Made by a program: the position numbers and the translations under genes | In this document: positions 1 through 64,000 of the stretch, in pieces | How the letters are laid out: every line of letters begins with the position of its first letter | Position numbering within the stretch: the first letter of the stretch is position 1 | The notes under the pieces: model-generated | The model's input: only the letters and a program-made list of their open reading frames with translations | Databases searched by the model: none | What the model was told of the DNA's origin: nothing | Assembly (NCBI RefSeq): GCF_006974145.1 | Contig: NZ_CP039456.1 | Coordinates: 4,030,499-4,094,498, forward strand | Reading direction: 5' to 3' | Length of the DNA: 64,000 nt | Origin: Changchengzhania lutea | GTDB taxonomy: Bacteria > Bacteroidota > Bacteroidia > Flavobacteriales > Flavobacteriaceae

Positions 1-173
1 TGCCAAATGGCAAGATAATCACCAAAAGCATTTGGCTGATTGCCATCAATGCCTTGAAAAGTCACAGATATACTGTTGCCTGAAACGGCTGTGACCGTTA
101 CCGATTGCGCTTGAGCAGCAGTATCCTCAATTTTCAAGTTTTCTGTTGTTTTTTCTTTTGAATAATTTTTCAT
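1..173 (-). CDS. Partial unknown protein (N-terminal 57 codons)
   Basis: The window begins inside this gene, which is read leftwards from an ATG at 173; the stop lies outside. The product starts MKNYSKEKTTENLK, is hydrophilic, and has no signal peptide. From about residue 24 it changes to alternating beta-type residues (SVTVTAVSGNSISVTF, then NQPNAFGDYLAIW), which suggests a small beta-sandwich protein. I do not recognise the family. The gene faces away from 578 bases without any gene, so its promoter probably lies there. The reading frame and the ordered amino-acid composition support a real gene, but function is unknown. Confidence 0.6.
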   Translation of the reverse strand, partial: MKNYSKEKTTENLKIEDTAAQAQSVTVTAVSGNSISVTFQGIDGNQPNAFGDYLAIW

Positions 174-751
174 AATATTTAGTATTTTAATGGTTAGAAA
201 TTAATTTTTATTGCTAGTTTTTTTACTGTTGATTGGAGCGCTTAAGTTATTGGTGGTTCTATATTAGAGATGTCGAGATAGCCCATTCTAATTCAATTAG
301 CGCTAGTTTTATCCAGATCAATACTACCTGCAAATCCTGCTTCCAGAAAGAACACAGTTTTTCTAGTCTGAGTGAACGTTTTTTGCCAAAATAGCATTCC
401 TATGCCTGATCTTAGACTATGACAACGTCGTATTCCTTTTTTTGTCTTTTCATAATGTATTTGCTTATACATTATATAAATTGTAGGATCATTTCATGCT
501 TCATAACTATTTAAATAATTAGCGCGTTTTTAATTCGGCAATTTATTTTAAGCACGTTTTAAATATGGTATAAATTAGAGGCGATAATGAAGCAATTAGG
601 TTTTATTGCTTTTTAGTATTTCATTGTTGAATGATATAAAACTAATTGTTTATTTCTGAAAGGAAGAAGAAAATAACTTACAAAAAGTAAGCTTAATGAT
701 TATAAGCAGTAAAAATATTTTTATAATATTGTTAAATGAATGATTTTCAAA
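174..751. other. Gene-free spacer, 578 bases
   Basis: No open frame with coding character on either strand. The stretch is very AT-rich and separates two minus-strand genes. It probably contains the promoter of the partial gene at 1-173 and the 3' untranslated end of the response regulator gene. The only clear structure is a perfect 9-base inverted repeat at 452-475, listed separately. Confidence 0.6.
452..475. repeat. 9-base perfect inverted repeat in spacer
   Basis: ATAATGTAT at 452-460 is mirrored by ATACATTAT at 467-475 with the 6-base loop TTGCTT. Neither flank has a T-run, so it is a poor intrinsic terminator. It may be an operator or a chance hairpin in AT-rich DNA. Confidence 0.4.
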
Positions 752-1429
752 TCAAATAAACCCTTTCATACGAGCAGATAGTACTAGCTCTCTATCACTA
801 CCAGTGCTGATTTTAAATGCTTCTTTTAACAATCGTTTTCGTTTTTCTATACCAGCTTTAGATAGAGGAATATATTTAACAAAGTCTTTTGTTTTGGTAC
901 CATTAGTAATTTCTATTAAAATTTTTATATCTAAATCATCTAAAAAAAGTTTGTGAGATATTTTTTTTCTAATTAAGGTGGCGACTGATTTACTATATGA
1001 GGGAGTACCAGAAATTACCAATTCTATTGAGAAAGCTAATTCTTTTGCAGAAATATCTTTTTTTAATAAAAAACCATCGGGGTTTAGATTTCTAAGAATA
1101 TTATTTATTCTAAAATTGTCCATATGGGAAGTTATTACAATAATTTTAATATCAGGAACCAGGTCCTTAATTAAGAGACCTAGTTCCTCACCTGAATTTA
1201 TTTTATATTCATCACAATATGGAAGGCTTATATCCAAAAGGATTAAATCATACTTTTCTTTATGATCTGTTTGTGAAATTTTTTTAATAGCCGTAGAACA
1301 TTCATTTGCAGAATCTATAATCAATTTGTAATTAATCCTATTTGATAAATAGTACATTATAGCATTTTTATAACCATCTACTATGATTTGATGATCATCT
1401 ATAATTAAAATATTATAGGTTGGATTCAT
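752..1429 (-). CDS. LuxR/NarL-type response regulator
   Basis: Two-domain phospho-regulator of 225 residues. The receiver domain covers about residues 5-135: acidic pair D11-D12, phosphorylatable D66 in LLLDISLP, switch threonine T100 in IVIT, and conserved lysine K123 in GFLLKK. The C-terminal 65 residues (LDDLDIKILIEITNGTKTKD onward) have the spacing of a LuxR-type helix-turn-helix, but lack the usual LTxRE core, so the DNA-binding half is divergent. No histidine kinase gene is next to it, so it is an orphan here; its partner must be elsewhere. The neighbours are a long gene-free stretch and a broken transposase, which fits an accessory location. The family assignment is firm; the target genes are unknown. 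Confidence 0.85.
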   Translation of the reverse strand: MNPTYNILIIDDHQIIVDGYKNAIMYYLSNRINYKLIIDSANECSTAIKKISQTDHKEKYDLILLDISLPYCDEYKINSGEELGLLIKDLVPDIKIIVITSHMDNFRINNILRNLNPDGFLLKKDISAKELAFSIELVISGTPSYSKSVATLIRKKISHKLFLDDLDIKILIEITNGTKTKDFVKYIPLSKAGIEKRKRLLKEAFKISTGSDRELVLSARMKGFI

Positions 1430-1590
1430 AATTTAATTAGCATTAATTTTTAAGATCAACTTAATTGCTAATAAATTTTTAGGAAGAATAAGGTAAATTT
1501 AAATTAAATTAATTTAAAAACAAATAGTTTGTTTGTAAAAACAGGATTATCAATAATTTAGGCTTCGTTGCATTTAGGTTGTTATGTTAA

Positions 1591-2313
1591 ATGAATAACC
1601 CCGCAGCAAGCTGCAAGGAATTCTTTAGATTAAAGTTTGGAATCGACAAGGCATTTGAGATGCTCTATGAGATAAGTACCAGTAAAAAAGGAGCAAACAG
1701 TATTTGGTTGGCAGAGCATTTTGGGGTAAACCAGAAAACAGCTTGGTCTTTCCGTCAAAAAGTTCAATTAGCTATGAAAAGCAGTGAACAATACCCTTTA
1801 GAGGATGAAGTCCATGTGGACGAATTTGAAATAGGGACGCCACAAGTAGGTGAACAAGATAGGAGCAAAAGTGATAAAAAAGCTCGAACGTTATTGCTTT
1901 TGAACATAGAGCAGGAAAATCAGGCAAAGGTTATGATAAGGTTATTCAAGGTTACAGTGCTGCATCGTTAAAACCTATATTTGACACCCATATCAAAAAT
2001 GACGCCCAGGTATTGGCAGATGGATGGTGTGGTTATAACCCTCTAAAAGAAGAGTGCCCAAATCTAAAACAAACATTATCAAACAAGGGAAAAAACTTTA
2101 AAATGCTTCATATCCAAATCAGAGATTTTAAAAACTGGCTTAGGGGTGTGCATTCTTATTGTAACAAAGAATATTTACAAAAGTATATTGATGAATATTT
2201 CTTTAGATTTAATAGGAGAAATCATAGAAAAATCAATTTTAGATAAAATTATTGAACGCTGCGTCATTCATAAACCTATGAATATCGATGAAATTAAAAT
2301 ATACGCGACTTAA
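1591..2313 (+). pseudogene. Decayed IS1595-family (ISXO2-like) transposase
   Basis: Remnant of a DDE-type transposase of the ISXO2-like group. The first part (1591 to about 1905) reads KFGIDKAFEMLYEISTSKKG, then FGVNQKTAWSFRQKVQ and the catalytic-core piece EVHVDEFEIGTP. The frame then shifts; the continuation HRAGKSGKGYDKVIQGYSAA, followed by LADGWCGYNPL and KMLHIQIRDFKNWLRGVHSY, lies in the frame of 2013. A second shift in a run of five A at about 2229-2233 breaks FRFNRRNHRKS; the true tail ILDKIIERCVIHKP ends at the stop 2311-2313. The N-terminal zinc-ribbon half usual in this family is missing, and a GCAGC/GCTGC palindrome sits at that edge. Two frameshifts plus a missing N-terminus make it inactive. 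Confidence 0.85.
1603..1614. repeat. Short palindrome at the left edge of the transposase remnant
   Basis: GCAGC at 1603-1607 pairs with GCTGC at 1610-1614 around AA. With its flanks (ACCCCG before it, AGGAATTCTT after it) it resembles the motif at about 50210-50236, and looks like one copy of a dispersed flavobacterial spacer repeat. The transposase homology begins just downstream, so this may mark the break where the 5' half of the IS was lost. Confidence 0.4.
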
Positions 2314-2386
2314 ATGGGTAACCCTATTAATAAATTCAATCCTTAATAATCTGTATCGGTTATTTAGGGCTAGACTTAATGACCAA

Positions 2387-3787
2387 TTAGACGTGTAGTG
2401 CCCGGTCTTCCGTAGCAGCTAATGCCGCTTCTTTAATGGCTTCGGCAAACGTTGGATGCGCATGGGACATTCTGGCAATGTCTTCTGCAGAAGCTTTATA
2501 CTCCATGGCAACAACGGCCTCCGCAATTAAATCGGCGCAACGTGCCCCTATCATATGCACCCCTAAAACCTCATCGGTCTTGGCATCTGCTAATATTTTA
2601 ACAAAGCCATCCAAATCCATACTTGCTCGACTACGTCCTAAAGCACGCATTGGGAATTGTCCCAATTTATAAGCGATACCAGCTTCTTTTAATTCCTCTT
2701 CTGTTTTTCCAACAGCGGCAACTTCTGGCCATGTGTAAACGACACCTGGAATTAAATTATAATCGATATGTGGCTTTTGCCCCGCTAAAATCTCAGCAAC
2801 CAACATGCCTTCTTCAGATGCTTTATGCGCCAACATAGCACCTTTGACCACATCACCTATGGCATATATATTTGAAGCAGATGTTTGTAAATGATCATTC
2901 ACTTCTATCTGACCTCTATCTGTTAACTTAACGCCTGCTGCTTCAGCATTTAAACCATCTGTATACGGTTTACGACCAACGGAAACTAAACAATAATCAC
3001 CTTTAAACTCAACTTCATTTCCTTTTTTATCATCTGCTTTCACAATGACCTCATCACCAACACGCTCCACTGATTTTACTTTATGCGAGGTGTTTATTTT
3101 AAATTTTGCCTTCTTAAAAACTTTGTTTAATTCCTTAGACAAAGCCGCATCCATGGTAGGTATAATGCGATCCAGATACTCGACAATAGTGACCTCAGAT
3201 CCTAATCGTTTATAGACTTGACCCATTTCCAGACCAATCACGCCACCGCCTATGACGATCATGTGCTTAGGTATTTCTTTAAGCTTTAAAGCCTCTGTAG
3301 AAGTGATAATACGCTCCTTATCAATAGAAATAAACGGCAAGGATGCCGGTTTACTGCCTGTCGCTATAACGGTGTTTTTTGCTTCAATTTCAGTGGTTTC
3401 ATCACCAGTAATGGTAATGTGCGTGGCATCTTTAAATGACCCTAAACCTTGGTAAACATCAATCTTGTTTTTCTTCATTAAATAATCAATCCCGCCGGTT
3501 GTCTGATCTACAACCGCCTGCTTACGACCAATCATTTTTTCAAGATTAATTTTAATTTCCCCTGGAATTTCAATCCCGTGTTCTTCAAAATGTTTTACGG
3601 CATCTTCGTAATGATGCGAAGAATCCAATAAGGCTTTACTAGGGATACAGCCTACATTTAAGCAAGTACCTCCTAATGTGGCATATTTTTCTATAATGGC
3701 AGTTTTCATCCCTAACTGTGCGCAACGAATTGCTGCTACATAGCCTCCAGGGCCAGAGCCGATAATGGCTACATCGTATGAATTCAT
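2387..3787 (-). CDS. lpdA: Dihydrolipoyl dehydrogenase (E3)
   Basis: FAD-dependent enzyme that reoxidises dihydrolipoamide using NAD+, as the E3 subunit of pyruvate, 2-oxoglutarate and branched-chain 2-oxoacid dehydrogenase complexes in the cytoplasm. The 466 residues show the FAD-binding GSGPGGY at 10-16, the redox disulfide C42/C47 in GGTCLNVGCIPSK, a second nucleotide-binding GGGVIGLEMG near residue 180 for NAD, and the C-terminal catalytic pair H444 and E449 in HAHPTFAE. The length is normal. It stands alone, with no E1/E2 gene next to it, as often happens in Bacteroidota where one E3 serves several complexes. Confidence 0.97.
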   Translation of the reverse strand: MNSYDVAIIGSGPGGYVAAIRCAQLGMKTAIIEKYATLGGTCLNVGCIPSKALLDSSHHYEDAVKHFEEHGIEIPGEIKINLEKMIGRKQAVVDQTTGGIDYLMKKNKIDVYQGLGSFKDATHITITGDETTEIEAKNTVIATGSKPASLPFISIDKERIITSTEALKLKEIPKHMIVIGGGVIGLEMGQVYKRLGSEVTIVEYLDRIIPTMDAALSKELNKVFKKAKFKINTSHKVKSVERVGDEVIVKADDKKGNEVEFKGDYCLVSVGRKPYTDGLNAEAAGVKLTDRGQIEVNDHLQTSASNIYAIGDVVKGAMLAHKASEEGMLVAEILAGQKPHIDYNLIPGVVYTWPEVAAVGKTEEELKEAGIAYKLGQFPMRALGRSRASMDLDGFVKILADAKTDEVLGVHMIGARCADLIAEAVVAMEYKASAEDIARMSHAHPTFAEAIKEAALAATEDRALHV

Positions 3788-3856
3788 ATCAGATTTTTAA
3801 ATTTTAGAGTTACAAAAATACAAATGTTTTATGGGAAGACCATGTAAAAATGAAAC

Positions 3857-3990
3857 TTAGTAAAGTGCTATTGCTGCTTCACTTAAACCTTTAGAAACTA
3901 ACTGTTTTCTTACTGCTTCAGCACTTTCTCACCACGTTCTGCATGATGTAGCAACTCTAATTTTGTGCGCCGTTTGTTTTTATACAGTAT
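3857..3990 (-). pseudogene. Possible degraded short gene fragment
   Basis: Between lpdA and smpB the minus strand reads KRRTKLELLHHAERGEK in one frame, then AEAVRKQLVSKGLSEAAIAL up to a stop at 3857-3859 in another, with one frame change near 3922. Joined, this looks like the end of a small helical protein such as an antitoxin or DNA-binding protein. No start, no intact frame and no recognised family, so it is reported as a probable relic only. Confidence 0.3.
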
Positions 3991-4036
3991 TATACTAAAA
4001 ATTTATTTTTTTAAAATGTAACACGGTAAAATTATG

Positions 4037-4044
4037 TAGTTTTG
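4037..4044 (+). promoter_or_regulatory. Bacteroidota -7 element in front of smpB
   Basis: TAGTTTTG matches the TAnnTTTG -7 consensus of Bacteroidota. It ends 6 bases before the smpB ATG at 4051, which would give an almost leaderless transcript. It also overlaps the in-frame TTG at 4042 and so argues against using that codon as start. No clear -33 TTG at the ideal distance. Confidence 0.35.
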
Positions 4045-4050
4045 TTTCTC

Positions 4051-4509
4051 ATGCAGAAACACATTAATATACAAAACAAAAAAGCACGTTTTCAATACGA
4101 GATATTGGATAAATATACTGCTGGAATTGTTTTGACAGGTACCGAAATAAAATCGATTAGAACCAGTAAAGCATCCATAGCTGAAAGCTTTTGCGAGTTT
4201 AATGAGCAAGGGGAACTTTTTGTTATTAATATGACCATTGAAGAATATCTTTACGGCACGTACTACAACCACAAACCTAAGGCGGAACGTAAACTGCTTT
4301 TAAACAAGAAAGAATTAAAAAAACTGAATAAGGAAGTTCAAAACACGGGACTTACCATTATTCCCTTACGATTATTTATTAATGATAAAGGCTATGCCAA
4401 ACTTGATATAGCACTAGCGAAAGGTAAAAAGCTTTACGATAAGCGTGACACTATTAGAGATAGAGACAACAAGCGTAATCTCGACCGAATCAAAAAAATC
4501 TATAAATAA
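4051..4509 (+). CDS. smpB: SsrA-binding protein SmpB
   Basis: Small RNA-binding protein that brings tmRNA to stalled ribosomes for trans-translation. The 152-residue product has the typical order: NKKARFQYEILDKYTAGIVL, the signature TGTEIKSIR, the core strand PKAERKLLLNKKELKKL, GLTIIPLRLF, and the basic tail AKGKKLYDKRDTIRDRD ending in KKIYK, which enters the decoding centre. The ATG at 4051 is preferred over the TTG at 4042, because that TTG lies in a likely promoter element and family members start shortly before the NKKA block. Single gene, convergent with nothing and downstream of lpdA on the other strand. Confidence 0.96.
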   Translation: MQKHINIQNKKARFQYEILDKYTAGIVLTGTEIKSIRTSKASIAESFCEFNEQGELFVINMTIEEYLYGTYYNHKPKAERKLLLNKKELKKLNKEVQNTGLTIIPLRLFINDKGYAKLDIALAKGKKLYDKRDTIRDRDNKRNLDRIKKIYK

Positions 4510-4579
4510 TTAATACAATCTTAACGTTTACCATTTAGTTAAATCATTAATTTGTGAGCTCTTGTAAAACTAAGGTCGT

Positions 4580-5110
4580 ATGAAAAAAATCGTTCTTTTT
4601 CTAGGTGTATTCGTAAGTATGATGTTTGGTCATGCTCAGGAACCTTCAGGCAAAAAATCCAATTATTTAGGCCATGTTCAAACCATAGATAGCACTATAG
4701 AAACCCTGTATAAAGTTATTTCTGGCGAAAAAGGTGAAGCACGGCAATGGGAGCTTTTTAAATTCCTGTTTAAACCTGGCGCGAAGTTAATTCCCTCAGG
4801 CAAAAATACTAAGGGTGATTATCAAGTTCGCTATATGAAACCTGAGGACTATATTAAAGGTTCTGGCGATTGGCTTGTTGAAAATGGTTTTTTTGAAAAA
4901 GAATTATCTCGTACTGTAAATGCATATGGTAATATAGCCCATGTTTTTAGCACTTATGAATCTTTTAAAAGTGAAGCTGACGAAAAACCGTTTATGCGCG
5001 GCATCAATAGTATTCAACTTTTTCACGATGGCACACGCTGGTGGGTCATCAATATTTATTGGGCCAACGAGACAAAAGATAACCCGATTCCTAAAAAATA
5101 CTTACCTTAA
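4580..5110 (+). CDS. Exported SnoaL/NTF2-like protein
   Basis: Predicted secreted protein of 176 residues. The N-terminus MKKIVLFLGVFVSMMFGHAQ is a typical flavobacterial signal peptide ending in AQ, and is followed by a short linker. The mature part (VQTIDSTIETLYKVISGEKG, FKFLFKPGAKL, VNAYGNIAHVFSTYESF, SIQLFHDGTRWWVINIYW) has the helix-sheet pattern and the terminal W-V-I-N strand of the NTF2/SnoaL fold, which is often found in proteins that bind small molecules or have a minor enzymatic role. It stands 76 bases before the S15 hydrolase gene and in the same direction, so the two may be co-transcribed. No catalytic residues can be assigned. Confidence 0.75.
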   Translation: MKKIVLFLGVFVSMMFGHAQEPSGKKSNYLGHVQTIDSTIETLYKVISGEKGEARQWELFKFLFKPGAKLIPSGKNTKGDYQVRYMKPEDYIKGSGDWLVENGFFEKELSRTVNAYGNIAHVFSTYESFKSEADEKPFMRGINSIQLFHDGTRWWVINIYWANETKDNPIPKKYLP

Positions 5111-5186
5111 AATTATTATAGTATCTAATTCATAGACTATTCAACACCAAGCACTTATGTTAAAAATACTTACAATTACAACTAAT

Positions 5187-7019
5187 ATGAAACTAATTTT
5201 TACCTGTATAACACTTCTAAGTATTTCCTTTGCGTTTACTCAAAATGCTGAAACAAAAGCGGTTCCTGTTTTTCAAGATGGTGAAGCTCAAATAGTAGAG
5301 GCTTTTAACACACCAGATAAATGGATTCGTCATGATTTGTGGGTAGAGACTACGTTTGATACCGATGGTGATGGAAAATTAGACCAGATGCACGTAGACG
5401 TTACCAGACCCTATCAAACGGATACAGAAGGCTTAAAACTTCCTATCGTCTACGAATCTAGTCCCTACTATGCAGGTGTAGCGCCAGATGTAGATGGTGT
5501 ATTTTGGAATGTAAAACATGAATTAGGAGCTACGACCAATGAACGTGTGCATCCAGAAGTAACCCGATTGGGAGAACGGCCAATAATATCAAATTCACAA
5601 ATAAAAACATGGGTTCCAAGAGGCTATATTGTGGTACATTCCTCATCACCAGGAACAGGCCTCTCCCAAGGCTCGCCAACTGTAGGAGGCGACAACGAAT
5701 CCTTAGCACCAAAAGCTGTGATTGATTGGTTAAATGGAAGAGCAAAAGGCTATACCGAACCTGACGGAAATGAAACCGTTGAAGCTTTTTGGAGTACTGG
5801 CAAGGTAGGCATGACAGGGACGTCTTATAATGGCACCATTCCTTTAGCAGCCGCAACAACAGGTGTGGATGGCTTAGAAGCTATTATCCCTGTGGCACCA
5901 AACACATCCTATTACCATTATTACAGATCCAACGGTCTGGTACGTTCTCCAGGCGGATATTTAGGTGAAGATATTGATGTGCTGTATGACTATATTCATA
6001 GTGGTGACGAATCCAAGCGTGCGGATAATAATAAGCGCGTTCGCGATACCGAAATGAAAGATGGTATGGATAGAATGACTGGTGATTATAACGATTTTTG
6101 GGCAGGACGAGATTATATCAATGACATGCAACCCATGAAAGCAGCCCTATTAATGTCCCACGGTTTTAATGATTGGAATGTGATGCCAGAACACAGCTAT
6201 AGAATTTATAAAAAGGCGAAAGCCATGGGTTTAGCTACCCAAATATATTACCACCAATTTGGTCATGGGGGTCCCCCACCAATCTCTATGATGAATCGTT
6301 GGTTTACACATTATTTGCATGGCATTGATAATGGCGTAGAGAACGATGCTAAAGCCTGGATAGTGCGTGAGGATGATAAAATGAATGAACCCACCGCATA
6401 CAAAGATTACCCGAATCCAGATGCTCAAGATATCACTTTATATTTAAGTTCAGGTGCACCAGGTGTTGGTGGTTTACATATCAATAGCGCCGGTAAGAAG
6501 CAAGGTGCAGAAACCTTGGTTGATAATTATTCGTTTACAGGCGAGGCCTTAGCACGTGCTGAAATCACAAAACATCGTTTGCTATTTGTCACACCAACTT
6601 TAACCGAAGACTTGCATATCTCAGGAGTTCCAAAAGTGACTATCAAATTAGCGAGTAGCAAACCTGCCGCAAATCTTTCGGTTTGGTTAGTATCCTTACC
6701 ATGGAATGACGGCCAAAGAGCAAAAATAACAGACAATATTATTACACGCGGTTGGGCCGATCCACAAAACCACAGATCTTTAACCGAAAGCGAACCACTT
6801 AAACCAGGAAAATTTTACACGGTTTCTTTTGGTTTGCAACCGGATGACCAGATCATTAAAAAAGGTCAGCAAATTGGATTGATGATTTTTTCAAGCGATA
6901 AAAAATTCACCTTACATCCAGAACCAGGAACAGAATTGACCGTAGATTTGGACAATACATCTCTAACTTTACCAGTTGTAGGTGGTTTAAAAAGTTTTGA
7001 AGAGGCTATCAAAAAGTAA
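5187..7019 (+). CDS. Xaa-Pro dipeptidyl-peptidase-like hydrolase (S15/CocE family)
   Basis: Secreted serine hydrolase of 610 residues of the CocE/NonD/PepX group, which removes X-Pro dipeptides or cleaves esters. The ATG at 5187 is chosen because MKLIFTCITLLSISFAFTQ is a clean signal peptide; the ATG at 5157 would add ten residues that spoil it. In the 610 numbering the nucleophile is S213 in GMTGTSYNG, the acid D328 in SHGFNDWNV and the histidine most likely H359 in HQFGHGG, giving the triad in the order expected for S15. The last ~170 residues (LTEDLHISGVPKVTIKL onward) form the beta-rich PepX C-terminal domain. PepX-type enzymes are normally larger, but this size is usual for secreted Bacteroidota forms. 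Likely role: use of external proline-rich peptides. Confidence 0.88.
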   Translation: MKLIFTCITLLSISFAFTQNAETKAVPVFQDGEAQIVEAFNTPDKWIRHDLWVETTFDTDGDGKLDQMHVDVTRPYQTDTEGLKLPIVYESSPYYAGVAPDVDGVFWNVKHELGATTNERVHPEVTRLGERPIISNSQIKTWVPRGYIVVHSSSPGTGLSQGSPTVGGDNESLAPKAVIDWLNGRAKGYTEPDGNETVEAFWSTGKVGMTGTSYNGTIPLAAATTGVDGLEAIIPVAPNTSYYHYYRSNGLVRSPGGYLGEDIDVLYDYIHSGDESKRADNNKRVRDTEMKDGMDRMTGDYNDFWAGRDYINDMQPMKAALLMSHGFNDWNVMPEHSYRIYKKAKAMGLATQIYYHQFGHGGPPPISMMNRWFTHYLHGIDNGVENDAKAWIVREDDKMNEPTAYKDYPNPDAQDITLYLSSGAPGVGGLHINSAGKKQGAETLVDNYSFTGEALARAEITKHRLLFVTPTLTEDLHISGVPKVTIKLASSKPAANLSVWLVSLPWNDGQRAKITDNIITRGWADPQNHRSLTESEPLKPGKFYTVSFGLQPDDQIIKKGQQIGLMIFSSDKKFTLHPEPGTELTVDLDNTSLTLPVVGGLKSFEEAIKK

Positions 7020-7038
7020 AAAATTCAATCTTCTTAAT

Positions 7039-7932
7039 ATGCCATATGTCCTTAAAAACGAAAATCTACAAATTCATATTGATTCACCTTTAGAAAATTA
7101 TAATTTCTCAAGATTTGACTGGACTGGGAAAATCGCAGAAGTGAAGTTTAGAAATGCCCATTTATCAAGTGTTGAAAGCACCGATAATATTAATGAGCAT
7201 CATTTTGGAAAAGGATTTTATAATGAATTCGGGATAGATTCCGCTTTAGGTTTTGATGACACGGCTATTGGTGGTTGGTTTCACAAAATTGGTGTAGGCT
7301 TGTTAAAAAAAGAGGATACCCAATATCTGTTCAGTAAAGATTACGATATCATACCAGCGGAATTTAAAACTATTTCCGAATCGAATAAACTTATAATTAG
7401 CTGTAAATCACAAGCTATAAATGGTTATTCTTATGAATTGAGAAAAGAGATTGAATTGCATTCCTGTGGTTTTACCATTAATTATTATTTAAAAAACACA
7501 GGTGAAAAAAATATCAATACCACTGAATACGTTCACAATTTTACGGCGATAAATAATGATTTGATTGGGAACAATTATGTATTAAGATTTCCATTTCAAT
7601 TAAAACCTGAACGCTTTGGGGAAACCGTTAACCCTGAACTAAAAGTGGCTATCGGGCCTAATGAAGTTACATTTAACAGTACGCCAAAAGAACCATTCTT
7701 TTTTAGCGACCTTTCAGGTAGTGACCATGTTAAAGCAGAATGGGAATTAACAAATCTGGAACATAATATTGGAATCAGAGAAACCGGAAGTTTTCAAACG
7801 AATAAAGTAAATCTTTGGGGATTGACACATGTCATCAGTCCGGAGTTGTTTTTTAATATATTTATTAAACCTGGCGAATCAACGGAATGGTCCAGAAATT
7901 ATAATATTTTTCAATTAAATAAAAATGTCTAG
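7039..7932 (+). CDS. Aldose-1-epimerase-like protein
   Basis: 297-residue cytoplasmic protein with the pattern of the galactose mutarotase fold: beta-rich throughout, ENYNFSRFDWTGKIAEVKF, HHFGKGFYNEFGIDSAL, and the late INTTEYVHNF (Y-H pair) followed by NNYVLRFPF. Members of this group open and close sugar rings or bind modified sugars; the substrate is not clear here and the classical mutarotase histidines cannot be assigned with certainty. The ATG at 7039 is preferred; an upstream in-frame ATG at 6997 lies inside the S15 gene. The gap to the S15 gene is 19 bases, so the two are probably co-transcribed. Confidence 0.65.
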   Translation: MPYVLKNENLQIHIDSPLENYNFSRFDWTGKIAEVKFRNAHLSSVESTDNINEHHFGKGFYNEFGIDSALGFDDTAIGGWFHKIGVGLLKKEDTQYLFSKDYDIIPAEFKTISESNKLIISCKSQAINGYSYELRKEIELHSCGFTINYYLKNTGEKNINTTEYVHNFTAINNDLIGNNYVLRFPFQLKPERFGETVNPELKVAIGPNEVTFNSTPKEPFFFSDLSGSDHVKAEWELTNLEHNIGIRETGSFQTNKVNLWGLTHVISPELFFNIFIKPGESTEWSRNYNIFQLNKNV

Positions 7933-7958
7933 CTGCAAAGTACTGCGCAAGAAAGGTT

Positions 7959-8600
7959 TCAATTTTTATCCTCCAATAAAGGAACAAAGCGGAACTCGCC
8001 AAATTCCTCCTGTTCAAAATCTTTAGGACCTTTTCTAACAAACATGGTCATGGTCTGCACATCATCACCCACAGGAATAACCAACCTACCCCCTGTTTTT
8101 AACTGGCTCAATAATGGCTTCGGTACAAAAGGAGCCCCTGCCGTAACGATAATCCCATCAAAAGGTGCTTCATCTGGCAAACCCTTATAGCCATCGCCAA
8201 AAACCAGTTTTTTTGCGCGATACCCTAGCTTGGGTAAAAACTTGCTTGTTTTTTTAAACAATTCTTGTTGCCTTTCAATACTATATACCTTTGCCCCCAA
8301 CAAGCACAACACTGCCGTTTGATAGCCACTACCTGTACCAATTTCCAAAATTTTATCCCCTGGCTTTATTTCGAGAAGTTCCGTTTGAAAAGCTACCGTA
8401 TAGGGTTGGGAAATGGTTTGGTCTGCACCAATAGGAAAAGCCTTATCTTGGTAGGCATGGTCTATAAACCCGGAATCCATAAATAAATGACGTGGCACCT
8501 CACCAATGGCTTTTAAAACCTTTTTATTAGTTATACCCTTATTAATTAAAATGTTAACAAGTTGTTGCCGTAATCCTTTATGCTTAAATGTATCCTTCAA
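7959..8600 (-). CDS. pcm: Protein-L-isoaspartate O-methyltransferase
   Basis: Uses S-adenosylmethionine to methylate isoaspartate in damaged proteins and so starts their repair. The 213 residues contain the substrate motif QTISQPYTVA (61-70), the SAM motif I LEIGTGSGYQ (85-94), the acidic strand end VYSIE, and the late DGIIVTAGAPFVPKPLL and GGRLVIPVG typical of PCMT. The length is normal. It is convergent with the epimerase-like gene (26 bases between the stops) and lies divergent from the oxidoreductase gene at 8757. Confidence 0.95.
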   Translation of the reverse strand: MKDTFKHKGLRQQLVNILINKGITNKKVLKAIGEVPRHLFMDSGFIDHAYQDKAFPIGADQTISQPYTVAFQTELLEIKPGDKILEIGTGSGYQTAVLCLLGAKVYSIERQQELFKKTSKFLPKLGYRAKKLVFGDGYKGLPDEAPFDGIIVTAGAPFVPKPLLSQLKTGGRLVIPVGDDVQTMTMFVRKGPKDFEQEEFGEFRFVPLLEDKN

Positions 8601-8731
8601 TGTTCCCGTAGTTTATTAGGCTAAAATTAGTCAAACATTTTTAAGCAGAAAGCAAATAAGGCATAAATTATTTCGTAAAATCAGTGATTAAAAATTCATA
8701 TAAAATTATCAATTTCATGTCTTAATTATCT

Positions 8732-8739
8732 TATTTTTG
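8732..8739 (+). promoter_or_regulatory. -7 promoter element before the Gfo/Idh/MocA gene
   Basis: TATTTTTG fits TAnnTTTG. It ends 17 bases before the ATG at 8757, which would give a leader of roughly 10 bases. A matching -33 TTG is not evident. Confidence 0.4.
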
Positions 8740-8756
8740 TTGAAAACGTAAAATTT

Positions 8757-9719
8757 ATGCTTAAAGTTGGTGTACTTGGTGCAGGCCACCTTGGAAAGAT
8801 CCATTTAAGATTGCTTCAACAGTCTGAAAAATATGAATTAGTTGGTTTCTATGATGCTGATCAGGAAAATGCAAAAAAGGTAGATGCAGAATTTGGATAC
8901 AAATATTTTAATACTATTGACGCGCTTATTGATGCCGTAGATGTGGTGGATATTGTAACACCAACCCTATCGCATTATGATTGTGCCAAACAAGCCATTA
9001 GTAAAGGGAAACATATATTTATAGAAAAGCCAATTACCAATACTGTTGAAGAAGCTGAAGAAATTAGAGCATTGGTTGCTTCTAACAATGTGAAAGGGCA
9101 AGTTGGCCATGTAGAGCGATTTAATCCAGCATTTATTGCGGTTAAAGAAGAGATTAATTCGCCCATGTTTATTGAATCACATCGCTTAGCAGAATTTAAT
9201 CCCCGTGGCACAGATGTTCCTGTGGTTTTAGATTTGATGATTCATGACATTGATATCATTTTAAGTCTCGTTAAATCTCCAGTTAAAAATATTTCGGCAA
9301 GTGGGGTTTCAGTCATTAGTGACACGCCAGATATCGCCAATGCACGTATTGAGTTTGAGAATGGCTGTGTAGCAAATTTAACAGCGAGCCGTATCTCACT
9401 TAAAAAAATGCGAAAGGCACGTTTCTTTCAAAAAGATGCTTATATCTCTGTAGACTTTTTAGAAAAAAAATGTGAAGTTGTAAAAATGAAAGACGCTCCA
9501 AAAAATCCTGGAGATTTCGACATGATTTTACAAAATGCAGAAGGCATTAAAAAGCAAATTTATTTTGACAATCCTCAGATAGAATCCAATAATTCTATTT
9601 TAGACGAACTGGAAACGTTTGCAGATGCCATTAACAATAATACAACCCCAATAGTGACACTTCATGATGGCACTGAGGCCTTACGGATTGCAAATCAAAT
9701 TATTGGTTGTTTTAAATAA
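8757..9719 (+). CDS. Gfo/Idh/MocA-family oxidoreductase
   Basis: NAD(P)-dependent sugar or inositol type dehydrogenase, 320 residues. The N-terminal Rossmann fold has GVLGAGHLGKIHL (5-17) and the family signature EKP at 90-92 (FIEKPITN). The C-terminal half carries the alpha/beta sheet that forms the tetramer, with VLDLMIHDIDIIL as the likely active-site helix containing the family H/D pair. The substrate is unknown; in flavobacteria this gene is commonly found just before the 3-hydroxybutyryl-CoA dehydrogenase gene, as here, with no sugar genes near, so the substrate may not be a sugar. Confidence 0.9.
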   Translation: MLKVGVLGAGHLGKIHLRLLQQSEKYELVGFYDADQENAKKVDAEFGYKYFNTIDALIDAVDVVDIVTPTLSHYDCAKQAISKGKHIFIEKPITNTVEEAEEIRALVASNNVKGQVGHVERFNPAFIAVKEEINSPMFIESHRLAEFNPRGTDVPVVLDLMIHDIDIILSLVKSPVKNISASGVSVISDTPDIANARIEFENGCVANLTASRISLKKMRKARFFQKDAYISVDFLEKKCEVVKMKDAPKNPGDFDMILQNAEGIKKQIYFDNPQIESNNSILDELETFADAINNNTTPIVTLHDGTEALRIANQIIGCFK

Positions 9720-9836
9720 AGTAATGATGAAGAAAGCCTATTACGAAGTGATGTCTTCTTCTATAGCCTCTGCGTAACCACGACTATAATTTACCTTCAT
9801 ATAGAACAAACATACAATTACAAAAATATATTATAA

Positions 9837-10727
9837 ATGAAAAACGTTGCAGTAATAGGTGCAGGTACTATGGGAAACGGGATCGCCCATACTTTTGCAC
9901 AAAGCGGATTTAATGTTCAACTTATAGACGTTAGTGAAGATGCTTTAAAAAAAGGAATGGATGCCATTTCTAGAAACTTAGATAGAATGGTTTCTAAAGA
10001 AAAAATAACTGAAGCTGATAAAGCCGACACTTTACAACATATCACCACGTTTACAAATATTAAAGAAGGTGTTGAATATGCTAGTTTGGTCGTTGAAGCG
10101 GCTACAGAGCGCATAGATTTAAAACTGAACATCTTTAAGCAACTCGACAAGGTTTGTCGTGAAGATACTATTTTGGCTACCAATACCTCTTCCATTTCTA
10201 TCACACAAATTGCTGCCGTAACATCACGCCCAGACATGGTTATTGGCATGCATTTTATGAATCCTGTACCCATTATGAAACTGGTTGAAATCATTCGTGG
10301 TTACAATACCAGTGATGATGTCACAAAACGGATTATGGATTTATCAAAAGAATTGGGAAAGGATCCAGTCGAGGTTAATGATTACCCAGGTTTTGTAGCA
10401 AACCGCATTTTAATGCCTATGCTTAATGAATCTATTGAAACCTTATATAATGGCGTTGCTGGTGTGCAAGAGATTGATACCGTGATGAAATTAGGCATGG
10501 CACACCCTATGGGTCCGCTACAATTAGCCGATTTTATTGGTCTTGATGTGTGTTTATCTATTTTAAATGTGATGTACGACGGATTTAAAAATCCAAAATA
10601 TGCCCCTTGTCCCTTGTTGGTAAATATGGTCATGGCTGGAAAATTAGGTGTAAAATCTGGTGAAGGCTTTTATGATTATTCCGAAAGTAGAAAGGCGGAA
10701 AACGTCGCTCAACAATTTATAAAGTAG
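9837..10727 (+). CDS. 3-hydroxybutyryl-CoA dehydrogenase
   Basis: NAD(P)-dependent enzyme that interconverts acetoacetyl-CoA and 3-hydroxybutyryl-CoA in fatty-acid and amino-acid breakdown. The 296 residues show the dinucleotide-binding GAGTMGNG (8-15), VVEAATERIDLK, ATNTSSISIT with S118/S119, the catalytic H139 in GMHFMNPVP, and the C-terminal helical domain NDYPGFVANRILMPMLNE with GLDVCLSI. Length and motif order match PaaH/Hbd. It follows the Gfo gene by 117 bases and precedes the DUF1015 gene by 68. Confidence 0.95.
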   Translation: MKNVAVIGAGTMGNGIAHTFAQSGFNVQLIDVSEDALKKGMDAISRNLDRMVSKEKITEADKADTLQHITTFTNIKEGVEYASLVVEAATERIDLKLNIFKQLDKVCREDTILATNTSSISITQIAAVTSRPDMVIGMHFMNPVPIMKLVEIIRGYNTSDDVTKRIMDLSKELGKDPVEVNDYPGFVANRILMPMLNESIETLYNGVAGVQEIDTVMKLGMAHPMGPLQLADFIGLDVCLSILNVMYDGFKNPKYAPCPLLVNMVMAGKLGVKSGEGFYDYSESRKAENVAQQFIK

Positions 10728-10729
10728 AC

Positions 10730-10785
10730 AGTCCCAGTCCCAGTATGCAGTAACTCACTCCTGAGACTGAATACTGCGACTGAAA
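10730..10785. repeat. Inverted CAGT-rich spacer repeat
   Basis: Left arm CAGTCCCAGTATGCAGT and right arm ACTGAATACTGCGACTG pair almost fully. Related CAGT-rich spacers occur at 22745-22780 and 30630-30660. It lies between hbd and the DUF1015 gene. Confidence 0.55.
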
Positions 10786-10795
10786 ACAAATTTTC

Positions 10796-12034
10796 ATGGC
10801 AAAAGTAATTCCGTTTAAAGCAGTACGACCAACGCGAGATAAGGTAAGCTTGGTTGCTTCGAGGTCGTATCAAAGTTACACGCAAGATGAGTTAGAATCG
10901 CGATTAGACTACAATCCGTTTTCGTTTCTTCATATTATAAACCCTGGTTACAAATACCATAAAGATATTACCGGTGAAGCACGTTACACCTTGGTTAGAA
11001 ATCGGTATTTGGAATTTAAGGAAGATAAAACCTTTGTTCAAGACGCTTCAGACTGTTATTATATCTATAAAATAGTAAATCGTGAAGGGCACAGCTTTTC
11101 TGGAATTATTGCAGCGGTAAGTGCCGAAGATTACGAAAAAGACATCATTAAAAAGCATGAAGACACGATTGAGTATCGTGAAAATATTTTTAAGGACTAT
11201 TTAAAAACAGTGGGGTTTAATGCAGAACCCGTACTACTCACCTATCCTGATAATGATGTAATTGCATCCTTAATTTCGACCATTCAAAAAGATAGAGCGG
11301 AGTATGAATTTACCACCACGTATCGAGATACCCATTACTTATGGAAACTTGATGATGAACATGCTATAACATCTATTAAGAACGCTTTTGAAGCTATTGA
11401 AACCATTTATATTGCAGATGGTCATCACAGATCAGCCTCTTCTTATTTATTATCGCAAGATTTAAAATTGGCAAACAAAAAACATAATGGTCATGAGGCT
11501 TATAATTTTTTTATGAGCTATTTAATTCCAGAATCTGATTTGAAAATATATGAATTTAATAGACTGATTAAAGATTTAAATGGACTTAGCAAAGAAGCCT
11601 TTTTAATTCAGCTTGATATGATGTATCGTATTGAAAACAGAGGTAGCGATTTATATATCCCAACCAAAAAACATCATTTTAGCATGTATTTAGATGGCGG
11701 ATTTTATTCGCTATATTTAAGAAAACATAATTATACCATGGAAACATCCTTAGATGTTTTAGACACCCAAGTACTCTATAAGACTATTTTACAGCCCATT
11801 TTAGGAATTTCAGATTTGCGCAATGACACAAGAATAAGTTACTCGCACGGAAAAAATAATTTAGTGACTATTAAAAGTAAAGTAGATAATGGTGATTTCG
11901 CAGTTGGTTTTGGATTGTTACCGGTGACTATAGAAGAAATGAAAGCCATTGCTAATGATCATTTAACTATGCCACCAAAGAGCACCTTTATTGAACCCAA
12001 ATTGCGTAGTGGCGTCACCATATATGAGTTTTAA
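10796..12034 (+). CDS. DUF1015 family protein
   Basis: Conserved cytoplasmic protein of 412 residues without a proven biochemical activity. It begins with the usual MAKVIPFKAVRPTRDKV, has the NPFSFLHIINPGYKYH block near residue 45, YIADGHHRSASSYL near residue 205 (the conserved GHHR motif of the family) and the terminal PKSTFIEPKLRSGVTIYEF. The conserved histidine/arginine cluster suggests an enzyme or nucleotide-binding protein. In several phyla it lies near serine-synthesis genes; here it lies between a CoA dehydrogenase gene and yggS. Confidence 0.9.
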   Translation: MAKVIPFKAVRPTRDKVSLVASRSYQSYTQDELESRLDYNPFSFLHIINPGYKYHKDITGEARYTLVRNRYLEFKEDKTFVQDASDCYYIYKIVNREGHSFSGIIAAVSAEDYEKDIIKKHEDTIEYRENIFKDYLKTVGFNAEPVLLTYPDNDVIASLISTIQKDRAEYEFTTTYRDTHYLWKLDDEHAITSIKNAFEAIETIYIADGHHRSASSYLLSQDLKLANKKHNGHEAYNFFMSYLIPESDLKIYEFNRLIKDLNGLSKEAFLIQLDMMYRIENRGSDLYIPTKKHHFSMYLDGGFYSLYLRKHNYTMETSLDVLDTQVLYKTILQPILGISDLRNDTRISYSHGKNNLVTIKSKVDNGDFAVGFGLLPVTIEEMKAIANDHLTMPPKSTFIEPKLRSGVTIYEF

Positions 12035-12108
12035 AAAAATGTGGATGCGTTTATTTGTTAAGCTGTTTAATGGCTAATAGCTTAATGTAAATACCTTAAT
12101 ATAAAATA

Positions 12109-12771
12109 ATGTCAATAAAAGAAAATCTTCAAAACATAAAATCAAAACTCCCAGAACACGTCACCCTAGTTGCCGTTTCAAAAACAAAACCTGTTAGTGA
12201 TTTAATGGAAGCCTATAATGCTGGACAGCGCGTTTTTGGTGAAAATAAAATACAGGAAATGGTAGATAAATACGAGGATATGCCTAAAGATATTCAGTGG
12301 CATATGATTGGGCACGTGCAACGCAATAAGGTGAAATACATGGCGCCATTTGTAAGTCTAATTCACGGGGTTGATAATTTTAAACTGCTTAAAGAAATTA
12401 ATAAGGGAGCTATAAAAAACAATAGAGTGATAGATTGTTTGCTTCAAATAAAAATTGCTTCAGAAGATTCAAAATTCGGTATGTCACCGGAGGACGCTAG
12501 TCGTCTCTTACAATCCGAAAACTATTCGGAATTAACAAATATAAAAGTAGTAGGCCTTATGGGCATGGCTACATTTACTGATAACACGGACCAAATAACT
12601 AAAGAATTCAATGAACTGAAATCTACATTTGAAGAACTACAAAAACTGGATACTACAAATTGTAAACTGGAAACTATTAGCATGGGCATGAGCGGTGATT
12701 ATATGTTGGCTATAGATTGCGGTAGTAACATGGTTAGGATAGGAAGTAGTATATTTGGGGATAGGAGTTAA
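12109..12771 (+). CDS. YggS/PROSC-family pyridoxal-phosphate homeostasis protein
   Basis: PLP-binding protein that buffers vitamin B6 and affects amino-acid metabolism. The 220 residues form a TIM barrel: VTLVAVSKTKPVSDL with the PLP lysine K25, FGENKIQEM, IQWHMIGHVQRNKVKY, SLIHGVDNFKLL, and SMGMSGDYMLAID with VRIGSSIFG at the phosphate site. Length is typical. It follows the DUF1015 gene by 74 bases and is the last gene before the toxin/antitoxin scar. Confidence 0.95.
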   Translation: MSIKENLQNIKSKLPEHVTLVAVSKTKPVSDLMEAYNAGQRVFGENKIQEMVDKYEDMPKDIQWHMIGHVQRNKVKYMAPFVSLIHGVDNFKLLKEINKGAIKNNRVIDCLLQIKIASEDSKFGMSPEDASRLLQSENYSELTNIKVVGLMGMATFTDNTDQITKEFNELKSTFEELQKLDTTNCKLETISMGMSGDYMLAIDCGSNMVRIGSSIFGDRS

Positions 12772-12799
12772 CAATTAAAAGTGAAAAGTTAACAACTCT

Positions 12800-13036
12800 A
12801 TGCAAGAATCCATATTAAAAAATAAAAGTTATGCGTTCGCTATTTTGATAGTAGAAACCTATAAAGTTATTTCATCTGAGAAGAAAGAATTCACGCTATC
12901 AAGACAACTTTTTAAAAGCGGCACTTCGATAGGAGCAAATATAAGGGAGGCCGAATTTGCTCAATCAAATAAAGACTATATAAGTAAAATGAGTATTGCT
13001 TTGAAAGAAACAAACGAAACTGGATATTCAATTTAA
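12800..13036 (+). pseudogene. Truncated four-helix-bundle (23S rRNA IVS-type) protein
   Basis: The first ~73 residues are a standard member of the four-helix-bundle/IVS family: KSYAFAILIVETYKVIS, SRQLFKSGTSIGANIREAEF, then KDYISKMSIALKETNET. Family members are usually about 115-125 residues and continue with a fourth helix starting EYWL. Here the frame ends four residues later (GYSI stop), and the DNA immediately downstream encodes the C-terminal two thirds of a HigB toxin in another frame. I read this as a deletion that fused the two genes. Bacterial members are common genomic passengers whose function is not settled. Confidence 0.75.
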
Positions 13037-13239
13037 TAAAATCCGAATGGAACAACATCAACGAATTAAAAAACGAATATCCCAGTGCAAGTATTTTAAA
13101 GGATAACCGAATAGCTTATAATATTAAGGGAAACAATTATCGCTTGATTGTAAAATTTAACTTTGAGTATAAAATATGCTGGATAAGATTTATTGGAACT
13201 CATGCAGAATATGACAAAATTGACGCAAATAACATCTGA
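13021..13239 (+). pseudogene. higB: HigB-type toxin remnant (N-terminus lost)
   Basis: From 13021 an open frame without a start codon reads WIFNLIKSEWNNINELKNEY, then YPSASILKDNRIAYNIKGNN, YRLIVKFNFEYKICWIRFIG and GTHAEYDKIDANNI, stopping at 13237-13239. This is the conserved body of the HigB mRNA-interferase family, which cuts mRNA on the ribosome. The first ~30 residues are absent and are replaced by the four-helix-bundle gene in a different frame, so no active toxin is expected. The stop lies two bases before the antitoxin ATG, the usual HigBA arrangement. Confidence 0.8.
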
Positions 13240-13241
13240 TT

Positions 13242-13598
13242 ATGGACATAGCACCTATTAGAAACGAAAAAGACTATCAAAATGCTCTTGACCGACTTGA
13301 GCTAATATTTGATGCGGAAAAAGGAATGGAAGAAGGAGATGAGCTTGAAATCCTTTCAATCTTAATTGACCGATACGAAAACGAAAACTTTCCTATGGGA
13401 ATGCCTGCCCCAATTGAGGCTATTAAATTCCGAATGGAACAGATGGGAATGAAACAAAAGGACTTGGCAGAGGTTGTCGGATTTAAAAGCAGAGTAAGTG
13501 AAATTTTGAATAAAAAGCGTAAACTTCCTTTGGATATGATTAGAAAATTAAATGCAACACTTCATATTCCGACTGAAGTTTTAGTACAAGATTATTAA
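13242..13598 (+). CDS. higA: HigA-type antitoxin, helix-turn-helix
   Basis: DNA-binding antitoxin of 118 residues, apparently intact. The N-terminal part (RNEKDYQNALDRLELIFDAE, EGDELEILSILIDRYENENF) is the toxin-contact region of long HigA proteins, and the C-terminal part IEAIKFRMEQMGMKQKDLAE, VVGFKSRVSEILNKKRKL is an XRE-type helix-turn-helix. Normally it represses the higBA operon together with HigB. The toxin gene just upstream is broken, so this is an orphan antitoxin that may still act as a repressor or protect against a related toxin. Downstream, AACGCCAGTGGCTATCAACC at 13600-13619 resembles the end motifs of mobile gene cassettes in this group (low confidence). Confidence 0.88.
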   Translation: MDIAPIRNEKDYQNALDRLELIFDAEKGMEEGDELEILSILIDRYENENFPMGMPAPIEAIKFRMEQMGMKQKDLAEVVGFKSRVSEILNKKRKLPLDMIRKLNATLHIPTEVLVQDY

Positions 13599-13639
13599 AA
13601 CGCCAGTGGCTATCAACCATTAAAACAAAGAAATCAAAA

Positions 13640-13674
13640 CTTAATTAACTTTTAATTTTTAACTTTTAACTGAA
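13640..13674. repeat. TTAACTTTTAA-type spacer repeat
   Basis: Near-tandem units of TTAACTTTTAA type, directly in front of the TTG start at 13679. A longer copy lies at 30721-30752, again just before a start codon (serA), and a short reverse-oriented trace at 12775-12795. Its position may help transcription start or ribosome loading, but it may also be only a spacer repeat. Confidence 0.5.
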
Positions 13675-13678
13675 TTAT

Positions 13679-15049
13679 TTGTACGCCATATTAGACATAG
13701 AAACAACCGGAGGAAAGTATAATGAAGAGGGCATTACTGAGATAGCCATCTATAAGTTTGACGGCCATGAGATCGTAGATCAATTCATTAGCCTTGTCAA
13801 TCCAGAACGGGATATTCAGCCCTTTGTGATTAATTTAACAGGAATAAATAGCGGCATGCTAAGGCATGCTCCTAAATTTTATGAAGTTGCTAAACGGATT
13901 GTAGAAATTACCGAGGACTGTATTATTGTGGCACATAATGCTCAATTTGATTATCGTATTCTAGGGACTGAATTCAGACGCCTTGGTTTCGAATTCAAGC
14001 GAAAATCCTTATGCACAGTGGAGTTAGCAAAAGAATTAATTCCAGATCAAACTTCCTATAGTTTAGGCAAATTGGTGCGCTCGCTGGGAATTCCTGTCAC
14101 CGATAGACATCGTGCTTCAGGTGATGCTCTAGCTACGGTTAAGCTATTTAAAATGCTTTTAGACAAAGACACTAACAAATCCATTATACAGCAATCTGTT
14201 AGATTAAACCCTAAGCATCAATTAGAACCCAGACATTTGGATATTATGGACGGGCTCCCAAGCACCACTGGTGTGTATTATATTCATAGAGCAGATGGTA
14301 AAATCATTTATGTTGGAAAAAGTAGCAATATCAAGAAGCGTATCAATCAACATTTTACCAATACCAATCAGAAATCAAAAAAAATTCAATCTCAAGTAAC
14401 AGCGGTAACCTATGAATCTACAGGAAGTGAACTCGTTGCGCTATTAAAGGAAAGTGAAGAGATAAAGAGCCTTAAACCTATATTTAACAGGGCGTTACGA
14501 AGAACCGTATTTACGCATGCACTTTATAGTTTTAAAGATGAAAACAATTACATCAACTTAAAAATTGATTTGGCAGATGGTAGAAAAAAACCGATAACCA
14601 CATTTAGCAACAAGCAAAGTGCTAAAAGTTTCCTAATGCGGGCTGTTGAGGATTATAAACTCTGTCAGAAATTAACAGGGTTGCATCCTACAAATTCAAC
14701 CTGTTTTAATTATGAAATTAAACAATGTGAAGGTGCCTGTATAGAGGCTGAAGCATTTGAAACTTACAATAAACGCGTAGAATCACTAATTGCAAAAAAT
14801 AGTTATTCAAACAAGAATATGGTTATTGTAGATAGAGGAAGGGAAATTGATGAGCGCAGTGCTATTCTTATTGAAGATGGTGTTTTTAAAGGCTTAGGCT
14901 TTTTTAATCTCAATTATCAAATAATAAATATAGAGGTTTTAGAGTCTTTGATTACACCCATGAAAAACAATAGGGATACCCAACATATTATCCAGAGTTA
15001 TTTAAGACGAAATAAACGCCTCAAAACAATTGAATTGCATCATCGCTAA
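13679..15049 (+). CDS. DEDDh exonuclease / GIY-YIG nuclease fusion
   Basis: Fusion nuclease of 456 residues. Residues 1-165 are a DnaQ-type 3'-5' exonuclease: DIETTG (D6, E8), IVAHNAQFDYRIL, and the late DRHRASGDALAT with the H and D of the DEDDh set. Residues about 195-285 are a GIY-YIG domain as in UvrC and Cho: GVYYIHRADGKIIYVGKSSN, IKKRINQHF, and a glutamate in ALLKESEEIKSLKP. A UvrC/Cho-like cysteine-bearing stretch (HPTNSTCFNYEIKQCEGAC) follows, and the helix-hairpin-helix of UvrC is absent. It probably nicks and trims DNA in repair. The start is TTG; no ATG or GTG fits before the first strand. Confidence 0.9.
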   Translation: MYAILDIETTGGKYNEEGITEIAIYKFDGHEIVDQFISLVNPERDIQPFVINLTGINSGMLRHAPKFYEVAKRIVEITEDCIIVAHNAQFDYRILGTEFRRLGFEFKRKSLCTVELAKELIPDQTSYSLGKLVRSLGIPVTDRHRASGDALATVKLFKMLLDKDTNKSIIQQSVRLNPKHQLEPRHLDIMDGLPSTTGVYYIHRADGKIIYVGKSSNIKKRINQHFTNTNQKSKKIQSQVTAVTYESTGSELVALLKESEEIKSLKPIFNRALRRTVFTHALYSFKDENNYINLKIDLADGRKKPITTFSNKQSAKSFLMRAVEDYKLCQKLTGLHPTNSTCFNYEIKQCEGACIEAEAFETYNKRVESLIAKNSYSNKNMVIVDRGREIDERSAILIEDGVFKGLGFFNLNYQIINIEVLESLITPMKNNRDTQHIIQSYLRRNKRLKTIELHHR

Positions 15050-15069
15050 TACACTACACTAACTTTTAG

Positions 15070-15077
15070 TATTTTTG
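15070..15077 (+). promoter_or_regulatory. -7 promoter element before the ion channel gene
   Basis: TATTTTTG fits TAnnTTTG and ends 5 bases before the ATG at 15083, implying a very short leader. Confidence 0.35.
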
Positions 15078-15082
15078 ACATC

Positions 15083-15931
15083 ATGAGTGAAACCAAAAAA
15101 ATTCCGTGGCGAACCAGACTTCATGAAATTATTTATGAAGCAGATACCCCTGCTGGTAAATTGTTCGATGTCATATTATTTATTGCCATTATTCTAAGTA
15201 TTATCCTGGTCATGTTGGAAAGCGTCAATAGCTTTGACGACAAGTACCATGAATTTCTCAATATCTCAGAATGGGTAATCACCATTCTGTTTAGCTTTGA
15301 ATACATTGCCAGAATTATCACTGTAAAAAGACCTATAAAATATATCACTAGTTTTTATGGTATTATAGATTTACTATCAACCACCCCCAAATACATCTCC
15401 TTATTATTTGGAGGTATTCATGCCCTAGCAGCTTTAAGGGCTTTACGGTTATTAAGAGTATTTAGAATATTAAAGTTAGTACGGTATTTAGGAGCATCAA
15501 ACATGTTGGTAAGCGCCCTAAAAGCAAGTCGTGCAAAAATATCGGTGTTCCTTTTTGCCGTCCTTATTTTGGCCATTATTTTCGGGACACTCATGTATTT
15601 AATCGAAGGAGAGGAAAGTGGATTTACAAGCATCCCTACCAGTGTGTATTGGTGTATTGTAACGCTAACAACAGTGGGCTTTGGGGACATTGCTCCCATT
15701 ACACCTGCTGGTCAACTCCTAGCCACTATTATTATGGTTTTGGGTTATGGCATTATTGCAGTACCAACGGGGATTGTTTCTGCCGAATATACCAGTCAAA
15801 ATAAGAATAATATCCTAAGGAAAAAAAATAAAGTCGCATTAAACTCTCAATCTTGTGCCTATTGCTTAGCTGAAAATCATAAAGATGGCGCTAAATACTG
15901 TCATCAATGCGGTCACGGTTTACATCCATAG
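15083..15931 (+). CDS. Voltage-gated potassium channel-like protein with C-terminal zinc ribbon
   Basis: Inner-membrane ion channel subunit of 282 residues with six membrane segments. Segments 1-3 are near residues 25-85, and the voltage-sensor-like S4 is ALRALRLLRVFRILKLVRYL with regularly spaced arginines. The pore region has the selectivity filter TTVGFGD near residues 195-201, followed by the last segment ATIIMVLGYGIIAVPTGIV. After the pore comes a short tail ending in a zinc ribbon with two CxxC knuckles (CAYC and CHQC), which suggests metal- or redox-dependent control of gating. It probably moves K+. It lies 33 bases after the nuclease gene and may share its transcript. Confidence 0.9.
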   Translation: MSETKKIPWRTRLHEIIYEADTPAGKLFDVILFIAIILSIILVMLESVNSFDDKYHEFLNISEWVITILFSFEYIARIITVKRPIKYITSFYGIIDLLSTTPKYISLLFGGIHALAALRALRLLRVFRILKLVRYLGASNMLVSALKASRAKISVFLFAVLILAIIFGTLMYLIEGEESGFTSIPTSVYWCIVTLTTVGFGDIAPITPAGQLLATIIMVLGYGIIAVPTGIVSAEYTSQNKNNILRKKNKVALNSQSCAYCLAENHKDGAKYCHQCGHGLHP

Positions 15932-15991
15932 GCAATGTCGTTTTAAAAAACGCATCACATTACAAATCACAATACCGTATTAACTTCAAAA

Positions 15992-16924
15992 ATAAATACC
16001 ATAGATTTTAAAACTAAATACCTCATCGCCGTTATAGGGCCAACTGCTATAGGGAAAACAGCGCTTAGTATAAAGTTAGCACAACATTTTAAAACTCAAA
16101 TTATATCAGCAGATTCTAGACAGTTTTATAAAGAAATGCAAATCGGAACTGCGGCACCAACCGATGAAGAATTACGTGCAGCTCCCCATCATTTTATTCA
16201 TCATAAATCTATCCATGACGATTACAATGTAGGTGCATTTGAAAAGGATGCCTTACTGAAATTAGATGAACTTTACAGAGATAATAACCTTGTTATTTTG
16301 GTTGGGGGTTCTGGGTTATATGTAGATGCAGTAACCAAAGGACTGGATTATTTTCCCGAGGTTAACCCAGAAATTAGAAATGAATTAAATATTGAACTCA
16401 AAGAAAAAGGACTGACCCATTTACAGGAAAAATTACAAAAACTGGACAATGAATCTTATCAAAATATAGCCATTGATAACCCGCATCGCGTTATTAGAGC
16501 TTTGGAAATTTGTTTGGGAACGGGCAAACCCTACTCCTCATTTCTAAATAAAGGTAAGGTTTCGCGAAACTTTAAAACCATCACTATTGGTCTTGATGCA
16601 GAAAGGCCTACCATTTACGACCGGATTAATAAACGTGTTGATATCATGATGGCCATGGGGTTGTTAGATGAAGTGAAACAACTTCAAAAGCAGCAACAAT
16701 TAAATGCCTTAAATACGGTGGGTTACAAAGAACTTTTTAATTACTTAAAAGGAACATGGGATTTCGACTTTGCCATCTCAGAAATAAAGAAAAATAGTCG
16801 TCGCTTTGCAAAACGACAACTCACATGGTTTAAAAGAAATAAACAAACCCTTTGGTTTCCATACGATACTTCACTTGAAAATATTACCACGGAAATTGAA
16901 AAGATTATAACTGAAAATGATTAA
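15992..16924 (+). CDS. miaA: tRNA dimethylallyltransferase, start codon unclear
   Basis: Adds a dimethylallyl group to A37 of tRNAs that read UNN codons. Coding evidence starts well before the first usable ATG (16136): the frame upstream reads KYLIAVIGPTAIGKTALSIK, containing the P-loop, then IISADSRQFYKEMQIGTAAP. Later come LVGGSGLYVDAV, NPHRVIRALEI and NTVGYKELFNYLKG. From the previous stop at 15944 down to the P-loop there is no in-frame ATG, GTG or TTG; the nearest possible initiators are ATA at 15992 or 16001 or ATT at 15959. An in-frame ATG at 15935 is followed three codons later by that stop. I place the start at ATA 15992, giving 310 residues, a normal MiaA length. Confidence 0.85.
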   Translation: MNTIDFKTKYLIAVIGPTAIGKTALSIKLAQHFKTQIISADSRQFYKEMQIGTAAPTDEELRAAPHHFIHHKSIHDDYNVGAFEKDALLKLDELYRDNNLVILVGGSGLYVDAVTKGLDYFPEVNPEIRNELNIELKEKGLTHLQEKLQKLDNESYQNIAIDNPHRVIRALEICLGTGKPYSSFLNKGKVSRNFKTITIGLDAERPTIYDRINKRVDIMMAMGLLDEVKQLQKQQQLNALNTVGYKELFNYLKGTWDFDFAISEIKKNSRRFAKRQLTWFKRNKQTLWFPYDTSLENITTEIEKIITEND

Positions 16925-16951
16925 TTTTAATGGGTTCTAAAAAATAGTATT

Positions 16952-17752
16952 GTGTTAGACTTTTTACTTACGGGAGATGCCTTAATGGCACTAATAACTT
17001 TGACGTTTTTAGAAATTATTTTAGGTATTGATAATATTGTGTTCATCTCTATTGCCGCCAATAAATTGCCAAAAAACCAACGCAGTAAAGCTACCAACAT
17101 CGGGTTGTTACTAGCCATGGTTCAAAGGATTATTTTATTATTTTTTGTATCGTTCTTAGTTGGTCTAAAACAACCATTTTATCATTTAGAAACCTCATGG
17201 CTAACTGTTAGCGTAAGCTGGCAAGCCCTTATATTGTTTGCAGGCGGTATGTTTCTAATTTATAAAAGTACTTCAGAAATACGGGATAAGGTTGAGACAC
17301 CCACTCATGATAGAGATACTGTTAAAAATAAACGCATTAACTCCCTATCTCAAGCTATTGTACAAATTATAATTATCGATTTTATATTTTCAATCGATTC
17401 TATACTGACGGCTGTTGGGATGACAAACGGCTTACATCCTAACCATAACTACACCTTAGTACTCATGATTATTGCCGTAATGATTTCCATTGCTATTATG
17501 ATTGGGTTTGCCAACCCTATTAGAAAATTTATTGATGTACACCCCAGTATTCAAATGCTAGGTTTGGCCTTTTTAATCTTGATAGGTTTTATGTTGATTA
17601 CGGAAGCCGCCCATCTTTCTGAAACGTCCCTATTTGGAAAAACAGTTGGTGCTATTCCTAAAGGCTATCTTTATTTTGCCATTGCATTTTCGCTATTTGT
17701 GGAATTTTTGAATTACAGAATTACTAAAAAGACCCAGAACCCTAAAGATTAG
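16952..17752 (+). CDS. TerC-family integral membrane protein
   Basis: Membrane protein of 266 residues related to TerC, a family tied to tellurite resistance and to manganese or calcium export. It has about seven hydrophobic segments and the two acidic signature helices: LEIILGIDNIVFISI near residue 25 and IIIDFIFSIDSILTAVGM near residue 150, whose aspartates probably bind the cation. The start is GTG at 16952, directly before the first helix. The last four bases overlap the end of the convergent parC gene. It follows miaA by 27 bases and probably shares its transcript. Confidence 0.9.
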   Translation: MLDFLLTGDALMALITLTFLEIILGIDNIVFISIAANKLPKNQRSKATNIGLLLAMVQRIILLFFVSFLVGLKQPFYHLETSWLTVSVSWQALILFAGGMFLIYKSTSEIRDKVETPTHDRDTVKNKRINSLSQAIVQIIIIDFIFSIDSILTAVGMTNGLHPNHNYTLVLMIIAVMISIAIMIGFANPIRKFIDVHPSIQMLGLAFLILIGFMLITEAAHLSETSLFGKTVGAIPKGYLYFAIAFSLFVEFLNYRITKKTQNPKD

Positions 17753-20373
17753 AATAGTGTAATCTGTCCTTCGTCGTCTAGATCCTTAGGTTTCTCAGTA
17801 TTGATTTCTTCAGAAATAGTTTCTGGATCTATCACGTCAAGTTCGTCCGCATGAACCTCTTCTGGTGCGCTGTAAGGCAACGGCTCTAGTATATTTATTT
17901 GATTCACTTTATCTTTAGTGAGTTGATTTCCTAAGGCGCTAATACCTTTAATGGATATGAATTCTTCCAAATTAATTTCAAGATTCTCTTTACGTTCTTT
18001 ACCACGCTCTTTGGCAAAAACAATTTCTGCCATGGGTTTCCAGTCGGTTGAAACAATTTCTAATTGTGAATTAGGGTGTTCAGAAATAAAGGATTCCTCC
18101 CGACCTTCATTTTCAATTAAAAAGCGCTTCACGTAGTACAGTTCCTTTTCCCCATTAAAATATATGGCTGATATCGGTTTTTTAGGAATCCATTTTTCCA
18201 TAACAATCATATCATTATCAAAATGCATGGTCACCTCTGGCGTCACCGTTTTGACAGTTCCAGTTTGGGTAATCACCAGCAATTTATCCTCGCCTCTAAA
18301 CTCACCGACCAATTCGCCCCGACCATCGACATTTAATCGTTGTACCGCATCATCAAACCAGATTTTACGTGGCTTCAGCGTAGATACTCCTTTCTCCTTG
18401 AGCTCGATACGTTTAATAGAATATTTAGTTACTAAATTACCTTTTGAAACCCGCCCTTTTATTAAGATATCAGCAAAATCGATATCCCATTTTAACTTTT
18501 TGATGCTTCCTGCTTGACGTAATAAAATAGTAACCACCTCGGCTTCTCCATTAGGGTTTGCTGAAAAATAAAGCACTACAGATCCTTTGTTGCCATTGGT
18601 AAGGTCATATTCCCTATCACGCGTGACACTAGTTACTGCAAAACGTTTTATATAGGATGGTCCGCCTTTTCCATCACGATAGATCATATTGTAAATGGTC
18701 CGCTTATCTTTCTTTTTAAAGACCGCTACATGAATAATGTCTTTTCCAATAAAGGTTTTAGAATCTACCTTGGTCACCATCATTTTACCTTCTTTTGTAA
18801 AGACCACGATATCATCAATATCACTACAATCGCAAACGTATTCATCACGCTTTAAAGACGTTCCTACAAAGCCCTCTGTTCTATTTACATAAAGTTTCGT
18901 ATTTCTAATCACCACTTTGGTGGCATCGACATCATCAAAAATTCGAATTTCGGTTTGACGATTTCGTCCTTCACCATATTCTTTTTTAAGTCTTGTAAAA
19001 TAAGCAATGGCATAATCAATAAGATGCTCTAAATGGTGTTTAACCTCTGCAATCTGATCCTCTAAAGCATCTATTTTCTGCTGTGCTTTATCAATATCGA
19101 ATTTCGAAATACGCTTGATTCGTATTTCGGTAAGCCGAACAATATCGTCCTCGGTAACCGCACGTTTTAAATGTTTAATATAGGGCTGAAGTCCTTTGTC
19201 TATGGCATTAATAACCCCTTCCCAAGTTTCTTCTTCCTCAATATCGCGATAGATCCTGTTTTCAATAAAAATGCGTTCCAAGGATGCAAAATGCCACTGT
19301 TCTTCAAACTCGCCCAGTCTAATTTCCAACTCCTGCTTTAAAAGCTGAACGGTGTTATCTGTACTCCGGCGCAGCATTTCGGTTACACCAACAAATAAAG
19401 GCTTATTATCTTCAATAACACAACCCAATGGTGCAATGGATGATTCACAACTTGTAAATGCATATAAGGCATCAATGGTTTTATCGGGCGATAGACCAGA
19501 CGGTAAATGCACTAATATTTCTACCTCTGCCGCGGTATTATCTTCAATCTTTTTAACCTTTATCTTTCCCTTGTCATTCGCTTTTAAAATGGAATCTATG
19601 AGCGTTGAAGTCGTGGTGCCAAAGGGAATTTCCGTAATGACCAAAGTGTTCTTATCGAGCTGTGAAATTCTTGCCCGTACGCGAACCCTTCCGCCTCTTA
19701 AGCCATCATTATAGTTGGAAAAATCTGCAATTCCGGCTGTTGGAAAATCCGGTAGAATGGTAAATCGTTTCCCTTGTAAATGCTTAATGGACGCATCTAT
19801 AAGTTCAATAAAATTATGTGGTAATATTTTAGTTGATAAACCAACAGCAATCCCTTCACCACCTTGTGCTAACAATAGCGGAAACATGACCGGAAGATTC
19901 ACGGGTTCCTTTCGACGACCATCATAACTGGCTTGCCACTCTGTAATTTTTGGATTGAATACAACGTCTAAGCCGAACTTGGAGATACGTGCTTCTATAT
20001 AACGAGATGCCGCAGCACGATCACCCGTTAAAATATTGCCCCAGTTTCCTTGAGTATCTATTAACAAATCTTTCTGACCAATTTGCACCATGGCATCTGC
20101 AATACTGGCATCACCATGGGGATGGTATTGCATGGTATGGCCAACAATGTTTGCTACTTTATTGTAGCGCCCATCATCCAAATCTTTCATGGAATGCATA
20201 ATACGGCGTTGCACCGGTTTAAAACCATCTTCAATGGCCGGTACAGCACGCTCTAAAATAACATAGGATGCATAGTCTAAAAACCAGTCTTTATACATGC
20301 CCGTAATACGGGTGATGGTTTCTTGGGGCTCTTCTTGGTCGTTTATTAAATCGTCGTTGTCTTCTTCAATCAT
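17749..20373 (-). CDS. parC: DNA topoisomerase IV subunit A
   Basis: DNA-breaking subunit of the type IIA topoisomerase that separates daughter chromosomes and relaxes supercoils. The 874-residue product begins with an acidic tail (MIEEDNDDLINDQEEPQET), then the winged-helix core VPAIEDGFKPVQRRIMHSM, HPHGDASIADAM, and the catalytic tyrosine Y125 in AASRYIEAR. A coiled-coil follows near residues 400-450, then the C-terminal blade region; the end is an acidic tail. Quinolone-determining residues sit in HGDASIADAM. It is 126 bases downstream of parE on the same strand. It could be confused with gyrA, but the pairing and the partner size fit topoisomerase IV of Bacteroidota. Confidence 0.93.
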   Translation of the reverse strand: MIEEDNDDLINDQEEPQETITRITGMYKDWFLDYASYVILERAVPAIEDGFKPVQRRIMHSMKDLDDGRYNKVANIVGHTMQYHPHGDASIADAMVQIGQKDLLIDTQGNWGNILTGDRAAASRYIEARISKFGLDVVFNPKITEWQASYDGRRKEPVNLPVMFPLLLAQGGEGIAVGLSTKILPHNFIELIDASIKHLQGKRFTILPDFPTAGIADFSNYNDGLRGGRVRVRARISQLDKNTLVITEIPFGTTTSTLIDSILKANDKGKIKVKKIEDNTAAEVEILVHLPSGLSPDKTIDALYAFTSCESSIAPLGCVIEDNKPLFVGVTEMLRRSTDNTVQLLKQELEIRLGEFEEQWHFASLERIFIENRIYRDIEEEETWEGVINAIDKGLQPYIKHLKRAVTEDDIVRLTEIRIKRISKFDIDKAQQKIDALEDQIAEVKHHLEHLIDYAIAYFTRLKKEYGEGRNRQTEIRIFDDVDATKVVIRNTKLYVNRTEGFVGTSLKRDEYVCDCSDIDDIVVFTKEGKMMVTKVDSKTFIGKDIIHVAVFKKKDKRTIYNMIYRDGKGGPSYIKRFAVTSVTRDREYDLTNGNKGSVVLYFSANPNGEAEVVTILLRQAGSIKKLKWDIDFADILIKGRVSKGNLVTKYSIKRIELKEKGVSTLKPRKIWFDDAVQRLNVDGRGELVGEFRGEDKLLVITQTGTVKTVTPEVTMHFDNDMIVMEKWIPKKPISAIYFNGEKELYYVKRFLIENEGREESFISEHPNSQLEIVSTDWKPMAEIVFAKERGKERKENLEINLEEFISIKGISALGNQLTKDKVNQINILEPLPYSAPEEVHADELDVIDPETISEEINTEKPKDLDDEGQITLF

Positions 20374-20499
20374 TAATTGCTAAACCTTATTTCTGGTACT
20401 CTGAGGGTCTTACCTAATTTATTTTCTTTACTATATAATTTATTTGACTTTTTGTATAGTTGTCTTATATAATTATTTCTCTTATTCTTACTAATTAAT

Positions 20500-22350
20500 C
20501 TATTCTATAATGTCCAATTCCACCTTCAAATTGTCAATAATAAATTCTTGACGGGATGGGGTGTTTTTGCCCATGTAAAAAGACAGTAAATCTTCAATAG
20601 ACATATTATCATCTAACATGATAGGATCTAAACGGATATCATCACCTATAAAATGCTTAAACTCATCTGGTGAAATTTCACCCAAACCCTTAAACCGTGT
20701 GATTTCTGGTTTAGGTTTTAATTTCTCAACAGCATTCCGTCGCTCCTCTTCAGAATAGCAATATATAGTTTCCTTTTTATTTCTTACTCTAAATAATGGG
20801 GTTTGTAATATATACAAATGGCCTTCTTTAATGACCTCAGGGAAGAATTGCAGAAAAAAAGTAATGAGCAACAATCTAATATGCATCCCATCTACATCGG
20901 CATCTGTAGCAATAACGACATTGTTATAGCGTAAATCTTCTAAAGACTCCTCAATATTTAAAGCGGCTTGTAATAGATTGAATTCTTCGTTTTCATAAAC
21001 AATCTTTTTACTTAAACCGTAACTATTCAGAGGCTTTCCTTTTAAACTGAATACGGCCTGCGTGTTTACATCTCGCGATTTTGTAATACTTCCGGATGCA
21101 GAATCACCCTCAGTGATAAAAAGCGTAGTCTCTAAATTACGTTCGTTTTTAGTATCCCCAAAATGCACACGACAATCACGTAATTTTTTATTGTGTAGAC
21201 TCGCTTTTTTAGCACGATCCTTAGCTAGTTTACGAATGCCCGATAACTCTTTCCGCTCACGCTCTGCTTGCATGATTTTTCGTTGGATTTTTTCGGCAGC
21301 ATCTGTATTCTTATGCAGATAATTATCAAAATACTTTTTAACGAAATCATTGATATACGTGCGTACCGTTGGCAAATCGCCACCCATATCTGTAGAACCC
21401 AACTTGGTTTTTGTCTGACTTTCAAAAACAGGCTCCATCACCTTGATGGCAATGGCACATACTACCGATTTTCTAATATCCGAGGCATCGTAATTTTTAC
21501 CAAAATACTCACGAATCGTTTTTACTAAAGCTTCGCGAAAAGCATTTAAGTGTGTGCCACCCTGCGTCGTGTTTTGACCATTGACAAAGGAGTGGTATTC
21601 TTCACTGTACTGTGTTCTACTATGGGTTAGCGCGACTTCAATATCTTCACCTTTTAAATGAATGATGGGATATAACCTATCCGTTTCATTTATATTTTCG
21701 GAGAGTAAATCCTTTAGTCCATTTTCGCTATAATACTTCTCGCCATTAAAAACAATCGTTAGTCCTGGGTTTAAGTATACATAGTTTTTAAGCATTTTAA
21801 TGATATACTCATTTCTATACTTATAGTTTTTAAAGATAATTTCATCGGGAACAAACGATACCTTCGTCCCTTTTCGTCTGGAAGTGTCGTCAAGTAATTC
21901 TTTATTGATTAAGTTTCCTTGTTCAAATTCCGCGGAAGCGCTTTTATTATCACGAGTCGATTCTACTCTAAAAAATGAGGATAAAGCATTTACCGCTTTG
22001 GTACCCACACCATTTAGTCCAACCGATTTTTTAAAGGCTTTGGAATCGTATTTTCCACCGGTATTCATTTTAGAAACTACATCGACCACTTTCCCTAGTG
22101 GGATGCCGCGACCGTAATCGCGAACGGTTACTTTGGTGCCTTGAATAGAGATCTCTATGGTTTTGCCTGCACCCATAACATACTCGTCAATGGAGTTGTC
22201 CAACACCTCTTTTAAAAGGATGTAAATACCATCGTCTGGAGAAGAGCCATCACCCAATTTTCCAATATACATTCCTGGTCGCATACGGATATGCTCCTTC
22301 CAGTCTAGTGAACGAATATTGTCTTCGGTATATTTGGTTTCTTCAGCCAT
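20500..22350 (-). CDS. parE: DNA topoisomerase IV subunit B
   Basis: ATPase subunit that works with ParC. The 616 residues have the GHKL ATP site ([14 protein letters not shown], then [11 protein letters not shown] and NTGGKYD), the transducer domain, and the TOPRIM domain: [11 protein letters not shown] and [14 protein letters not shown], whose acidic residues hold magnesium. It ends with RFKGLGEI, then the family tail [16 protein letters not shown]. The start is taken at the ATG in 22348-22350 ([17 protein letters not shown]); an in-frame TTG four codons earlier is less likely. First gene of the parE-parC operon. Confidence 0.94.
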
Positions 22351-22612
22351 AAAATGGAGCAAATTTTAATGATAGAACGCTAATATAACACAAGGTTACT
22401 AATTAAAAAACAGCCCGTTCACAAAGTAATTAACAATCCTGCTATTGTTTTTGTTGAGAACCTAATTTTTGCTTGATTTTAGTTACCAATGTACATTTTA
22501 CAGCTCACTATTTCTAAAATCATTGTTTTACACGTTATCGGAATTTCATATAAAATATATCTAAAGGTAGAATACTAAATATTGCTTTTTGCCTCGCAAT
22601 AACATTTGGATG

Positions 22613-22736
22613 CGTCATTGCGAGGAGGTACTACGTGGCAATCTGCTGATAATTATCTAAGATTACGATGCAAGACTATTTATTTATAAACTGTAATGAT
22701 TCAATTGAAAAGAATGCTTCGTTCCTCGCAAGGACG
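22613..22736. repeat. Palindromic CGTCATTGCGAGGA element
   Basis: Left arm CGTCATTGCGAGGA (22613-22626) faces right arm TCCTCGCAAGGACG (22723-22736) with one mismatch; the next bases (GGCAATCTGC against GAATGCTTCG) also partly pair. It is a widespread type of intergenic palindrome. A related copy sharing GTCATTGCGA forms the outer layer of the element at 32490-32906. Confidence 0.65.
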
Positions 22737-22744
22737 TTCGAATT

Positions 22745-22780
22745 AGTCGCAGTTTTCAGTCTCAGTCGCAGTATTCTGCA
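22745..22780. repeat. CAGT-rich spacer repeat
   Basis: Two near-direct units, AGTCGCAGTTTTCAGTCT and CAGTCGCAGTATTCTGC, related to the inverted copy at 10730-10785 and to 30630-30660. Confidence 0.5.
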
Positions 22781-22798
22781 TTCGTTAATTGTTATTCG

Positions 22799-23719
22799 TT
22801 AATCGGCATTCACTAATTTTTTATTTTTTTTTGTTGACACCAACACAATTCCAATTACAACTACCAAAGCGCCAAACAATTGCAATAATGTTAAGATTTC
22901 ATTTAAAAAAATCGCCGCTAAAATTATGGTGGAAATAGGTCCTACACCTGCAACAATTGCAAAGTTAGAAGAGCTAATCATTTTTATGGATTTGGATACC
23001 AAAAACGACGGAATCACCGTAGCAAAAACCGCAATTAAAAACCCTAAAACATAGACTTCCCATGAAAAGCTAAACAGGTCAACTTTACTAATTATACTAT
23101 AATGAACAAATACGCAAATACAAGAAACCAACATCGCATACGCCGTGAATTTAATCACGCCAAATTTCGGAATTAACCAACCACTCCCTACTAAATAAGA
23201 GGCATATGCTATGGCACTTAGCAATATGAAAACACCACCAATATAGGTGTCGCTTCCTGAAATACTTACCTCATCCCAAAAAGCAATCACAATACCTAAA
23301 TATGTTAATACAATAGCACCAGCCTGAATTTTGGTTATGGGTTGTTTTAAAAATAGCTTATTTAAAAGTAATACCACTGTAGGATACAGAAATAAAATAA
23401 TTCGCTCTAAACTGGCTTTTATATAGGTTAGCCCCACAAAATCAAAATAACTAGCTAAGTAATAGCCTACAAAACCAAAGAAAAATAACCATACATAATC
23501 TTTACGACCCACACGTATATTGAGATTTTGATTACGATATAAATAGGCAATAATAAGATAGAACGGAAATGAAAATAACATTCTTAGCAGTAAAATACTA
23601 ATGGCGTCAACTTCATAATTATAGGCTAATTTCACCATTACGGCTTTGGAAGAGAAAAGTACGATTCCCAGAATACCGATAGCAATTCCGTATATAAACG
23701 TTTTAGTAGCTTGTTGCAT
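22799..23719 (-). CDS. EamA/DMT-family transporter
   Basis: Inner-membrane permease of 306 residues with ten hydrophobic segments arranged as two EamA repeats of five. The first repeat has VMVKLAYNYEVDAISILLLR and the second begins near SGSDTYIGGVFILLSAIAYA; glycine- and proline-containing breaks such as FATVIPSFLVSKSI are typical of drug/metabolite exporters. The substrate cannot be told from sequence. The tail is short and basic (KKNKKL). It is a single gene between repeat-rich spacer DNA and ychF, on the same strand as ychF but 164 bases downstream of it. Confidence 0.88.
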   Translation of the reverse strand: MQQATKTFIYGIAIGILGIVLFSSKAVMVKLAYNYEVDAISILLLRMLFSFPFYLIIAYLYRNQNLNIRVGRKDYVWLFFFGFVGYYLASYFDFVGLTYIKASLERIILFLYPTVVLLLNKLFLKQPITKIQAGAIVLTYLGIVIAFWDEVSISGSDTYIGGVFILLSAIAYASYLVGSGWLIPKFGVIKFTAYAMLVSCICVFVHYSIISKVDLFSFSWEVYVLGFLIAVFATVIPSFLVSKSIKMISSSNFAIVAGVGPISTIILAAIFLNEILTLLQLFGALVVVIGIVLVSTKKNKKLVNAD

Positions 23720-23883
23720 AAAGCGAATATATAAGAGGATGTTTTAAAATGATTTCATATCCATTGAAGAATACGATGTTCAGATAACGTTACTAAATAT
23801 ATTGCCATATTTTTATAAACAAAAATAACAAGAAATGTACTCAACAACTAAACGAATAACGATTTAACGTCTCAACATCAAAA

Positions 23884-24978
23884 TTACACGTTAAACAAGA
23901 AATGCATCACATCGCCATCTTTAACAATATAATTTTTTCCTTCTACACGCATTTTTCCAGCTTCTTTCACTTTGGCTTCACTGCCAAAAGCGACATAATC
24001 ATTATAGCCAATAACTTCGGCGCGAATAAATCCTTTTTCAAAATCCGTATGGATTACTCCAGCCGCTTGTGGCGCGGTAGCCCCAATATCAACCGTCCAT
24101 GCGCGCACTTCTTTTACGCCTGCAGTGAAGTAAGTTTGTTGATTTAAAAGTTTGTATGCCGAACGAATTAATTTAGCAGAACCCGCTTCATCTAAACCTA
24201 TGTCTTGTAAAAACATCTGGCGCTCTTCGTAATCATCTAACTCATTAATATCTGCTTCTATCCCTACGGCTAGTACCAGGACCTCAGCATTTTCATCTTT
24301 TATAGCGTCTTTAACTTGCTCTACATACGCATTGCCTGAAACAGCAGCACCTTCATCTACATTACAAACGTACATGACGGGTTTGTCAGTAATTAGTTGC
24401 GATGGCTTAACAAAATCTTCATAATCATCCTCGCTAAATTCTAAAGCTCTCACAGAGATTCCAGCTTCTAATCCGGCTTTTATTTTTAACAACACCGCTT
24501 CTTCTTTTTGGGCTTCTTTATTACCCGTTTTTGCAGCGCGCTTTACTTTATCTAATTTCTTTTCTACGGTATCCAGGTCTTTAAGCTGCAATTCCATATC
24601 GATGGTTTCTTTATCTCTAATAGGGTTGACATTACCATCCACATGCACAATATTGTCATTATCAAAACAACGCAATACATGTAAAATGGCATCGGTTTCT
24701 CTAATATTGGCTAAAAACTGATTTCCTAAACCTTCACCCTTACTGGCGCCTTTTACTAATCCTGCAATATCTACAATCTCTACAGTTGCTGGTTGTACAC
24801 GCACGGGTTGCACCAATTCTTCCAATTTTTCCAATCGCGGATCTGGTACGTTTACCACACCAATATTAGGTTCAATTGTGCAAAACGGAAAGTTGGCACT
24901 TTGCGCTTTTGCATTTGATAAACAATTGAATAAGGTCGATTTCCCCACGTTTGGCAATCCTACAATACCTGCTTTCAT
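23884..24978 (-). CDS. ychF: YchF/OLA1-family translation-linked ATPase
   Basis: Conserved P-loop protein of 364 residues that binds ribosomes and prefers ATP over GTP; it is linked to oxidative-stress control. It has the G1 motif GLPNVGKST (7-15), the switch region [13 protein letters not shown], the G3 motif [10 protein letters not shown], and the altered G4 region VCNVDE, which explains its ATP preference. A coiled-coil insert lies around residues 130-170, and the C-terminal TGS domain ([20 protein letters not shown]) is complete. Length is normal. Confidence 0.96.
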
Positions 24979-25111
24979 TTTTTTAGATCATTAGATTAAA
25001 GAAACAAGAACCAAGACCTTGGTTTTTGCGACTGCAAATGTAACTATTTCCTTTGTTATTTTTTGTAACATTATCAAGCTTTAATCGTTAAGTTGATATA
25101 AACCATCGAGA

Positions 25112-26584
25112 ATGAAACATCCGCTTATAGTCTTAATTTTTTGTTTGAGTTATTTCACTGTTTTTCCACAGCAGATTACCGCGAAATTAGTTGATAAAAG
25201 TAACGGCACTCCTATTCCATTTGCCACAATAAAAACAGGAGCCTTTAGTGGTGTTATTTCTAATGAAGAAGGCTATTTTACTGTTAATTTAGAAGATGAT
25301 CTAAAATCCGTTACCATATCCTGTCTGGGTTATCAAAACAAAATAGTGAGCATCCAAGCGATTGAAAATTCTAATTATTTAATTGAACTGGAGGAAGCCA
25401 TCAATCAATTAAGTGAAGTTTTTATAAGTAATAAAAAGCCCAATGCAGATGCTATTATTGCGAGGGTTAACGCGAGAATTACAGATAATTATAATACCAA
25501 CCTCAACAAATACAACATATTTCATAGAACGACCGATTATGTGGATTTTAAAAGTCTGGTCTTTGAAATTGAAAAAGCATCCCATGTTAAGAAAAAAAAT
25601 CTGGAATCTGCCAATGCCAACTTAGAAGCCTTATCGAAAAAAATCCGTGCCAGTGATATGAAACATTTTACGGATTTTAAAGGCGCATTGTACAGTTTAA
25701 ATAAAGACAGTAGCAAACTCGTGGTACACAAAGCCACAAAACTGATGGACTTTAAAAACGATTTTTCTATTGATGATATTCAAGATAAGGCGCAAAGCAT
25801 CGTACTGACCTATTTAGACACCACAAAAACCTATAAACTAAAAACAGGATTGTTTAAAATTGAAGATTCCTTATCCTTAAAGGATGAAGATTTTAAAGAC
25901 GACCGTGAAAATGAGTTCGACTTACCACATTTAAATAATGAAACACGATCCTTATTACGACGTGCGCAATTTTATAAAAACTCCTTTTTAAACCGCATTT
26001 TAAACCCCGATAATTACGACTATTCGTTTGTTAGCACCACTTATAACAATGGCGACTTAAGCTATGTGATTCGTTTTGAACCGCGAAAAGGAAAATCGAA
26101 ATACACCGGAAAACTTTTTGTAAGCGATAGCACTTATGCCATTACCAAAATCGATTATACTTATTATAAAAACCGCCATGGTCAAAAGCTGAACTTAAAA
26201 TGGCTATTAGGCGTTAAATTCATATCCAATATTAGCGAAGGCACGATCTTGTTTGAAAAAAATAGCAATAATATATACCAGCCAAAATATATCAAGCGCA
26301 CTTCAGGCAGTTATTTTTATGTCAACCGCGATGTAAAATTTATTGAAAATAGCCGCGCCAGAAACAAAGTGGGTTTTAGTTTTAAAATTGAAGGCGATAA
26401 TCGTAACAAACAAGAATTGCTATTTACTGCGAATACAAAGCTTAGCGACAACGAGTTTGCTACTATTACACAGGATAGTATAGCACCTTATACCCTATTG
26501 AGTAAATTTGAAAAAACCATTTGGGAAAACGAGGAGACTTTAGAGCCTTTACAGGAAATGAAAGCGTTTGAGGTTGAGGAGTGA
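25112..26584 (+). CDS. Exported protein with carboxypeptidase-regulatory-like domain
   Basis: Secreted or outer-membrane-associated protein of 490 residues. The signal peptide is MKHPLIVLIFCLSYFTVFPQ. Residues 21-95 are a beta-sandwich of the CarboxypepD_reg-like type (ITAKLVDKSNGTPIPFATIK, ISNEEGYFTVNL, VTISCLGYQNKIV), the same fold that begins many TonB receptors. The remaining ~390 residues are rich in beta strands (YVIRFEPRKGKSKYTGKLFV, ITKIDYTYYKN) as in outer-membrane-linked DUF5686-like proteins, but I see no plug or TonB box. The role is unknown; a part in the cell envelope is the best inference. Confidence 0.8.
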   Translation: MKHPLIVLIFCLSYFTVFPQQITAKLVDKSNGTPIPFATIKTGAFSGVISNEEGYFTVNLEDDLKSVTISCLGYQNKIVSIQAIENSNYLIELEEAINQLSEVFISNKKPNADAIIARVNARITDNYNTNLNKYNIFHRTTDYVDFKSLVFEIEKASHVKKKNLESANANLEALSKKIRASDMKHFTDFKGALYSLNKDSSKLVVHKATKLMDFKNDFSIDDIQDKAQSIVLTYLDTTKTYKLKTGLFKIEDSLSLKDEDFKDDRENEFDLPHLNNETRSLLRRAQFYKNSFLNRILNPDNYDYSFVSTTYNNGDLSYVIRFEPRKGKSKYTGKLFVSDSTYAITKIDYTYYKNRHGQKLNLKWLLGVKFISNISEGTILFEKNSNNIYQPKYIKRTSGSYFYVNRDVKFIENSRARNKVGFSFKIEGDNRNKQELLFTANTKLSDNEFATITQDSIAPYTLLSKFEKTIWENEETLEPLQEMKAFEVEE

Positions 26585-26614
26585 TTTTGGGGTTATGATT
26601 ATCGGTTTGAGTAT

Positions 26615-26709
26615 GGTTTGTTGCTTGGTTAAGTAACTAATCCAGGAAATAAAAACTAAATAGAAAATCCTCACGGATTTTCGTAAGTAGCCTCAAATCA
26701 AGCAATTAA
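26615..26709 (-). repeat. Cassette-type repeat after lgt
   Basis: Read on the minus strand from the lgt stop: AATTAATTGCTTGATTTGAG, then GGCTACTTACG, a hairpin AAAATCC-GTGA-GGATTTT (26664-26681), TATTTAGTTTTTATTTCC and TTACTTAACCAAGCAACAAA. I recall this block as a common spacer attached to the 3' ends of unrelated, apparently mobile, genes in flavobacteria. The hairpin may also end transcription of lgt. Confidence 0.45.
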
Positions 26710-27543
26710 TTATATACCGTGCTGTACAATGGGCTTTTTATTTGTCAGTATTAAAATCAGTCCGACAATGACAAAAGGAATACTTAAAATTTGTCCCATA
26801 TTTATTGTCATTCCGTTTTCAAAACCGACTTGATTTTCTTTAAAAAACTCTATTATAAATCTTGCTGAAAATAGTAAGGCTAGAAACACTCCTAGAATCA
26901 GTCCGTTAGTTTTTTCTGTATCTCTGTTCTTATAGATAAACATTAATATTCCAAATATTAAAAGATACGAAAATGCTTCATAAAGTTGAGTTGGGTGTCT
27001 TGGTATTAAATCCTCTCTTTGAAAAATAACCCCCCAATGTCCATTTGTCGGTTTTCCATATATTTCCGAGTTCATAAAATTCCCAAATCTTATGAAAGCG
27101 GCTGCAATTGGTGCAACAATTGCAATTCTGTCTAAAACCCATAAAAAGTTGGTTTTATATTTTTTACAATAGATTCCAATTGCTATTAATACTCCAATAG
27201 TTCCTCCGTGACTTGCTAATCCTTGAAATCCGATGAACTTATATGTATCTCCAATTTTTTTAATCGGTAGTAAAATCTCGATTGGATTTTGAAAATAATA
27301 GGATGGGTCATAAAATAAACAATGTCCAAGTCTTGCTCCCAAAATTGTCCCAACAACTATATAGATAAATAACTTTTCTAAATTTTCAATAGGTATATTT
27401 TCTTTAAAGTAAATACGTTTCACAACGTAATGTGCTAAAAGAAGCCCTGTAATAAATAACAAACCATAATATTTTAAAGGAAAAGAATCAGTTATCCAAT
27501 ATATTACTGGGTCAAGATTCCAATTTATAATTCCATCATGCAT
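26710..27543 (-). CDS. lgt: Prolipoprotein diacylglyceryl transferase
   Basis: Inner-membrane enzyme that attaches diacylglycerol to the lipobox cysteine of lipoproteins. The 277 residues form about seven membrane helices. Signature residues are present: GARLGHCLFY (R71), GLASHGGTIG with H112, the Lgt signature IRFGNFMNSEIYGKP (152-164) with R152, N155 and E160, RHPTQLYEA, and FSARFIIEFFKE near the end. The start MHDGIINW is directly before the first helix region. On its 3' side is a repeat often attached to transferred genes, so this copy may be acquired; whether another lgt exists in the genome cannot be seen. Confidence 0.93.
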   Translation of the reverse strand: MHDGIINWNLDPVIYWITDSFPLKYYGLLFITGLLLAHYVVKRIYFKENIPIENLEKLFIYIVVGTILGARLGHCLFYDPSYYFQNPIEILLPIKKIGDTYKFIGFQGLASHGGTIGVLIAIGIYCKKYKTNFLWVLDRIAIVAPIAAAFIRFGNFMNSEIYGKPTNGHWGVIFQREDLIPRHPTQLYEAFSYLLIFGILMFIYKNRDTEKTNGLILGVFLALLFSARFIIEFFKENQVGFENGMTINMGQILSIPFVIVGLILILTNKKPIVQHGI

Positions 27544-27587
27544 TCTTTATTGTGGGGTTTTTGACTTGTGTACATCGATTAGAATAT

Positions 27588-27747
27588 GAACTCGTTTAAA
27601 CTTTTTGGATTGAGGCGAAAATTAGCCATTTTGTAACCAGTTGAAGGCTTTTTTGAGTTGCATAGCATCGCTACGGAACGAAAAAAAAACAAAAAAAGAG
27701 TGCAAAAGGACAGTTTTTTAGCTAATTTAAAAAGTTTAAATGAGTTC
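27588..27747. mobile_element. MITE-like element with inverted ends
   Basis: Left end GAACTCGTTTAAACTTTTT (27588-27606) pairs with right end AAAAAGTTTAAATGAGTTC (27729-27747) with one mismatch. Similarity continues inwards after a short gap: AAATTAGCCA on the left and TAGCTAATTT on the right. The interior encodes no transposase. Small size, inverted ends and lack of coding potential fit a MITE or an IS relic; no clear target duplication is seen. Confidence 0.45.
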
Positions 27748-27850
27748 TATAAATCTGTTTCAATGATTTATATCCACCGATGAGCAAAATTAAAATTTTC
27801 TTACTAGAATCACTAGAAAGTCAATTCTATTTATCTAATGTTATAAACAA

Positions 27851-27881
27851 AAAAATCCCAAGCATAAAGCTCGGGATTTTT
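27851..27881 (-). terminator. Rho-independent terminator of the ferredoxin gene
   Basis: Arms AAAAATCCCAAGC and GCTCGGGATTTTT pair with a single mismatch around ATAAA. On the minus strand the stem is followed by a run of seven T. It starts 27 bases after the ferredoxin stop. Confidence 0.85.
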
Positions 27882-27907
27882 ATTATAAAGTATTGTAAAT
27901 AATCTAC

Positions 27908-28261
27908 TTAGCCTTCTGGGTGCATAAAGCGTTGTTTTGCCAATAATTCCTCTTCGGTTTCCACCACATCTTCATCTGGCACACAACAATCCACCGGACA
28001 TACCGCAGCACATTGTGGCTCATCATGAAAGCCTTTACACTCTGTACATTTATCGGGTACGATATAGTAAATTTCATCACTTATAGGTTCCTGGGCGGCA
28101 TCCGCATCTACCTCATGACCGTTTGTTAAAACCACAGTACCGTCTAAACTGGTACCGTCTTTATAGCGCCAATCATCAGCTCCTTCATATATTGCCGTAT
28201 TTGGGCATTCCGGTTCACAGGCACCACAATTTATACATTCATCTGTTATAATAATTGCCAT
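27908..28261 (-). CDS. 4Fe-4S dicluster ferredoxin
   Basis: Small electron carrier of 117 residues. Two cluster motifs are visible: [12 protein letters not shown] at residues 9-20 and [18 protein letters not shown] near 73-90, followed by an extra cysteine pair CC. The long spacer between them is acidic, and the tail ([14 protein letters not shown]) is conserved in Bacteroidota. It resembles the FdxA/YfhL type with a long insert. It is divergent from the acyl-CoA reductase gene with 66 bases between the starts; this pairing is usual in flavobacteria and suggests, but does not prove, that it supplies electrons to a nearby pathway. Confidence 0.93.
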
Positions 28262-28284
28262 AGCATTTTTTCTTTCTAACTTTG
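28255..28284 (+). promoter_or_regulatory. Promoter of the acyl-CoA reductase gene
   Basis: TTG at 28255-28257 is followed after 19 bases by TAACTTTG at 28277-28284, a good match to the Bacteroidota -33/-7 pair TTG and TAnnTTTG. The start codon is at 28328, giving a leader of roughly 35 bases. It overlaps the first codons of the divergent ferredoxin gene. Confidence 0.6.
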
Positions 28285-28327
28285 CATGGCAAAAATAACG
28301 CCAAAACTATTCATAACCAAATAGACG

Positions 28328-29386
28328 ATGCATTTACAAGAAAGAATTAACGCTTTTGTAAAATTAGGACATTTTTTAAGTCAATTCTCTAATGAAGCTA
28401 TCGAAATGAAAGACGATATTGAACACAACGCCCTGTTTTTCGATGGTTTTAGACATCAACTCAAACTGGCAGAAGAACACAATGGGTGGTTTACCAAAGA
28501 AAATATCACATTTGCCTTAAAAGGTTGGGTGGAATCGTTAACTGAGGACAACCTAAAAAAATGGTTGAAACCGTATTCCATTGCTATTGAATCACCAAAA
28601 CGCGTGGCCATTATTATGGCTGGTAATATTCCCTTAGTGGGCTTTCACGATTTTCTGTCGGTATTAATATCGGGGCACCACGTATTGGTAAAACAGTCCA
28701 GTAACGATAAACAATTACTCCCCTATTTAACGAAGTATTTAGAACATATCGAACCCCGTTTTAAAGGCGCGATACACTTTACTGAAGATAAGGTTGAAGA
28801 TTTTCAAGCAGTAATTGCAACAGGGAGTAATAATACAGCGCGTTATTTTGAATATTATTTTAAAGGGAAACCGACCATTATTAGAAACAACAGAAACTCC
28901 ATAGCCGTTTTATCGGGTGAAGAAACCGAAGCCGACTTAAAAAATTTATCTGAAGATATCTTTAGGTACTATGGTTTGGGATGCAGAAATGTCTCTAAAA
29001 TATATGTGCCTACAGGTTATAAATTTGATGCATTTTTTGAAGCCATGTATCATTGGCATCCTATTGTTAATAAAGCCAAATACGCCAACAATTATGATTA
29101 TAACAAAGCGGTGTATTTAATGAGTGAATTTGACATGTTGGAAAACGGCTTTTTTATGATTAAGGAAGATGAAAGTCTGTCGTCTCCAATTGCGACGCTT
29201 TTCTACGAATATTATAATGACAAGGAACACCTGAAGCAAATCTTAGACTCACAAAAACAAAACATTCAGTGTATTGTAGCCAAAGATTTTACTAAAACTG
29301 AAATTCCATTTGGGCAGACACAAAAACCGCAACTTTGGGATTATGCAGATGATGTGGATTCTATTGAATTTTTGTTAGGAATATGA
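28328..29386 (+). CDS. LuxC-like acyl-CoA reductase
   Basis: 352-residue protein of the LuxC/acyl-CoA reductase family, which reduces fatty acyl groups to aldehydes with NADPH. Family landmarks: VAIIMAGNIPLVGFHDFLSV near residue 95, SGHHVLVKQSSNDKQLLPYL, AVIATGSNNTARYFEYYF, RNNRNSIAVLSGEE, and the probable active-site cysteine in YYGLGCRNVSKIYVP. No other lux genes are present, so light production is not implied. In Bacteroidota this gene regularly stands next to a ferredoxin and serC, an association whose reason is not known to me. Confidence 0.88.
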   Translation: MHLQERINAFVKLGHFLSQFSNEAIEMKDDIEHNALFFDGFRHQLKLAEEHNGWFTKENITFALKGWVESLTEDNLKKWLKPYSIAIESPKRVAIIMAGNIPLVGFHDFLSVLISGHHVLVKQSSNDKQLLPYLTKYLEHIEPRFKGAIHFTEDKVEDFQAVIATGSNNTARYFEYYFKGKPTIIRNNRNSIAVLSGEETEADLKNLSEDIFRYYGLGCRNVSKIYVPTGYKFDAFFEAMYHWHPIVNKAKYANNYDYNKAVYLMSEFDMLENGFFMIKEDESLSSPIATLFYEYYNDKEHLKQILDSQKQNIQCIVAKDFTKTEIPFGQTQKPQLWDYADDVDSIEFLLGI

Positions 29387-29526
29387 CCAAAAAATTATCA
29401 TTTTTATAACACTTAATACCCAATTAATTAGCAACTTTGCATCTCTAAATACCTCATTTTTTATTCTTCCTAAGCGAAGACTATTTGATGGAAAACTGAA
29501 TATTAATTAAAATTACCCAATACATG

Positions 29527-29545
29527 CCCTTTCCTTTGGAAAGGG
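29527..29545. repeat. Perfect hairpin just before serC
   Basis: CCCTTTCC (29527-29534) and GGAAAGGG (29538-29545) flank TTT, then TTAGGGATAGG follows. The hairpin ends 15 bases before the serC ATG, where a ribosome would load. The sequence resembles a dispersed flavobacterial spacer repeat, so its role may be accidental. Confidence 0.6.
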
Positions 29546-29560
29546 TTAGGGATAGGAAAA

Positions 29561-30625
29561 ATGAAGAAACATAACTTTAGTGCAGGACCATGTATTTTAC
29601 CTCAAGAGGTGCTTTTAAAATCATCAGAGGCCATCCTTGATTTTAATAACAGTGGTTTATCTTTAATCGAAATATCTCACCGAAGCAAGCCTTTTGTTGA
29701 TGTTATGGAGAAAGCCAGAGCCTTAGCTTTAGAGTTACTTGGCTTAGAAGGCAAGGGCTATAAAGCCTTATTTTTACAAGGAGGAGCCAGCACACAGTTT
29801 TTAATGGTGGCTTTAAACCTTTTAGAAAAAAGAGCGGGATACCTAAATACCGGTACTTGGGCTGACAAGGCCATTAAAGAAGCAAAAATCTACGATGACA
29901 TTTATGAAGTGGGGGCTTCAAAAGAAGCAAACTATAACTACATCCCTAAAGGTTACGAGATTCCAGAAGATTACGATTATTTTCACTGTACCTCTAACAA
30001 CACTATTTTTGGAACTCAAATGAAGGCATTTCCAGAATGTTCAATACCCATGGTATGTGATATGAGTAGTGATATATTTTCTAGGGTTTTAGATTTTTCA
30101 AAATTCGATCTAATATATGCTGGAGCACAGAAAAATATGGGTCCTGCGGGTACCACACTTGTGGTCGTTAAAGAAGATATTCTTGGTAAAGTATCACGCA
30201 AGATTCCATCGATGATGGATTATAAAACACATATAAGTAAAGGTAGCATGTTTAACACACCTCCCGTATTTGCTGTGTATGCATCTATGCTCACTTTAGA
30301 ATGGTTAAAAAATCTTGGAGGCATCAAAGCAATTGAAGAAGAGAACGATAAAAAAGCGAGTTTGATGTATTCTGAAATTGATTTAAACCCATTATTCAAA
30401 GGGTATTCCACTAAAGAAGACCGTTCGAATATGAATGCCACATTCACGTTAGAAAACGAAAATTTAAAGGAGACCTTTGAAACCATGTTGAAAGAAGAAG
30501 GGATCAATGGCTTAAATGGTCATAGAAGTGTGGGTGGTTACAGAGCATCCATGTACAATGCCTTACCGCTTGATAGCGTAAAAGTATTGGTAGAAGTGAT
30601 GAGCGAGCTGGAGAGTAAAGCTTAA
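29561..30625 (+). CDS. serC: Phosphoserine aminotransferase
   Basis: Second step of serine synthesis: transfers the amino group of glutamate to 3-phosphohydroxypyruvate; also serves PLP synthesis. The 354 residues start with the family hallmark HNFSAGPCILPQEVL, have FLQGGASTQF at the phosphate site, the PLP lysine K191 in YAGAQKNMGPAGTT, and RSVGGYRASMYNA near the end. It is followed by serA, and preceded by a hairpin that overlaps the ribosome-loading region. Confidence 0.96.
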   Translation: MKKHNFSAGPCILPQEVLLKSSEAILDFNNSGLSLIEISHRSKPFVDVMEKARALALELLGLEGKGYKALFLQGGASTQFLMVALNLLEKRAGYLNTGTWADKAIKEAKIYDDIYEVGASKEANYNYIPKGYEIPEDYDYFHCTSNNTIFGTQMKAFPECSIPMVCDMSSDIFSRVLDFSKFDLIYAGAQKNMGPAGTTLVVVKEDILGKVSRKIPSMMDYKTHISKGSMFNTPPVFAVYASMLTLEWLKNLGGIKAIEEENDKKASLMYSEIDLNPLFKGYSTKEDRSNMNATFTLENENLKETFETMLKEEGINGLNGHRSVGGYRASMYNALPLDSVKVLVEVMSELESKA

Positions 30626-30629
30626 AAAG

Positions 30630-30660
30630 AGTCTCAGTTGGCAGTGGCAGTTAGCAGTTG
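30630..30660. repeat. CAGT-rich spacer repeat
   Basis: Direct run of units such as CAGTTGGCAGTGGCAGTTAG just after serC, akin to 10730-10785 and 22745-22780. Confidence 0.45.
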
Positions 30661-30720
30661 CTTGCTCAGGCTCATAAAAAATAAATCAAATACAAAGTGT
30701 AAAGTATAACAGTTCTCGCA

Positions 30721-30752
30721 ACTTTTAACTTTTAACTTTTAATTTTTAACTT
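30721..30752. repeat. TTAACTTTTAA-type spacer repeat
   Basis: At least three near-tandem units of AACTTTTAACTTTTAATTTT type ending six bases before the serA ATG. Same family as 13640-13674. Confidence 0.55.
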
Positions 30753-30758
30753 AGAAAG

Positions 30759-31709
30759 ATGAAAGTATTAGCAAACGACGGGATTTCACAAAGCGGTATT
30801 GATGCACTTGAAAAAGCAGGTTATGAGGTTATTACAACTACAGTAGCACAAGAGCAATTAGAAAATTATATTAACGATAAAGACATTGCGGTGTTATTGG
30901 TTAGAAGTGCCACCACAGTTCGTAAAGAATTGATCGATGCCTGCCCAAGTTTAAAAATCATTGGTCGTGGTGGTGTTGGTATGGATAATATTGATGTGAA
31001 ATACGCTAGAGAAAAAGGCCTTCATGTGATCAATACACCAGCAGCCTCATCGCACTCGGTGGCAGAACTCGTTTTTGGTCATTTATTTGGTTTAGCCCGT
31101 TTTTTACATAACTCTAATAGAGATATGCCTTTAGAAGGCGATTCAAATTTTAAAGGTCTTAAAAAAGCCTATGCCAAAGGTACCGAGCTTAAAGGCAAGA
31201 CTTTAGGCGTTTTAGGTTTTGGACGTATTGGTCAAGCAACTGCAAAAGTAGCTATTGGTGCTGGAATGAAAGTGGTGGCTTTTGACCCGTATATAGAAAA
31301 AGCAAACTTAGAATTAGACTTTTTTGATGGTCAGAAATTGAATTTTGAAATTGAAACGATTTCTAAAGAAGACGTTCTTAAACAATCCGATTTTATAACC
31401 TTGCACGTACCTGCTCAAGATGGTTACGTTATTGGGAAGAAAGAGTTAGATATTATGAAAGATGGGGCTATTTTGGTTAACGCCGCACGAGGTGGTGTGG
31501 TTGACGAAGTGGCTTTAGTGGAAGCGCTTACAAGCGGAAAAATATCACGTGCTGCACTGGATGTTTTTGAGAAAGAACCGAAACCGGAAATTCAATTGTT
31601 AATGCATCCTGCATTATCACTTACGCCACACACGGGTGCTGCCACCAATGAAGCACAAGATCGAATTGGTACCGAATTAGCAGATCAAATTATAAGAATA
31701 TTGGGGTAA
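30759..31709 (+). CDS. serA: D-3-phosphoglycerate dehydrogenase (short form)
   Basis: First step of serine synthesis: NAD-dependent oxidation of 3-phosphoglycerate. The 316 residues contain [20 protein letters not shown], the Rossmann motif GFGRIG (153-158), the active-site arginine in [10 protein letters not shown], a glutamate in FEKEP, and the catalytic histidine in LTPHTGAAT. No ACT or regulatory domain is present, so feedback inhibition by serine through that domain is not expected. It belongs to the D-2-hydroxyacid dehydrogenase superfamily; the position directly after serC makes SerA the best call. Confidence 0.93.
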
Positions 31710-31744
31710 ATTATCTACCTGTAAATTATATAAAAGAATATCAA

Positions 31745-31776
31745 AACTTCTATCAACTATGGTAGGAGTTTTTTTT
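31745..31776 (+). terminator. Rho-independent terminator after serA
   Basis: AACTTCTATC (31745-31754) pairs with GGTAGGAGTT (31761-31770), with two G-U pairs, around AACTAT; TTTTTT follows. It lies 35 bases after the serA stop and separates serC-serA from the DUF937 gene. Confidence 0.8.
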
Positions 31777-31809
31777 GTACTTTATACATCTATAAAAACA
31801 TAAAAAACA

Positions 31810-32448
31810 ATGGCAGGTATATTAGATTTATTAAATAGCGATTTAGGAAAAACAATTATTAGCGGTGTTTCAAGTGAAACCCGTCAACCGCAAAATAAAA
31901 CCCAAGATGTGCTAACCATGGCGATGCCACTTTTAATGGCAGCCATGAAACGTAACGCCCAAAGCCCGCAAGGTGCTCAAGGCCTACTTAGTGCTTTAGA
32001 TAATAAGCACGACGGAAGCATCTTAGACAATTTAGGTAGTTTATTTGGTGGCGGTGTAGACAATAGCGTAAAAAACGATGGGAAAAAAATTCTAGGTCAT
32101 ATTCTTGGAGGCAAACAACGCAATGTGGAGCAAGCTCTAAGTCAGAAATCTGGTATGGACATGGCTGATGTCGCTCAAATTTTAAAAGTAGCTGCCCCTA
32201 TCCTACTGGGAATCTTAGGGAAACAAAAAAGAGAAAATAATGTGAATAATCAAAGTGGTATTGAAGGCTTACTAGGAGGTTTACTTGGTGGCAATTCAAA
32301 ACAGCAGGAACAAAGTTTTCTTGAAACGATTCTGGATGCCGACGGAGACGGTAGCGTCATGGATGATGTAGCAGGCATGGTGTTAGGAGGAAATAAAAAG
32401 AAAGGCGGTCTTGGAGGATTGTTAGGCGGCATGTTCGGAGGAAAATAA
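31810..32448 (+). CDS. DUF937 family protein
   Basis: Protein of 212 residues of the DUF937 type. It starts MAGILDLLNSDLGKTIISGV, has the repeated helical unit LTMAMPLLMAAMKRNAQSPQ, and then KILGHILGGKQRNVEQALSQ, KSGMDMADVAQILKVAAPIL. The C-terminal third is very rich in glycine (EGLLGGLLGGNSK, MVLGGNKKKGGLGG) and has a calcium-binding-like DADGDGSVMDD. The function is unknown. In flavobacteria it often follows serA, as here, but a terminator separates them. Confidence 0.88.
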   Translation: MAGILDLLNSDLGKTIISGVSSETRQPQNKTQDVLTMAMPLLMAAMKRNAQSPQGAQGLLSALDNKHDGSILDNLGSLFGGGVDNSVKNDGKKILGHILGGKQRNVEQALSQKSGMDMADVAQILKVAAPILLGILGKQKRENNVNNQSGIEGLLGGLLGGNSKQQEQSFLETILDADGDGSVMDDVAGMVLGGNKKKGGLGGLLGGMFGGK

Positions 32449-32531
32449 TATTTAAGATTATACGATAAAAAGAGGATGTCTAAAAAGACCGTCATTGCGA
32501 TCCCGAATATTCGGGAGAAGCAATCTGTTAA

Positions 32532-32844
32532 GGCTCTAGTTTATTAGTGCGTTGTTTTAGTAATATGTATTCAACATAAACATGTTTGACACATTAGATA
32601 ATTAAAAGTAAGCCTACTTGCAGGAACGATCGTAAATCTGAGGATAATAGATAAGAAATTAAAGTATTAAGCCACGAATTACACTAATGATCACGAATAG
32701 AAAAATCTAAAGATTTTTCTATTCGTGATATCATTTTTGTCAATCATTCCACGAATTTTAAATGAGCTAAGCTCATTTATTCGTGCTAATTAGTGTAATT
32801 CGTGGCAAAAACCAATAATATCAACGCACTAATAAACTAGAGCC
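32532..32844. mobile_element. 313-base MITE-like element with 8-base target duplication
   Basis: Bases 32532-32554 and 32822-32844 are perfect 23-base inverted copies (beginning GGCTCTAGTTTATTAG). The element is flanked on both sides by the direct repeat TCTGTTAA (32524-32531 and 32845-32852), as expected for a transposition event. Removing the element and one duplicate restores a continuous arm of the outer palindrome. It encodes no protein, so it must have been moved by a transposase in trans. An 8-base duplication is known for IS1595 and several other IS families. Confidence 0.85.
32671..32806. repeat. Inner palindrome with GCCACGAATTACAC ends
   Basis: GCCACGAATTACACTAAT at 32671-32688 is mirrored exactly by ATTAGTGTAATTCGTGGC ending at 32806. 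Inside are two more hairpins: TCACGAATAGAAAAATCT with its mirror (32691-32728) and AAATGAGC-TAA-GCTCATTT (32760-32778). It lies within the 313-base element. The GCCACGAATT motif resembles a common flavobacterial spacer repeat. Confidence 0.75.
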
Positions 32845-33026
32845 TCTGTTAAATTTAAGTTACTGATTAACAGATTACTTCGAAATTAAAATTTCTGGTA
32901 ATGACGAATAAAAATGACTTTTTCGGACAGCCTCTTTTTTTTTGTTAAAAATTACAAAATGGCCGTTTTTAAATAGAGTTTTTCGTAACTTTAAAAGTAA
33001 TCATGCTCATAAAAATAAATTTAAAA

Positions 33027-33464
33027 ATGAAACTTGTCTTAATAATTTTAATTGTGTGTTCCTCCATAGTTGGCTGTCAATCATCTAAAACAACGACTCC
33101 ACCTCAAGATGAACGTTTGGCCAATGTTAAGGATAGTGATACGGTAACCATAGCCAATGATGAGCTGGAATATCAAATCATTATAATCGAACCTGGTTTT
33201 AATTTCTGGTTAGCAAGTAGAGCTAGGCCAGAAGGGTTTTATTCCCAAAATTATTTAGAAAACCGCAACCTTATTTACGTGATTGAATGGAACAATAGGG
33301 TTAACCAACCCTTTCGATATAACCCGGATTTATATGAAATGCAAATCGATTATCAACAAGGCATTGACTATGGCTATGAAGTGAACTATAAGCTCTACAA
33401 TTATTTCATCTATTTTCAATTGACCTATAAGCAAAGATTAGGGCCTTTTGTTCCTAGAATTTAA
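33027..33464 (+). CDS. Lipoprotein, DUF6146-like
   Basis: Lipoprotein of 145 residues. Starting from the ATG at 33027, MKLVLIILIVCSSIVGC is a signal sequence with the lipobox SIVGC and lipidated C17; the upstream ATG at 33003 would add eight residues of poor signal character. The mature protein reads DELEYQIIIIEPGFNFWLAS, ARPEGFYSQNYLENRNLIYV and IDYQQGIDYGYEVNYKLYNY, which I recognise as a DUF6146-type envelope protein of unknown function. It is the first of four genes that run up to the TonB receptor. Confidence 0.8.
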   Translation: MKLVLIILIVCSSIVGCQSSKTTTPPQDERLANVKDSDTVTIANDELEYQIIIIEPGFNFWLASRARPEGFYSQNYLENRNLIYVIEWNNRVNQPFRYNPDLYEMQIDYQQGIDYGYEVNYKLYNYFIYFQLTYKQRLGPFVPRI

Positions 33465-33475
33465 ATCACTTTAGC

Positions 33476-33483
33476 TATTTTTG
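33476..33483 (+). promoter_or_regulatory. -7 promoter element before the DUF6787-like gene
   Basis: TATTTTTG fits TAnnTTTG; it lies 17 bases before the TTG start at 33501, so the three genes up to the TonB receptor may have their own transcript start. Confidence 0.45.
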
Positions 33484-33500
33484 CACTCTAAATAATTATT

Positions 33501-33806
33501 TTGAAGAAATTAAAGGAACGCTGGGGTGTTGAATCTAATTGGCAAATTATAGTCATTCTAATCGTATTTGCAGTTACAGGATCTACAGCTTCATATATTG
33601 GAAAACCTATTTTAAACGGCTTAAATATAACATCTGAATCTATCTCTACCTTTGGATATTGGGTGATTCGTATTTTATTATTGTTTGTTGTTTACCAATT
33701 TATGCTGGTGTTTTTTGGCTGGTTGTTTGGACAATTTAATTTCTTTTGGAATTTCGAAAAAAAGATGCTTCGCCGTTTAGGCTTAAAACGTTTAGTTGAT
33801 CAGTGA
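33501..33806 (+). CDS. Small membrane protein, DUF6787-like
   Basis: Protein of 101 residues with two membrane segments (WQIIVILIVFAVTGSTASYI and YWVIRILLLFVVYQFMLVFF), followed by a cytoplasmic tail GQFNFFWNFEKKMLRRLGLK. It matches my memory of the DUF6787 family. The start is TTG (MKKLKERWGVES); there is no nearby ATG. The stop codon overlaps the GTG start of the next gene (GTGA), which shows tight coupling with it. Function unknown; the position suggests a link to the receptor operon. Confidence 0.8.
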   Translation: MKKLKERWGVESNWQIIVILIVFAVTGSTASYIGKPILNGLNITSESISTFGYWVIRILLLFVVYQFMLVFFGWLFGQFNFFWNFEKKMLRRLGLKRLVDQ

Positions 33807-34135
33807 CTATTTGGAAAGAACATATCGCTTTTAAGACAGTGACGGTGTTACTAATATTGACACTTTTAGTGCCATCTGCAGTAAAATTTTCTCATATATT
33901 CGCCAATCATAAACATGAAGTTTGCTTAGGCGAGCAAACGACCCACCTACACGAATTTGATTTAGATTGCGAATTCTACAAATTCAAATTAAACACGGCT
34001 TATACTTTCGAAGTTCTGACCGTTGATTTTTTAAGCAGAATAAAATCAACAGAACCCATAGCATCACAATACTTCTTTATTAGTAAATTTCAACGTTTAC
34101 AAACCGCACTTCGCGGACCTCCCGCTTTAGTTTAA
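33803..34135 (+). CDS. Histidine-rich exported small protein upstream of TonB receptor
   Basis: Protein of 110 residues that starts with GTG overlapping the previous stop. A single hydrophobic segment TVTVLLILTLLVPSAVKFSH anchors it or serves as signal. It is followed by a metal-ligand-rich stretch: HIFANHKHEVCLGEQTTHLH and HEFDLDCEFYKF, with seven histidines and two cysteines in about 35 residues. Proteins of this kind (DUF2946-like in style) stand just before TonB receptors for metals. I infer binding of zinc, copper or haem in the periplasm. The family name is not certain. Confidence 0.7.
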   Translation: MTIWKEHIAFKTVTVLLILTLLVPSAVKFSHIFANHKHEVCLGEQTTHLHEFDLDCEFYKFKLNTAYTFEVLTVDFLSRIKSTEPIASQYFFISKFQRLQTALRGPPALV

Positions 34136-34192
34136 TATCTGAAATCGCTGAAACTGTTCAGCAACAATTCATATTAAATTAAAACCATTACA

Positions 34193-36406
34193 ATGAAACT
34201 ATTAATTAATACGCTGCTATTATTAGCGGTAACAAGTATATACGCCCAAAACAGCCTAACCGGAACCGTTTTGGACGAAAACAGCAATAGTCCCCTAGCC
34301 TATGCGAATGTCTATTTTTCTCAGCTTGAAAAAGGCACTATAAGTAATGAAAAAGGTCAATTTCTATTGGAAAACTTACCATCTGGTATGCATACCCTAG
34401 TGATCTCCATAATAGGTTATGAAACAAAATCCCTCGTCATTACACTACCAACACTGGACTATCTAGATATAGCCTTATCACCATCGGCTATCGAAATGGA
34501 GGACATTATTATTTCTACACCATTTCATAAACTGCAACGTGATAATGTTATGAAAGTAGAACAACAACGCATTTCTGATTTAAAAGCCCATGGGTCTATA
34601 AACCTTGCCGATGGGATTACAAACATAGCGGGTGTTGAGAGCATCACAACGGGATTGGGCATTGGTAAACCCGTGATTAGGGGTTTAAGTTCCAACCGTG
34701 TTTTGGTTTATACACAGGGGATCCGATTAGAAAATCAACAGTTTGGCTCAGAACATGGTTTGGGCATAAACGATGCAGGAATTGAGAGCGTTGAAGTTAT
34801 TAAAGGTCCTGCATCATTGCTTTATGGTAGCGATGCCTTAGGTGGTGTGCTCTATTTAAACCCTGAAAGATTTGCTCAAGCTCATAGTAATTCAGGCGAT
34901 GTATCTGCAAACTATGTCAGTAATACATCGGGATATATTACAAACGCTGGCTATAAAGCATCCTCAGAACATTTTAAATTTTTATTTAGAGGAAGTTTGA
35001 CCGAACATGCTGATTATGAAACTAAAAACTATAGCGTTACCAATACACGGTTTAGAGAACAAGATTTTAAAGCAGGAATGGGCTATCAGTATAAGGCTTT
35101 TAAAACCGAATTACGATATAATATCAATCATGCAAAATTGGGTATTCCAGAAGGTGTTGGCGAACAATCCAATAATCGTTCACCATTGCTTCCTTATCAA
35201 GATATTACCAATCATATATTTAGCTCTAAATCTTCAGTTTTTTTTAACAATTCAAGATTAGATATCAGTTTAGGGTATATATATAACGATCGTAAGGAGT
35301 TTGAAGAGCTTCATCACGAAGACGAAAATGAAGAAGAAGACCATGAGGAAGAAGATGAAATATTGGAAGCAGCATTGTATATGAAGCTTAAAACTGCCAA
35401 TTATGATATTAAATACAACCTCCCAAAACTCGGTAAAGTAGAGACCATTGTTGGACTTCAAGGCATGCATCAAACCAATTCAAATTATGGCGAGGAACTA
35501 CTTATACCTGATGCCACCACAAACGATATTGGCGTTTTAGCAACCTCTCATATTCATTTTGAAAAAGCAGATGTGCAGCTAGGTGCTCGCTTTGATAATA
35601 GGACTTTAAGTATTGAATCTCAAGAGAAACAATTCAACAGCTTTAATGGTGCTATGGGTGTTAAAACGAATATCACAAATGCACTGGTTGCCAGATTAAA
35701 TCTTGCGACTGGTTTTAGAGCTCCTAACCTATCTGAATTAGCTTCAGATGGTACGCATGAGGGCACGAATCGTTATGAAGTTGGAAATATCGATTTAATA
35801 AGCGAACGAAATTTCCAAACGGATTTAGCTCTAGAGTTTCAAAGTGAGCATTTAGAGGTGTTTGCCAATGGGTTTTATAACATCATAAACGATTATATAT
35901 TTTTATCCCCCAGTGGGTCATTTATTGACGGCGATCCCGTATTTAATTATATCCAAGATGATGCCACACTTTATGGTGGTGAGTTTGGTTTTCACTTGCA
36001 TCCACATCCTTTAGACTGGTTGCATTTTGAATCTAATTTTGAAATGGTCATAGGAAAACAGAATAATAGGGATTACCTCCCGCTGATTCCTGCAAACACC
36101 TTAAATAATACCATTCGTTTAGAATTTGAAAAATCTTGGATTAAAAAAGGCTATGCCTTTATTAAACTCCGTTCTACCTTTAAACAAAATAAGGTGAATG
36201 CTTTTGAAACTGCAACCGACGGATTTAATTTATTAAGTGCTGGCTTTGGTGGTAGTTTTAAAATTTTAGATAACGAGTTACTTATTTCTATATCTGGAAC
36301 TAATCTTTCCAATAAAAGATATATAAATCATTTATCTAGATTAAAACCAGATGGTATATTCAATATGGGGAGAAATATAAACGTGGGCGTTACTTACAAA
36401 CTGTAA
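34193..36406 (+). CDS. TonB-dependent outer-membrane receptor, probably for a metal or metal complex
   Basis: Receptor of 737 residues. Signal peptide MKLLINTLLLLAVTSIYAQ, then a carboxypeptidase-regulatory domain (residues 20-100, SLTGTVLDENSNSPLAYANV), then the plug domain LADGITNIAGVESITTGLGI, VIRGLSSNRVLVYTQGIRLE, IKGPASLLYGSDALGG, and a beta-barrel ending in GRNINVGVTYKL. An external-loop stretch near residues 371-392 is strongly acidic with histidines (LHHEDENEEEDHEEEDE), a good binding site for divalent metals. No SusD partner follows, so it is not a sugar system. Together with the histidine-rich protein just upstream I infer metal uptake. Confidence 0.88.
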   Translation: MKLLINTLLLLAVTSIYAQNSLTGTVLDENSNSPLAYANVYFSQLEKGTISNEKGQFLLENLPSGMHTLVISIIGYETKSLVITLPTLDYLDIALSPSAIEMEDIIISTPFHKLQRDNVMKVEQQRISDLKAHGSINLADGITNIAGVESITTGLGIGKPVIRGLSSNRVLVYTQGIRLENQQFGSEHGLGINDAGIESVEVIKGPASLLYGSDALGGVLYLNPERFAQAHSNSGDVSANYVSNTSGYITNAGYKASSEHFKFLFRGSLTEHADYETKNYSVTNTRFREQDFKAGMGYQYKAFKTELRYNINHAKLGIPEGVGEQSNNRSPLLPYQDITNHIFSSKSSVFFNNSRLDISLGYIYNDRKEFEELHHEDENEEEDHEEEDEILEAALYMKLKTANYDIKYNLPKLGKVETIVGLQGMHQTNSNYGEELLIPDATTNDIGVLATSHIHFEKADVQLGARFDNRTLSIESQEKQFNSFNGAMGVKTNITNALVARLNLATGFRAPNLSELASDGTHEGTNRYEVGNIDLISERNFQTDLALEFQSEHLEVFANGFYNIINDYIFLSPSGSFIDGDPVFNYIQDDATLYGGEFGFHLHPHPLDWLHFESNFEMVIGKQNNRDYLPLIPANTLNNTIRLEFEKSWIKKGYAFIKLRSTFKQNKVNAFETATDGFNLLSAGFGGSFKILDNELLISISGTNLSNKRYINHLSRLKPDGIFNMGRNINVGVTYKL

Positions 36407-36443
36407 AAAAATTATCCACTATATGTCATGTCGCTTATTCACC

Positions 36444-36517
36444 CGTCATGCTGAACTTGTTTCAGCATCTCATCAATGACTTTCTCAAAGCGACCCTGAA
36501 ACGAGTTCTAGGTGACG
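36444..36517. repeat. Palindromic CGTCATGCTGAAC element
   Basis: Left arm CGTCATGCTGAACTTGTTTC and right arm GAAACGAGTTCTAGGTGACG pair with few mismatches. It is a typical flavobacterial spacer palindrome and lies just after the receptor gene, where it could fold in the mRNA and help end transcription. Confidence 0.65.
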
Positions 36518-36545
36518 AATATGTAATGGCTATTTCATGAAAATC

Positions 36546-36689
36546 AAAAAGAGGCTGTTTGAAAACTAATTAACTCTTGTCAAACTGAGCGCAGTCGAAG
36601 TTTCAATGTTTTGAAAACCAAAGCATTTCGACTGCGCTCAATGTGACATTTAAGCTAAAAATCGACTTTTCAGATAGCCTCTTGTTTTT
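36546..36689. repeat. Palindromic element with GAGG-TGTC ends, second copy
   Basis: Ends AAAAAGAGGCTGTTTGAAAA (36546-36565) and CTTTTCAGATAGCCTCTTG (36666-36684) mirror each other and match the ends of the element at 32467-32942. The core is a different palindrome: TGTCAAACTGAGCGCAGTCG (36578-36597) against CGACTGCGCTCAATGTGACA (36629-36648), 18 of 20 paired. It lies between convergent genes and its ends are T-rich outside, so it may stop transcription from both sides. Confidence 0.7.
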
Positions 36690-36963
36690 ATACTTCAATC
36701 ATGGTTTCTTCTTTCTTAGTTTGAAAAACATAGGTATAAAACCACATGATGGTAAATGTTGGGATGATATCAAAACCGGGAATGGCTTCTTCTATAAATG
36801 AGAACACCCCTCCTATTTTACCTTTTCGTCCTTTATAAAGCTTTGTCATTAAATACCCTGATACTGGCGCCCAAATAATATCAACAAATGTGATCATACC
36901 TATAGCATCAAAAATCAAACTTAATACGAGTTTTTTATTTTTACTTAAATTTTCTAAATTCAT
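36688..36963 (-). CDS. Small membrane protein of unknown function
   Basis: Protein of 91 residues with two hydrophobic segments (LVLSLIFDAIGMITFVDIIW and FDIIPTFTIMWFYTYVF) joined by a basic loop KLYKGRKGKIGG. The short C-terminus is acidic. I do not know a named family. It is 52 bases downstream of the folE stop on the same strand, so it may be the last gene of the msrA-folE unit. Confidence 0.7.
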   Translation of the reverse strand: MNLENLSKNKKLVLSLIFDAIGMITFVDIIWAPVSGYLMTKLYKGRKGKIGGVFSFIEEAIPGFDIIPTFTIMWFYTYVFQTKKEETMIEV

Positions 36964-37015
36964 AATTATTGGTTTCTTTAATTAATGCAAAAAAGATACC
37001 AAACTTTACAATCTC

Positions 37016-37603
37016 CTATTTTCCTATTAATTTAAGGAATTCATTTCTGGTTTCGTTCTTTTCGAACTGCCCTCGAAACCCTGAAGTCGTTGTAATGGAG
37101 TTTTGTTTTTGTACCCCGCGCATCATCATGCACATGTGTGCAGCTTCTATAACAACCGCTACGCCTTGCGGTTTGAGAGTATCATTAATACAGTCTAAAA
37201 TTTGCTCCGTTAAACGCTCTTGAACTTGAAGTCGGCGTGCAAATACATCCACGATTCGTGGTAATTTACTCAACCCAACAATATGACCGTTGGGGATATA
37301 CGCCATATGTACTTTCCCGAAAAAAGGCAAAATATGATGTTCGCACAGAGAGTATAATTCAATATCCTTTACAATGACCATTTCATTATAAGATTCTTTA
37401 AACATCGCACTTTTCAAAATCTCAACAGGATCTTGATGGTAGCCTTGCGTTAGAAACTGCATGGCCTTGGCAGCACGTTCTGGGGTTTTTAAAAGACCAT
37501 CACGCGTGGTGTCCTCACCTAAATCTTCTATTATATTTTTGTAGCGCTCTTTAACATCATCAGTAACTTGAATGTTATACTCTTCAAATTGTTTATATGG
37601 CAT
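37016..37603 (-). CDS. folE: GTP cyclohydrolase I
   Basis: Converts GTP to dihydroneopterin triphosphate, the first step of folate (and queuosine-type) synthesis. The 195 residues show [19 protein letters not shown], the zinc site C87/H90 in SLCEHH with C158 in [11 protein letters not shown], the active-site region [20 protein letters not shown] and [13 protein letters not shown]. Length is typical of the FolE1 type. It starts 3 bases after the msrA stop, so the two genes are co-transcribed. Confidence 0.96.
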
Positions 37604-37606
37604 AAT

Positions 37607-38152
37607 TTACGTGGTCTTTAATTTATTGGCGTAATACGTGTTTAGCTTTTTTATTTTGGGGTTGATAACAAATTGGCAATAAGGCTGCTCTTTATTGGCA
37701 TTGTAAAAATTTTGATGATCTGCTTCAGCATTATAAAAAACATCCAATTCTGTAATTTCAGTTACTATAGGATTAGCAAAAATACGCTCCTTTTCCAAGG
37801 CACTTATAAAGACTTCTGAGGCTTCTTTTTGGGCAATAGTGTTGTAGAATATTGCCGATCTGTATTGCGTACCAACGTCATTTCCCTGTCGATTCAATGT
37901 CGTGGGATCGTGGGTTGCAAAAAAGACTTCTAAAAGCTCCGTAAAACCAATAATGTCTTCGTCATAAAATATTTGAATACCCTCGGCATGTCCCGTTCTA
38001 CCCGTACAAATTTCCCGATATGCAGGATTTTTTATGTTTCCACCTGTATAACCAGATACGACATGCTCCACACCCCGAAGTCTATCAAATACAGCTTCGG
38101 TGCACCAAAAGCATCCACCGGCAAAGGTAGCCACTTGTAATTCTTTTTTCAT
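37607..38152 (-). CDS. msrA: Peptide methionine-S-sulfoxide reductase A
   Basis: Repairs the S-epimer of methionine sulfoxide in proteins. The ATG at 38150-38152 is chosen, giving 181 residues that begin MKKELQVATFAGGCFWC; the catalytic cysteine is C14 in GGCFWCTEAVF. The conserved VVSGYTGG, GRTGHAEGIQIFYD, FFATHDPTTLNRQGNDVGTQ and YRSAIFY follow. The resolving cysteine lies late, in YCQFVINPK. An upstream in-frame start (38194) would add 14 residues without family support. Confidence 0.95.
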   Translation of the reverse strand: MKKELQVATFAGGCFWCTEAVFDRLRGVEHVVSGYTGGNIKNPAYREICTGRTGHAEGIQIFYDEDIIGFTELLEVFFATHDPTTLNRQGNDVGTQYRSAIFYNTIAQKEASEVFISALEKERIFANPIVTEITELDVFYNAEADHQNFYNANKEQPYCQFVINPKIKKLNTYYANKLKTT

Positions 38153-38335
38153 AGCCCTTAAAGTTAAGCAAATTTTAGTTGCTCCGACTGACAAATACTT
38201 ACATCATACAGAAAAAATTAACTTTTAATTAATAAAGTTAAAGATTCTCAAAAGTAAATTTACTGCTAAACCTTTCTAGAATATTATCATTTTGTTAACA
38301 ACCTCATCATCAATCAACTAAATTTAAGCCATTTA

Positions 38336-40768
38336 ATGATTCGTTTTTCGATACTCTTTTTTTCTTTTCTTTTTACAATTTTCAGTTTCGCTCAGACTAA
38401 AAAGGCTTTAAACATTACCAGAACTGATGACCCTCCAAAAATAGACGGACTACTTAATGAAGCTATATGGTTGGATGCTAATATAGCAACAGATTTTACG
38501 CAATTTAGACCAAATATTGGTGTTGAATTTCCCGATAGCGAACGCACCGAAGTGATGGTAACCTATGACGATGATGCCATTTATTTTGGTGCTTATTTGT
38601 ACGATGACCCGGATAAAATCATGAGTCAAGTCACTAAGCGCGATAATTTTGGACAGAATGACTTTTTTATGATTGTGCTAAATCCCAACAACGATGCTCA
38701 AAACAATACCATCTTTATAGTTCAAAATTCTGGCAGTCAAGCAGATGCCATAGCCACTTTAAATAATGAAGATTACGGCTGGAATGCAGTTTGGAAAAGC
38801 GCGGTTAAGATGCATGATGACGGCTGGTCTGTAGAAATTAAAATTCCATATCGGGCGTTGCGATTTGCTAATGAACCTATCCAAACTTGGGGCATACAGT
38901 TTCAGCGAGAAGTGAGGCGAGAGCGCGCCCGTTATTCATGGAATCCAATCGATCCTACAACGGGATCCTCGTTTCTATATCATGGCGAACTTACTGGCTT
39001 AACAAACCTAAAACCGCCAGTGCGATTAAATTTATATCCTTTTATTTCTGGCGTGGGAACCTCATTTGATGGCCAATCAGAAACCGATATCAATTTTGGT
39101 TTGGATGTTAAATATGGCATCACAGACAATTTTACTTTAGACGCCACTTTGGTTCCAGATTTTAGTCAAGTGGGCTTTGACAGGCTTACGCTAAATCTAG
39201 GCCCCTTTGAACAAACCTTTAATGAACAAAGACAATTTTTTAAAGAAGGTGTAGACTTATTTAATAAAGGCAATTTATTTTTTTCAAGACGTGTTGGAAA
39301 CGCACCCATTACGGCTCCAGAATTAAATGATAATGAAAAATTTGTCAACTATCCGCAGGCCCTTAAAGTTTTAAACGCAGTAAAAATATCAGGACGCACA
39401 AAAAACGGTTTGGGAATTGGGATATTTAACGCCATCACTGAAAAAACGGATGTACGGATTTTAGATACTCTATCTGGTAATTCTAGAACGGTCGTTGCAG
39501 AGCCATTTTCGAATTACAATATTTTGGTGATAGATCAACAATTCAATAATAATTCTTCTGTGAGTATAATTAACACCAATGTTTCACGAAAAGGGAACTT
39601 TAGAGATGCCAACGTCACAGGATTATTAATGGATGTCTCAAACAAACGAAACACTTATAATATATATGGGCAAGTTAAAATGAGTAAAGTAAATCTATCT
39701 AATAACACGTCTACTGGGTACAGCAGTTTTTTTGCAGCTAGAAAAATTCATGGCAATTTTAGATATAGTTTTGACCATAGTTTTGCAGATAAAAATTACG
39801 ACATTAATGATCTTGGATTAATTCGAAGAAATAACTATAATAATATTGGAATTGATGCATCCTATCAAACCTTCAAACCTTCAAAAGAACTCAATAATTA
39901 TAGAATAAATGCCTATTTAAACTACAGACAATTGGCTGAGCCAAATGTGTTTACTGGCACTAATTTAGGGATTGAATTTCGAGCAACATCCACGTCGTTA
40001 AATTCGTTTGGATTCGATTTGAATTTTGAACCTGGAAAACAGTTTGATTATTTTGAATCGAGACAGGAAGAAAAATATTTTATATATGAAAACGCTGTAT
40101 TTGTGGGTGCTTGGATTTCCTCAAACTATAATAAAACCTTTGCCTATGATATAAGGTCAAATATAAGTACGCTTTTTGAAAACGGCAGGGATCTTTTTAA
40201 ATACAGAATTTCTGTGAGTCCTAGAATGCGCGTTAATGAACATTTCCTTTTGGATTATGATTTTCGGTTCGATTATAACAACGGAAGCCGTGGATATGCC
40301 ACATCGGAAAATGATGAATCTATTTTCGGCGAACGTAAAAGAGTCATAATTTCCAATAGTCTTTCTGCCAACTACAATTTCAATCCCTTGCACGTTTTAT
40401 CACTCACACTAAGAAAATACTGGGATACGGTTACCTATGATAAAACTCTTTTCACCTTGCAAGATAATGGCCGTTTAACTAAGAGCTCAGGATATACAGT
40501 GAACTCTGTTGAAAACAATCCAAATATAAATTATAGTACTTGGAATCTGGATTTAAGCTATTCGTGGGAAATGGCACCTGGAAGTTTTTTAACAGCCCTG
40601 TATAGGAATCAATTATTCAATAGAGATCAAAATGCAGACATCTCATTTAGTGATAATTTAAATCTATTATTCAATCAACCCATTCAACATACCTTTTCGT
40701 TAAAACTTCAATATTTTATTGATTACGGTTCTATAAAAAGTGTTTTCAGGAAGAAAAGAGATTCTTAA
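38336..40768 (+). CDS. DUF5916 outer-membrane-associated protein with CBM9-like domain
   Basis: Exported protein of 810 residues with the signal peptide MIRFSILFFSFLFTIFSFAQ. Residues about 25-215 are a carbohydrate-binding CBM9-like beta-sandwich (IDGLLNEAIWLDANIATDFT, VMVTYDDDAIYFGAYLYDDP, GWSVEIKIPYRALRF). The rest is a DUF5916 beta-barrel-like region (NFTLDATLVPDFSQVGFD, EQRQFFKEGVDLF, many alternating strands). The tail ends FRKKRDS rather than in an aromatic residue. It probably sits in the outer membrane; ligand unknown. It stands alone, with the ABC gene 50 bases further on. Confidence 0.88.
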   Translation: MIRFSILFFSFLFTIFSFAQTKKALNITRTDDPPKIDGLLNEAIWLDANIATDFTQFRPNIGVEFPDSERTEVMVTYDDDAIYFGAYLYDDPDKIMSQVTKRDNFGQNDFFMIVLNPNNDAQNNTIFIVQNSGSQADAIATLNNEDYGWNAVWKSAVKMHDDGWSVEIKIPYRALRFANEPIQTWGIQFQREVRRERARYSWNPIDPTTGSSFLYHGELTGLTNLKPPVRLNLYPFISGVGTSFDGQSETDINFGLDVKYGITDNFTLDATLVPDFSQVGFDRLTLNLGPFEQTFNEQRQFFKEGVDLFNKGNLFFSRRVGNAPITAPELNDNEKFVNYPQALKVLNAVKISGRTKNGLGIGIFNAITEKTDVRILDTLSGNSRTVVAEPFSNYNILVIDQQFNNNSSVSIINTNVSRKGNFRDANVTGLLMDVSNKRNTYNIYGQVKMSKVNLSNNTSTGYSSFFAARKIHGNFRYSFDHSFADKNYDINDLGLIRRNNYNNIGIDASYQTFKPSKELNNYRINAYLNYRQLAEPNVFTGTNLGIEFRATSTSLNSFGFDLNFEPGKQFDYFESRQEEKYFIYENAVFVGAWISSNYNKTFAYDIRSNISTLFENGRDLFKYRISVSPRMRVNEHFLLDYDFRFDYNNGSRGYATSENDESIFGERKRVIISNSLSANYNFNPLHVLSLTLRKYWDTVTYDKTLFTLQDNGRLTKSSGYTVNSVENNPNINYSTWNLDLSYSWEMAPGSFLTALYRNQLFNRDQNADISFSDNLNLLFNQPIQHTFSLKLQYFIDYGSIKSVFRKKRDS

Positions 40769-40818
40769 TTGTACATAAACGCTTTAAGTTGTAAATTCAC
40801 GGCTGATATAAATACGGT

Positions 40819-41481
40819 ATGATTCAGGCAAAAAATATTCATAAATTTTATGGTGATTTAGAGGTTTTAAAAGGCGTTGATATTCATGTTAAAAAAGGAG
40901 AGGTCGTTTCTATTGTGGGTCCCTCAGGAGCCGGAAAAACGACACTTTTACAAATATTAGGGACGCTAGATAGAGCTTCTAAACAGAATGGGTTAGAACT
41001 TCAGATTAATGATATCAACATTCAATCGTTAAACGACAAAGCCTTGGCTAAATTCAGAAATGAACATATTGGTTTTATATTTCAATTTCATCAATTATTG
41101 CCAGAATTTACTGCTTTAGAGAATGTATGCTTACCGGCGTTTATTAAAGGCACTAAAAAAGCGGTTGCCGAAAAACGTGCTAAAGAATTATTGGATTTTT
41201 TAGGACTTTCGCATCGTTATGATCACAAACCTAATGAACTTTCTGGTGGTGAACAACAGCGGGTAGCGGTTGCAAGAGCCTTGGTTAATAATCCAGATTT
41301 AATATTTGCCGATGAACCTTCTGGTAATTTAGATAGTGAATCTGCCGAAACACTTCACAGTTTATTTTTTAAACTTAGAGACCAATTTGGTCAAACCTTT
41401 GTTATTGTAACACACAATGAAGAACTGGCTAATTTAGCCGACAGAAAATTAACCATGGTAGATGGCCATATTGTTGCGTAA
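40819..41481 (+). CDS. LolD-like ABC transporter ATP-binding protein
   Basis: Cytoplasmic ATPase of 220 residues of the LolD/MacB class. Walker [10 protein letters not shown] near residue 35, Q-loop [16 protein letters not shown], signature [15 protein letters not shown], Walker [13 protein letters not shown], and H-loop VTHN are all intact. In Bacteroidota such orphan ATPases pair with FtsX/LolE-like permeases encoded elsewhere and release lipoproteins from the inner membrane or drive envelope enzymes. No permease gene is next to it. Confidence 0.9.
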
Positions 41482-41617
41482 TTTTAAAAAACGCAATATG
41501 TGTTTCAAAAACAACAGCTTTTTTATTGAATTAAAATTATAATTCACTTAAAATGAAGATGTCATAATTTTTTGTAACTTGGAGAGTGACTTTTCTAACC
41601 GTCTAAATGTCTTTATT

Positions 41618-42082
41618 ATGAAAACTCTTTTTTCTTGCCTCTTAGCTGCCATCCTTCTTATCTCCTGTAAAAATGATAAAACTCCAGAAACCAGCGAATC
41701 AGCAGTAATTGATAAAAAACCAAGTCTTGAAGGGGTTTGGCAAATGGTGGGATACTACAATTATATGGATAATAAAATAACAGATTCATTTATGAGCAGT
41801 GATACGTATAAGCAAATAAAAATTTATACGCCTACAAAAGTGATGTGGAGCAGATTAAATAAACAAGATTCTACCGATTGGTTTGGCTATGGCAATTACA
41901 AAATTACAGATAGCACGCTTAGAGAAACGATAGTTTATGGTTCTAATTCTATGAACAAAGCTATTGAAAAGAACAATGAGTTTAAATTTGAACTTGTTGT
42001 AAACGAAAACACCTTTAATCAAATCGAATTGGATGAAAATGGGGATCGCATTTTATCAGAGAATTACATTAGAATAGAATAG
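41618..42082 (+). CDS. Hypothetical lipoprotein
   Basis: Lipoprotein of 154 residues. Starting from the ATG at 41618 the signal is MKTLFSCLLAAILLISC with a lipobox LISC; an in-frame upstream start at 41579 would add 13 residues without signal character. The mature part has a serine/threonine-rich linker, then GVWQMVGYYNYMDNKITDSF, KQIKIYTPTKVMWSRLN, FGYGNYKITDSTLRETIVYG, a lipocalin-like beta-barrel pattern common in flavobacterial lipoproteins. The ligand is unknown. Confidence 0.75.
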   Translation: MKTLFSCLLAAILLISCKNDKTPETSESAVIDKKPSLEGVWQMVGYYNYMDNKITDSFMSSDTYKQIKIYTPTKVMWSRLNKQDSTDWFGYGNYKITDSTLRETIVYGSNSMNKAIEKNNEFKFELVVNENTFNQIELDENGDRILSENYIRIE

Positions 42083-42121
42083 GTTTATTAGCAGATTTAC
42101 AGCGTTTAAATATTTAGTCAC

Positions 42122-42129
42122 TATTTTTG
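42122..42129 (+). promoter_or_regulatory. -7 promoter element before the DUF2400 gene
   Basis: TATTTTTG fits TAnnTTTG. It overlaps the in-frame TTG at 42127, which therefore lies upstream of the transcript start and cannot be the start codon. Confidence 0.5.
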
Positions 42130-42147
42130 CATGGCTTAATTTACGCT

Positions 42148-42924
42148 GTGCTAAATCCGTTAAAAACATCAGAACTTAAAGACTTTCTTGACACTAAGGT
42201 GGAACTTTATAACAACCCTAAGTTTATTGAAAGTGACCCTATCCAAATCCCACATCTATTTCATAAGAAAGAAGATATTGAAATTGCTGGTTTCTTAACC
42301 GCTACAATTGCTTGGGGAAACCGGAAAAGCATCATCAATAATGGGAAAAAATTGGTGGAATTGATGGATCACGCACCACACGAATTTATTTTAAATCATG
42401 ACGAAAATGATTTAATACCTCTTCAAGGATTTGTACATAGAACCTTTAATGGTCATGATTGTATTCAATTTATAAAGTCACTTAAAAACATTTACACGAA
42501 GCATGATGGTTTAGAAAACGTGTTTTCAAGTCACGCCGAAGCCCATTCGCTCCAAAAAACAATTTCAGAATTTAAATCCATTTTTTTTGAAATGGATCAT
42601 TTAGCAAGAACCGAAAAACACATTAGCGATCCTTTAAAAAACTCCGCGGCTAAACGCATTAACATGTTTCTACGTTGGATGGTTCGAAACGATTACGCAG
42701 GTGTAGATTTTGGTATTTGGAAAACCTTAAACGCCAGCCAATTATCTTGTCCGCTCGATGTACATTCTGGCAACGTTGCTCGTAAATTGGGCTTGTTAAA
42801 GCGTAAGCAGAATGACGCAAAGGCTGTATTGGAGTTAGACACCGCCTTAAGAGATTTAGACTCAACAGATCCTGTAAAGTATGATTTCGCCTTATTTGGT
42901 CTTGGTGTTTTTGAAGGGTTTTAA
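42148..42924 (+). CDS. TIGR02757 / DUF2400 family protein
   Basis: Conserved protein of about 258 residues. The family motifs are present: FIESDPIQIPHLF, DIEIAGFLTATIAWGNRKSI, LQGFVHRTFNGHDC, KRINMFLRWMVRND, VDFGIWKTL and CPLDVHSGNVARKLGL, ending LDSTDPVKYDFALFGLGVFE. It belongs to the helix-hairpin-helix glycosylase-like superfamily and may act on DNA, but no activity is proven. The start is set at GTG 42148, since the TTG at 42127 falls inside the likely -7 element; 42127 would give 265 residues. Confidence 0.88.
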   Translation: MLNPLKTSELKDFLDTKVELYNNPKFIESDPIQIPHLFHKKEDIEIAGFLTATIAWGNRKSIINNGKKLVELMDHAPHEFILNHDENDLIPLQGFVHRTFNGHDCIQFIKSLKNIYTKHDGLENVFSSHAEAHSLQKTISEFKSIFFEMDHLARTEKHISDPLKNSAAKRINMFLRWMVRNDYAGVDFGIWKTLNASQLSCPLDVHSGNVARKLGLLKRKQNDAKAVLELDTALRDLDSTDPVKYDFALFGLGVFEGF

Positions 42925-42971
42925 AAATTCTTTTACATATCTTTATGGTACTAATTATTTCTAATAATCTT

Positions 42972-44459
42972 ATGAAAAATTCTCTTAGCTTCTTATTGTC
43001 AATTTTAACTCTTGTTGCTTTCTCCCAAAATATAAAAATACCCGTGGACACGATGGTGGTTACCACGCATAACACCACAATTAAAGGGGTGAATTTTTCA
43101 TACACAGCAACCACGGGTACACAGCCCGTATGGAATAAAAAGGGCGAACCAACAGCAACGCTCTATTATACTTATTATGAAAGAAACGGCATAAAGGACA
43201 GAGCTAACAGACCTCTAATTATTTCTTTTAACGGTGGTCCTGGTTCAGCTTCTGTTTGGATGCACATTGCCTATACCGGACCGAAAATATTAAAAATTGA
43301 TGATGAAGGCTACCCCGTGCAACCTTACGGTATCAAGAGCAATCCAAACTCCATACTCGACGTAGCGGACATTGTTTTTGTGAATCCTGTAAATACAGGA
43401 TATTCAAGAATGGTTGAGAATAAAGAAGGAGAATTGTCTGAAAGAGAAGTATTCTTTGGTATTAATGCCGATATAAAATATTTAGCAGAATGGATCAACA
43501 CCTTTGTTTCCAGAAAAAACAGATGGGAATCGCCCAAATATATTATCGGTGAAAGTTATGGCGGAACCCGTGTTATGGGGCTAGCTAATGAATTACAAAG
43601 CAATCAGTGGATGTTCCTAAATGGCGTTATTTTAGTCTCTCCTGCAGATTATAAACAATATAGTACAGGGCAACCGCTTTATTCCGCACTTAATTTGCCT
43701 TATTACACTGCCGCAGCATGGTATCAAAAAGTGCTACCCAAAAATTTACAACAACAAGATTTATTAGATATTTTACCCGCATCTGAAGATTACGCCATCA
43801 ATACCTTAATGCCCGCCTTGGCCAAAGGTGGTTTTATTACGGAAAGTGAAAAGGCTCAAGTCGCACAAAAAATGGCTTATTTTTCGGGTCTTAGTGAATT
43901 GGCTATTCTTCAAAACAACTTAGTGATTCCAACCAGTTTTTTCTGGAAAGAATTATTACGAAACAAAACGGGACAAACCATTGGGCGTCTGGATTCTAGA
44001 TATTTAGGCATGGATAAAACGGAAGCTGGCAGCAGTCCAGACTCTAACCCTGAGCTTACGTCTTGGATGCATAGCTTCACGCCTGCCATTAATTATTATA
44101 TAAGAGAACATCTCAATTTTAAGACAGACATTAAATATAATATGTTTGGTGACGTGCACCCTTGGGATAGAAGAAATGATAATACTAGGGATGATTTGAG
44201 AAAGGCTATGGCTGGCAACCCTTATTTAAAAGTACTTGTTCAATCTGGTTATTATGATGGAGCTACCACGTATTTTGGCGCAAAATATACCATGTGGCAA
44301 ATAGACCCCAGTGGTAAGTTAAAAGGCCGATTTACCTTTAAAGGTTATAGAAGCGGACATATGATGTATCTTAGAAATGACGATTTAATTTCTGCGAATG
44401 ATGATTTGCGGGAATTTATAAAAAATTCATTATCAAAAGGAAAATCTGCGAAATACTGA
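42972..44459 (+). CDS. S10-family serine carboxypeptidase-like protein
   Basis: Secreted peptidase of 495 residues. Signal peptide MKNSLSFLLSILTLVAFSQ (ATG at 42972; the start at 42945 would put nine extra residues before it). It has PLIISFNGGPGSASVWMHIA (oxyanion region), IVFVNPVNTGYSRMVEN, the nucleophile S195 in GESYGGTR, D429 in QSGYYDGATTY and H463 in YRSGHMMY, so the S10 triad is complete. S10 enzymes remove C-terminal amino acids at acidic pH. It is convergent with the S9 peptidase gene and shares a terminator hairpin with it. Confidence 0.9.
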   Translation: MKNSLSFLLSILTLVAFSQNIKIPVDTMVVTTHNTTIKGVNFSYTATTGTQPVWNKKGEPTATLYYTYYERNGIKDRANRPLIISFNGGPGSASVWMHIAYTGPKILKIDDEGYPVQPYGIKSNPNSILDVADIVFVNPVNTGYSRMVENKEGELSEREVFFGINADIKYLAEWINTFVSRKNRWESPKYIIGESYGGTRVMGLANELQSNQWMFLNGVILVSPADYKQYSTGQPLYSALNLPYYTAAAWYQKVLPKNLQQQDLLDILPASEDYAINTLMPALAKGGFITESEKAQVAQKMAYFSGLSELAILQNNLVIPTSFFWKELLRNKTGQTIGRLDSRYLGMDKTEAGSSPDSNPELTSWMHSFTPAINYYIREHLNFKTDIKYNMFGDVHPWDRRNDNTRDDLRKAMAGNPYLKVLVQSGYYDGATTYFGAKYTMWQIDPSGKLKGRFTFKGYRSGHMMYLRNDDLISANDDLREFIKNSLSKGKSAKY

Positions 44460-44467
44460 TTATAAAT

Positions 44468-44493
44468 AAACCTGACCAATTTGGGTCAGGTTT
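44468..44493. terminator. Bidirectional terminator between two peptidase genes
   Basis: AAACCTGACC (44468-44477) and GGTCAGGTTT (44484-44493) form a perfect 10-base stem around AATTTG. It lies 9 bases after the S10 gene and 25 bases after the convergent S9 gene, and is AT-rich on both sides. Confidence 0.8.
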
Positions 44494-44517
44494 ATTTCTC
44501 TAAAAGTGTTGCTCTAT

Positions 44518-46680
44518 TTATTCTTTTATCCCTTCTAAATCCAATATAAACGCATAGCTTAGTGCTTGCCTTTTATAACGTTCAAAACGCCCAGAGGCGC
44601 CGCCATGTCCAGTTTCCATATTACAATCCATAATTAAAAGATTGTCATCTGTTTTAAGAGCTCTTAATTTTGCAACCCATTTAGCTGGTTCCCAGTACTG
44701 CACTTGACTGTCCCAATAACCCGTAGTTACCAAAATATTTGGATAGTCTTTCGCTTCAACATTATCATATGGTGAATACGATTTCATATACTCATAGTAC
44801 GTTTTGTCTTTTGGATTTCCCCATTCATCAAATTCAAATGTTGTTAAGGGAATGGATTCATCCAGCATGGTTGAAACCACATCAACAAAAGGAACCGCAG
44901 CAACCACGCCGTTCCATAATTCTGGTTTCATATTTAATATGGCGCCCATTAATAATCCCCCGGCTGAACCACCGTAAGCGTATAGATGATCACTGTTAGT
45001 GTAGCCTTCTTCAACTAAAAAATTCCCAACATCAATGAAGTCTGTAAAGGTGTTTTTCTTTTTTAATAATTTACCGTTTTCATACCAATCCCTGCCCATT
45101 TCTTGGCCACCTCTAATATGAGCTATGGCGTAAACAAAACCACGGTCCAATAAACTCAAACGCGACGAACTGAACGTGGGTTCCATACTGCTTCCGTAAG
45201 AGCCATACGCATATAGCAATAGAGGATTCTTTCCGCTTTTTTCTATACCCTTTTTATATACCATCGAAACCGGAATTTTAGTGCCATCTGTAGCCGTGGC
45301 ATACAATCGCTCCGAAGTATAATTATCCGCAGAGAAATTGTCATCTAAAACCTCCTCTTGTTTTAAAAGTACTTGCTCCTTAGTAGTCATATTATACTCG
45401 AACGTACTATTAGGTGTTGTTAACGAACTGTATCTATATCTCAAGATATCGGTATCGAAATCCATATTTGTAGTCGGAGCTGCGAAAAAAGCAGGGTCAT
45501 TGAATTCTATATAATAATCCTGACCGCTCCAAGACATCACACGGATGGTTCTTAAGCCTTCTTTTCGCTCTTGTGCCACCAAATAGTTTTTAAAAATATC
45601 AAAGCCTTGTAAATACACTGAGTCTCTATTCGATATGACATCTACCCAATGCTCCTTTTTAGTTTTTGTTACCGGTGTTTTAACAAGTTTGAAGTTTTTT
45701 GCATTATGATTGGTTCTGATATAAAAATGATCTTGATAATGATCGACCCCATACTCTAAGTTCTTTTCCCTAGGTTGTATTACTTTCCATGTGCCGTTTG
45801 GTGTATTGGCATCCAAATATCTATATTCTGAAGACAGTGTTTGAAAACTACCGATCATTAAATAAGCATCAGATTTTGTTTTAAATACGCCACATCTATA
45901 CGTGTCGTCTAATTCCTCATAAACGACGACGTCTTTAGATTGGTCTGTACCTATCACATGCTTTACAATTTTATTCTGCCTTAGGGTTTGTGGATCCTTG
46001 GTTGTATAAAATATCGTTTTTCCATCATTAGCCCATGTCGCACCACCACCAGTATTACTTAACTTATCCTTTAAAATTTCGCCAGTTTTTAGGTTTTTAA
46101 AAAAAATACTGTATTGACGTCTGGAAATGGTATCGATACCAAATGCCAGCAACTCATTATTTGGGCTTACAGAAAGATTTCCAATACCGTAATAGGTATG
46201 CCCACTTGCCATTTCTGGGCCATGGAGCATGATTTCCTCTTTAGCTCCATCTTCTATTTTTTTTCTGCAGAACAACGCATAGTCTGCTCCTTTTTCAAAT
46301 CTCGTATAATAAGAATAACCATTGTCAGTGTACGGCACCGATTGATCATCCTTTTTAATTCGACTCACAATTTCATTATACAAGGTGTCCTGTAAAGCTT
46401 CGGTATGCCCCATAACTTGTTTTAAATAGTCATTTTCAGCATCCAAATATTCGATGACGTCTTCCGTTTGAGCATCTGGTGTCTCAGCCGTTTTTTGGGC
46501 ATCACTTAATCTCATCCAGAAATAATCATCAATCCGGGTGTCGTCATGAATCGTCAATTCCTTTGATACTTTTTTAGCTTCAGGTGCTTCGATTACTATA
46601 TTCTTAGAAGCTTCTTCCTTCTGTTTGCATGAAGAAAAAATCAATACTAATATCGCGATAGCATAACATGTTCTATTCAT
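44518..46680 (-). CDS. S9A-family oligopeptidase (oligopeptidase B-like), lipoprotein
   Basis: Serine oligopeptidase of 720 residues. The N-terminus MNRTCYAIAILVLIFSSCKQ is a lipoprotein signal with lipobox SSC, so it is anchored in the envelope. Residues about 40-430 form the beta-propeller that gates access, starting with DDYFWMRLSD, and the C-terminal catalytic domain has PLLLYAYGSYGSSMEP, the nucleophile S572 in YGGSAGGLLMGA, the acid near VTTGYWDSQVQYWEPAKW, and the histidine in ETGHGGASGRFERYKRQ. This layout fits the oligopeptidase B/prolyl oligopeptidase group, which cuts short peptides. Together with the S10 and S15 enzymes of this window it indicates peptide scavenging. Confidence 0.92.
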   Translation of the reverse strand: MNRTCYAIAILVLIFSSCKQKEEASKNIVIEAPEAKKVSKELTIHDDTRIDDYFWMRLSDAQKTAETPDAQTEDVIEYLDAENDYLKQVMGHTEALQDTLYNEIVSRIKKDDQSVPYTDNGYSYYTRFEKGADYALFCRKKIEDGAKEEIMLHGPEMASGHTYYGIGNLSVSPNNELLAFGIDTISRRQYSIFFKNLKTGEILKDKLSNTGGGATWANDGKTIFYTTKDPQTLRQNKIVKHVIGTDQSKDVVVYEELDDTYRCGVFKTKSDAYLMIGSFQTLSSEYRYLDANTPNGTWKVIQPREKNLEYGVDHYQDHFYIRTNHNAKNFKLVKTPVTKTKKEHWVDVISNRDSVYLQGFDIFKNYLVAQERKEGLRTIRVMSWSGQDYYIEFNDPAFFAAPTTNMDFDTDILRYRYSSLTTPNSTFEYNMTTKEQVLLKQEEVLDDNFSADNYTSERLYATATDGTKIPVSMVYKKGIEKSGKNPLLLYAYGSYGSSMEPTFSSSRLSLLDRGFVYAIAHIRGGQEMGRDWYENGKLLKKKNTFTDFIDVGNFLVEEGYTNSDHLYAYGGSAGGLLMGAILNMKPELWNGVVAAVPFVDVVSTMLDESIPLTTFEFDEWGNPKDKTYYEYMKSYSPYDNVEAKDYPNILVTTGYWDSQVQYWEPAKWVAKLRALKTDDNLLIMDCNMETGHGGASGRFERYKRQALSYAFILDLEGIKE

Positions 46681-46745
46681 ATTTTGGTTATTATAGTTAA
46701 ACTGTTTTATATAATTGATGATTATTTTATTTGACTGTTTCAGTC

Positions 46746-47327
46746 TTAGAGCAAGTGATTAATTTGTGCGTATTGCAACAACATAATGGTTTTGGCATCA
46801 ATAATTTCTCCTGATGAAATCATGTTGATCGCATCTTTAAAATACAATTCCATCACTTCAATTTCCTCATTTTCAACTTCAAGCCCGCCACCTTCATTAA
46901 CCTTCATTTCATCCTTATATTCTGCTACAAACAAATACATCTTTTCAGTAACCGCACCTGGTGAGGTGTAAGCTTCCAAAACTTGAGTAGCCGACGTTAT
47001 TTTATAACCTACTTCCTCTTCAACCTCGCGAATGATACAGGTTTCGGGATCTTCATTTTTATCAATAGCACCAGCACAAACTTCAATAGACATACCATCT
47101 CTAGCATCATTAACATAGGCTGGCATTCTGAATTGTTTCGTTAAAATAACGGTATGTTTTACAGTATTGTAAAGTAGTATAGCGGTGCCATTACCTCGAT
47201 TATAACTTTCACGAGATAAGCGTTTCCAGCATCCATTTTTAAACTGATAATCATAATCAATTTTTGTTAAAGTTGCCCATGCATTAGAAAGGACATGATG
47301 CTCTATATTTCTTAACTTTGTTTTCAT
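46746..47327 (-). CDS. NUDIX hydrolase, NudK-like
   Basis: Hydrolase of 193 residues in the ADP-ribose/GDP-mannose pyrophosphatase group. The NUDIX box is GAIDKNEDPETCIIREVEEE with the EVGYK end, near residues 85-107, and binds magnesium. The N-terminal sequence LSNAWATLTKIDYDYQFKNG, and RESYNRGNGTAILLYN are as in NudK; the dimerising strand KHTVILTKQFRMPAYVND is present. Likely substrate: GDP-mannose or a related sugar nucleotide. Single gene, 66 bases beyond the 5' end of the S9 peptidase gene. Confidence 0.9.
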   Translation of the reverse strand: MKTKLRNIEHHVLSNAWATLTKIDYDYQFKNGCWKRLSRESYNRGNGTAILLYNTVKHTVILTKQFRMPAYVNDARDGMSIEVCAGAIDKNEDPETCIIREVEEEVGYKITSATQVLEAYTSPGAVTEKMYLFVAEYKDEMKVNEGGGLEVENEEIEVMELYFKDAINMISSGEIIDAKTIMLLQYAQINHLL

Positions 47328-47571
47328 ATGTAATTAAGTAAAAGGCAGACAAAGGTTTGGATTTATTAATTTAGTCTGAAAGGCAATAAATAAGCTGATT
47401 ATATGCGCTTTCCGACTTTAAAGATATAGGTAATTTATCGTGTTTCCAACTTGGCATCATTTAAAACGACGTATATAAATGATGAATTTATACCTAGTAT
47501 TTTCATTCATAGTTAATTAGTAAGCAAAATAAACTATATTTGAATTGTTGTTAACCCAAACTTCAAAACCC

Positions 47572-47814
47572 ATGTTACTTAACGCTAAGACCCAAGTCTT
47601 ACTCAAAATCTCTTTAATAAGTCAATCTGATATTGTTACCGTACTGATTGTGGTCGTGGTGATTTTTGGGGTATTATTGCTTTTGGGAGTTAGAAAATCC
47701 TATAAACTTAAAAAGGAGAATGACCGTTTAAATAATCTGAATACTTCAGAATCTGACGAGGAGAATAAGAAATATAAAGATTTTACTGATGGTCATATGT
47801 ATGACAATAAATAA
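47572..47814 (+). CDS. Small single-span membrane protein
   Basis: Protein of 80 residues from the ATG at 47572 (an in-frame TTG at 47545 is possible). One membrane segment, IVTVLIVVVVIFGVLLLLGV, is followed by a basic patch RKSYKLKKEND and an acidic, hydrophilic tail that ends YKDFTDGHMYDNK. No family recognised. The next gene encodes a shorter protein with the same layout and a similar tail, so the two may form a pair. Confidence 0.6.
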   Translation: MLLNAKTQVLLKISLISQSDIVTVLIVVVVIFGVLLLLGVRKSYKLKKENDRLNNLNTSESDEENKKYKDFTDGHMYDNK

Positions 47815-47824
47815 TTTTTGAATT

Positions 47825-48026
47825 ATGATTGCATTAATCTTTACTACAATTTTTGTTTTTATGGTAATGCTTGTAGCGCTACTAACAAAAAAAATACTGT
47901 ATGTTGATGAACATGTGGTATCTATTCAAAATCAAATCAAAGACATTCGATAATCATTTTGAAGATATAGAAAACATCGATATCAATACTAATTATAAAC
48001 TAGGTGCCGACCATATTTATAATTAA
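47825..48026 (+). pseudogene. Small membrane protein broken by a frameshift
   Basis: From the ATG at 47825 the frame gives MIALIFTTIFVFMVMLVALL, TKKILYVDEHVVSIQNQIKD, IR and stops at 47951-47953 (42 residues). In the +1 frame the sequence goes straight on as DNHFEDIENIDINTNYKLGA, DHIYN to a stop at 48024-48026. The tail looks coding and resembles the tail of the preceding gene (YKDFTDGHMYDNK against YKLGADHIYN), so the intact protein was probably about 67 residues. The change may be a mutation, a sequencing error or a programmed shift. Confidence 0.55.
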
Positions 48027-48050
48027 AAAACGCCCACGTTTCAGTGAGCG
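48025..48050 (-). terminator. Rho-independent terminator of ettA
   Basis: CGCCCAC (48031-48037) and GTGAGCG (48044-48050) pair with one mismatch around GTTTCA. On the minus strand the stem is followed by TTTTTT. It begins 12 bases after the ettA stop. Confidence 0.75.
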
Positions 48051-48061
48051 CACTAAACCTT

Positions 48062-49753
48062 TTATCTTACCAATTTTTTATACTTAATCCGTTTTGGCAT
48101 CAAATCGCCACCAAGCCGTTTCTTCTTGTTTTCTTCATATTCAGAAAAGCTACCTTCAAAGAAATAGACTTGCGAGTCGCCTTCAAACGCTAGAATATGC
48201 GTGCAAATTCTATCTAAAAACCAACGGTCGTGACTAATAACCACCGCGCAACCAGCAAAATTCTCTAAGCCTTCTTCTAAAGCACGTAAGGTATTCACAT
48301 CAAGATCATTAGTAGGCTCATCCAAAAGTAATACATTACCCTCTTCTTTAAGAGTCATGGCTAGATGCAAGCGGTTACGCTCTCCGCCAGAAAGCAGTTT
48401 TACTTTTTTGTTTTGCTCTCCGCCAGAAAAATTAAATCGACTTAAATAAGCCCTGGAATTTACTTCTTTGCCCCCCATTAAAATCAATTCTTGCTCATCG
48501 CTAAAATTCTGCCAAATGGTTTTTTCTGGATCGATATTGGAATGTTTCTGATCGACATAAGCTAATTTAGCAGTGTCGCCAACTTTAAACTCACCCTTAT
48601 CAGGCGTTTCCTCCCCCATTATCATTTTGAAAATAGTCGTTTTACCAGCACCGTTAGGTCCAATAACACCAACAATACCTGCCTGGGGCAAGTTGAAATT
48701 TAAATCGTCATATAACAATTTATCATCATATCCTTTGGCTACCCCAATGGATTCAATTACGTTGGTTCCCAAACGGGGGCCATTAGGAATGTAAATTTCA
48801 AGCTTTTCGTCAAGCTGCTTTTGGTCTTGACTCATCAACTTATCATAATTGTTTAAACGTGCCTTTTGTTTCGTCTGACGGCCCTTAGCGCCTTGACGTA
48901 CCCATTCCAGCTCACGCTCCAAAGTTTTTTGACGCTTGGAAGCGGTTTTGCTTTCTTGAGCCATACGTTTCGATTTTTGGTCCAACCACGACGAATAGTT
49001 CCCTTTCCAAGGGATTCCTTCGCCTCTGTCCAATTCTAAAATCCATCCCGCAACATTATCTAAAAAATATCTATCGTGCGTTACAGCAATCACGGTCCCT
49101 TTATATTGAGCTAAATGATGCTCTAACCAATGCACAGATTCAGCATCTAAATGGTTTGTAGGTTCATCCAACAACAATACATCCGGCTCTTGCAACAGCA
49201 GACGACATAAGGCCACACGGCGCTTTTCTCCTCCAGATAAGATTCCTATTTTTTTATCACCCTCTGGAGTGCGTAACGCATCCATGGCTATTTCTAATTT
49301 TGTATCAAGTTCCCAAGCATTCGCGGCATCAATCTGATCTTGAAGTTCCGCTTGACGGTTCATCAATTTTTCCATTTTATCTGTATCAGAATAGACTTCT
49401 TCTAAGCCAAACATGTCATTGATCTTGTTATATTCGTCAAGAATAGCAACGGTTTCGGCCGCACCTTCACGCACGACTTCTATAACCGTTTTATCATCAT
49501 CTAATTTTGGTTCTTGTTCTAGAAAACCTACGGAATAATCTTGTAGAAACGTCACATCACCTTGGTAGTTCTTGTCAACCCCAGCGATAATCTTAAGCAA
49601 AGTGGATTTTCCCGAGCCGTTTAATCCTAGAATCCCAATTTTGGCACCGTAGAAAAAACTTAAATAAATATTTTTCAATACGGGTGTATTCGCTCCTGGA
49701 AACGTCTTGGTTAAACCAGACATTGAAAAAATCACTTTTTTATCGTCACTCAT
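48062..49753 (-). CDS. ettA: Energy-dependent translational throttle protein EttA (ABC-F)
   Basis: Ribosome-binding ABC-F ATPase that checks the ADP/ATP ratio and regulates the first elongation step. The 563 residues hold two ABC modules: Walker A GLNGSGKST and GPNGAGKTT, signatures LSGGEKRRVALCRLL and LSGGERNRLHLAMTL, and Walker B VLLLDEPTNHLD and VLLLDEPTNDLD. The linker between them is the basic P-site interaction motif (KTLERELEWVRQGAKGRQTK). An arm region is present around residues 95-140. Length and motif order match EttA better than Uup or antibiotic-resistance ABC-F proteins. Confidence 0.95.
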   Translation of the reverse strand: MSDDKKVIFSMSGLTKTFPGANTPVLKNIYLSFFYGAKIGILGLNGSGKSTLLKIIAGVDKNYQGDVTFLQDYSVGFLEQEPKLDDDKTVIEVVREGAAETVAILDEYNKINDMFGLEEVYSDTDKMEKLMNRQAELQDQIDAANAWELDTKLEIAMDALRTPEGDKKIGILSGGEKRRVALCRLLLQEPDVLLLDEPTNHLDAESVHWLEHHLAQYKGTVIAVTHDRYFLDNVAGWILELDRGEGIPWKGNYSSWLDQKSKRMAQESKTASKRQKTLERELEWVRQGAKGRQTKQKARLNNYDKLMSQDQKQLDEKLEIYIPNGPRLGTNVIESIGVAKGYDDKLLYDDLNFNLPQAGIVGVIGPNGAGKTTIFKMIMGEETPDKGEFKVGDTAKLAYVDQKHSNIDPEKTIWQNFSDEQELILMGGKEVNSRAYLSRFNFSGGEQNKKVKLLSGGERNRLHLAMTLKEEGNVLLLDEPTNDLDVNTLRALEEGLENFAGCAVVISHDRWFLDRICTHILAFEGDSQVYFFEGSFSEYEENKKKRLGGDLMPKRIKYKKLVR

Positions 49754-49842
49754 TTTTTACGTTTATTCGTTGATACGTTTAATTGTTTATCATTTTTTGG
49801 AAAATCAGAAATCTGCAATCGCTATTCGTAAATCTAAAACCT

Positions 49843-50025
49843 CTAAACCCTTCCTTTTAAAGCATTAAAAACCCACGCTATGGCAAAAAAGCCAATGCCA
49901 ACTGCGGCGAATCCCCAACCAGCAACATCATCATATTTAAATGCTCCCATGGCTATTAAACCCAAGCCTACTACAATCATTATGGTTGTAGCCCAAGCTA
50001 AAACCGTATTTTTATTCATTGCCAT
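49843..50025 (-). CDS. Small membrane protein, CAL67264-like
   Basis: Protein of 60 residues with two membrane helices, NTVLAWATTIMIVVGLGLIA and AGWGFAAVGIGFFAIAWVFN, joined by a short loop MGAFKYDDV and ending in KGRV. I recall this as the CAL67264 family, restricted to flavobacteria, function unknown. The gene lies 89 bases upstream of ettA on the same strand and may be read together with it. Confidence 0.8.
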   Translation of the reverse strand: MAMNKNTVLAWATTIMIVVGLGLIAMGAFKYDDVAGWGFAAVGIGFFAIAWVFNALKGRV

Positions 50026-50084
50026 AATCTGATATGTTCTAAATTTAGTTTTTAGTCGAAAAACAAATATCGTACTTTTCGACT

Positions 50085-50114
50085 AAAAAAGCACCCTAAG
50101 TAGGATGCTTTTTT
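50085..50114. terminator. Strong bidirectional terminator hairpin
   Basis: AAAAAAGCACCCTA and TAGGATGCTTTTTT pair with one mismatch around AG. T-runs exist on both strands. On the minus strand it lies about 140 bases downstream of the pirin gene at 50257 and just before the promoter region of the 60-residue protein, so it isolates the two. Confidence 0.8.
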
Positions 50115-50159
50115 GCTAATAAAAAATTTCTTGAAATTTTTTATTTTGCCCCACCTTGA

Positions 50160-50237
50160 ATTGCGAGAAAGGCAATTCCGACCTCCCCAAAGGGGAGGTT
50201 AATTCGGAAACCCCGAAGCAGTACCATCGAGGAATTC
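50160..50237. repeat. Dispersed spacer repeat with hairpin
   Basis: ACCTCCCC-AAA-GGGGAGGT (50181-50199) forms a perfect hairpin. It is followed by AACCCCGAAGCAGTACCATC and GAGGAATTCTT, which is similar to the motif at 1597-1624 near the transposase remnant. It lies right after the pirin gene. Confidence 0.55.
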
Positions 50238-50256
50238 TTTTGGATCAATCCCTTCA

Positions 50257-50973
50257 CTAAATCATAGGAACTTCAACAATTATCAATTCAGATTCTTTTT
50301 TAGCATGAATGTCTATCGAACTGGTTTCTGAGATACCTATAGCGTCTCGCGATGTCAGCACATGCGTATCAACAAGGATTTCACCGTTTACAACAAAGAC
50401 ATAAAAACCATTATTATCATTTTTAGCTGACAATGCTATGCTTTCATTTAAATCTAAATCTATTCGATATATATAAGCTTGCTGATGAATGGGTAGTGCC
50501 TCTGCCTCTAACTTGTTGTAAGGAGCAACCACCGTTTGCAATTTGTTTTTCTGTTTGCCTGACTCAAATTTACGCTGCTCGTAATTTGGTGTAACACCCG
50601 TCTCTTCTGGAATAATCCATAATTGTAAAAAATTAACTGCATCGGTTGTACTATCATTAAATTCAGAATGTGTTAAGCCTGTTCCTGCACTCATCACTTG
50701 GACTTCCCCTACTTCTATAGCCTGTTTATTCCCCATACTGTCTTGATGTGAAAGCGCGCCTTTTAGTGGAATCGAAATGATTTCCATATTTTGATGCGGA
50801 TGCGTACCAAAGCCCATTTTAGGTTGCACAACATCATCGTTTAAAACTCGAAGCGCTCCAAAATTCATGCGTTCTGGGTTTTGGTAACTTGCAAAACTGA
50901 ATGTGTGATAAGATTTTAACCAACCATGATTTGCAAATCCTCTGCTATCTGCTTTATCTATAATTGTTTTCAT
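50257..50973 (-). CDS. Pirin family protein (YhaK-like bicupin)
   Basis: Metal-binding double-cupin protein of 238 residues. The ATG at 50971-50973 is used (MKTIIDKADSRGFANHGWLK); an upstream in-frame start at 51024 lacks family support. Typical pirin motifs: HTFSFASYQNPERMNFGALR, VLNDDVVQPKMGFGTHPHQN, MEIISIPLKGALSHQDSMGN, and the cupin-1 histidine set H-P-H with E for the metal. YhaK-like pirins are linked to quercetinase activity and to oxidative or electrophile stress. It is the second pirin gene of this cluster. Confidence 0.92.
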   Translation of the reverse strand: MKTIIDKADSRGFANHGWLKSYHTFSFASYQNPERMNFGALRVLNDDVVQPKMGFGTHPHQNMEIISIPLKGALSHQDSMGNKQAIEVGEVQVMSAGTGLTHSEFNDSTTDAVNFLQLWIIPEETGVTPNYEQRKFESGKQKNKLQTVVAPYNKLEAEALPIHQQAYIYRIDLDLNESIALSAKNDNNGFYVFVVNGEILVDTHVLTSRDAIGISETSSIDIHAKKESELIIVEVPMI

Positions 50974-51082
50974 ATGTTTATATTTATTTTTTTTATCTGT
51001 CAGATGTAACATCCATATAATCATTCCGCTGTATGTCGAAAATTTAGTAATGAATGTTTCATAATGTGTTCATTTATTTGAA

Positions 51083-51955
51083 TTAACTTAAAGGAAGAAA
51101 GCCCATTTTACCTTGCTGGTAATCGCGCATGGCCTCCATAATTTCTTTTTGTGTATTCATAACATAAGGCCCGTAGCTTGTTACTTTTTCATTAAACGGT
51201 TCACCCGAAAGGAACAGTAACTTACTATCCTCCTGACCGTATATTGAAAAGCCTTCGCCATCCTGATTAAATTGAATGAGCTGATTTTCATCTAATTCTA
51301 AGAACACTGAATCATTTACCATCACGTTGCCACGAATTAAATACAGCATGGATTGATGGTTTTTTGAGATGTTGATGCTGTGTTTTCCTCCCTTTTTAAC
51401 ATCAATGACAAACGCATTAACCTCGGTTTGTGTTTGAATACGCCCATAGGTGTCCGCTATTGAGCCAGCGACAATTCGGACACCTACAAGTTTATCTTTC
51501 GATTGAACTGTTCTAAAATCCTCGTGCTTTGCATGTTGATAATTAGCTGGAATCATTTTCTTTTCAGCTGGTAAATTCAACCATAACTGGATCCCCTCAA
51601 GCATCCCTCCTTTTTTAACAAACGCTTTGGTTGGTGCTTCGGCATGAATAATGCCCCGTCCCGCGGTTGTCCATTGAACGTCCCCTGCACTCACCACACT
51701 TTCGTTACCCAATGAGTCTCTGTGTAACTGTTCACCTTGAAATAAAAAGGTAACAGGTTCAAATCCGCGATGTGGATGTGGCCCTAAATCAAAAGGGTTG
51801 TGTTGCTCTGAAATTTTATAGGGTCCGTAATGATGTAATAAAATAAAGGGATCAACCATATCTAATTCTTGTGTTGGTAATGGCTGTCTTAATTTTATAG
51901 GGCCCATATTGACGAAGTCGCTTCGTCCTATCGTTTTAATTGTATTTAATCTCAT
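51083..51955 (-). CDS. Pirin family protein
   Basis: Pirin of 290 residues, the classic longer type. LPTQELDMVDPFILLHHYGP, DLGPHPHRGFEPVTFLFQGE, HRDSLGNESVVSAGDVQWTT and AGRGIIHAEAP are the expected N-terminal cupin motifs, with the metal set H-x-H-E-H. The C-terminal cupin contains LFLSGEPFNEKVTSYGPYVM, a usual ending motif. It is followed by the YhaK-like gene and has the palindrome TATTTTCCATGGAAAATA 15 bases before its ATG, a probable operator of the MarR regulator encoded next door. Confidence 0.94.
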   Translation of the reverse strand: MRLNTIKTIGRSDFVNMGPIKLRQPLPTQELDMVDPFILLHHYGPYKISEQHNPFDLGPHPHRGFEPVTFLFQGEQLHRDSLGNESVVSAGDVQWTTAGRGIIHAEAPTKAFVKKGGMLEGIQLWLNLPAEKKMIPANYQHAKHEDFRTVQSKDKLVGVRIVAGSIADTYGRIQTQTEVNAFVIDVKKGGKHSINISKNHQSMLYLIRGNVMVNDSVFLELDENQLIQFNQDGEGFSIYGQEDSKLLFLSGEPFNEKVTSYGPYVMNTQKEIMEAMRDYQQGKMGFLPLS

Positions 51956-51969
51956 AATAAATAATTATT

Positions 51970-51987
51970 TATTTTCCATGGAAAATA
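51970..51987. promoter_or_regulatory. Probable MarR operator before the pirin gene
   Basis: TATTTTCCATGGAAAATA is a perfect 18-base palindrome 15 bases upstream of the pirin ATG at 51955. Its core TTCC-NN-GGAA is shared with the palindrome at 53349-53366 in front of the operon that encodes the MarR protein. Confidence 0.65.
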
Positions 51988-52045
51988 TTTAACTAAAAAA
52001 AGTTTCTCTTTTTCTTGAGAGATTCCGGCCTGCGCAGGAATTTAG

Positions 52046-52486
52046 TTATCGCATTTTATCCAATAGATTGCTTAATTGCCCTGCTTCATCTTCGTTTAAG
52101 TTTTTTAAAATATTTTTATTAAAATTATTTGGAATCGTTTCCAATAATTCAATGCCACATTTAGTAATTGCTATTTTCACAACCCGTCTATCTTGTTCCG
52201 ACGGCAATCGTTCTATATAATTTTTTGCACATAATTTATCCATCAACCGTGTAGCATTGGGTGACCGTTCGATCATTCTATCCTTTATAATTTGTACATT
52301 TAAAGGTTCTTTAGCACCATTTAATATTCTTAAAATGTTGTATTGCTGCGGTGAGATACCAAAGGGTTTAAAAAACTCATTTTGATAACTCGTGATCCAA
52401 TTGGCCGTATATAAAATGTTAAGCATGGCTTTTATTCTATTATTGGCGAATTTCGATTGTATGTCTTTAGATAAATCTCCCATCAT
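52046..52486 (-). CDS. MarR-family transcriptional regulator
   Basis: Winged-helix repressor of 146 residues. The dimer helices MLNILYTANWITSYQNEFFK and the C-terminal helices flank the DNA-binding part: FGISPQQYNILRILNGAKEP, NVQIIKDRMIERSPNATRLM, DKLCAKNYIERLPSEQDRRV with the wing ending VVKIAI. MarR proteins of this type respond to phenolic compounds, quinones or oxidants. Two matching palindromes near its own operon and the pirin gene suggest that it controls both. It is the last gene of the reductase/GNAT/MarR operon. Confidence 0.92.
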   Translation of the reverse strand: MMGDLSKDIQSKFANNRIKAMLNILYTANWITSYQNEFFKPFGISPQQYNILRILNGAKEPLNVQIIKDRMIERSPNATRLMDKLCAKNYIERLPSEQDRRVVKIAITKCGIELLETIPNNFNKNILKNLNEDEAGQLSNLLDKMR

Positions 52487-52492
52487 TATAAT

Positions 52493-52774
52493 TTAAAATA
52501 AAACATCAGCATATTCAGAATTTTTCTTAAAAATAGCATTGGCAAACGGGCACAACGGCATAATTTTAAGATTATTGGCTCTAGCATACTTAACAGATGC
52601 TTCTACCAATTTATAACCAATACCTTCACCTCTCAACGATTCGTCTACTTCTGTGTGGTCTATAATTATTTTATCTTGACCTGCCCGACTGTAAGTCATA
52701 ATAGCCTTTTCTACGCCATCAATTCCCACATAAAAACGTCCGCGCTTGTCGGTATCTTTTTGTTTTACTTCCAT
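52493..52774 (-). CDS. GNAT-type N-acetyltransferase (YjdJ-like)
   Basis: Minimal acetyltransferase of 93 residues, the Gcn5-like short form. RFYVGIDGVEKAIMTYSRAG and IIDHTEVDESLRGEGIGYKL hold the acetyl-CoA pyrophosphate loop (R-G-E-G-I-G), followed by VEASVKYARANNLKIMPLCP with the terminal cysteine-containing strand CPFAN, characteristic of the YjdJ group. It lacks the substrate-binding half of larger GNATs. The operon position between the reductase (2 bases away) and MarR (6 bases away) indicates a stress-related role; the substrate is not known. Confidence 0.88.
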   Translation of the reverse strand: MEVKQKDTDKRGRFYVGIDGVEKAIMTYSRAGQDKIIIDHTEVDESLRGEGIGYKLVEASVKYARANNLKIMPLCPFANAIFKKNSEYADVLF

Positions 52775-52776
52775 GG

Positions 52777-53307
52777 TTATATTGTTTTACTAAATGCTTC
52801 TACCTTATTTTTTAATACCTTATCTAATTCTTTATTGACGATTTTCCCTTCTGAAAAATTATCATTAAAAGATGGTAAAGAAAAGTCTGAAACAATATGA
52901 CCTCCCATATACCCGAAACGTCCTTTTGCTATATCTAAAACAGTTGCTCCTCCTCTAGCCCCCGGAGATGTTGCCATGAGCAGCATAGGTTTTTCACTCC
53001 ATAGTTTGCCATCAATTCTAGACATCCAATCAAATAAATTTTTAAATACGGTGGCATATGCTCCATTATGCTCTGCTAAAGACAATATAATGCCATCAGA
53101 CCCTTTAATAAGATTTAAAAATCGATGCGCATCGTCTGGAATGCCTTTTTCATTTTCTAAATCGATATCATAAATTGGTAAATCAAAATCATTTAAATCC
53201 AAAATTTCAATGTTTACGTTATCAACCAAACTTGAAGCATAGGTTGCTAATTGTTTATTAATTGACGTATTGCTATTACTTCCTGCAAAAGTTATTATGT
53301 GTTTCAT
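52777..53307 (-). CDS. NADPH-dependent FMN reductase-like flavoprotein
   Basis: Flavodoxin-like reductase of 176 residues. The FMN phosphate loop is FAGSNSNTSINKQLATYASS at the N-terminus; then EILDLNDFDLPIYDID, GIILSLAEHNGAYATVFKNL with the isoalloxazine-binding EHNGAY, LFDWMSRID, and MATSPGARGGATVLDIA. This places it with the NADPH:FMN and quinone/azo reductases. First gene of the operon with GNAT and MarR genes; a palindrome 42 bases before its ATG is a likely MarR site. Probably removes quinones or other electrophiles. Confidence 0.93.
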   Translation of the reverse strand: MKHIITFAGSNSNTSINKQLATYASSLVDNVNIEILDLNDFDLPIYDIDLENEKGIPDDAHRFLNLIKGSDGIILSLAEHNGAYATVFKNLFDWMSRIDGKLWSEKPMLLMATSPGARGGATVLDIAKGRFGYMGGHIVSDFSLPSFNDNFSEGKIVNKELDKVLKNKVEAFSKTI

Positions 53308-53348
53308 ATTCTGTAAATTTTATTAGTCAAAGATATAAAAAATAGTTT

Positions 53349-53366
53349 TATATTCCAAGGAATATA
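53349..53366. promoter_or_regulatory. Probable MarR operator before the reductase operon
   Basis: TATATTCC-AA-GGAATATA is an 8+2+8 inverted repeat 42 bases upstream of the reductase ATG. A related half-site TTTCCATGTAATAT follows at 53367-53380. The core matches the palindrome at 51970-51987. Confidence 0.65.
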
Positions 53367-53486
53367 TTTCCATGTAATATTTTTATTGTTTCTTTAAGAA
53401 ACGTTATACCAATCAATTTAAAATATATAGATTCCTATTTCACGTGAATAGCAACTTTTGTACATTAGCAACAAACTAAATACTAC

Positions 53487-55115
53487 ATGGATATTAACTT
53501 CAATAAAAACGAAGATCATAATAAACTTTTAATTTCAGAACTTAATAGACGTCTTGCAAAAGTAAGTTTGGGTGGTGGTAAATCGCGTATTGAAAAACAT
53601 CATGGAAAAGGGAAATTAACAGCCCGAGAGCGTATCGATTATTTATTGGATAAAGGCTCCAAAGCCATTGAAATTAGTGCATTTGCAGGAGAAGGTATGT
53701 ATGAAGAACACGGCGGTTGTCCTTCAGGTGGTGTAGTCATCAAAATTGGCTATGTAAAAGGAAAACAATGTATTGTGGTCGCCAATGATGCCACGGTTAA
53801 AGCTGGTGCCTGGTTTCCCATTACTGGAAAAAAGAATTTAAGAGCTCAGGAAATTGCCATAGAGAATAGATTACCCATTATTTATCTGGTAGATTCTGCA
53901 GGTGTGTATTTACCTTTACAAGATGAAATATTCCCAGATAAAGAGCATTTTGGGCGTATTTTTAGAAACAATGCCATAATGAGTAGTATGGGCATTACAC
54001 AGATTGCTGCCGTTATGGGCAGTTGTGTTGCGGGCGGCGCCTATTTACCAATTATGAGTGATGAGGCTTTAATAGTTGATAAAACGGGAAGCATCTTTTT
54101 GGCAGGGAGTTATTTAGTGAAAGCAGCCATTGGTGAAACTATAGATAATGAAACGCTAGGTGGTGCAACCACCCATTGCGAAATTTCAGGAGTTACGGAT
54201 TATAAGGCGAAAGATGACAAAGACGCTTTAGACACCATAAAAAACATTATTGATAAGATTGGTGATTTTGATAAGGCAGGCTTTAACCGAAGCGATGCCA
54301 AAAAACCCAAGGAAAATCCAGAGGAAATCTACGGTATTTTACCAAAAAGTCGTGCAGACCAATACGATATGTATGACATTATAAAACGTTTGGTTGACAA
54401 TTCAGAATATGATGAGTACAAGGCTGGCTACGGACAAACCATTATTACAGCCTATGCTAGGATTGATGGTTGGGCAGTGGGCATTGTGGCCAACCAACGC
54501 AAACTGGTAAAAACCAAAAAAGGTGAAATGCAATTTGGAGGGGTGATTTATAATGACAGTGCCGATAAAGCCACTCGCTTTATAGCCAATTGCAATCAGA
54601 AAAAAATTCCGCTGGTGTTTTTGCAGGACGTTACAGGATTTATGGTAGGTAGTAAAAGTGAGCATGGTGGCATTATAAAAGATGGGGCTAAAATGGTGAA
54701 TGCGGTGAGCAACTCCGTGGTTCCAAAATTCACAGTTATTATCGGGAATAGCTATGGCGCTGGTAATTATGCCATGTGTGGAAAAGCCTATGATCCCAGA
54801 CTAATTGTGGCATGGCCAAGTGCAGAACTTGCGGTTATGAGTGGTAATTCGGCAGCTAAAGTATTGTTGCAAATAGAAAAAGCATCGCTTTTAAAGAAAG
54901 GTGAAAAAATTACCCCAGAAAAAGAAGATGAACTTTTTAATAAAATAAAAGACCGTTATGATAACCAAGTGTCTCCGTATTATGCAGCAGCACGAATCTG
55001 GACCGATGCCATTATTGATCCATTAGATACTAGAACCTGGATTAGTATGGGTATCGAGGCAGCCAATCATGCTCCTATTGAGAAAAAATTTAATTTAGGG
55101 GTTTTACAGGTTTAA
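53487..55115 (+). CDS. Acyl-CoA carboxylase, carboxyltransferase (beta) subunit
   Basis: Transfers the carboxyl group from biotin to an acyl-CoA; 542 residues in two crotonase-like halves. N-terminal half: KGKLTARERIDYLLDKGSKA, FAGEGMYEEHGGCPSGGVVI, MGSCVAGGAYLPIMSDEALI. C-terminal half: RIDGWAVGIVANQRK, KIPLVFLQDVTGFMVGSKSE, IIGNSYGAGNYAMCGKAYDP, and VMSGNSAAKVLLQIEKASLL. The M-V-G-S rather than P-G sequence around GFMVG and the SAYGAGNYAM-like signature fit methylcrotonyl-CoA or related branched substrates (leucine breakdown) more than propionyl-CoA. No biotin carboxylase gene is adjacent. It overlaps the next gene by 1 base. Confidence 0.88.
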   Translation: MDINFNKNEDHNKLLISELNRRLAKVSLGGGKSRIEKHHGKGKLTARERIDYLLDKGSKAIEISAFAGEGMYEEHGGCPSGGVVIKIGYVKGKQCIVVANDATVKAGAWFPITGKKNLRAQEIAIENRLPIIYLVDSAGVYLPLQDEIFPDKEHFGRIFRNNAIMSSMGITQIAAVMGSCVAGGAYLPIMSDEALIVDKTGSIFLAGSYLVKAAIGETIDNETLGGATTHCEISGVTDYKAKDDKDALDTIKNIIDKIGDFDKAGFNRSDAKKPKENPEEIYGILPKSRADQYDMYDIIKRLVDNSEYDEYKAGYGQTIITAYARIDGWAVGIVANQRKLVKTKKGEMQFGGVIYNDSADKATRFIANCNQKKIPLVFLQDVTGFMVGSKSEHGGIIKDGAKMVNAVSNSVVPKFTVIIGNSYGAGNYAMCGKAYDPRLIVAWPSAELAVMSGNSAAKVLLQIEKASLLKKGEKITPEKEDELFNKIKDRYDNQVSPYYAAARIWTDAIIDPLDTRTWISMGIEAANHAPIEKKFNLGVLQV

Positions 55116-56386
55116 TGAAAGACAAAAACAATAAACAGCCCATATACATTATTATCTTACTCATATTGGCTGGAGAAGCAGTGTTTATTTTACCTTTTGT
55201 TCTGGCACGTATTTTTAGACCTACATTTCTAGAGTCTTTTAGCATTGACAATTTTCAGTTAGGGACTTGTTTTTCAATTTACGGTATTATCGCTTTAGTC
55301 TCATATTTATTTGGTGGCCCTTTGGCTGATAAATACAATCCTAGGGTTTTAATGAGTATTGCCCTATTTATGACGGCTTTAGGCGGATTTTATATGGCGA
55401 CCTATCCCTCCTATTTACATATGAAATTCCTTTTTGGATATTGGGGATTTACAACTATTTTCCTTTTTTGGGCGCCTATGATTAAAGCTACCAGATTGTG
55501 GGGCGGTACTGATAAACAAGGGCTTGCCTTTGGGTTTCTAGATGGTGGTCGCGGACTTGTAGCTGCAAGCTTTGGGGCAGTTGGTGTGCTCGTTTTCTCC
55601 TCATTTATGACTCATGATATTGCTGAAACTACCTTATTGGAACGACAAGAAGCTTTCAAATATGTGATTCTATTTTCATCCATAGCCATTGCTTTTATCG
55701 GTGTTTTAATTTTAATATTTTTAAAAACACTTAATTCCAAAGAAGCAGTCCGACCTAATGCCCCACTAACCCTATCCAATTTTAAAAGTGCTCTGAAATT
55801 TAGATCCGTGTGGTTATTGATGATCATCATTCTTTGTGCTTACTTTGGATATAAAATGACTGATGTGTTTAGTTTATATGCAAAGGATGTGATGCTATAT
55901 AATGATATTGAATCAGCTACTATAGGCACCACGCTGTTGTATATTAGACCTATTATAGGTGTGGTTATTGGCTTACTTGCCGATAAAACAAAGGCCTCTT
56001 TATGGCTCATTATTGGTTTTATCTTAATGCTAATAACAAGTGTGATTTTTGCTTCTGGAATTATCTCAGAGTCACTGGTTTTCCTGTTTTTTGCATCTAT
56101 CATTTTCATGGCACTTGGTGTCTATTCTGCTCGGGTATTGTATTTTGCAACCCTTCAAGAAGCTAATATTCCACTTGCTTTAACAGGAACTGTTGTTGGT
56201 TTGGTATCTATTATCGGTTACACACCTGATATTTTTGCAGGTCCTTTGATTGGCTATTTGTTAGACAGCTATCATGGCGAATTAGGACATCAATACGCTT
56301 TTTTTGTTATGGCTTTGTTTTCAATTTTAGGAGGGGTCGCTTCTATCATTTTTTATTCTCACACAAAGAAAATTAAAAAAAAGTAA
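55115..56386 (+). CDS. Major facilitator superfamily transporter
   Basis: Inner-membrane transporter of 423 residues with about twelve membrane helices in two halves. The first loop carries the degenerate MFS motif GGPLADKYNPRVLMSIALFM and the second half has the corresponding GLLADKTKASLWLIIGFILM. ARIFRPTFLESFSIDNFQLG, YWGFTTIFLFWAPMIKATRL resemble the NNP/UhpT-like group. The ATG lies inside the stop of the carboxylase gene (TAATGA), so translation is coupled. The substrate could be the acid that feeds the carboxylase (inference only). Confidence 0.88.
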   Translation: MKDKNNKQPIYIIILLILAGEAVFILPFVLARIFRPTFLESFSIDNFQLGTCFSIYGIIALVSYLFGGPLADKYNPRVLMSIALFMTALGGFYMATYPSYLHMKFLFGYWGFTTIFLFWAPMIKATRLWGGTDKQGLAFGFLDGGRGLVAASFGAVGVLVFSSFMTHDIAETTLLERQEAFKYVILFSSIAIAFIGVLILIFLKTLNSKEAVRPNAPLTLSNFKSALKFRSVWLLMIIILCAYFGYKMTDVFSLYAKDVMLYNDIESATIGTTLLYIRPIIGVVIGLLADKTKASLWLIIGFILMLITSVIFASGIISESLVFLFFASIIFMALGVYSARVLYFATLQEANIPLALTGTVVGLVSIIGYTPDIFAGPLIGYLLDSYHGELGHQYAFFVMALFSILGGVASIIFYSHTKKIKKK

Positions 56387-56407
56387 CCGCTTCACAAGCT
56401 ATGTTTA

Positions 56408-56415
56408 TAACTTTG
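56408..56415 (+). promoter_or_regulatory. -7 promoter element before the MutS2-like gene
   Basis: TAACTTTG fits TAnnTTTG and ends 27 bases before the ATG at 56443. The upstream gene ends only 22 bases before it, so this gene need not depend on the carboxylase operon. Confidence 0.5.
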
Positions 56416-56442
56416 CCTTCAACCTAAAGTACCAGCACCCAA

Positions 56443-58608
56443 ATGATTCATATTCACGAGAAAACATTACAAGATTTAGAATTCGCGACTGTACTTAAAC
56501 AGGTAAGTGAGCTTTGCATTACACATTTAGGTCATGAGCAGGCATTGCAAATTAGTCCGTTAAAGACTAAAGAATTACTACTTGAGAGTTTAGGATTAAC
56601 TAATGAGTATGTATCGTCATATGATAACGATAACCGCATTCCTAATCATGGGTTTGATGCCATTAGCAAGGAATTACAATTACTGCGCATTGAAAACACC
56701 TATTTAGAGGTTCATGGGTTAAAGAAGATTGTATCTATTTCACTAACGGTAAATACGATTATTACTTACATTAAAAAACTAGAAGAATATTATCCTCAGC
56801 TAAACCAGCACTGTGCGCATATAGAAGTCACTAAGGTTATTATCGAAAAAGTGGATGCTATTGTAGACCGTTTTGGAGATATTAAGGACAATGCTTCCAA
56901 TGTGCTTTATGACCTTCGCCAGACGATAAATAAGATTAAAGGAAAAATAAATCAAAGTTTTACAACAGCTTTAAATACCTATCACAATCTTGATTATTTA
57001 GATGATATTAGGGAGTCCGTAGTAGAAAACAAAAGGGTTTTGGCCGTAAAAGCGATGTATCGTAGAAAGGTAAAAGGTGCCATAATGGGCGGAAGTAAAA
57101 CGGGAAGTATTGTATATATAGAACCTGAAATGACCTTGCAACATTCACGGGAACTCAATAATTTAGAATATGAGGAACATGAGGAGGTTATTCGGATTTT
57201 AAAAGAGGTCACCAATTTTATACGCCCGTACTTACCACTGCTAGAAAATTATCAAGCTTATTTAATGGATATGGATGTGATTTCGGCAAAAGCGAAATAT
57301 GCCAAATCCATGAATGCCATTCTTCCGGAAATATCTGAAGACCGAAGTATGTATTTGCGAGATGCCTACCATCCGCTGCTCTATTTAAACAATTTAGAAA
57401 AGAAAGAAAAAACATTTCCGCAGACCATCGGTCTAAAACAGGATAGTAGAATCATCGTGATTTCTGGTCCCAATGCTGGTGGAAAAAGTATCACACTTAA
57501 AACCATTGGGCTGCTTCAAGTGATGCTACAAAGTGGTTTTTTAATCCCTGTGCATGAGCGTAGCAAGGTATGTTTATTTGATAGAATATTAAGTGATATT
57601 GGTGACAATCAATCCATTGAAAACCATTTGAGCACCTATAGCTACCGTTTAAAACAAATGAATTATTTTCTTAAAAAGTGTAATAAAAACACCCTGTTTT
57701 TAATAGATGAATTCGGTACAGGAAGTGACCCCGAACTTGGTGGTGCTTTAGCGGAAACCTTTTTGGAGGAATTTTATCACCGGGAAGCTTTTGGAATTAT
57801 CACGACGCACTACTCCAATTTAAAAATTTTGGCTAATGAATTGCCATATATGCTCAATGCCAATATGCTTTTTGATGAAAAAACATTAGAGCCGCTTTAT
57901 AAATTAGTCATCGGTCAAGCCGGAAGTAGTTTTACGTTTGAGGTGGCACAAAAAAACGGTATCCCATACAGTTTGATTAATCGCGCAAAAAAGAAGATTG
58001 AGCGCAGTAAAGTGCGTTTTGATGCCACTATTGCCAAACTTCAAAAAGAACGGTCTAAATTAGAAAAAACGGGGCAATCGCTTAAGTTGAACGAAAAGAA
58101 AAAGATAGATGAAGCCGATAAGCTCGAAGAAATTAATGCGAAAATTCAGAAGAAATTAGAAAGCTATCAGGAATTATATGACAGTAACCAGCGCTTGATT
58201 TATTTAGGACAAAAACTCAATGATGTTGCAGAAAAGTATTTTGATAATAAACAGAAACGCGAGCTCATGGCAGAACTTTTCAAAATTGTTCAGATTGAAA
58301 ATTCAAAACGCAAAAAAGTTTCGGTAAAACAGAAAAAGCAGATAAAGGCCAAAGAAACACAGGTTAAGCAAGAAGCTGAAAAGAAAGTGGAAGTTATCCG
58401 ACAAAAGAAAAAGAAAGCTAAAGAAAAAGCGATTGAAGCTCCCAAACCTAAACCCATTTTAAAAATTGGCGACCGTGTTAGAATGCATGATGGTAGAGCT
58501 ATTGGAAGCATAGATACTATTGAAAAAAACAAAGCCATCGTAAATTATGGCATGTTTACAACCAACATCAATTTAGATTTATTAGAACTTGTTGAGCGCA
58601 GAAAATAA
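56443..58608 (+). CDS. MutS2-like DNA-binding ATPase lacking Smr domain
   Basis: MutS-family protein of 721 residues. The core and clamp helices (DLEFATVLKQVSELCITHLG, NNLEYEEHEEVIRILKEVTN) lead to the ATPase: Walker A GPNAGGKSITLKTIG near residues 342-356, NHLSTYSYRLKQM, Walker B TLFLIDEFGTGSDPELGGAL, and ITTHYSNLKILANELPYMLN. After the ATPase comes a long lysine-rich coiled coil (KKKIDEADKLEEINAKIQKK onward) and a KOW-like end IGDRVRMHDGRAIGSIDTIE. MutS2 usually carries a C-terminal Smr nuclease domain; here the protein stops before it. It may still bind branched DNA or stalled ribosomes. Its stop is one base before the next start. Confidence 0.92.
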   Translation: MIHIHEKTLQDLEFATVLKQVSELCITHLGHEQALQISPLKTKELLLESLGLTNEYVSSYDNDNRIPNHGFDAISKELQLLRIENTYLEVHGLKKIVSISLTVNTIITYIKKLEEYYPQLNQHCAHIEVTKVIIEKVDAIVDRFGDIKDNASNVLYDLRQTINKIKGKINQSFTTALNTYHNLDYLDDIRESVVENKRVLAVKAMYRRKVKGAIMGGSKTGSIVYIEPEMTLQHSRELNNLEYEEHEEVIRILKEVTNFIRPYLPLLENYQAYLMDMDVISAKAKYAKSMNAILPEISEDRSMYLRDAYHPLLYLNNLEKKEKTFPQTIGLKQDSRIIVISGPNAGGKSITLKTIGLLQVMLQSGFLIPVHERSKVCLFDRILSDIGDNQSIENHLSTYSYRLKQMNYFLKKCNKNTLFLIDEFGTGSDPELGGALAETFLEEFYHREAFGIITTHYSNLKILANELPYMLNANMLFDEKTLEPLYKLVIGQAGSSFTFEVAQKNGIPYSLINRAKKKIERSKVRFDATIAKLQKERSKLEKTGQSLKLNEKKKIDEADKLEEINAKIQKKLESYQELYDSNQRLIYLGQKLNDVAEKYFDNKQKRELMAELFKIVQIENSKRKKVSVKQKKQIKAKETQVKQEAEKKVEVIRQKKKKAKEKAIEAPKPKPILKIGDRVRMHDGRAIGSIDTIEKNKAIVNYGMFTTNINLDLLELVERRK

Positions 58609-58609
58609 C

Positions 58610-59026
58610 ATGATAGAAATCCCAAAAGACAAAAAATTAATTTTATTTGATGGTGTTTGCAACCTTTGCAATAGCGCTGTTCAATATATTATCAAATATG
58701 ATAAGGCAAATCTCTTTTTATTTGCGCCATTACAAAGTGAGGTAGGCAAAGCGCTTATTGAGGAGCATTATATTGATACCTCAAAAATGGATTCCATACT
58801 CTTATATACACCAGGAAAAGGCATGGATTATAAATCTACTGCCGCTTTAAAAATTGCTCACCACTTAGGGTTTCCACAACATTTAATGAGCATCTTTTTT
58901 ATAATACCACCATTTATTAGGAATTGGGTTTACGATTATATCGCTAAAAACAGATACAAATGGTATGGAAAACAAGAGGCTTGTATGATTCCTACGCCAG
59001 AATTAAAAAGTAAATTTTTAGATTAA
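58610..59026 (+). CDS. DCC-type thiol-disulfide oxidoreductase (DUF393)
   Basis: Protein of 138 residues with a thioredoxin-like fold. The motif ILFDGVCNLCNSAVQYII contains the redox CxxC (C17/C20) of the DCC family. Later KANLFLFAPLQSEVGKALIE, SKMDSILLYTPGKGMDYKST, AALKIAHHLGFPQHLMSIFF and PPFIRNWVYDYIAKNRYKWY are typical. The ATG at 58610 follows the MutS2-like stop after a single base, so the two are translated together. The partner protein is unknown. The stop is convergent with the ATP-grasp gene (2 bases between). Confidence 0.92.
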   Translation: MIEIPKDKKLILFDGVCNLCNSAVQYIIKYDKANLFLFAPLQSEVGKALIEEHYIDTSKMDSILLYTPGKGMDYKSTAALKIAHHLGFPQHLMSIFFIIPPFIRNWVYDYIAKNRYKWYGKQEACMIPTPELKSKFLD

Positions 59027-59028
59027 TT

Positions 59029-60072
59029 TTATAGCGTGGCCAACTGCACGTTTTGTAAATAATCGCCATACATATTTTTATAGTGCACCTTCTTTTCGAT
59101 AGCTTCAATAACCGGGGTGTTAAAATCTGCATCATACATCTGGCTAGATACATTTAATCCGCCAGGACTAAACACATTAATTTCCATAAGCTTGTCACCT
59201 ACGATATCTATACCTACGAGAAACATTCCATCTTGCACTAATTTAGGTCTTACAATGTCTGCAAGCTTCATAATTCTATCGGTCATTTTTACAGCAGCTG
59301 GTTTTCCGCCGGCATGAATATTACTTCTAATATCCCCGGATGCATTCACCCGTTGCATCATCGCATATTTACCATCGGCAGATTCCAAAGGCTTACCGTT
59401 CATAAGGAACAGGCGGGTATCACCCCCTGTGGCTTCTTTCAAATATTCTTGTGCTATCACATAGCCATCCCTAGCAATAGCATCAATGGTTTGTGATAAA
59501 TTATGTTCATTCTTTTTGTCCATCATAAACACATTGGTTCCGCCAGAGCCTTGTAGCGGTTTTAATATCATTTTTTGTTTCTGTTTTTCAAAAAAGCCCC
59601 TGATTTCATCGTGATCTCTGGATATAATTGTTTTTGGCCTCACGATTTCTGGAAAATGCTGAAAGTACATTTTGTTTACTGCACTGGCTAAAGTAGTAGG
59701 ATGATTAATTACAATAACGCCGTTTCGCATGGCTATTTCACCAAATATAGATGCTGCATTATAGGCCCAATCACGTTCATTAATTTCATCCGCGGGATTG
59801 TTTCTCAAAAATAAGACATCTAAATCTTCAGAAGAAATTCTTGAAAATTCTTCTTTTTGAACCGCTTTAAAATAAGTTTCCTGACTTTTGAAATTCCCTT
59901 CCTTTAATGTTTTACATCGTACTGAAAGATGCCCTTTTGAGGCATAGGATAATTCTCCAACACCAATATAATACACATTATGTCCTCTTTTATGGGCTGC
60001 ATACCCCAATCCAGGTGTGGTATAATTTGGCTTTTCAGTTTTATGATCATTTATAATGAAGGCAAGTTTCAT
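59029..60072 (-). CDS. Glutathione-synthetase-like ATP-grasp ligase
   Basis: ATP-dependent carboxylate-amine ligase of 347 residues, similar in layout to GshB. N-terminal substrate domain: MKLAFIINDHKTEKPNYTTP, GLGYAAHKRGHNVYYIGVGE, FLRNNPADEINERDWAYNAA, VIVINHPTTLASAVNKMYFQ. ATP-grasp: QKMILKPLQGSGGTNVFMMD (glycine-rich loop), YVIAQEYLKEATGGDTRLFL, and magnesium-binding LMEINVFSPGGLNVSSQMYD. Residues RSNIHAGG are shared with the partial ligase at the right edge. No GshA is seen. In this setting it more likely joins an amino acid to a different acceptor than glutathione. Last gene of the minus-strand cluster, 71 bases after the DUF1704 gene. Confidence 0.87.
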   Translation of the reverse strand: MKLAFIINDHKTEKPNYTTPGLGYAAHKRGHNVYYIGVGELSYASKGHLSVRCKTLKEGNFKSQETYFKAVQKEEFSRISSEDLDVLFLRNNPADEINERDWAYNAASIFGEIAMRNGVIVINHPTTLASAVNKMYFQHFPEIVRPKTIISRDHDEIRGFFEKQKQKMILKPLQGSGGTNVFMMDKKNEHNLSQTIDAIARDGYVIAQEYLKEATGGDTRLFLMNGKPLESADGKYAMMQRVNASGDIRSNIHAGGKPAAVKMTDRIMKLADIVRPKLVQDGMFLVGIDIVGDKLMEINVFSPGGLNVSSQMYDADFNTPVIEAIEKKVHYKNMYGDYLQNVQLATL

Positions 60073-60143
60073 GATGCGTTTATTTAGTTAATGGATATTC
60101 ATACAAGGTAGAGGTACTCTAATCAAAAAGTGAGCCCTATCGA

Positions 60144-61982
60144 TTAATTTGTTAGCTCTGTTATTTCAATACCTCTCCTTAAGTGCTTTAAACGCTTCTT
60201 AACTTCTTTTCTTTCTAAAAAGCGAGGTAACTCAGGTTGCTTCAGTACGCCTCTATGTAGCAACTCTTCTATTAAATCAATATGGTTTAAATTGAATTTA
60301 CCAGTATATAAATTCTGCAAATTACCGCCCTCTTTTAAATACTTCAACACATCAATTAGTCCAGCAAGATAAACGGCATCCTTTGTTAATCCTCCGCCGC
60401 GGTAAACCCGCATTGAAATATAATAGGATATGCGATCTGAAAACGCATATTTTTTTCTTAATAAATTAAAGGTTTCAATAAAGTCTGCACCATTGGTCAT
60501 TGATTTAACAGCCATAACTCGACCAGCTAATAAACGCAACCTGTTAACGGTAAGCCCGCCAACCAAAAATTCAGCTATTACGGCAAGTCCTTCTTGCAGT
60601 TGATCATAGCCTTCAAAACCTTCATACATTTGACATAAAGGCTGTCTTTTTCCATTGCAATATGTAAGTATATGCGTGCCAACTTCATGCTGAATTAATG
60701 CATCTGCGCGACCTTCATCAAAAGAGATTTCATCATTTATTAACAATTTACTTTTAGACACCATGATGCCAGCAATATCATTTCTTATTTCCAGAGATAA
60801 TTCTATATCAGGAAACTTTTCATTATAATAATGCAATTCTTCCTTAGCAAGTGCTGCGAATTCATGACAATTTAATCGTCTTTTATTTTTAACGTTTTGG
60901 CTTTTTGGATAAGCTTTTAGTATTTTTTTGGCTTCTTTGATGACATTTTTTTTTGAAACCCCATACAAACTCTCACCAACAAATCTGAAATTTTTAGTAC
61001 CACGCTCTTCCAGCATGGTTAATTGTTTTTCAATTTCCAACCGCTTCCCTCTAAGGATATATGCGATGGTAGGATCTTCAATGTCGTCTATGGGTAAATT
61101 ATAGAGTTTACGTTTTTCTAGCTCAGGATCTAAGGCAATCAATCTATATTTAAACGATGGCGTTTCTTTAAAATTATTATCCCTAAACCGCTTCCATTCC
61201 TCGTTACTGTTTACAGGTGTGGCACGTAATAAAAATGACATACCTTCATTAATCTCTGCCAACTCTCTATCTGCTTTCGCCGTCACTTCACTAATATGCG
61301 TCTTACCTAAAATGAGGTAATTATTAAAATGATCTGAATTTTGAATCCGGATAAATTCATAGGCAGCGCGTTTCACCGTTTCTGAAAATACGATATGAAA
61401 CTGTCTAAAAAATAATGAATACAACTCATCCGTTTCCAAATTTTTATAAAGAACAGGAATAGATACGCCAATAACTAAAATTCCCGATTTTTTTGCATCT
61501 TCATCGTTAAGTAACGGAGACAAATTTTTTGGGTGCCTAACCATGCTCGTGCTGATACTAGAAGACAAATTTGGATAAATTTCACTTAAAGACTCAAAGC
61601 CTTCCTGCAAAGCTTTTAAGGTTCCTGGCGCTTTGGCTTTAGGACAACTAATTTTAAACTCTGAAGACTCAAAATCGTTATCTGGCCAAAATTCCAATAT
61701 TAAAAACGTTTCGAACTTTTTTTCAACCAAATGTTTGATGGCCCTTAATAAAGGTGAGATATCAATAGTTTCATCTACTATTATATAAGATGCTTGTGTT
61801 TTTAGAAGCCTAGCAAAATGGACATCTGGCTTTTTATACCTAAAAACACAGATATATGGCAATAACTTGTCTATATGAAGCAAGCCGCCTTTTGGCAATA
61901 TTTGATTTAATGGTAAATGATGGCTAATTCCACCACAAATTTGTTCGATTATTTGATCTTCGATCGTATTTTCTTCCAACAT
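60144..61982 (-). CDS. DUF1704 / TIGR02421 metallopeptidase-like protein (QEGLA motif)
   Basis: Protein of 612 residues in the family often named flavohemoglobin expression-modulating QEGLA motif protein (TIGR02421, DUF1704). The zinc-protease signature HEVGTH is at residues 432-437, and the family motif QEGLA at 463-467 supplies the third ligand (E464). Eukaryotic relatives (MATCAP/TMCP) are tubulin carboxypeptidases, so a carboxypeptidase activity on a C-terminal residue is likely. The N-terminal ~250 residues (LPYICVFRYKKPDVHFARLL, ASYIIVDETIDISPLLRAIK) look like an N-formylglutamate-amidohydrolase-like or binding domain. It begins directly at the end of the amidohydrolase gene (0 bases apart), so both act together. 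Confidence 0.88.
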   Translation of the reverse strand: MLEENTIEDQIIEQICGGISHHLPLNQILPKGGLLHIDKLLPYICVFRYKKPDVHFARLLKTQASYIIVDETIDISPLLRAIKHLVEKKFETFLILEFWPDNDFESSEFKISCPKAKAPGTLKALQEGFESLSEIYPNLSSSISTSMVRHPKNLSPLLNDEDAKKSGILVIGVSIPVLYKNLETDELYSLFFRQFHIVFSETVKRAAYEFIRIQNSDHFNNYLILGKTHISEVTAKADRELAEINEGMSFLLRATPVNSNEEWKRFRDNNFKETPSFKYRLIALDPELEKRKLYNLPIDDIEDPTIAYILRGKRLEIEKQLTMLEERGTKNFRFVGESLYGVSKKNVIKEAKKILKAYPKSQNVKNKRRLNCHEFAALAKEELHYYNEKFPDIELSLEIRNDIAGIMVSKSKLLINDEISFDEGRADALIQHEVGTHILTYCNGKRQPLCQMYEGFEGYDQLQEGLAVIAEFLVGGLTVNRLRLLAGRVMAVKSMTNGADFIETFNLLRKKYAFSDRISYYISMRVYRGGGLTKDAVYLAGLIDVLKYLKEGGNLQNLYTGKFNLNHIDLIEELLHRGVLKQPELPRFLERKEVKKRLKHLRRGIEITELTN

Positions 61983-62813
61983 TTATTCAGAATACATTTT
62001 ATAAAATTTTTGAGCCTGTAACGGAATGTGATTTTTTAAGTCTAGCTCTACAGCTTTAACCACTTCTGGAAACATGATTTGCTCATACTCATCGCAATAT
62101 ATTTTTGCGATTTCAGTAGCCAAAACTAGTATATTTTTGAAATTATTGGTAATAAATCTTAAAAAATAACCATTGCCCTGAAAAGTGTCATTCACTTTTG
62201 ATGTTGACTTTATATTGTTGGGCAAGTTCATTTCGGATAAGCTTTGGCGCCATATTTCAACAGCTTCTCCAAAGCGCGCATTGTCAATATTAGAGGTTCC
62301 TAAATTCCAAGTTGGTACTTCTCGATCCCAACGTTTCCTATTATAGCTATGCATATCAAAAACGGTTACAAAACCAAACTTTTGTTCTAAAGTGCCCATA
62401 AGCGTATCAACGACTTTATAAAAGTTATGATGTTTCTGAAGGCTCTTTTTCTTCATCGACTCTGTAAGTGGCTGTTTCCATAGTTTCTTTCCCCAAGCAT
62501 CTTCGTAAATGGCATCGTCAGGCGCCCGGTTGAGATCATATTCAAAACGAGAATCGCAACCCGCAATAACTATGGGATGGGACTGTACCATGTTTTTAGT
62601 TTCTGGATCTTCCTCGTACCAGCGTTCGTATTCGGTATGTAAACAATTATCCCAAAGCTCTTTTCTAAATTGATGCCCATCGTGAACGGCACCGCAGACA
62701 TACGGTACATATGCATCAATTTTTATAGTGAAGGCATAATCTGAAGACACCGCTTCAAAAATTTCTTCGTTCTTAATTTTATTAATTATCGTGTTTAATG
62801 GTAGTTTTTGCAT
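61983..62813 (-). CDS. N-formylglutamate amidohydrolase-like protein
   Basis: Zinc-dependent amidohydrolase-like protein of 276 residues. Landmarks: YVPYVCGAVHDGHQFRKELW (first metal histidine), HPIVIAGCDSRFEYDLNRAP, KVVDTLMGTLEQKFGFVTVF, FDMHSYNRKRW (second metal/substrate site) and FITNNFKNILVLATEIAKIY. The classical enzyme splits N-formylglutamate in histidine breakdown, but no hut gene is near. Here it lies 3 bases downstream of the sulfurtransferase gene and abuts the DUF1704 gene, so it probably hydrolyses an amide made by the neighbouring ATP-grasp ligases (inference). Confidence 0.85.
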   Translation of the reverse strand: MQKLPLNTIINKIKNEEIFEAVSSDYAFTIKIDAYVPYVCGAVHDGHQFRKELWDNCLHTEYERWYEEDPETKNMVQSHPIVIAGCDSRFEYDLNRAPDDAIYEDAWGKKLWKQPLTESMKKKSLQKHHNFYKVVDTLMGTLEQKFGFVTVFDMHSYNRKRWDREVPTWNLGTSNIDNARFGEAVEIWRQSLSEMNLPNNIKSTSKVNDTFQGNGYFLRFITNNFKNILVLATEIAKIYCDEYEQIMFPEVVKAVELDLKNHIPLQAQKFYKMYSE

Positions 62814-62816
62814 AAT

Positions 62817-63638
62817 TTATTTTTCTACTAAAGTTCCCCATTCTGTCCATGAGCCATCATATACCGACATATTATCGTATCCAGTAATGGTTGCTCCAAG
62901 TGCCAGCACACAAGCGGTAAGCCCTGACCCACAGGAGAAAATAAGGTTATCGTCTTTTTTAGCCACAGCATCAAATGCTTTAACCAATTCTTCCTTTGGT
63001 TTTAAAAGGCCATCATTCAATATGTCTATATAGGGTAAATTCACTGAATTTGGAATGGTTCCCATTCTTAAGCCTTCTCTGGGTTCTGGTGCTTCTGAAT
63101 TAAATCTTGCTTGGGAACGTGCATCTATAATTTTGTGGGTTTCGTTTGCTGAAGCCGCTTTAACATCATTAAAGAATGTCATGTATTCCGGTTGAAGATT
63201 TGCGACAAAATTACCAGCTTCACTTTGATAATTCTGCATCGGTTCAGTAGCGTATTTCGATTTTAACCAAGCTGGGAAACCACCATTTAAAACGGCTACA
63301 TTATTATGACCAAAAGCCTTAAACATCCACCATAGGCGGGCACTAGAATAAATCCCCTTATCATCATAAACCACGATAGGCGTCTCTTTGTTAATTCCTA
63401 AAGTCCTAGCTTCTTTTTGGAACTGTTGTAAAGGAGGAAAAGCACTAGGAAACGGATTTGAAGTATCACTAAATTTCTTCTTAATATCAAAAAAGCGGGC
63501 ATTAGGAATTTGCAATAGTGCGTCGTTGAATTCCTTATTAATGGTTCCATCTAAAATGATAAGATCTTTAGCATACAAATGATTATGAAGCCACGCAACT
63601 GAAACAATAGGTTCATTTAGGAAAATATCAGAATTCAT
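62817..63638 (-). CDS. Sulfurtransferase, mercaptopyruvate type
   Basis: Two-rhodanese-domain protein of 273 residues. The first domain (inactive) has VSVAWLHNHLYAKDLIILDG and GINKETPIVVYDDKGIYSSA, RLWWMFKAFGHNNVAVLNGG, FPAWL. The second has IIDARSQARFNSEAPEPREG, the MGTIPNSVNLPY motif and the active cysteine C236 in CGSGLTA. The CGSG-T loop is that of 3-mercaptopyruvate sulfurtransferases rather than thiosulfate rhodaneses (CRKGV). It moves sulfur from mercaptopyruvate to a thiol. It is 46 bases after the partial ATP-grasp gene and 3 bases before the amidohydrolase gene, so the whole set is one transcript. Confidence 0.92.
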   Translation of the reverse strand: MNSDIFLNEPIVSVAWLHNHLYAKDLIILDGTINKEFNDALLQIPNARFFDIKKKFSDTSNPFPSAFPPLQQFQKEARTLGINKETPIVVYDDKGIYSSARLWWMFKAFGHNNVAVLNGGFPAWLKSKYATEPMQNYQSEAGNFVANLQPEYMTFFNDVKAASANETHKIIDARSQARFNSEAPEPREGLRMGTIPNSVNLPYIDILNDGLLKPKEELVKAFDAVAKKDDNLIFSCGSGLTACVLALGATITGYDNMSVYDGSWTEWGTLVEK

Positions 63639-63684
63639 TAAAAAAGATTTAACTGATTACTGTTACTGAAAACTATTGGCTCAA

Positions 63685-64000
63685 TTACGCATCTTGAACT
63701 GTTTTTCTCAATCTTGTGCGTCTATCAAAAGCCTGTAATTTATCAATCACTTTCATTTCTAAAAAGTCAATTACTTTTTCTTCAATTTTAACTTTAAGTT
63801 TATATACTTTATTGATATAAGTGATGCCGCCTGGGGACATGACATTAACCTCAACTAATTTGCCACCAATAACATCAATGCCTACAAAATAAAGTCCGTC
63901 ATTTACCAGTTTTGGACCGATTTGCTTACAGAGTGCTTTTTCTGTTTTTGTTAATGTGTGTTTTTGCACACTGCCTCCTGCCGACACATTTGATCGGTGA
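63685..64000 (-). CDS. Partial glutathione-synthetase-like ATP-grasp ligase (C-terminus)
   Basis: The right edge of the window cuts this gene; only the last ~104 residues are present. They include RSNVSAGGSVQKHTLTKTEK, GPKLVNDGLYFVGIDVIGGK and the magnesium-binding VEVNVMSPGGITYINKVYKL, then a basic tail. The block RSN-x-x-AGG...LVxDGxxxVGID...ExNxxSPGG is shared with the ligase at 59029, so this is a paralogue. It is the most upstream gene seen of the cluster; its start and any further members lie beyond the window. Confidence 0.88.
   Translation of the reverse strand, partial: HRSNVSAGGSVQKHTLTKTEKALCKQIGPKLVNDGLYFVGIDVIGGKLVEVNVMSPGGITYINKVYKLKVKIEEKVIDFLEMKVIDKLQAFDRRTRLRKTVQDA

Follow-up and report, generated by a model that had tools for sequence, protein, structure and literature searches.

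At the end of the window, by which we mean the whole 64,000-nucleotide stretch of Changchengzhania lutea DNA that was analysed, five minus-strand genes encode two ATP-grasp ligases, a sulfurtransferase, an amidohydrolase-like protein and a peptidase of the MATCAP family (Table 1). The first-pass annotation had described these genes as lying 0-71 bases apart, and all ORFs were found at the positions claimed, with Pfam families as named; the gaps from GshB2 through MATCAP, FGase and MST to GshB1 measure 71, 0, 3 and 46 bases, respectively. GshB1, which is cut by the window edge, is 346 aa long in the genome sequence beyond it (L002:8184-9224), and the next gene upstream, 98 bases away on the same strand, encodes an SDF-type transporter. 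Promoter and terminator scans scored the operon no better than shuffled sequence, and a Bacteroidota-type promoter pattern gave two matches against a chance mean of 0.48, none of them on the operon strand.

Table 1. Genes of the locus, with window coordinates and the families and motifs that identify them.
Gene product	Position	Strand	Family and motifs
GshB1, GSH-synthetase-like ATP-grasp ligase, class 1	63685..64000 (runs past window edge)	-	Pfam GSH-S_ATP
3-mercaptopyruvate-type sulfurtransferase (MST)	62817..63638	-	Pfam rhodanese, two stretches; CGSGLTA
FGase-type hydrolase (N-formylglutamate amidohydrolase fold)	61983..62813	-	Pfam FGase PF05013; family-invariant polar residues kept
Class II (long) MATCAP	60144..61982	-	Pfam MATCAP PF08014; HEVGTH, QEGLA
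GshB2, GSH-synthetase-like ATP-grasp ligase, class 2, 347 aa, partner of long MATCAP	59029..60072	-	Pfam GSH-S_ATP

The peptidase, earlier labelled DUF1704/TIGR02421, matches PF08014 with 334.3 bits (cut-off 27, E 1.1e-99); its 337.2 bits for TIGR02421 fall slightly below the cut-off of 338.65. Both motifs previously read in this protein are present, and HEVGTH (from residue 432) together with E464 forms a metal site that is invariant in aligned set A2, HExxxH and EG being kept in 128 of the 129 MATCAPs. The likeness to human MATCAP/TMCP1 (KIAA0895L, PF08014) extends over the peptidase fold, the HExxxH/EG metal site and several further residues in the profile alignment (profile match, E 1.8e-10), and structure comparison of the MATCAP domain with the human fold (7z5g) gave Z 24.4 over 290 residues with an rmsd of 3.0. 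In contrast to the human protein, the window protein carries a degenerate FGase domain (approximately residues 1-215; hhalign E 1.1e-8; Z 13.2 to 2q7s by structure comparison) in front of its carboxypeptidase domain (approximately 251-612), and its gene shares an operon with ATP-grasp ligases. The first-pass annotation had missed this N-terminal domain.

The adjacent FGase-type protein resembles the N-formylglutamate amidohydrolase family in its fold and in an above-cut-off Pfam match (51 bits against 28.9, E 2.8e-13). Its model matches 2q7s (E 2.7e-13, TM 0.71), and residues H44, D153, H155 and E234 are conserved in 102 of 102 sequences. However, it is only 15-17% identical to the solved structures 2q7s and 2odf, and it differs from that family in adjoining MATCAP; NCBIfam gave no match for it. 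Metallo-carboxypeptidases are a further, weaker match for both the FGase model and the degenerate FGase domain.

The sulfurtransferase had been proposed as a member of the system that supplies or removes sulfur. It contains the CGSGLTA motif and scores 205.2 bits against PRK11493 (3-mercaptopyruvate sulfurtransferase), below the cut-off of 250. MST accompanies only 7 of the 129 MATCAPs. These are 7 of the 37 genome loci and belong without exception to the window's own family; none of the 7 plasmid loci and none of the 85 genome-contig MATCAPs has it. This occurrence, confined to one family, rules it out as a core part and marks the sulfurtransferase as a predicted passenger.

Recurrence of the ligase and peptidase genes

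We counted a gene as a partner when it lay no more than 3 kb from MATCAP. By this rule, a GshB-like ligase accompanies the peptidase at 34 of 37 loci of the window's phylum, at 5 of 7 plasmid loci and beside 83 of 85 genome-contig MATCAPs, which carry 12 phylum labels, many of them from single MAG contigs, and whose 80 contig loci are not a random sample because they were chosen as the best 80 of at least 576 matches to one class II sequence. Both contig MATCAPs without GshB sit at contig ends. The neighbourhood is thus conserved far beyond close relatives. Furthermore, the two genes are co-directional at 34 of 34 phylum, 5 of 5 plasmid and 81 of 83 contig loci. The median gap is 12 bases between MATCAP and GshB and -7 between FGase and MATCAP, overlaps being exaggerated because ORF starts were called mechanically.

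FGase and MATCAP are fused in one ORF at four loci (L027, L030, L067 and L072), at L039 an FGase masked in the display by an overlapping ORF was confirmed, and in one lineage an AstE/AspA-type enzyme stands in for it. Constant company of two ATP-grasp paralogues plus FGase had earlier been named as a sign of one system. Two paralogues were not borne out as the norm: among the neighbourhoods displayed, most MATCAPs have one ATP-grasp ligase beside them. At four class II loci clear of contig ends (L028, L118, L119 and L165), neither FGase nor AstE lies within 3 kb, and this hydrolase is therefore not always next to the peptidase-ligase pair. Pfam identified a glutamine cyclotransferase after L118 and ApbE plus a BNR-repeat protein before L119, and gave no match for two ORFs neighbouring L165. 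Neither ligase nor FGase/AstE was found within 3 kb of 5 of the 129 MATCAPs (L041, L045, L065, L066 and L070), so some members of the family stand alone, among them L041 with its metal motif intact. Distribution is patchy, with MATCAP in 21 of 60 near genomes and 15 of 296 phylum genomes (the window's own genome counted in both).

In these neighbourhoods, the recurrent core consists of a GshB-like ATP-grasp ligase, a MATCAP carboxypeptidase and an FGase-type amidohydrolase. Its combination of ligase and cutting enzymes is shared by widely differing bacteria and therefore looks like one real system, and the earlier view of a single unit that both makes and breaks amide bonds gains support from the wide linkage, the FGase-MATCAP fusions and the conserved catalytic residues. 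In published tables, ligase and peptidase genes of Photobacterium damselae are strongly induced together, 38.42- and 27.51-fold at 1% versus 3% NaCl (PMC10308900), and the pair VV2_1203 and VV2_1204 of Vibrio vulnificus is either present or absent as a whole (PMC3091676, PMC6667273).

In the ligase and peptidase trees, which are quick trees with long uncertain branches, GshB1 and GshB2 form two separate clades that track MATCAP classes I and II, and E. coli GshB sits on its own branch, 1.83 long. The window holds both ligase classes and looks like a hybrid: the place of the class I peptidase of relatives is taken by a class II MATCAP-GshB2 pair, which may have replaced the short MATCAP of a class I locus (GshB1, MST and FGase).

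Candidate reactions at a peptide C terminus

We propose, with confidence evenly balanced, a putatively cytoplasmic system that extends and trims an acidic, peptide-like compound at its C terminus, the ligases adding residues and the two metallo-hydrolases taking them off. The GshB-like ligases would use ATP to activate a small, acidic, peptide-like acceptor at its C-terminal carboxylate and attach an amino acid there, the MATCAP domain would act as a metallo-carboxypeptidase that takes off one C-terminal residue, and the FGase-type enzyme (AstE/AspA-type in one lineage) would cut the following amide bond, the one made with an acidic amino acid. Long MATCAP probably binds the active FGase through its degenerate FGase domain, an arrangement like that of the fusions, and the two cuts could then take place within one complex. 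The analysis shows homology, catalytic residues, linkage, fusion and ligase classes inherited in step with those of the peptidase; the reactions in this organism, their cytoplasmic setting, the direction of flux, the complex, the acidic nature of the substrate and the replacement event are inferred. The substrate is called acidic on account of the activities of FGase and AstE/AspA relatives.

We consider a small peptide a likelier substrate than a protein tail. A cycle in which the ligases add a Tyr- or Glu-like residue to the C terminus of a bacterial protein, and MATCAP and FGase remove it, is in our estimate unlikely; it draws on the homology of the peptidase to the tubulin-trimming human enzyme, on ATP-grasp ligation being the chemical reverse of a carboxypeptidase cut, and on the weaker metallo-carboxypeptidase likeness described above. 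However, GshB relatives act mainly on small molecules, and neighbour clustering gave no recurring candidate for a substrate protein among the 40 largest groups of unassigned neighbours, which were restricted to related genera or lay at scattered positions and strands. On tubulin, C-terminal residues are added by TTL and TTLL ligases and removed by MATCAP and CCP peptidases. Human MATCAP/TMCP1 takes Tyr, and then Glu, off alpha-tubulin, as described in a published study (PMC10499314). A bolder possibility is a widespread bacterial writer/eraser cycle acting on proteins or signal peptides, with GshB-like ligases writing a terminal amino acid and MATCAP plus FGase or AstE erasing it. Such a cycle would be the bacterial origin of the part that MATCAP plays in the tubulin code of eukaryotes; we consider this distinctly unlikely.

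Work in human cells characterised MATCAP as an enzyme that detyrosinates tubulin, and the name of its bacterial relatives is silent on chemistry. The bacterial protein can now be given a ligase as near-constant partner, a further hydrolase beside it and forms fused to that hydrolase, across records of many phyla, and these conserved neighbourhoods therefore make its role testable through a three-gene operon. A search of the open-access literature found no paper describing this operon, of which an earlier description is possible.

Glutathione and other readings

One of the two ligases might instead be a true glutathione (or close-analogue) synthetase whose product is recycled by the hydrolases. 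Both exceed the cut-off of the PRK12458 'glutathione synthetase' subfamily, and GshB1 (279.4 bits) also exceeds the PRK05246 (glutathione synthetase) equivalog cut-off of 272, which GshB2 (218.3 bits) does not reach; both remain below the equivalog cut-off of 299.05 for glutathione synthase TIGR01380, at 235.1 bits for GshB1 and 208.3 for GshB2. The ligases share with E. coli GshB (PRK05246/TIGR01380; 31% identity for GshB1, 27% for GshB2) the ATP-grasp family and conserved residues common to the alignment, and they retain arginines of that enzyme. In contrast, class-specific changes replace D9 by Y or N and T288-C289 by G-G or G-x, GshB2 has a WA insertion, and the window genome lacks a GCS2/Glu_cys_ligase partner.

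Earlier, an ordinary GshB with a gshA elsewhere in the genome had been named as a finding that would speak against a single system; gamma-glutamylcysteine ligase profiles PF04107 (GCS2) and PF04262 (Glu_cys_ligase), which matched in controls, found no gshA of either type in the window's own genome. The PF08886 profile matched neither this genome nor the control genomes. GCS2 was found in 10 of 34 MATCAP genomes and Glu_cys_ligase in 0 of 34. Since both are absent here and GCS2 is so infrequent among MATCAP genomes, ordinary glutathione synthesis is unlikely, and it was dropped as the main reading. A match to BshC, the one Bsh family searched, points to bacillithiol instead and, with these counts, disfavours the glutathione-like product proposed earlier. 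Given also the distance of both ligase classes from E. coli GshB, we judge a glutathione synthetase at this locus quite improbable. These results suggest that many genes annotated 'glutathione synthetase' produce something else.

Scavenging, in which MATCAP and FGase break down peptides or N-acyl amino acids taken up from outside and the ligase puts the fragments to new use, would account for the SDF transporter upstream in the window and shown at 14 of 20 class I loci. Yet this transporter is missing from the displayed class II loci except hybrids and L029/L151, and the most constant partner is an ATP-consuming ligase, which makes scavenging very improbable. Carrier-type biosynthesis of LysW-like logic, with the ligase loading an amino acid on a carrier, or on a protecting group, from which the hydrolases free the product, fits the usual pairing of ATP-grasp enzymes with amide hydrolases in such pathways but is barely plausible here, as no small carrier gene recurs widely among ORFs of at least 80 aa. 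A small ORF of 108-111 aa occurs at three loci (L043, L075 and L084), its L043 copy having no Pfam match.

PADLOC gave no matches for the five proteins (0 of 5 at E 0.01), and anti-phage defence was rejected. A phage-borne system was likewise rejected, as a viral-contig scan yielded 84 stretches matching a pattern, none of them confirmed. Separately, one putative phage record contains a MATCAP relative, with no ligase or FGase within the 11 kb read.

RimK, NAGGN and graspetide operons also place an ATP-grasp amide ligase beside peptidases or deacylases; they are not known to contain MATCAP, and the window ligases belong to a different subfamily, far below the cut-offs of RimK-type models. NAGGN is an osmoprotectant dipeptide. 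A product of that kind is disfavoured here because the ligase and peptidase genes of P. damselae rise at low rather than high salt (PMC10308900).

The cluster in the window and its apparently hybrid order

All five co-directional minus-strand ORFs that the first-pass annotation had grouped as a cluster were found, with intergenic gaps of 0 to 71 bases. The upstream flank on the same strand consists of an SDF transporter gene, a 255-aa ORF and a chorismate-synthase-like gene, while the downstream DCC1-like gene is a frequent flank in the window's family.

Genes of the cluster and its downstream neighbour (window positions unless a locus is named)
Gene	Position	Strand	Remark
DCC1-like thiol-disulfide oxidoreductase	58589-59026	opposite	downstream of cluster
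GshB2 (class 2 GSH-synthetase-like ATP-grasp ligase)	59029-60072	minus	ORF in window
MATCAP (PF08014 carboxypeptidase family)	60144-61982	minus	ORF in window
FGase-type protein (N-formylglutamate amidohydrolase type)	61983-62813	minus	ORF in window
MST-type sulfurtransferase	62817-63638	minus	ORF in window
GshB1 (class 1 ligase)	63685 onward; whole gene, 346 aa, L002:8184-9224	minus	ORF, genome read past window

Ligase classes and peptidase classes correspond. In two quickly built trees, in which the E. coli row, L030 and the solitary MATCAPs form long branches of unsure placement, GshB1 (19 rows) and GshB2 (99 rows) are each set apart by a branch of their own (support 98 and 99, respectively), 16 short and 4 fused MATCAPs group together (support 94), and the 96 long MATCAPs are likewise set apart by one branch (support 90). 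GshB1 accompanies 17 of the 20 class I loci (short or FGase-fused MATCAP) in the ligase tree; L041 and L045 have no GshB1, and L085 has a cut ligase gene, which the tree does not include.

Both ligase classes are present in the window and in L073, a locus of genome G172. Relatives with like flanks (aroC, SDF, DCC1-like), such as L037, L040, L043 and L046, have the order GshB1–(MST)–FGase–short MATCAP, and the window has GshB1–MST–FGase–long MATCAP–GshB2. L073 shows the window's order minus MST. The order is FGase–long MATCAP–GshB2 in L029 and long MATCAP–GshB2 in L028, whose genome (G012) retains a separate class I locus, L044. From these gene orders and the trees, the long MATCAP and GshB2 therefore appear to have come in as a pair, displacing the short MATCAP. 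The initial proposal that the sulfurtransferase is part of the system is not supported. Between GshB1 and FGase, three relatives carry a similar small acidic ORF of 108-111 aa (L043:8357-8692, L075:5612-5938 and L084:8107-8436); that of L043, the one tested, had no Pfam match.

Linkage, fusion and spread

The core of the cluster is well supported as the single amide-making and amide-breaking system first proposed, by linkage, fusions, class matching and published tables. Median gaps are -7 bases for FGase–MATCAP and 12 bases for MATCAP–GshB, overlaps being inflated by mechanical ORF starts. FGase and MATCAP form a single ORF in L027, L030, L067 and L072, and Pfam finds both domains in the L030 fusion. 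Furthermore, the window's long MATCAP bears an N-terminal degenerate FGase domain (profile comparison: probability 95.6, E 1.1e-8, 196 columns), in whose profile alignment H44 is replaced by a gap, H155 by tryptophan and E234 by serine. In its AlphaFold model (pLDDT 92.0), residues 30-215 resemble FGase 2q7s (Z 13.2) and residues 251-610 human MATCAP 7z5g (Z 24.4). L045 has a disrupted MATCAP motif (HEIGVN) and has lost both ligase and FGase; L041, to the contrary, keeps the motif although the partner genes are lost.

Among genomes near the window, 21 of 60 had a PF08014 match, as did 15 of 296 in its phylum (own genome included in both) and none of 14 control genomes. We studied 37 of the 38 distinct matches (25/25 of the near-genome set and 12/13 new from the phylum set; G285 was left out). 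Within 3 kb of MATCAP, a GshB-like gene was found in 34/37 loci and GshB plus a hydrolase in 33/37. In genome loci with GshB, the hydrolase was a separate FGase (22), a fused FGase (3) or an AstE/AspA-type gene (8), assigned by Pfam in L031 and L035 and by our own profile in the other AstE loci. GshB and FGase were also present in five of seven plasmid loci picked from a spread list of 127 matching records, one of them fused.

The contig loci were the 80 best matches to one class II (long MATCAP) sequence among at least 576 relatives, and are thus poorly informative on class I or solitary MATCAPs. Among their 85 MATCAPs, 83 had GshB (both exceptions lie at contig ends), 75 had a hydrolase and 73 had both. 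Of the ten without hydrolase, four lie at contig ends, three are extra copies in tandem arrays (L145, L152, L157), and L118, L119 and L165 are neither. These arrays, from Planctomycetota (L145, L157) and Verrucomicrobiota (L152), comprise 2-3 ligases and 2-3 MATCAPs in a row.

The tree carries 12 phylum labels, many from MAG contigs: Bacteroidota, Balneolota, Calditrichota, Pseudomonadota, Planctomycetota, Verrucomicrobiota, Kiritimatiellota, Acidobacteriota, Myxococcota, Gemmatimonadota, Campylobacterota and Actinomycetota. Records that are not labelled as MAGs come from at least Bacteroidota, Pseudomonadota and Planctomycetota. The sole Myxococcota and Actinomycetota loci (L111 and L150) are the two with a ligase on the opposite strand. 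Three solitary MATCAP relatives of ~425-445 aa (L065, L066, L070) form their own branch (support 99) with neither ligase nor FGase within 3 kb; the Pseudoalteromonas one adjoins a redoxin gene. An unverified, possibly contaminated record of Pseudomonas phage Y1 (L168) holds a MATCAP relative (E 2e-14), with neither ligase nor FGase in the 11 kb covered.

Predicted chemistry and the glutathione question

Both ligase classes conserve E. coli GshB residues including K125, K160, R210, R225, R233, N235, D273, E281 and N283, and differ at other positions. MATCAP conserves H, E, H, the EG glutamate and R...K-D...Y-L...G-K, the last of which also aligns in human MATCAP. FGase H44, D153, H155 and E234 are conserved in 102/102 proteins and AstE HxxE, H and E in 10/10, residues that presumably have metal roles. 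A GshB-type ligase adds a residue at a carboxylate, whereas relatives of MATCAP, FGase and AstE take off terminal residues or cleave N-acyl amino acids. The substrate may be a small peptide or a protein tail; because N-acyl-glutamate or -aspartate is what relatives of FGase and AstE/AspA hydrolyse, our guess by analogy is that it would be acidic.

The glutathione part of the first-pass annotation is not supported, and a plain glutathione role for the ligases is unlikely. GCS2 and Glu_cys_ligase were sought in the own genome and not found, they occur in 10/34 and 0/34 MATCAP genomes, respectively, and BshC has a match in the own genome. PF08886 had no match there or in the control genomes. Conversely, GshB1 and GshB2 both clear the subfamily cut-off of PRK12458, and GshB1 clears that of PRK05246 as well; the ligases may therefore work with a thiol peptide. 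A third GSH-S_ATP match lies outside the cluster (G000:C1:1356998-1357444, E 3.2e-20, 301-aa frame).

Published co-induction and co-occurrence

Tabulated P. damselae data list A0J47_RS17020 ('Glutathione synthase GshB') as 38.42-fold and A0J47_RS17025 ('QEGLA') as 27.51-fold up at 1% vs 3% NaCl (PMC10308900). The two genes are probably adjacent, judging from their locus tags and the gene order of Photobacterium sp. GJ3 (L067), in which GshB is followed by an FGase–MATCAP fusion. For V. vulnificus, a list of clade-2-specific genes includes both VV2_1203 (COG3930) and VV2_1204 (glutathione synthetase) (PMC3091676), and of two oyster strains compared, one is listed with both genes and the other without both (PMC6667273).
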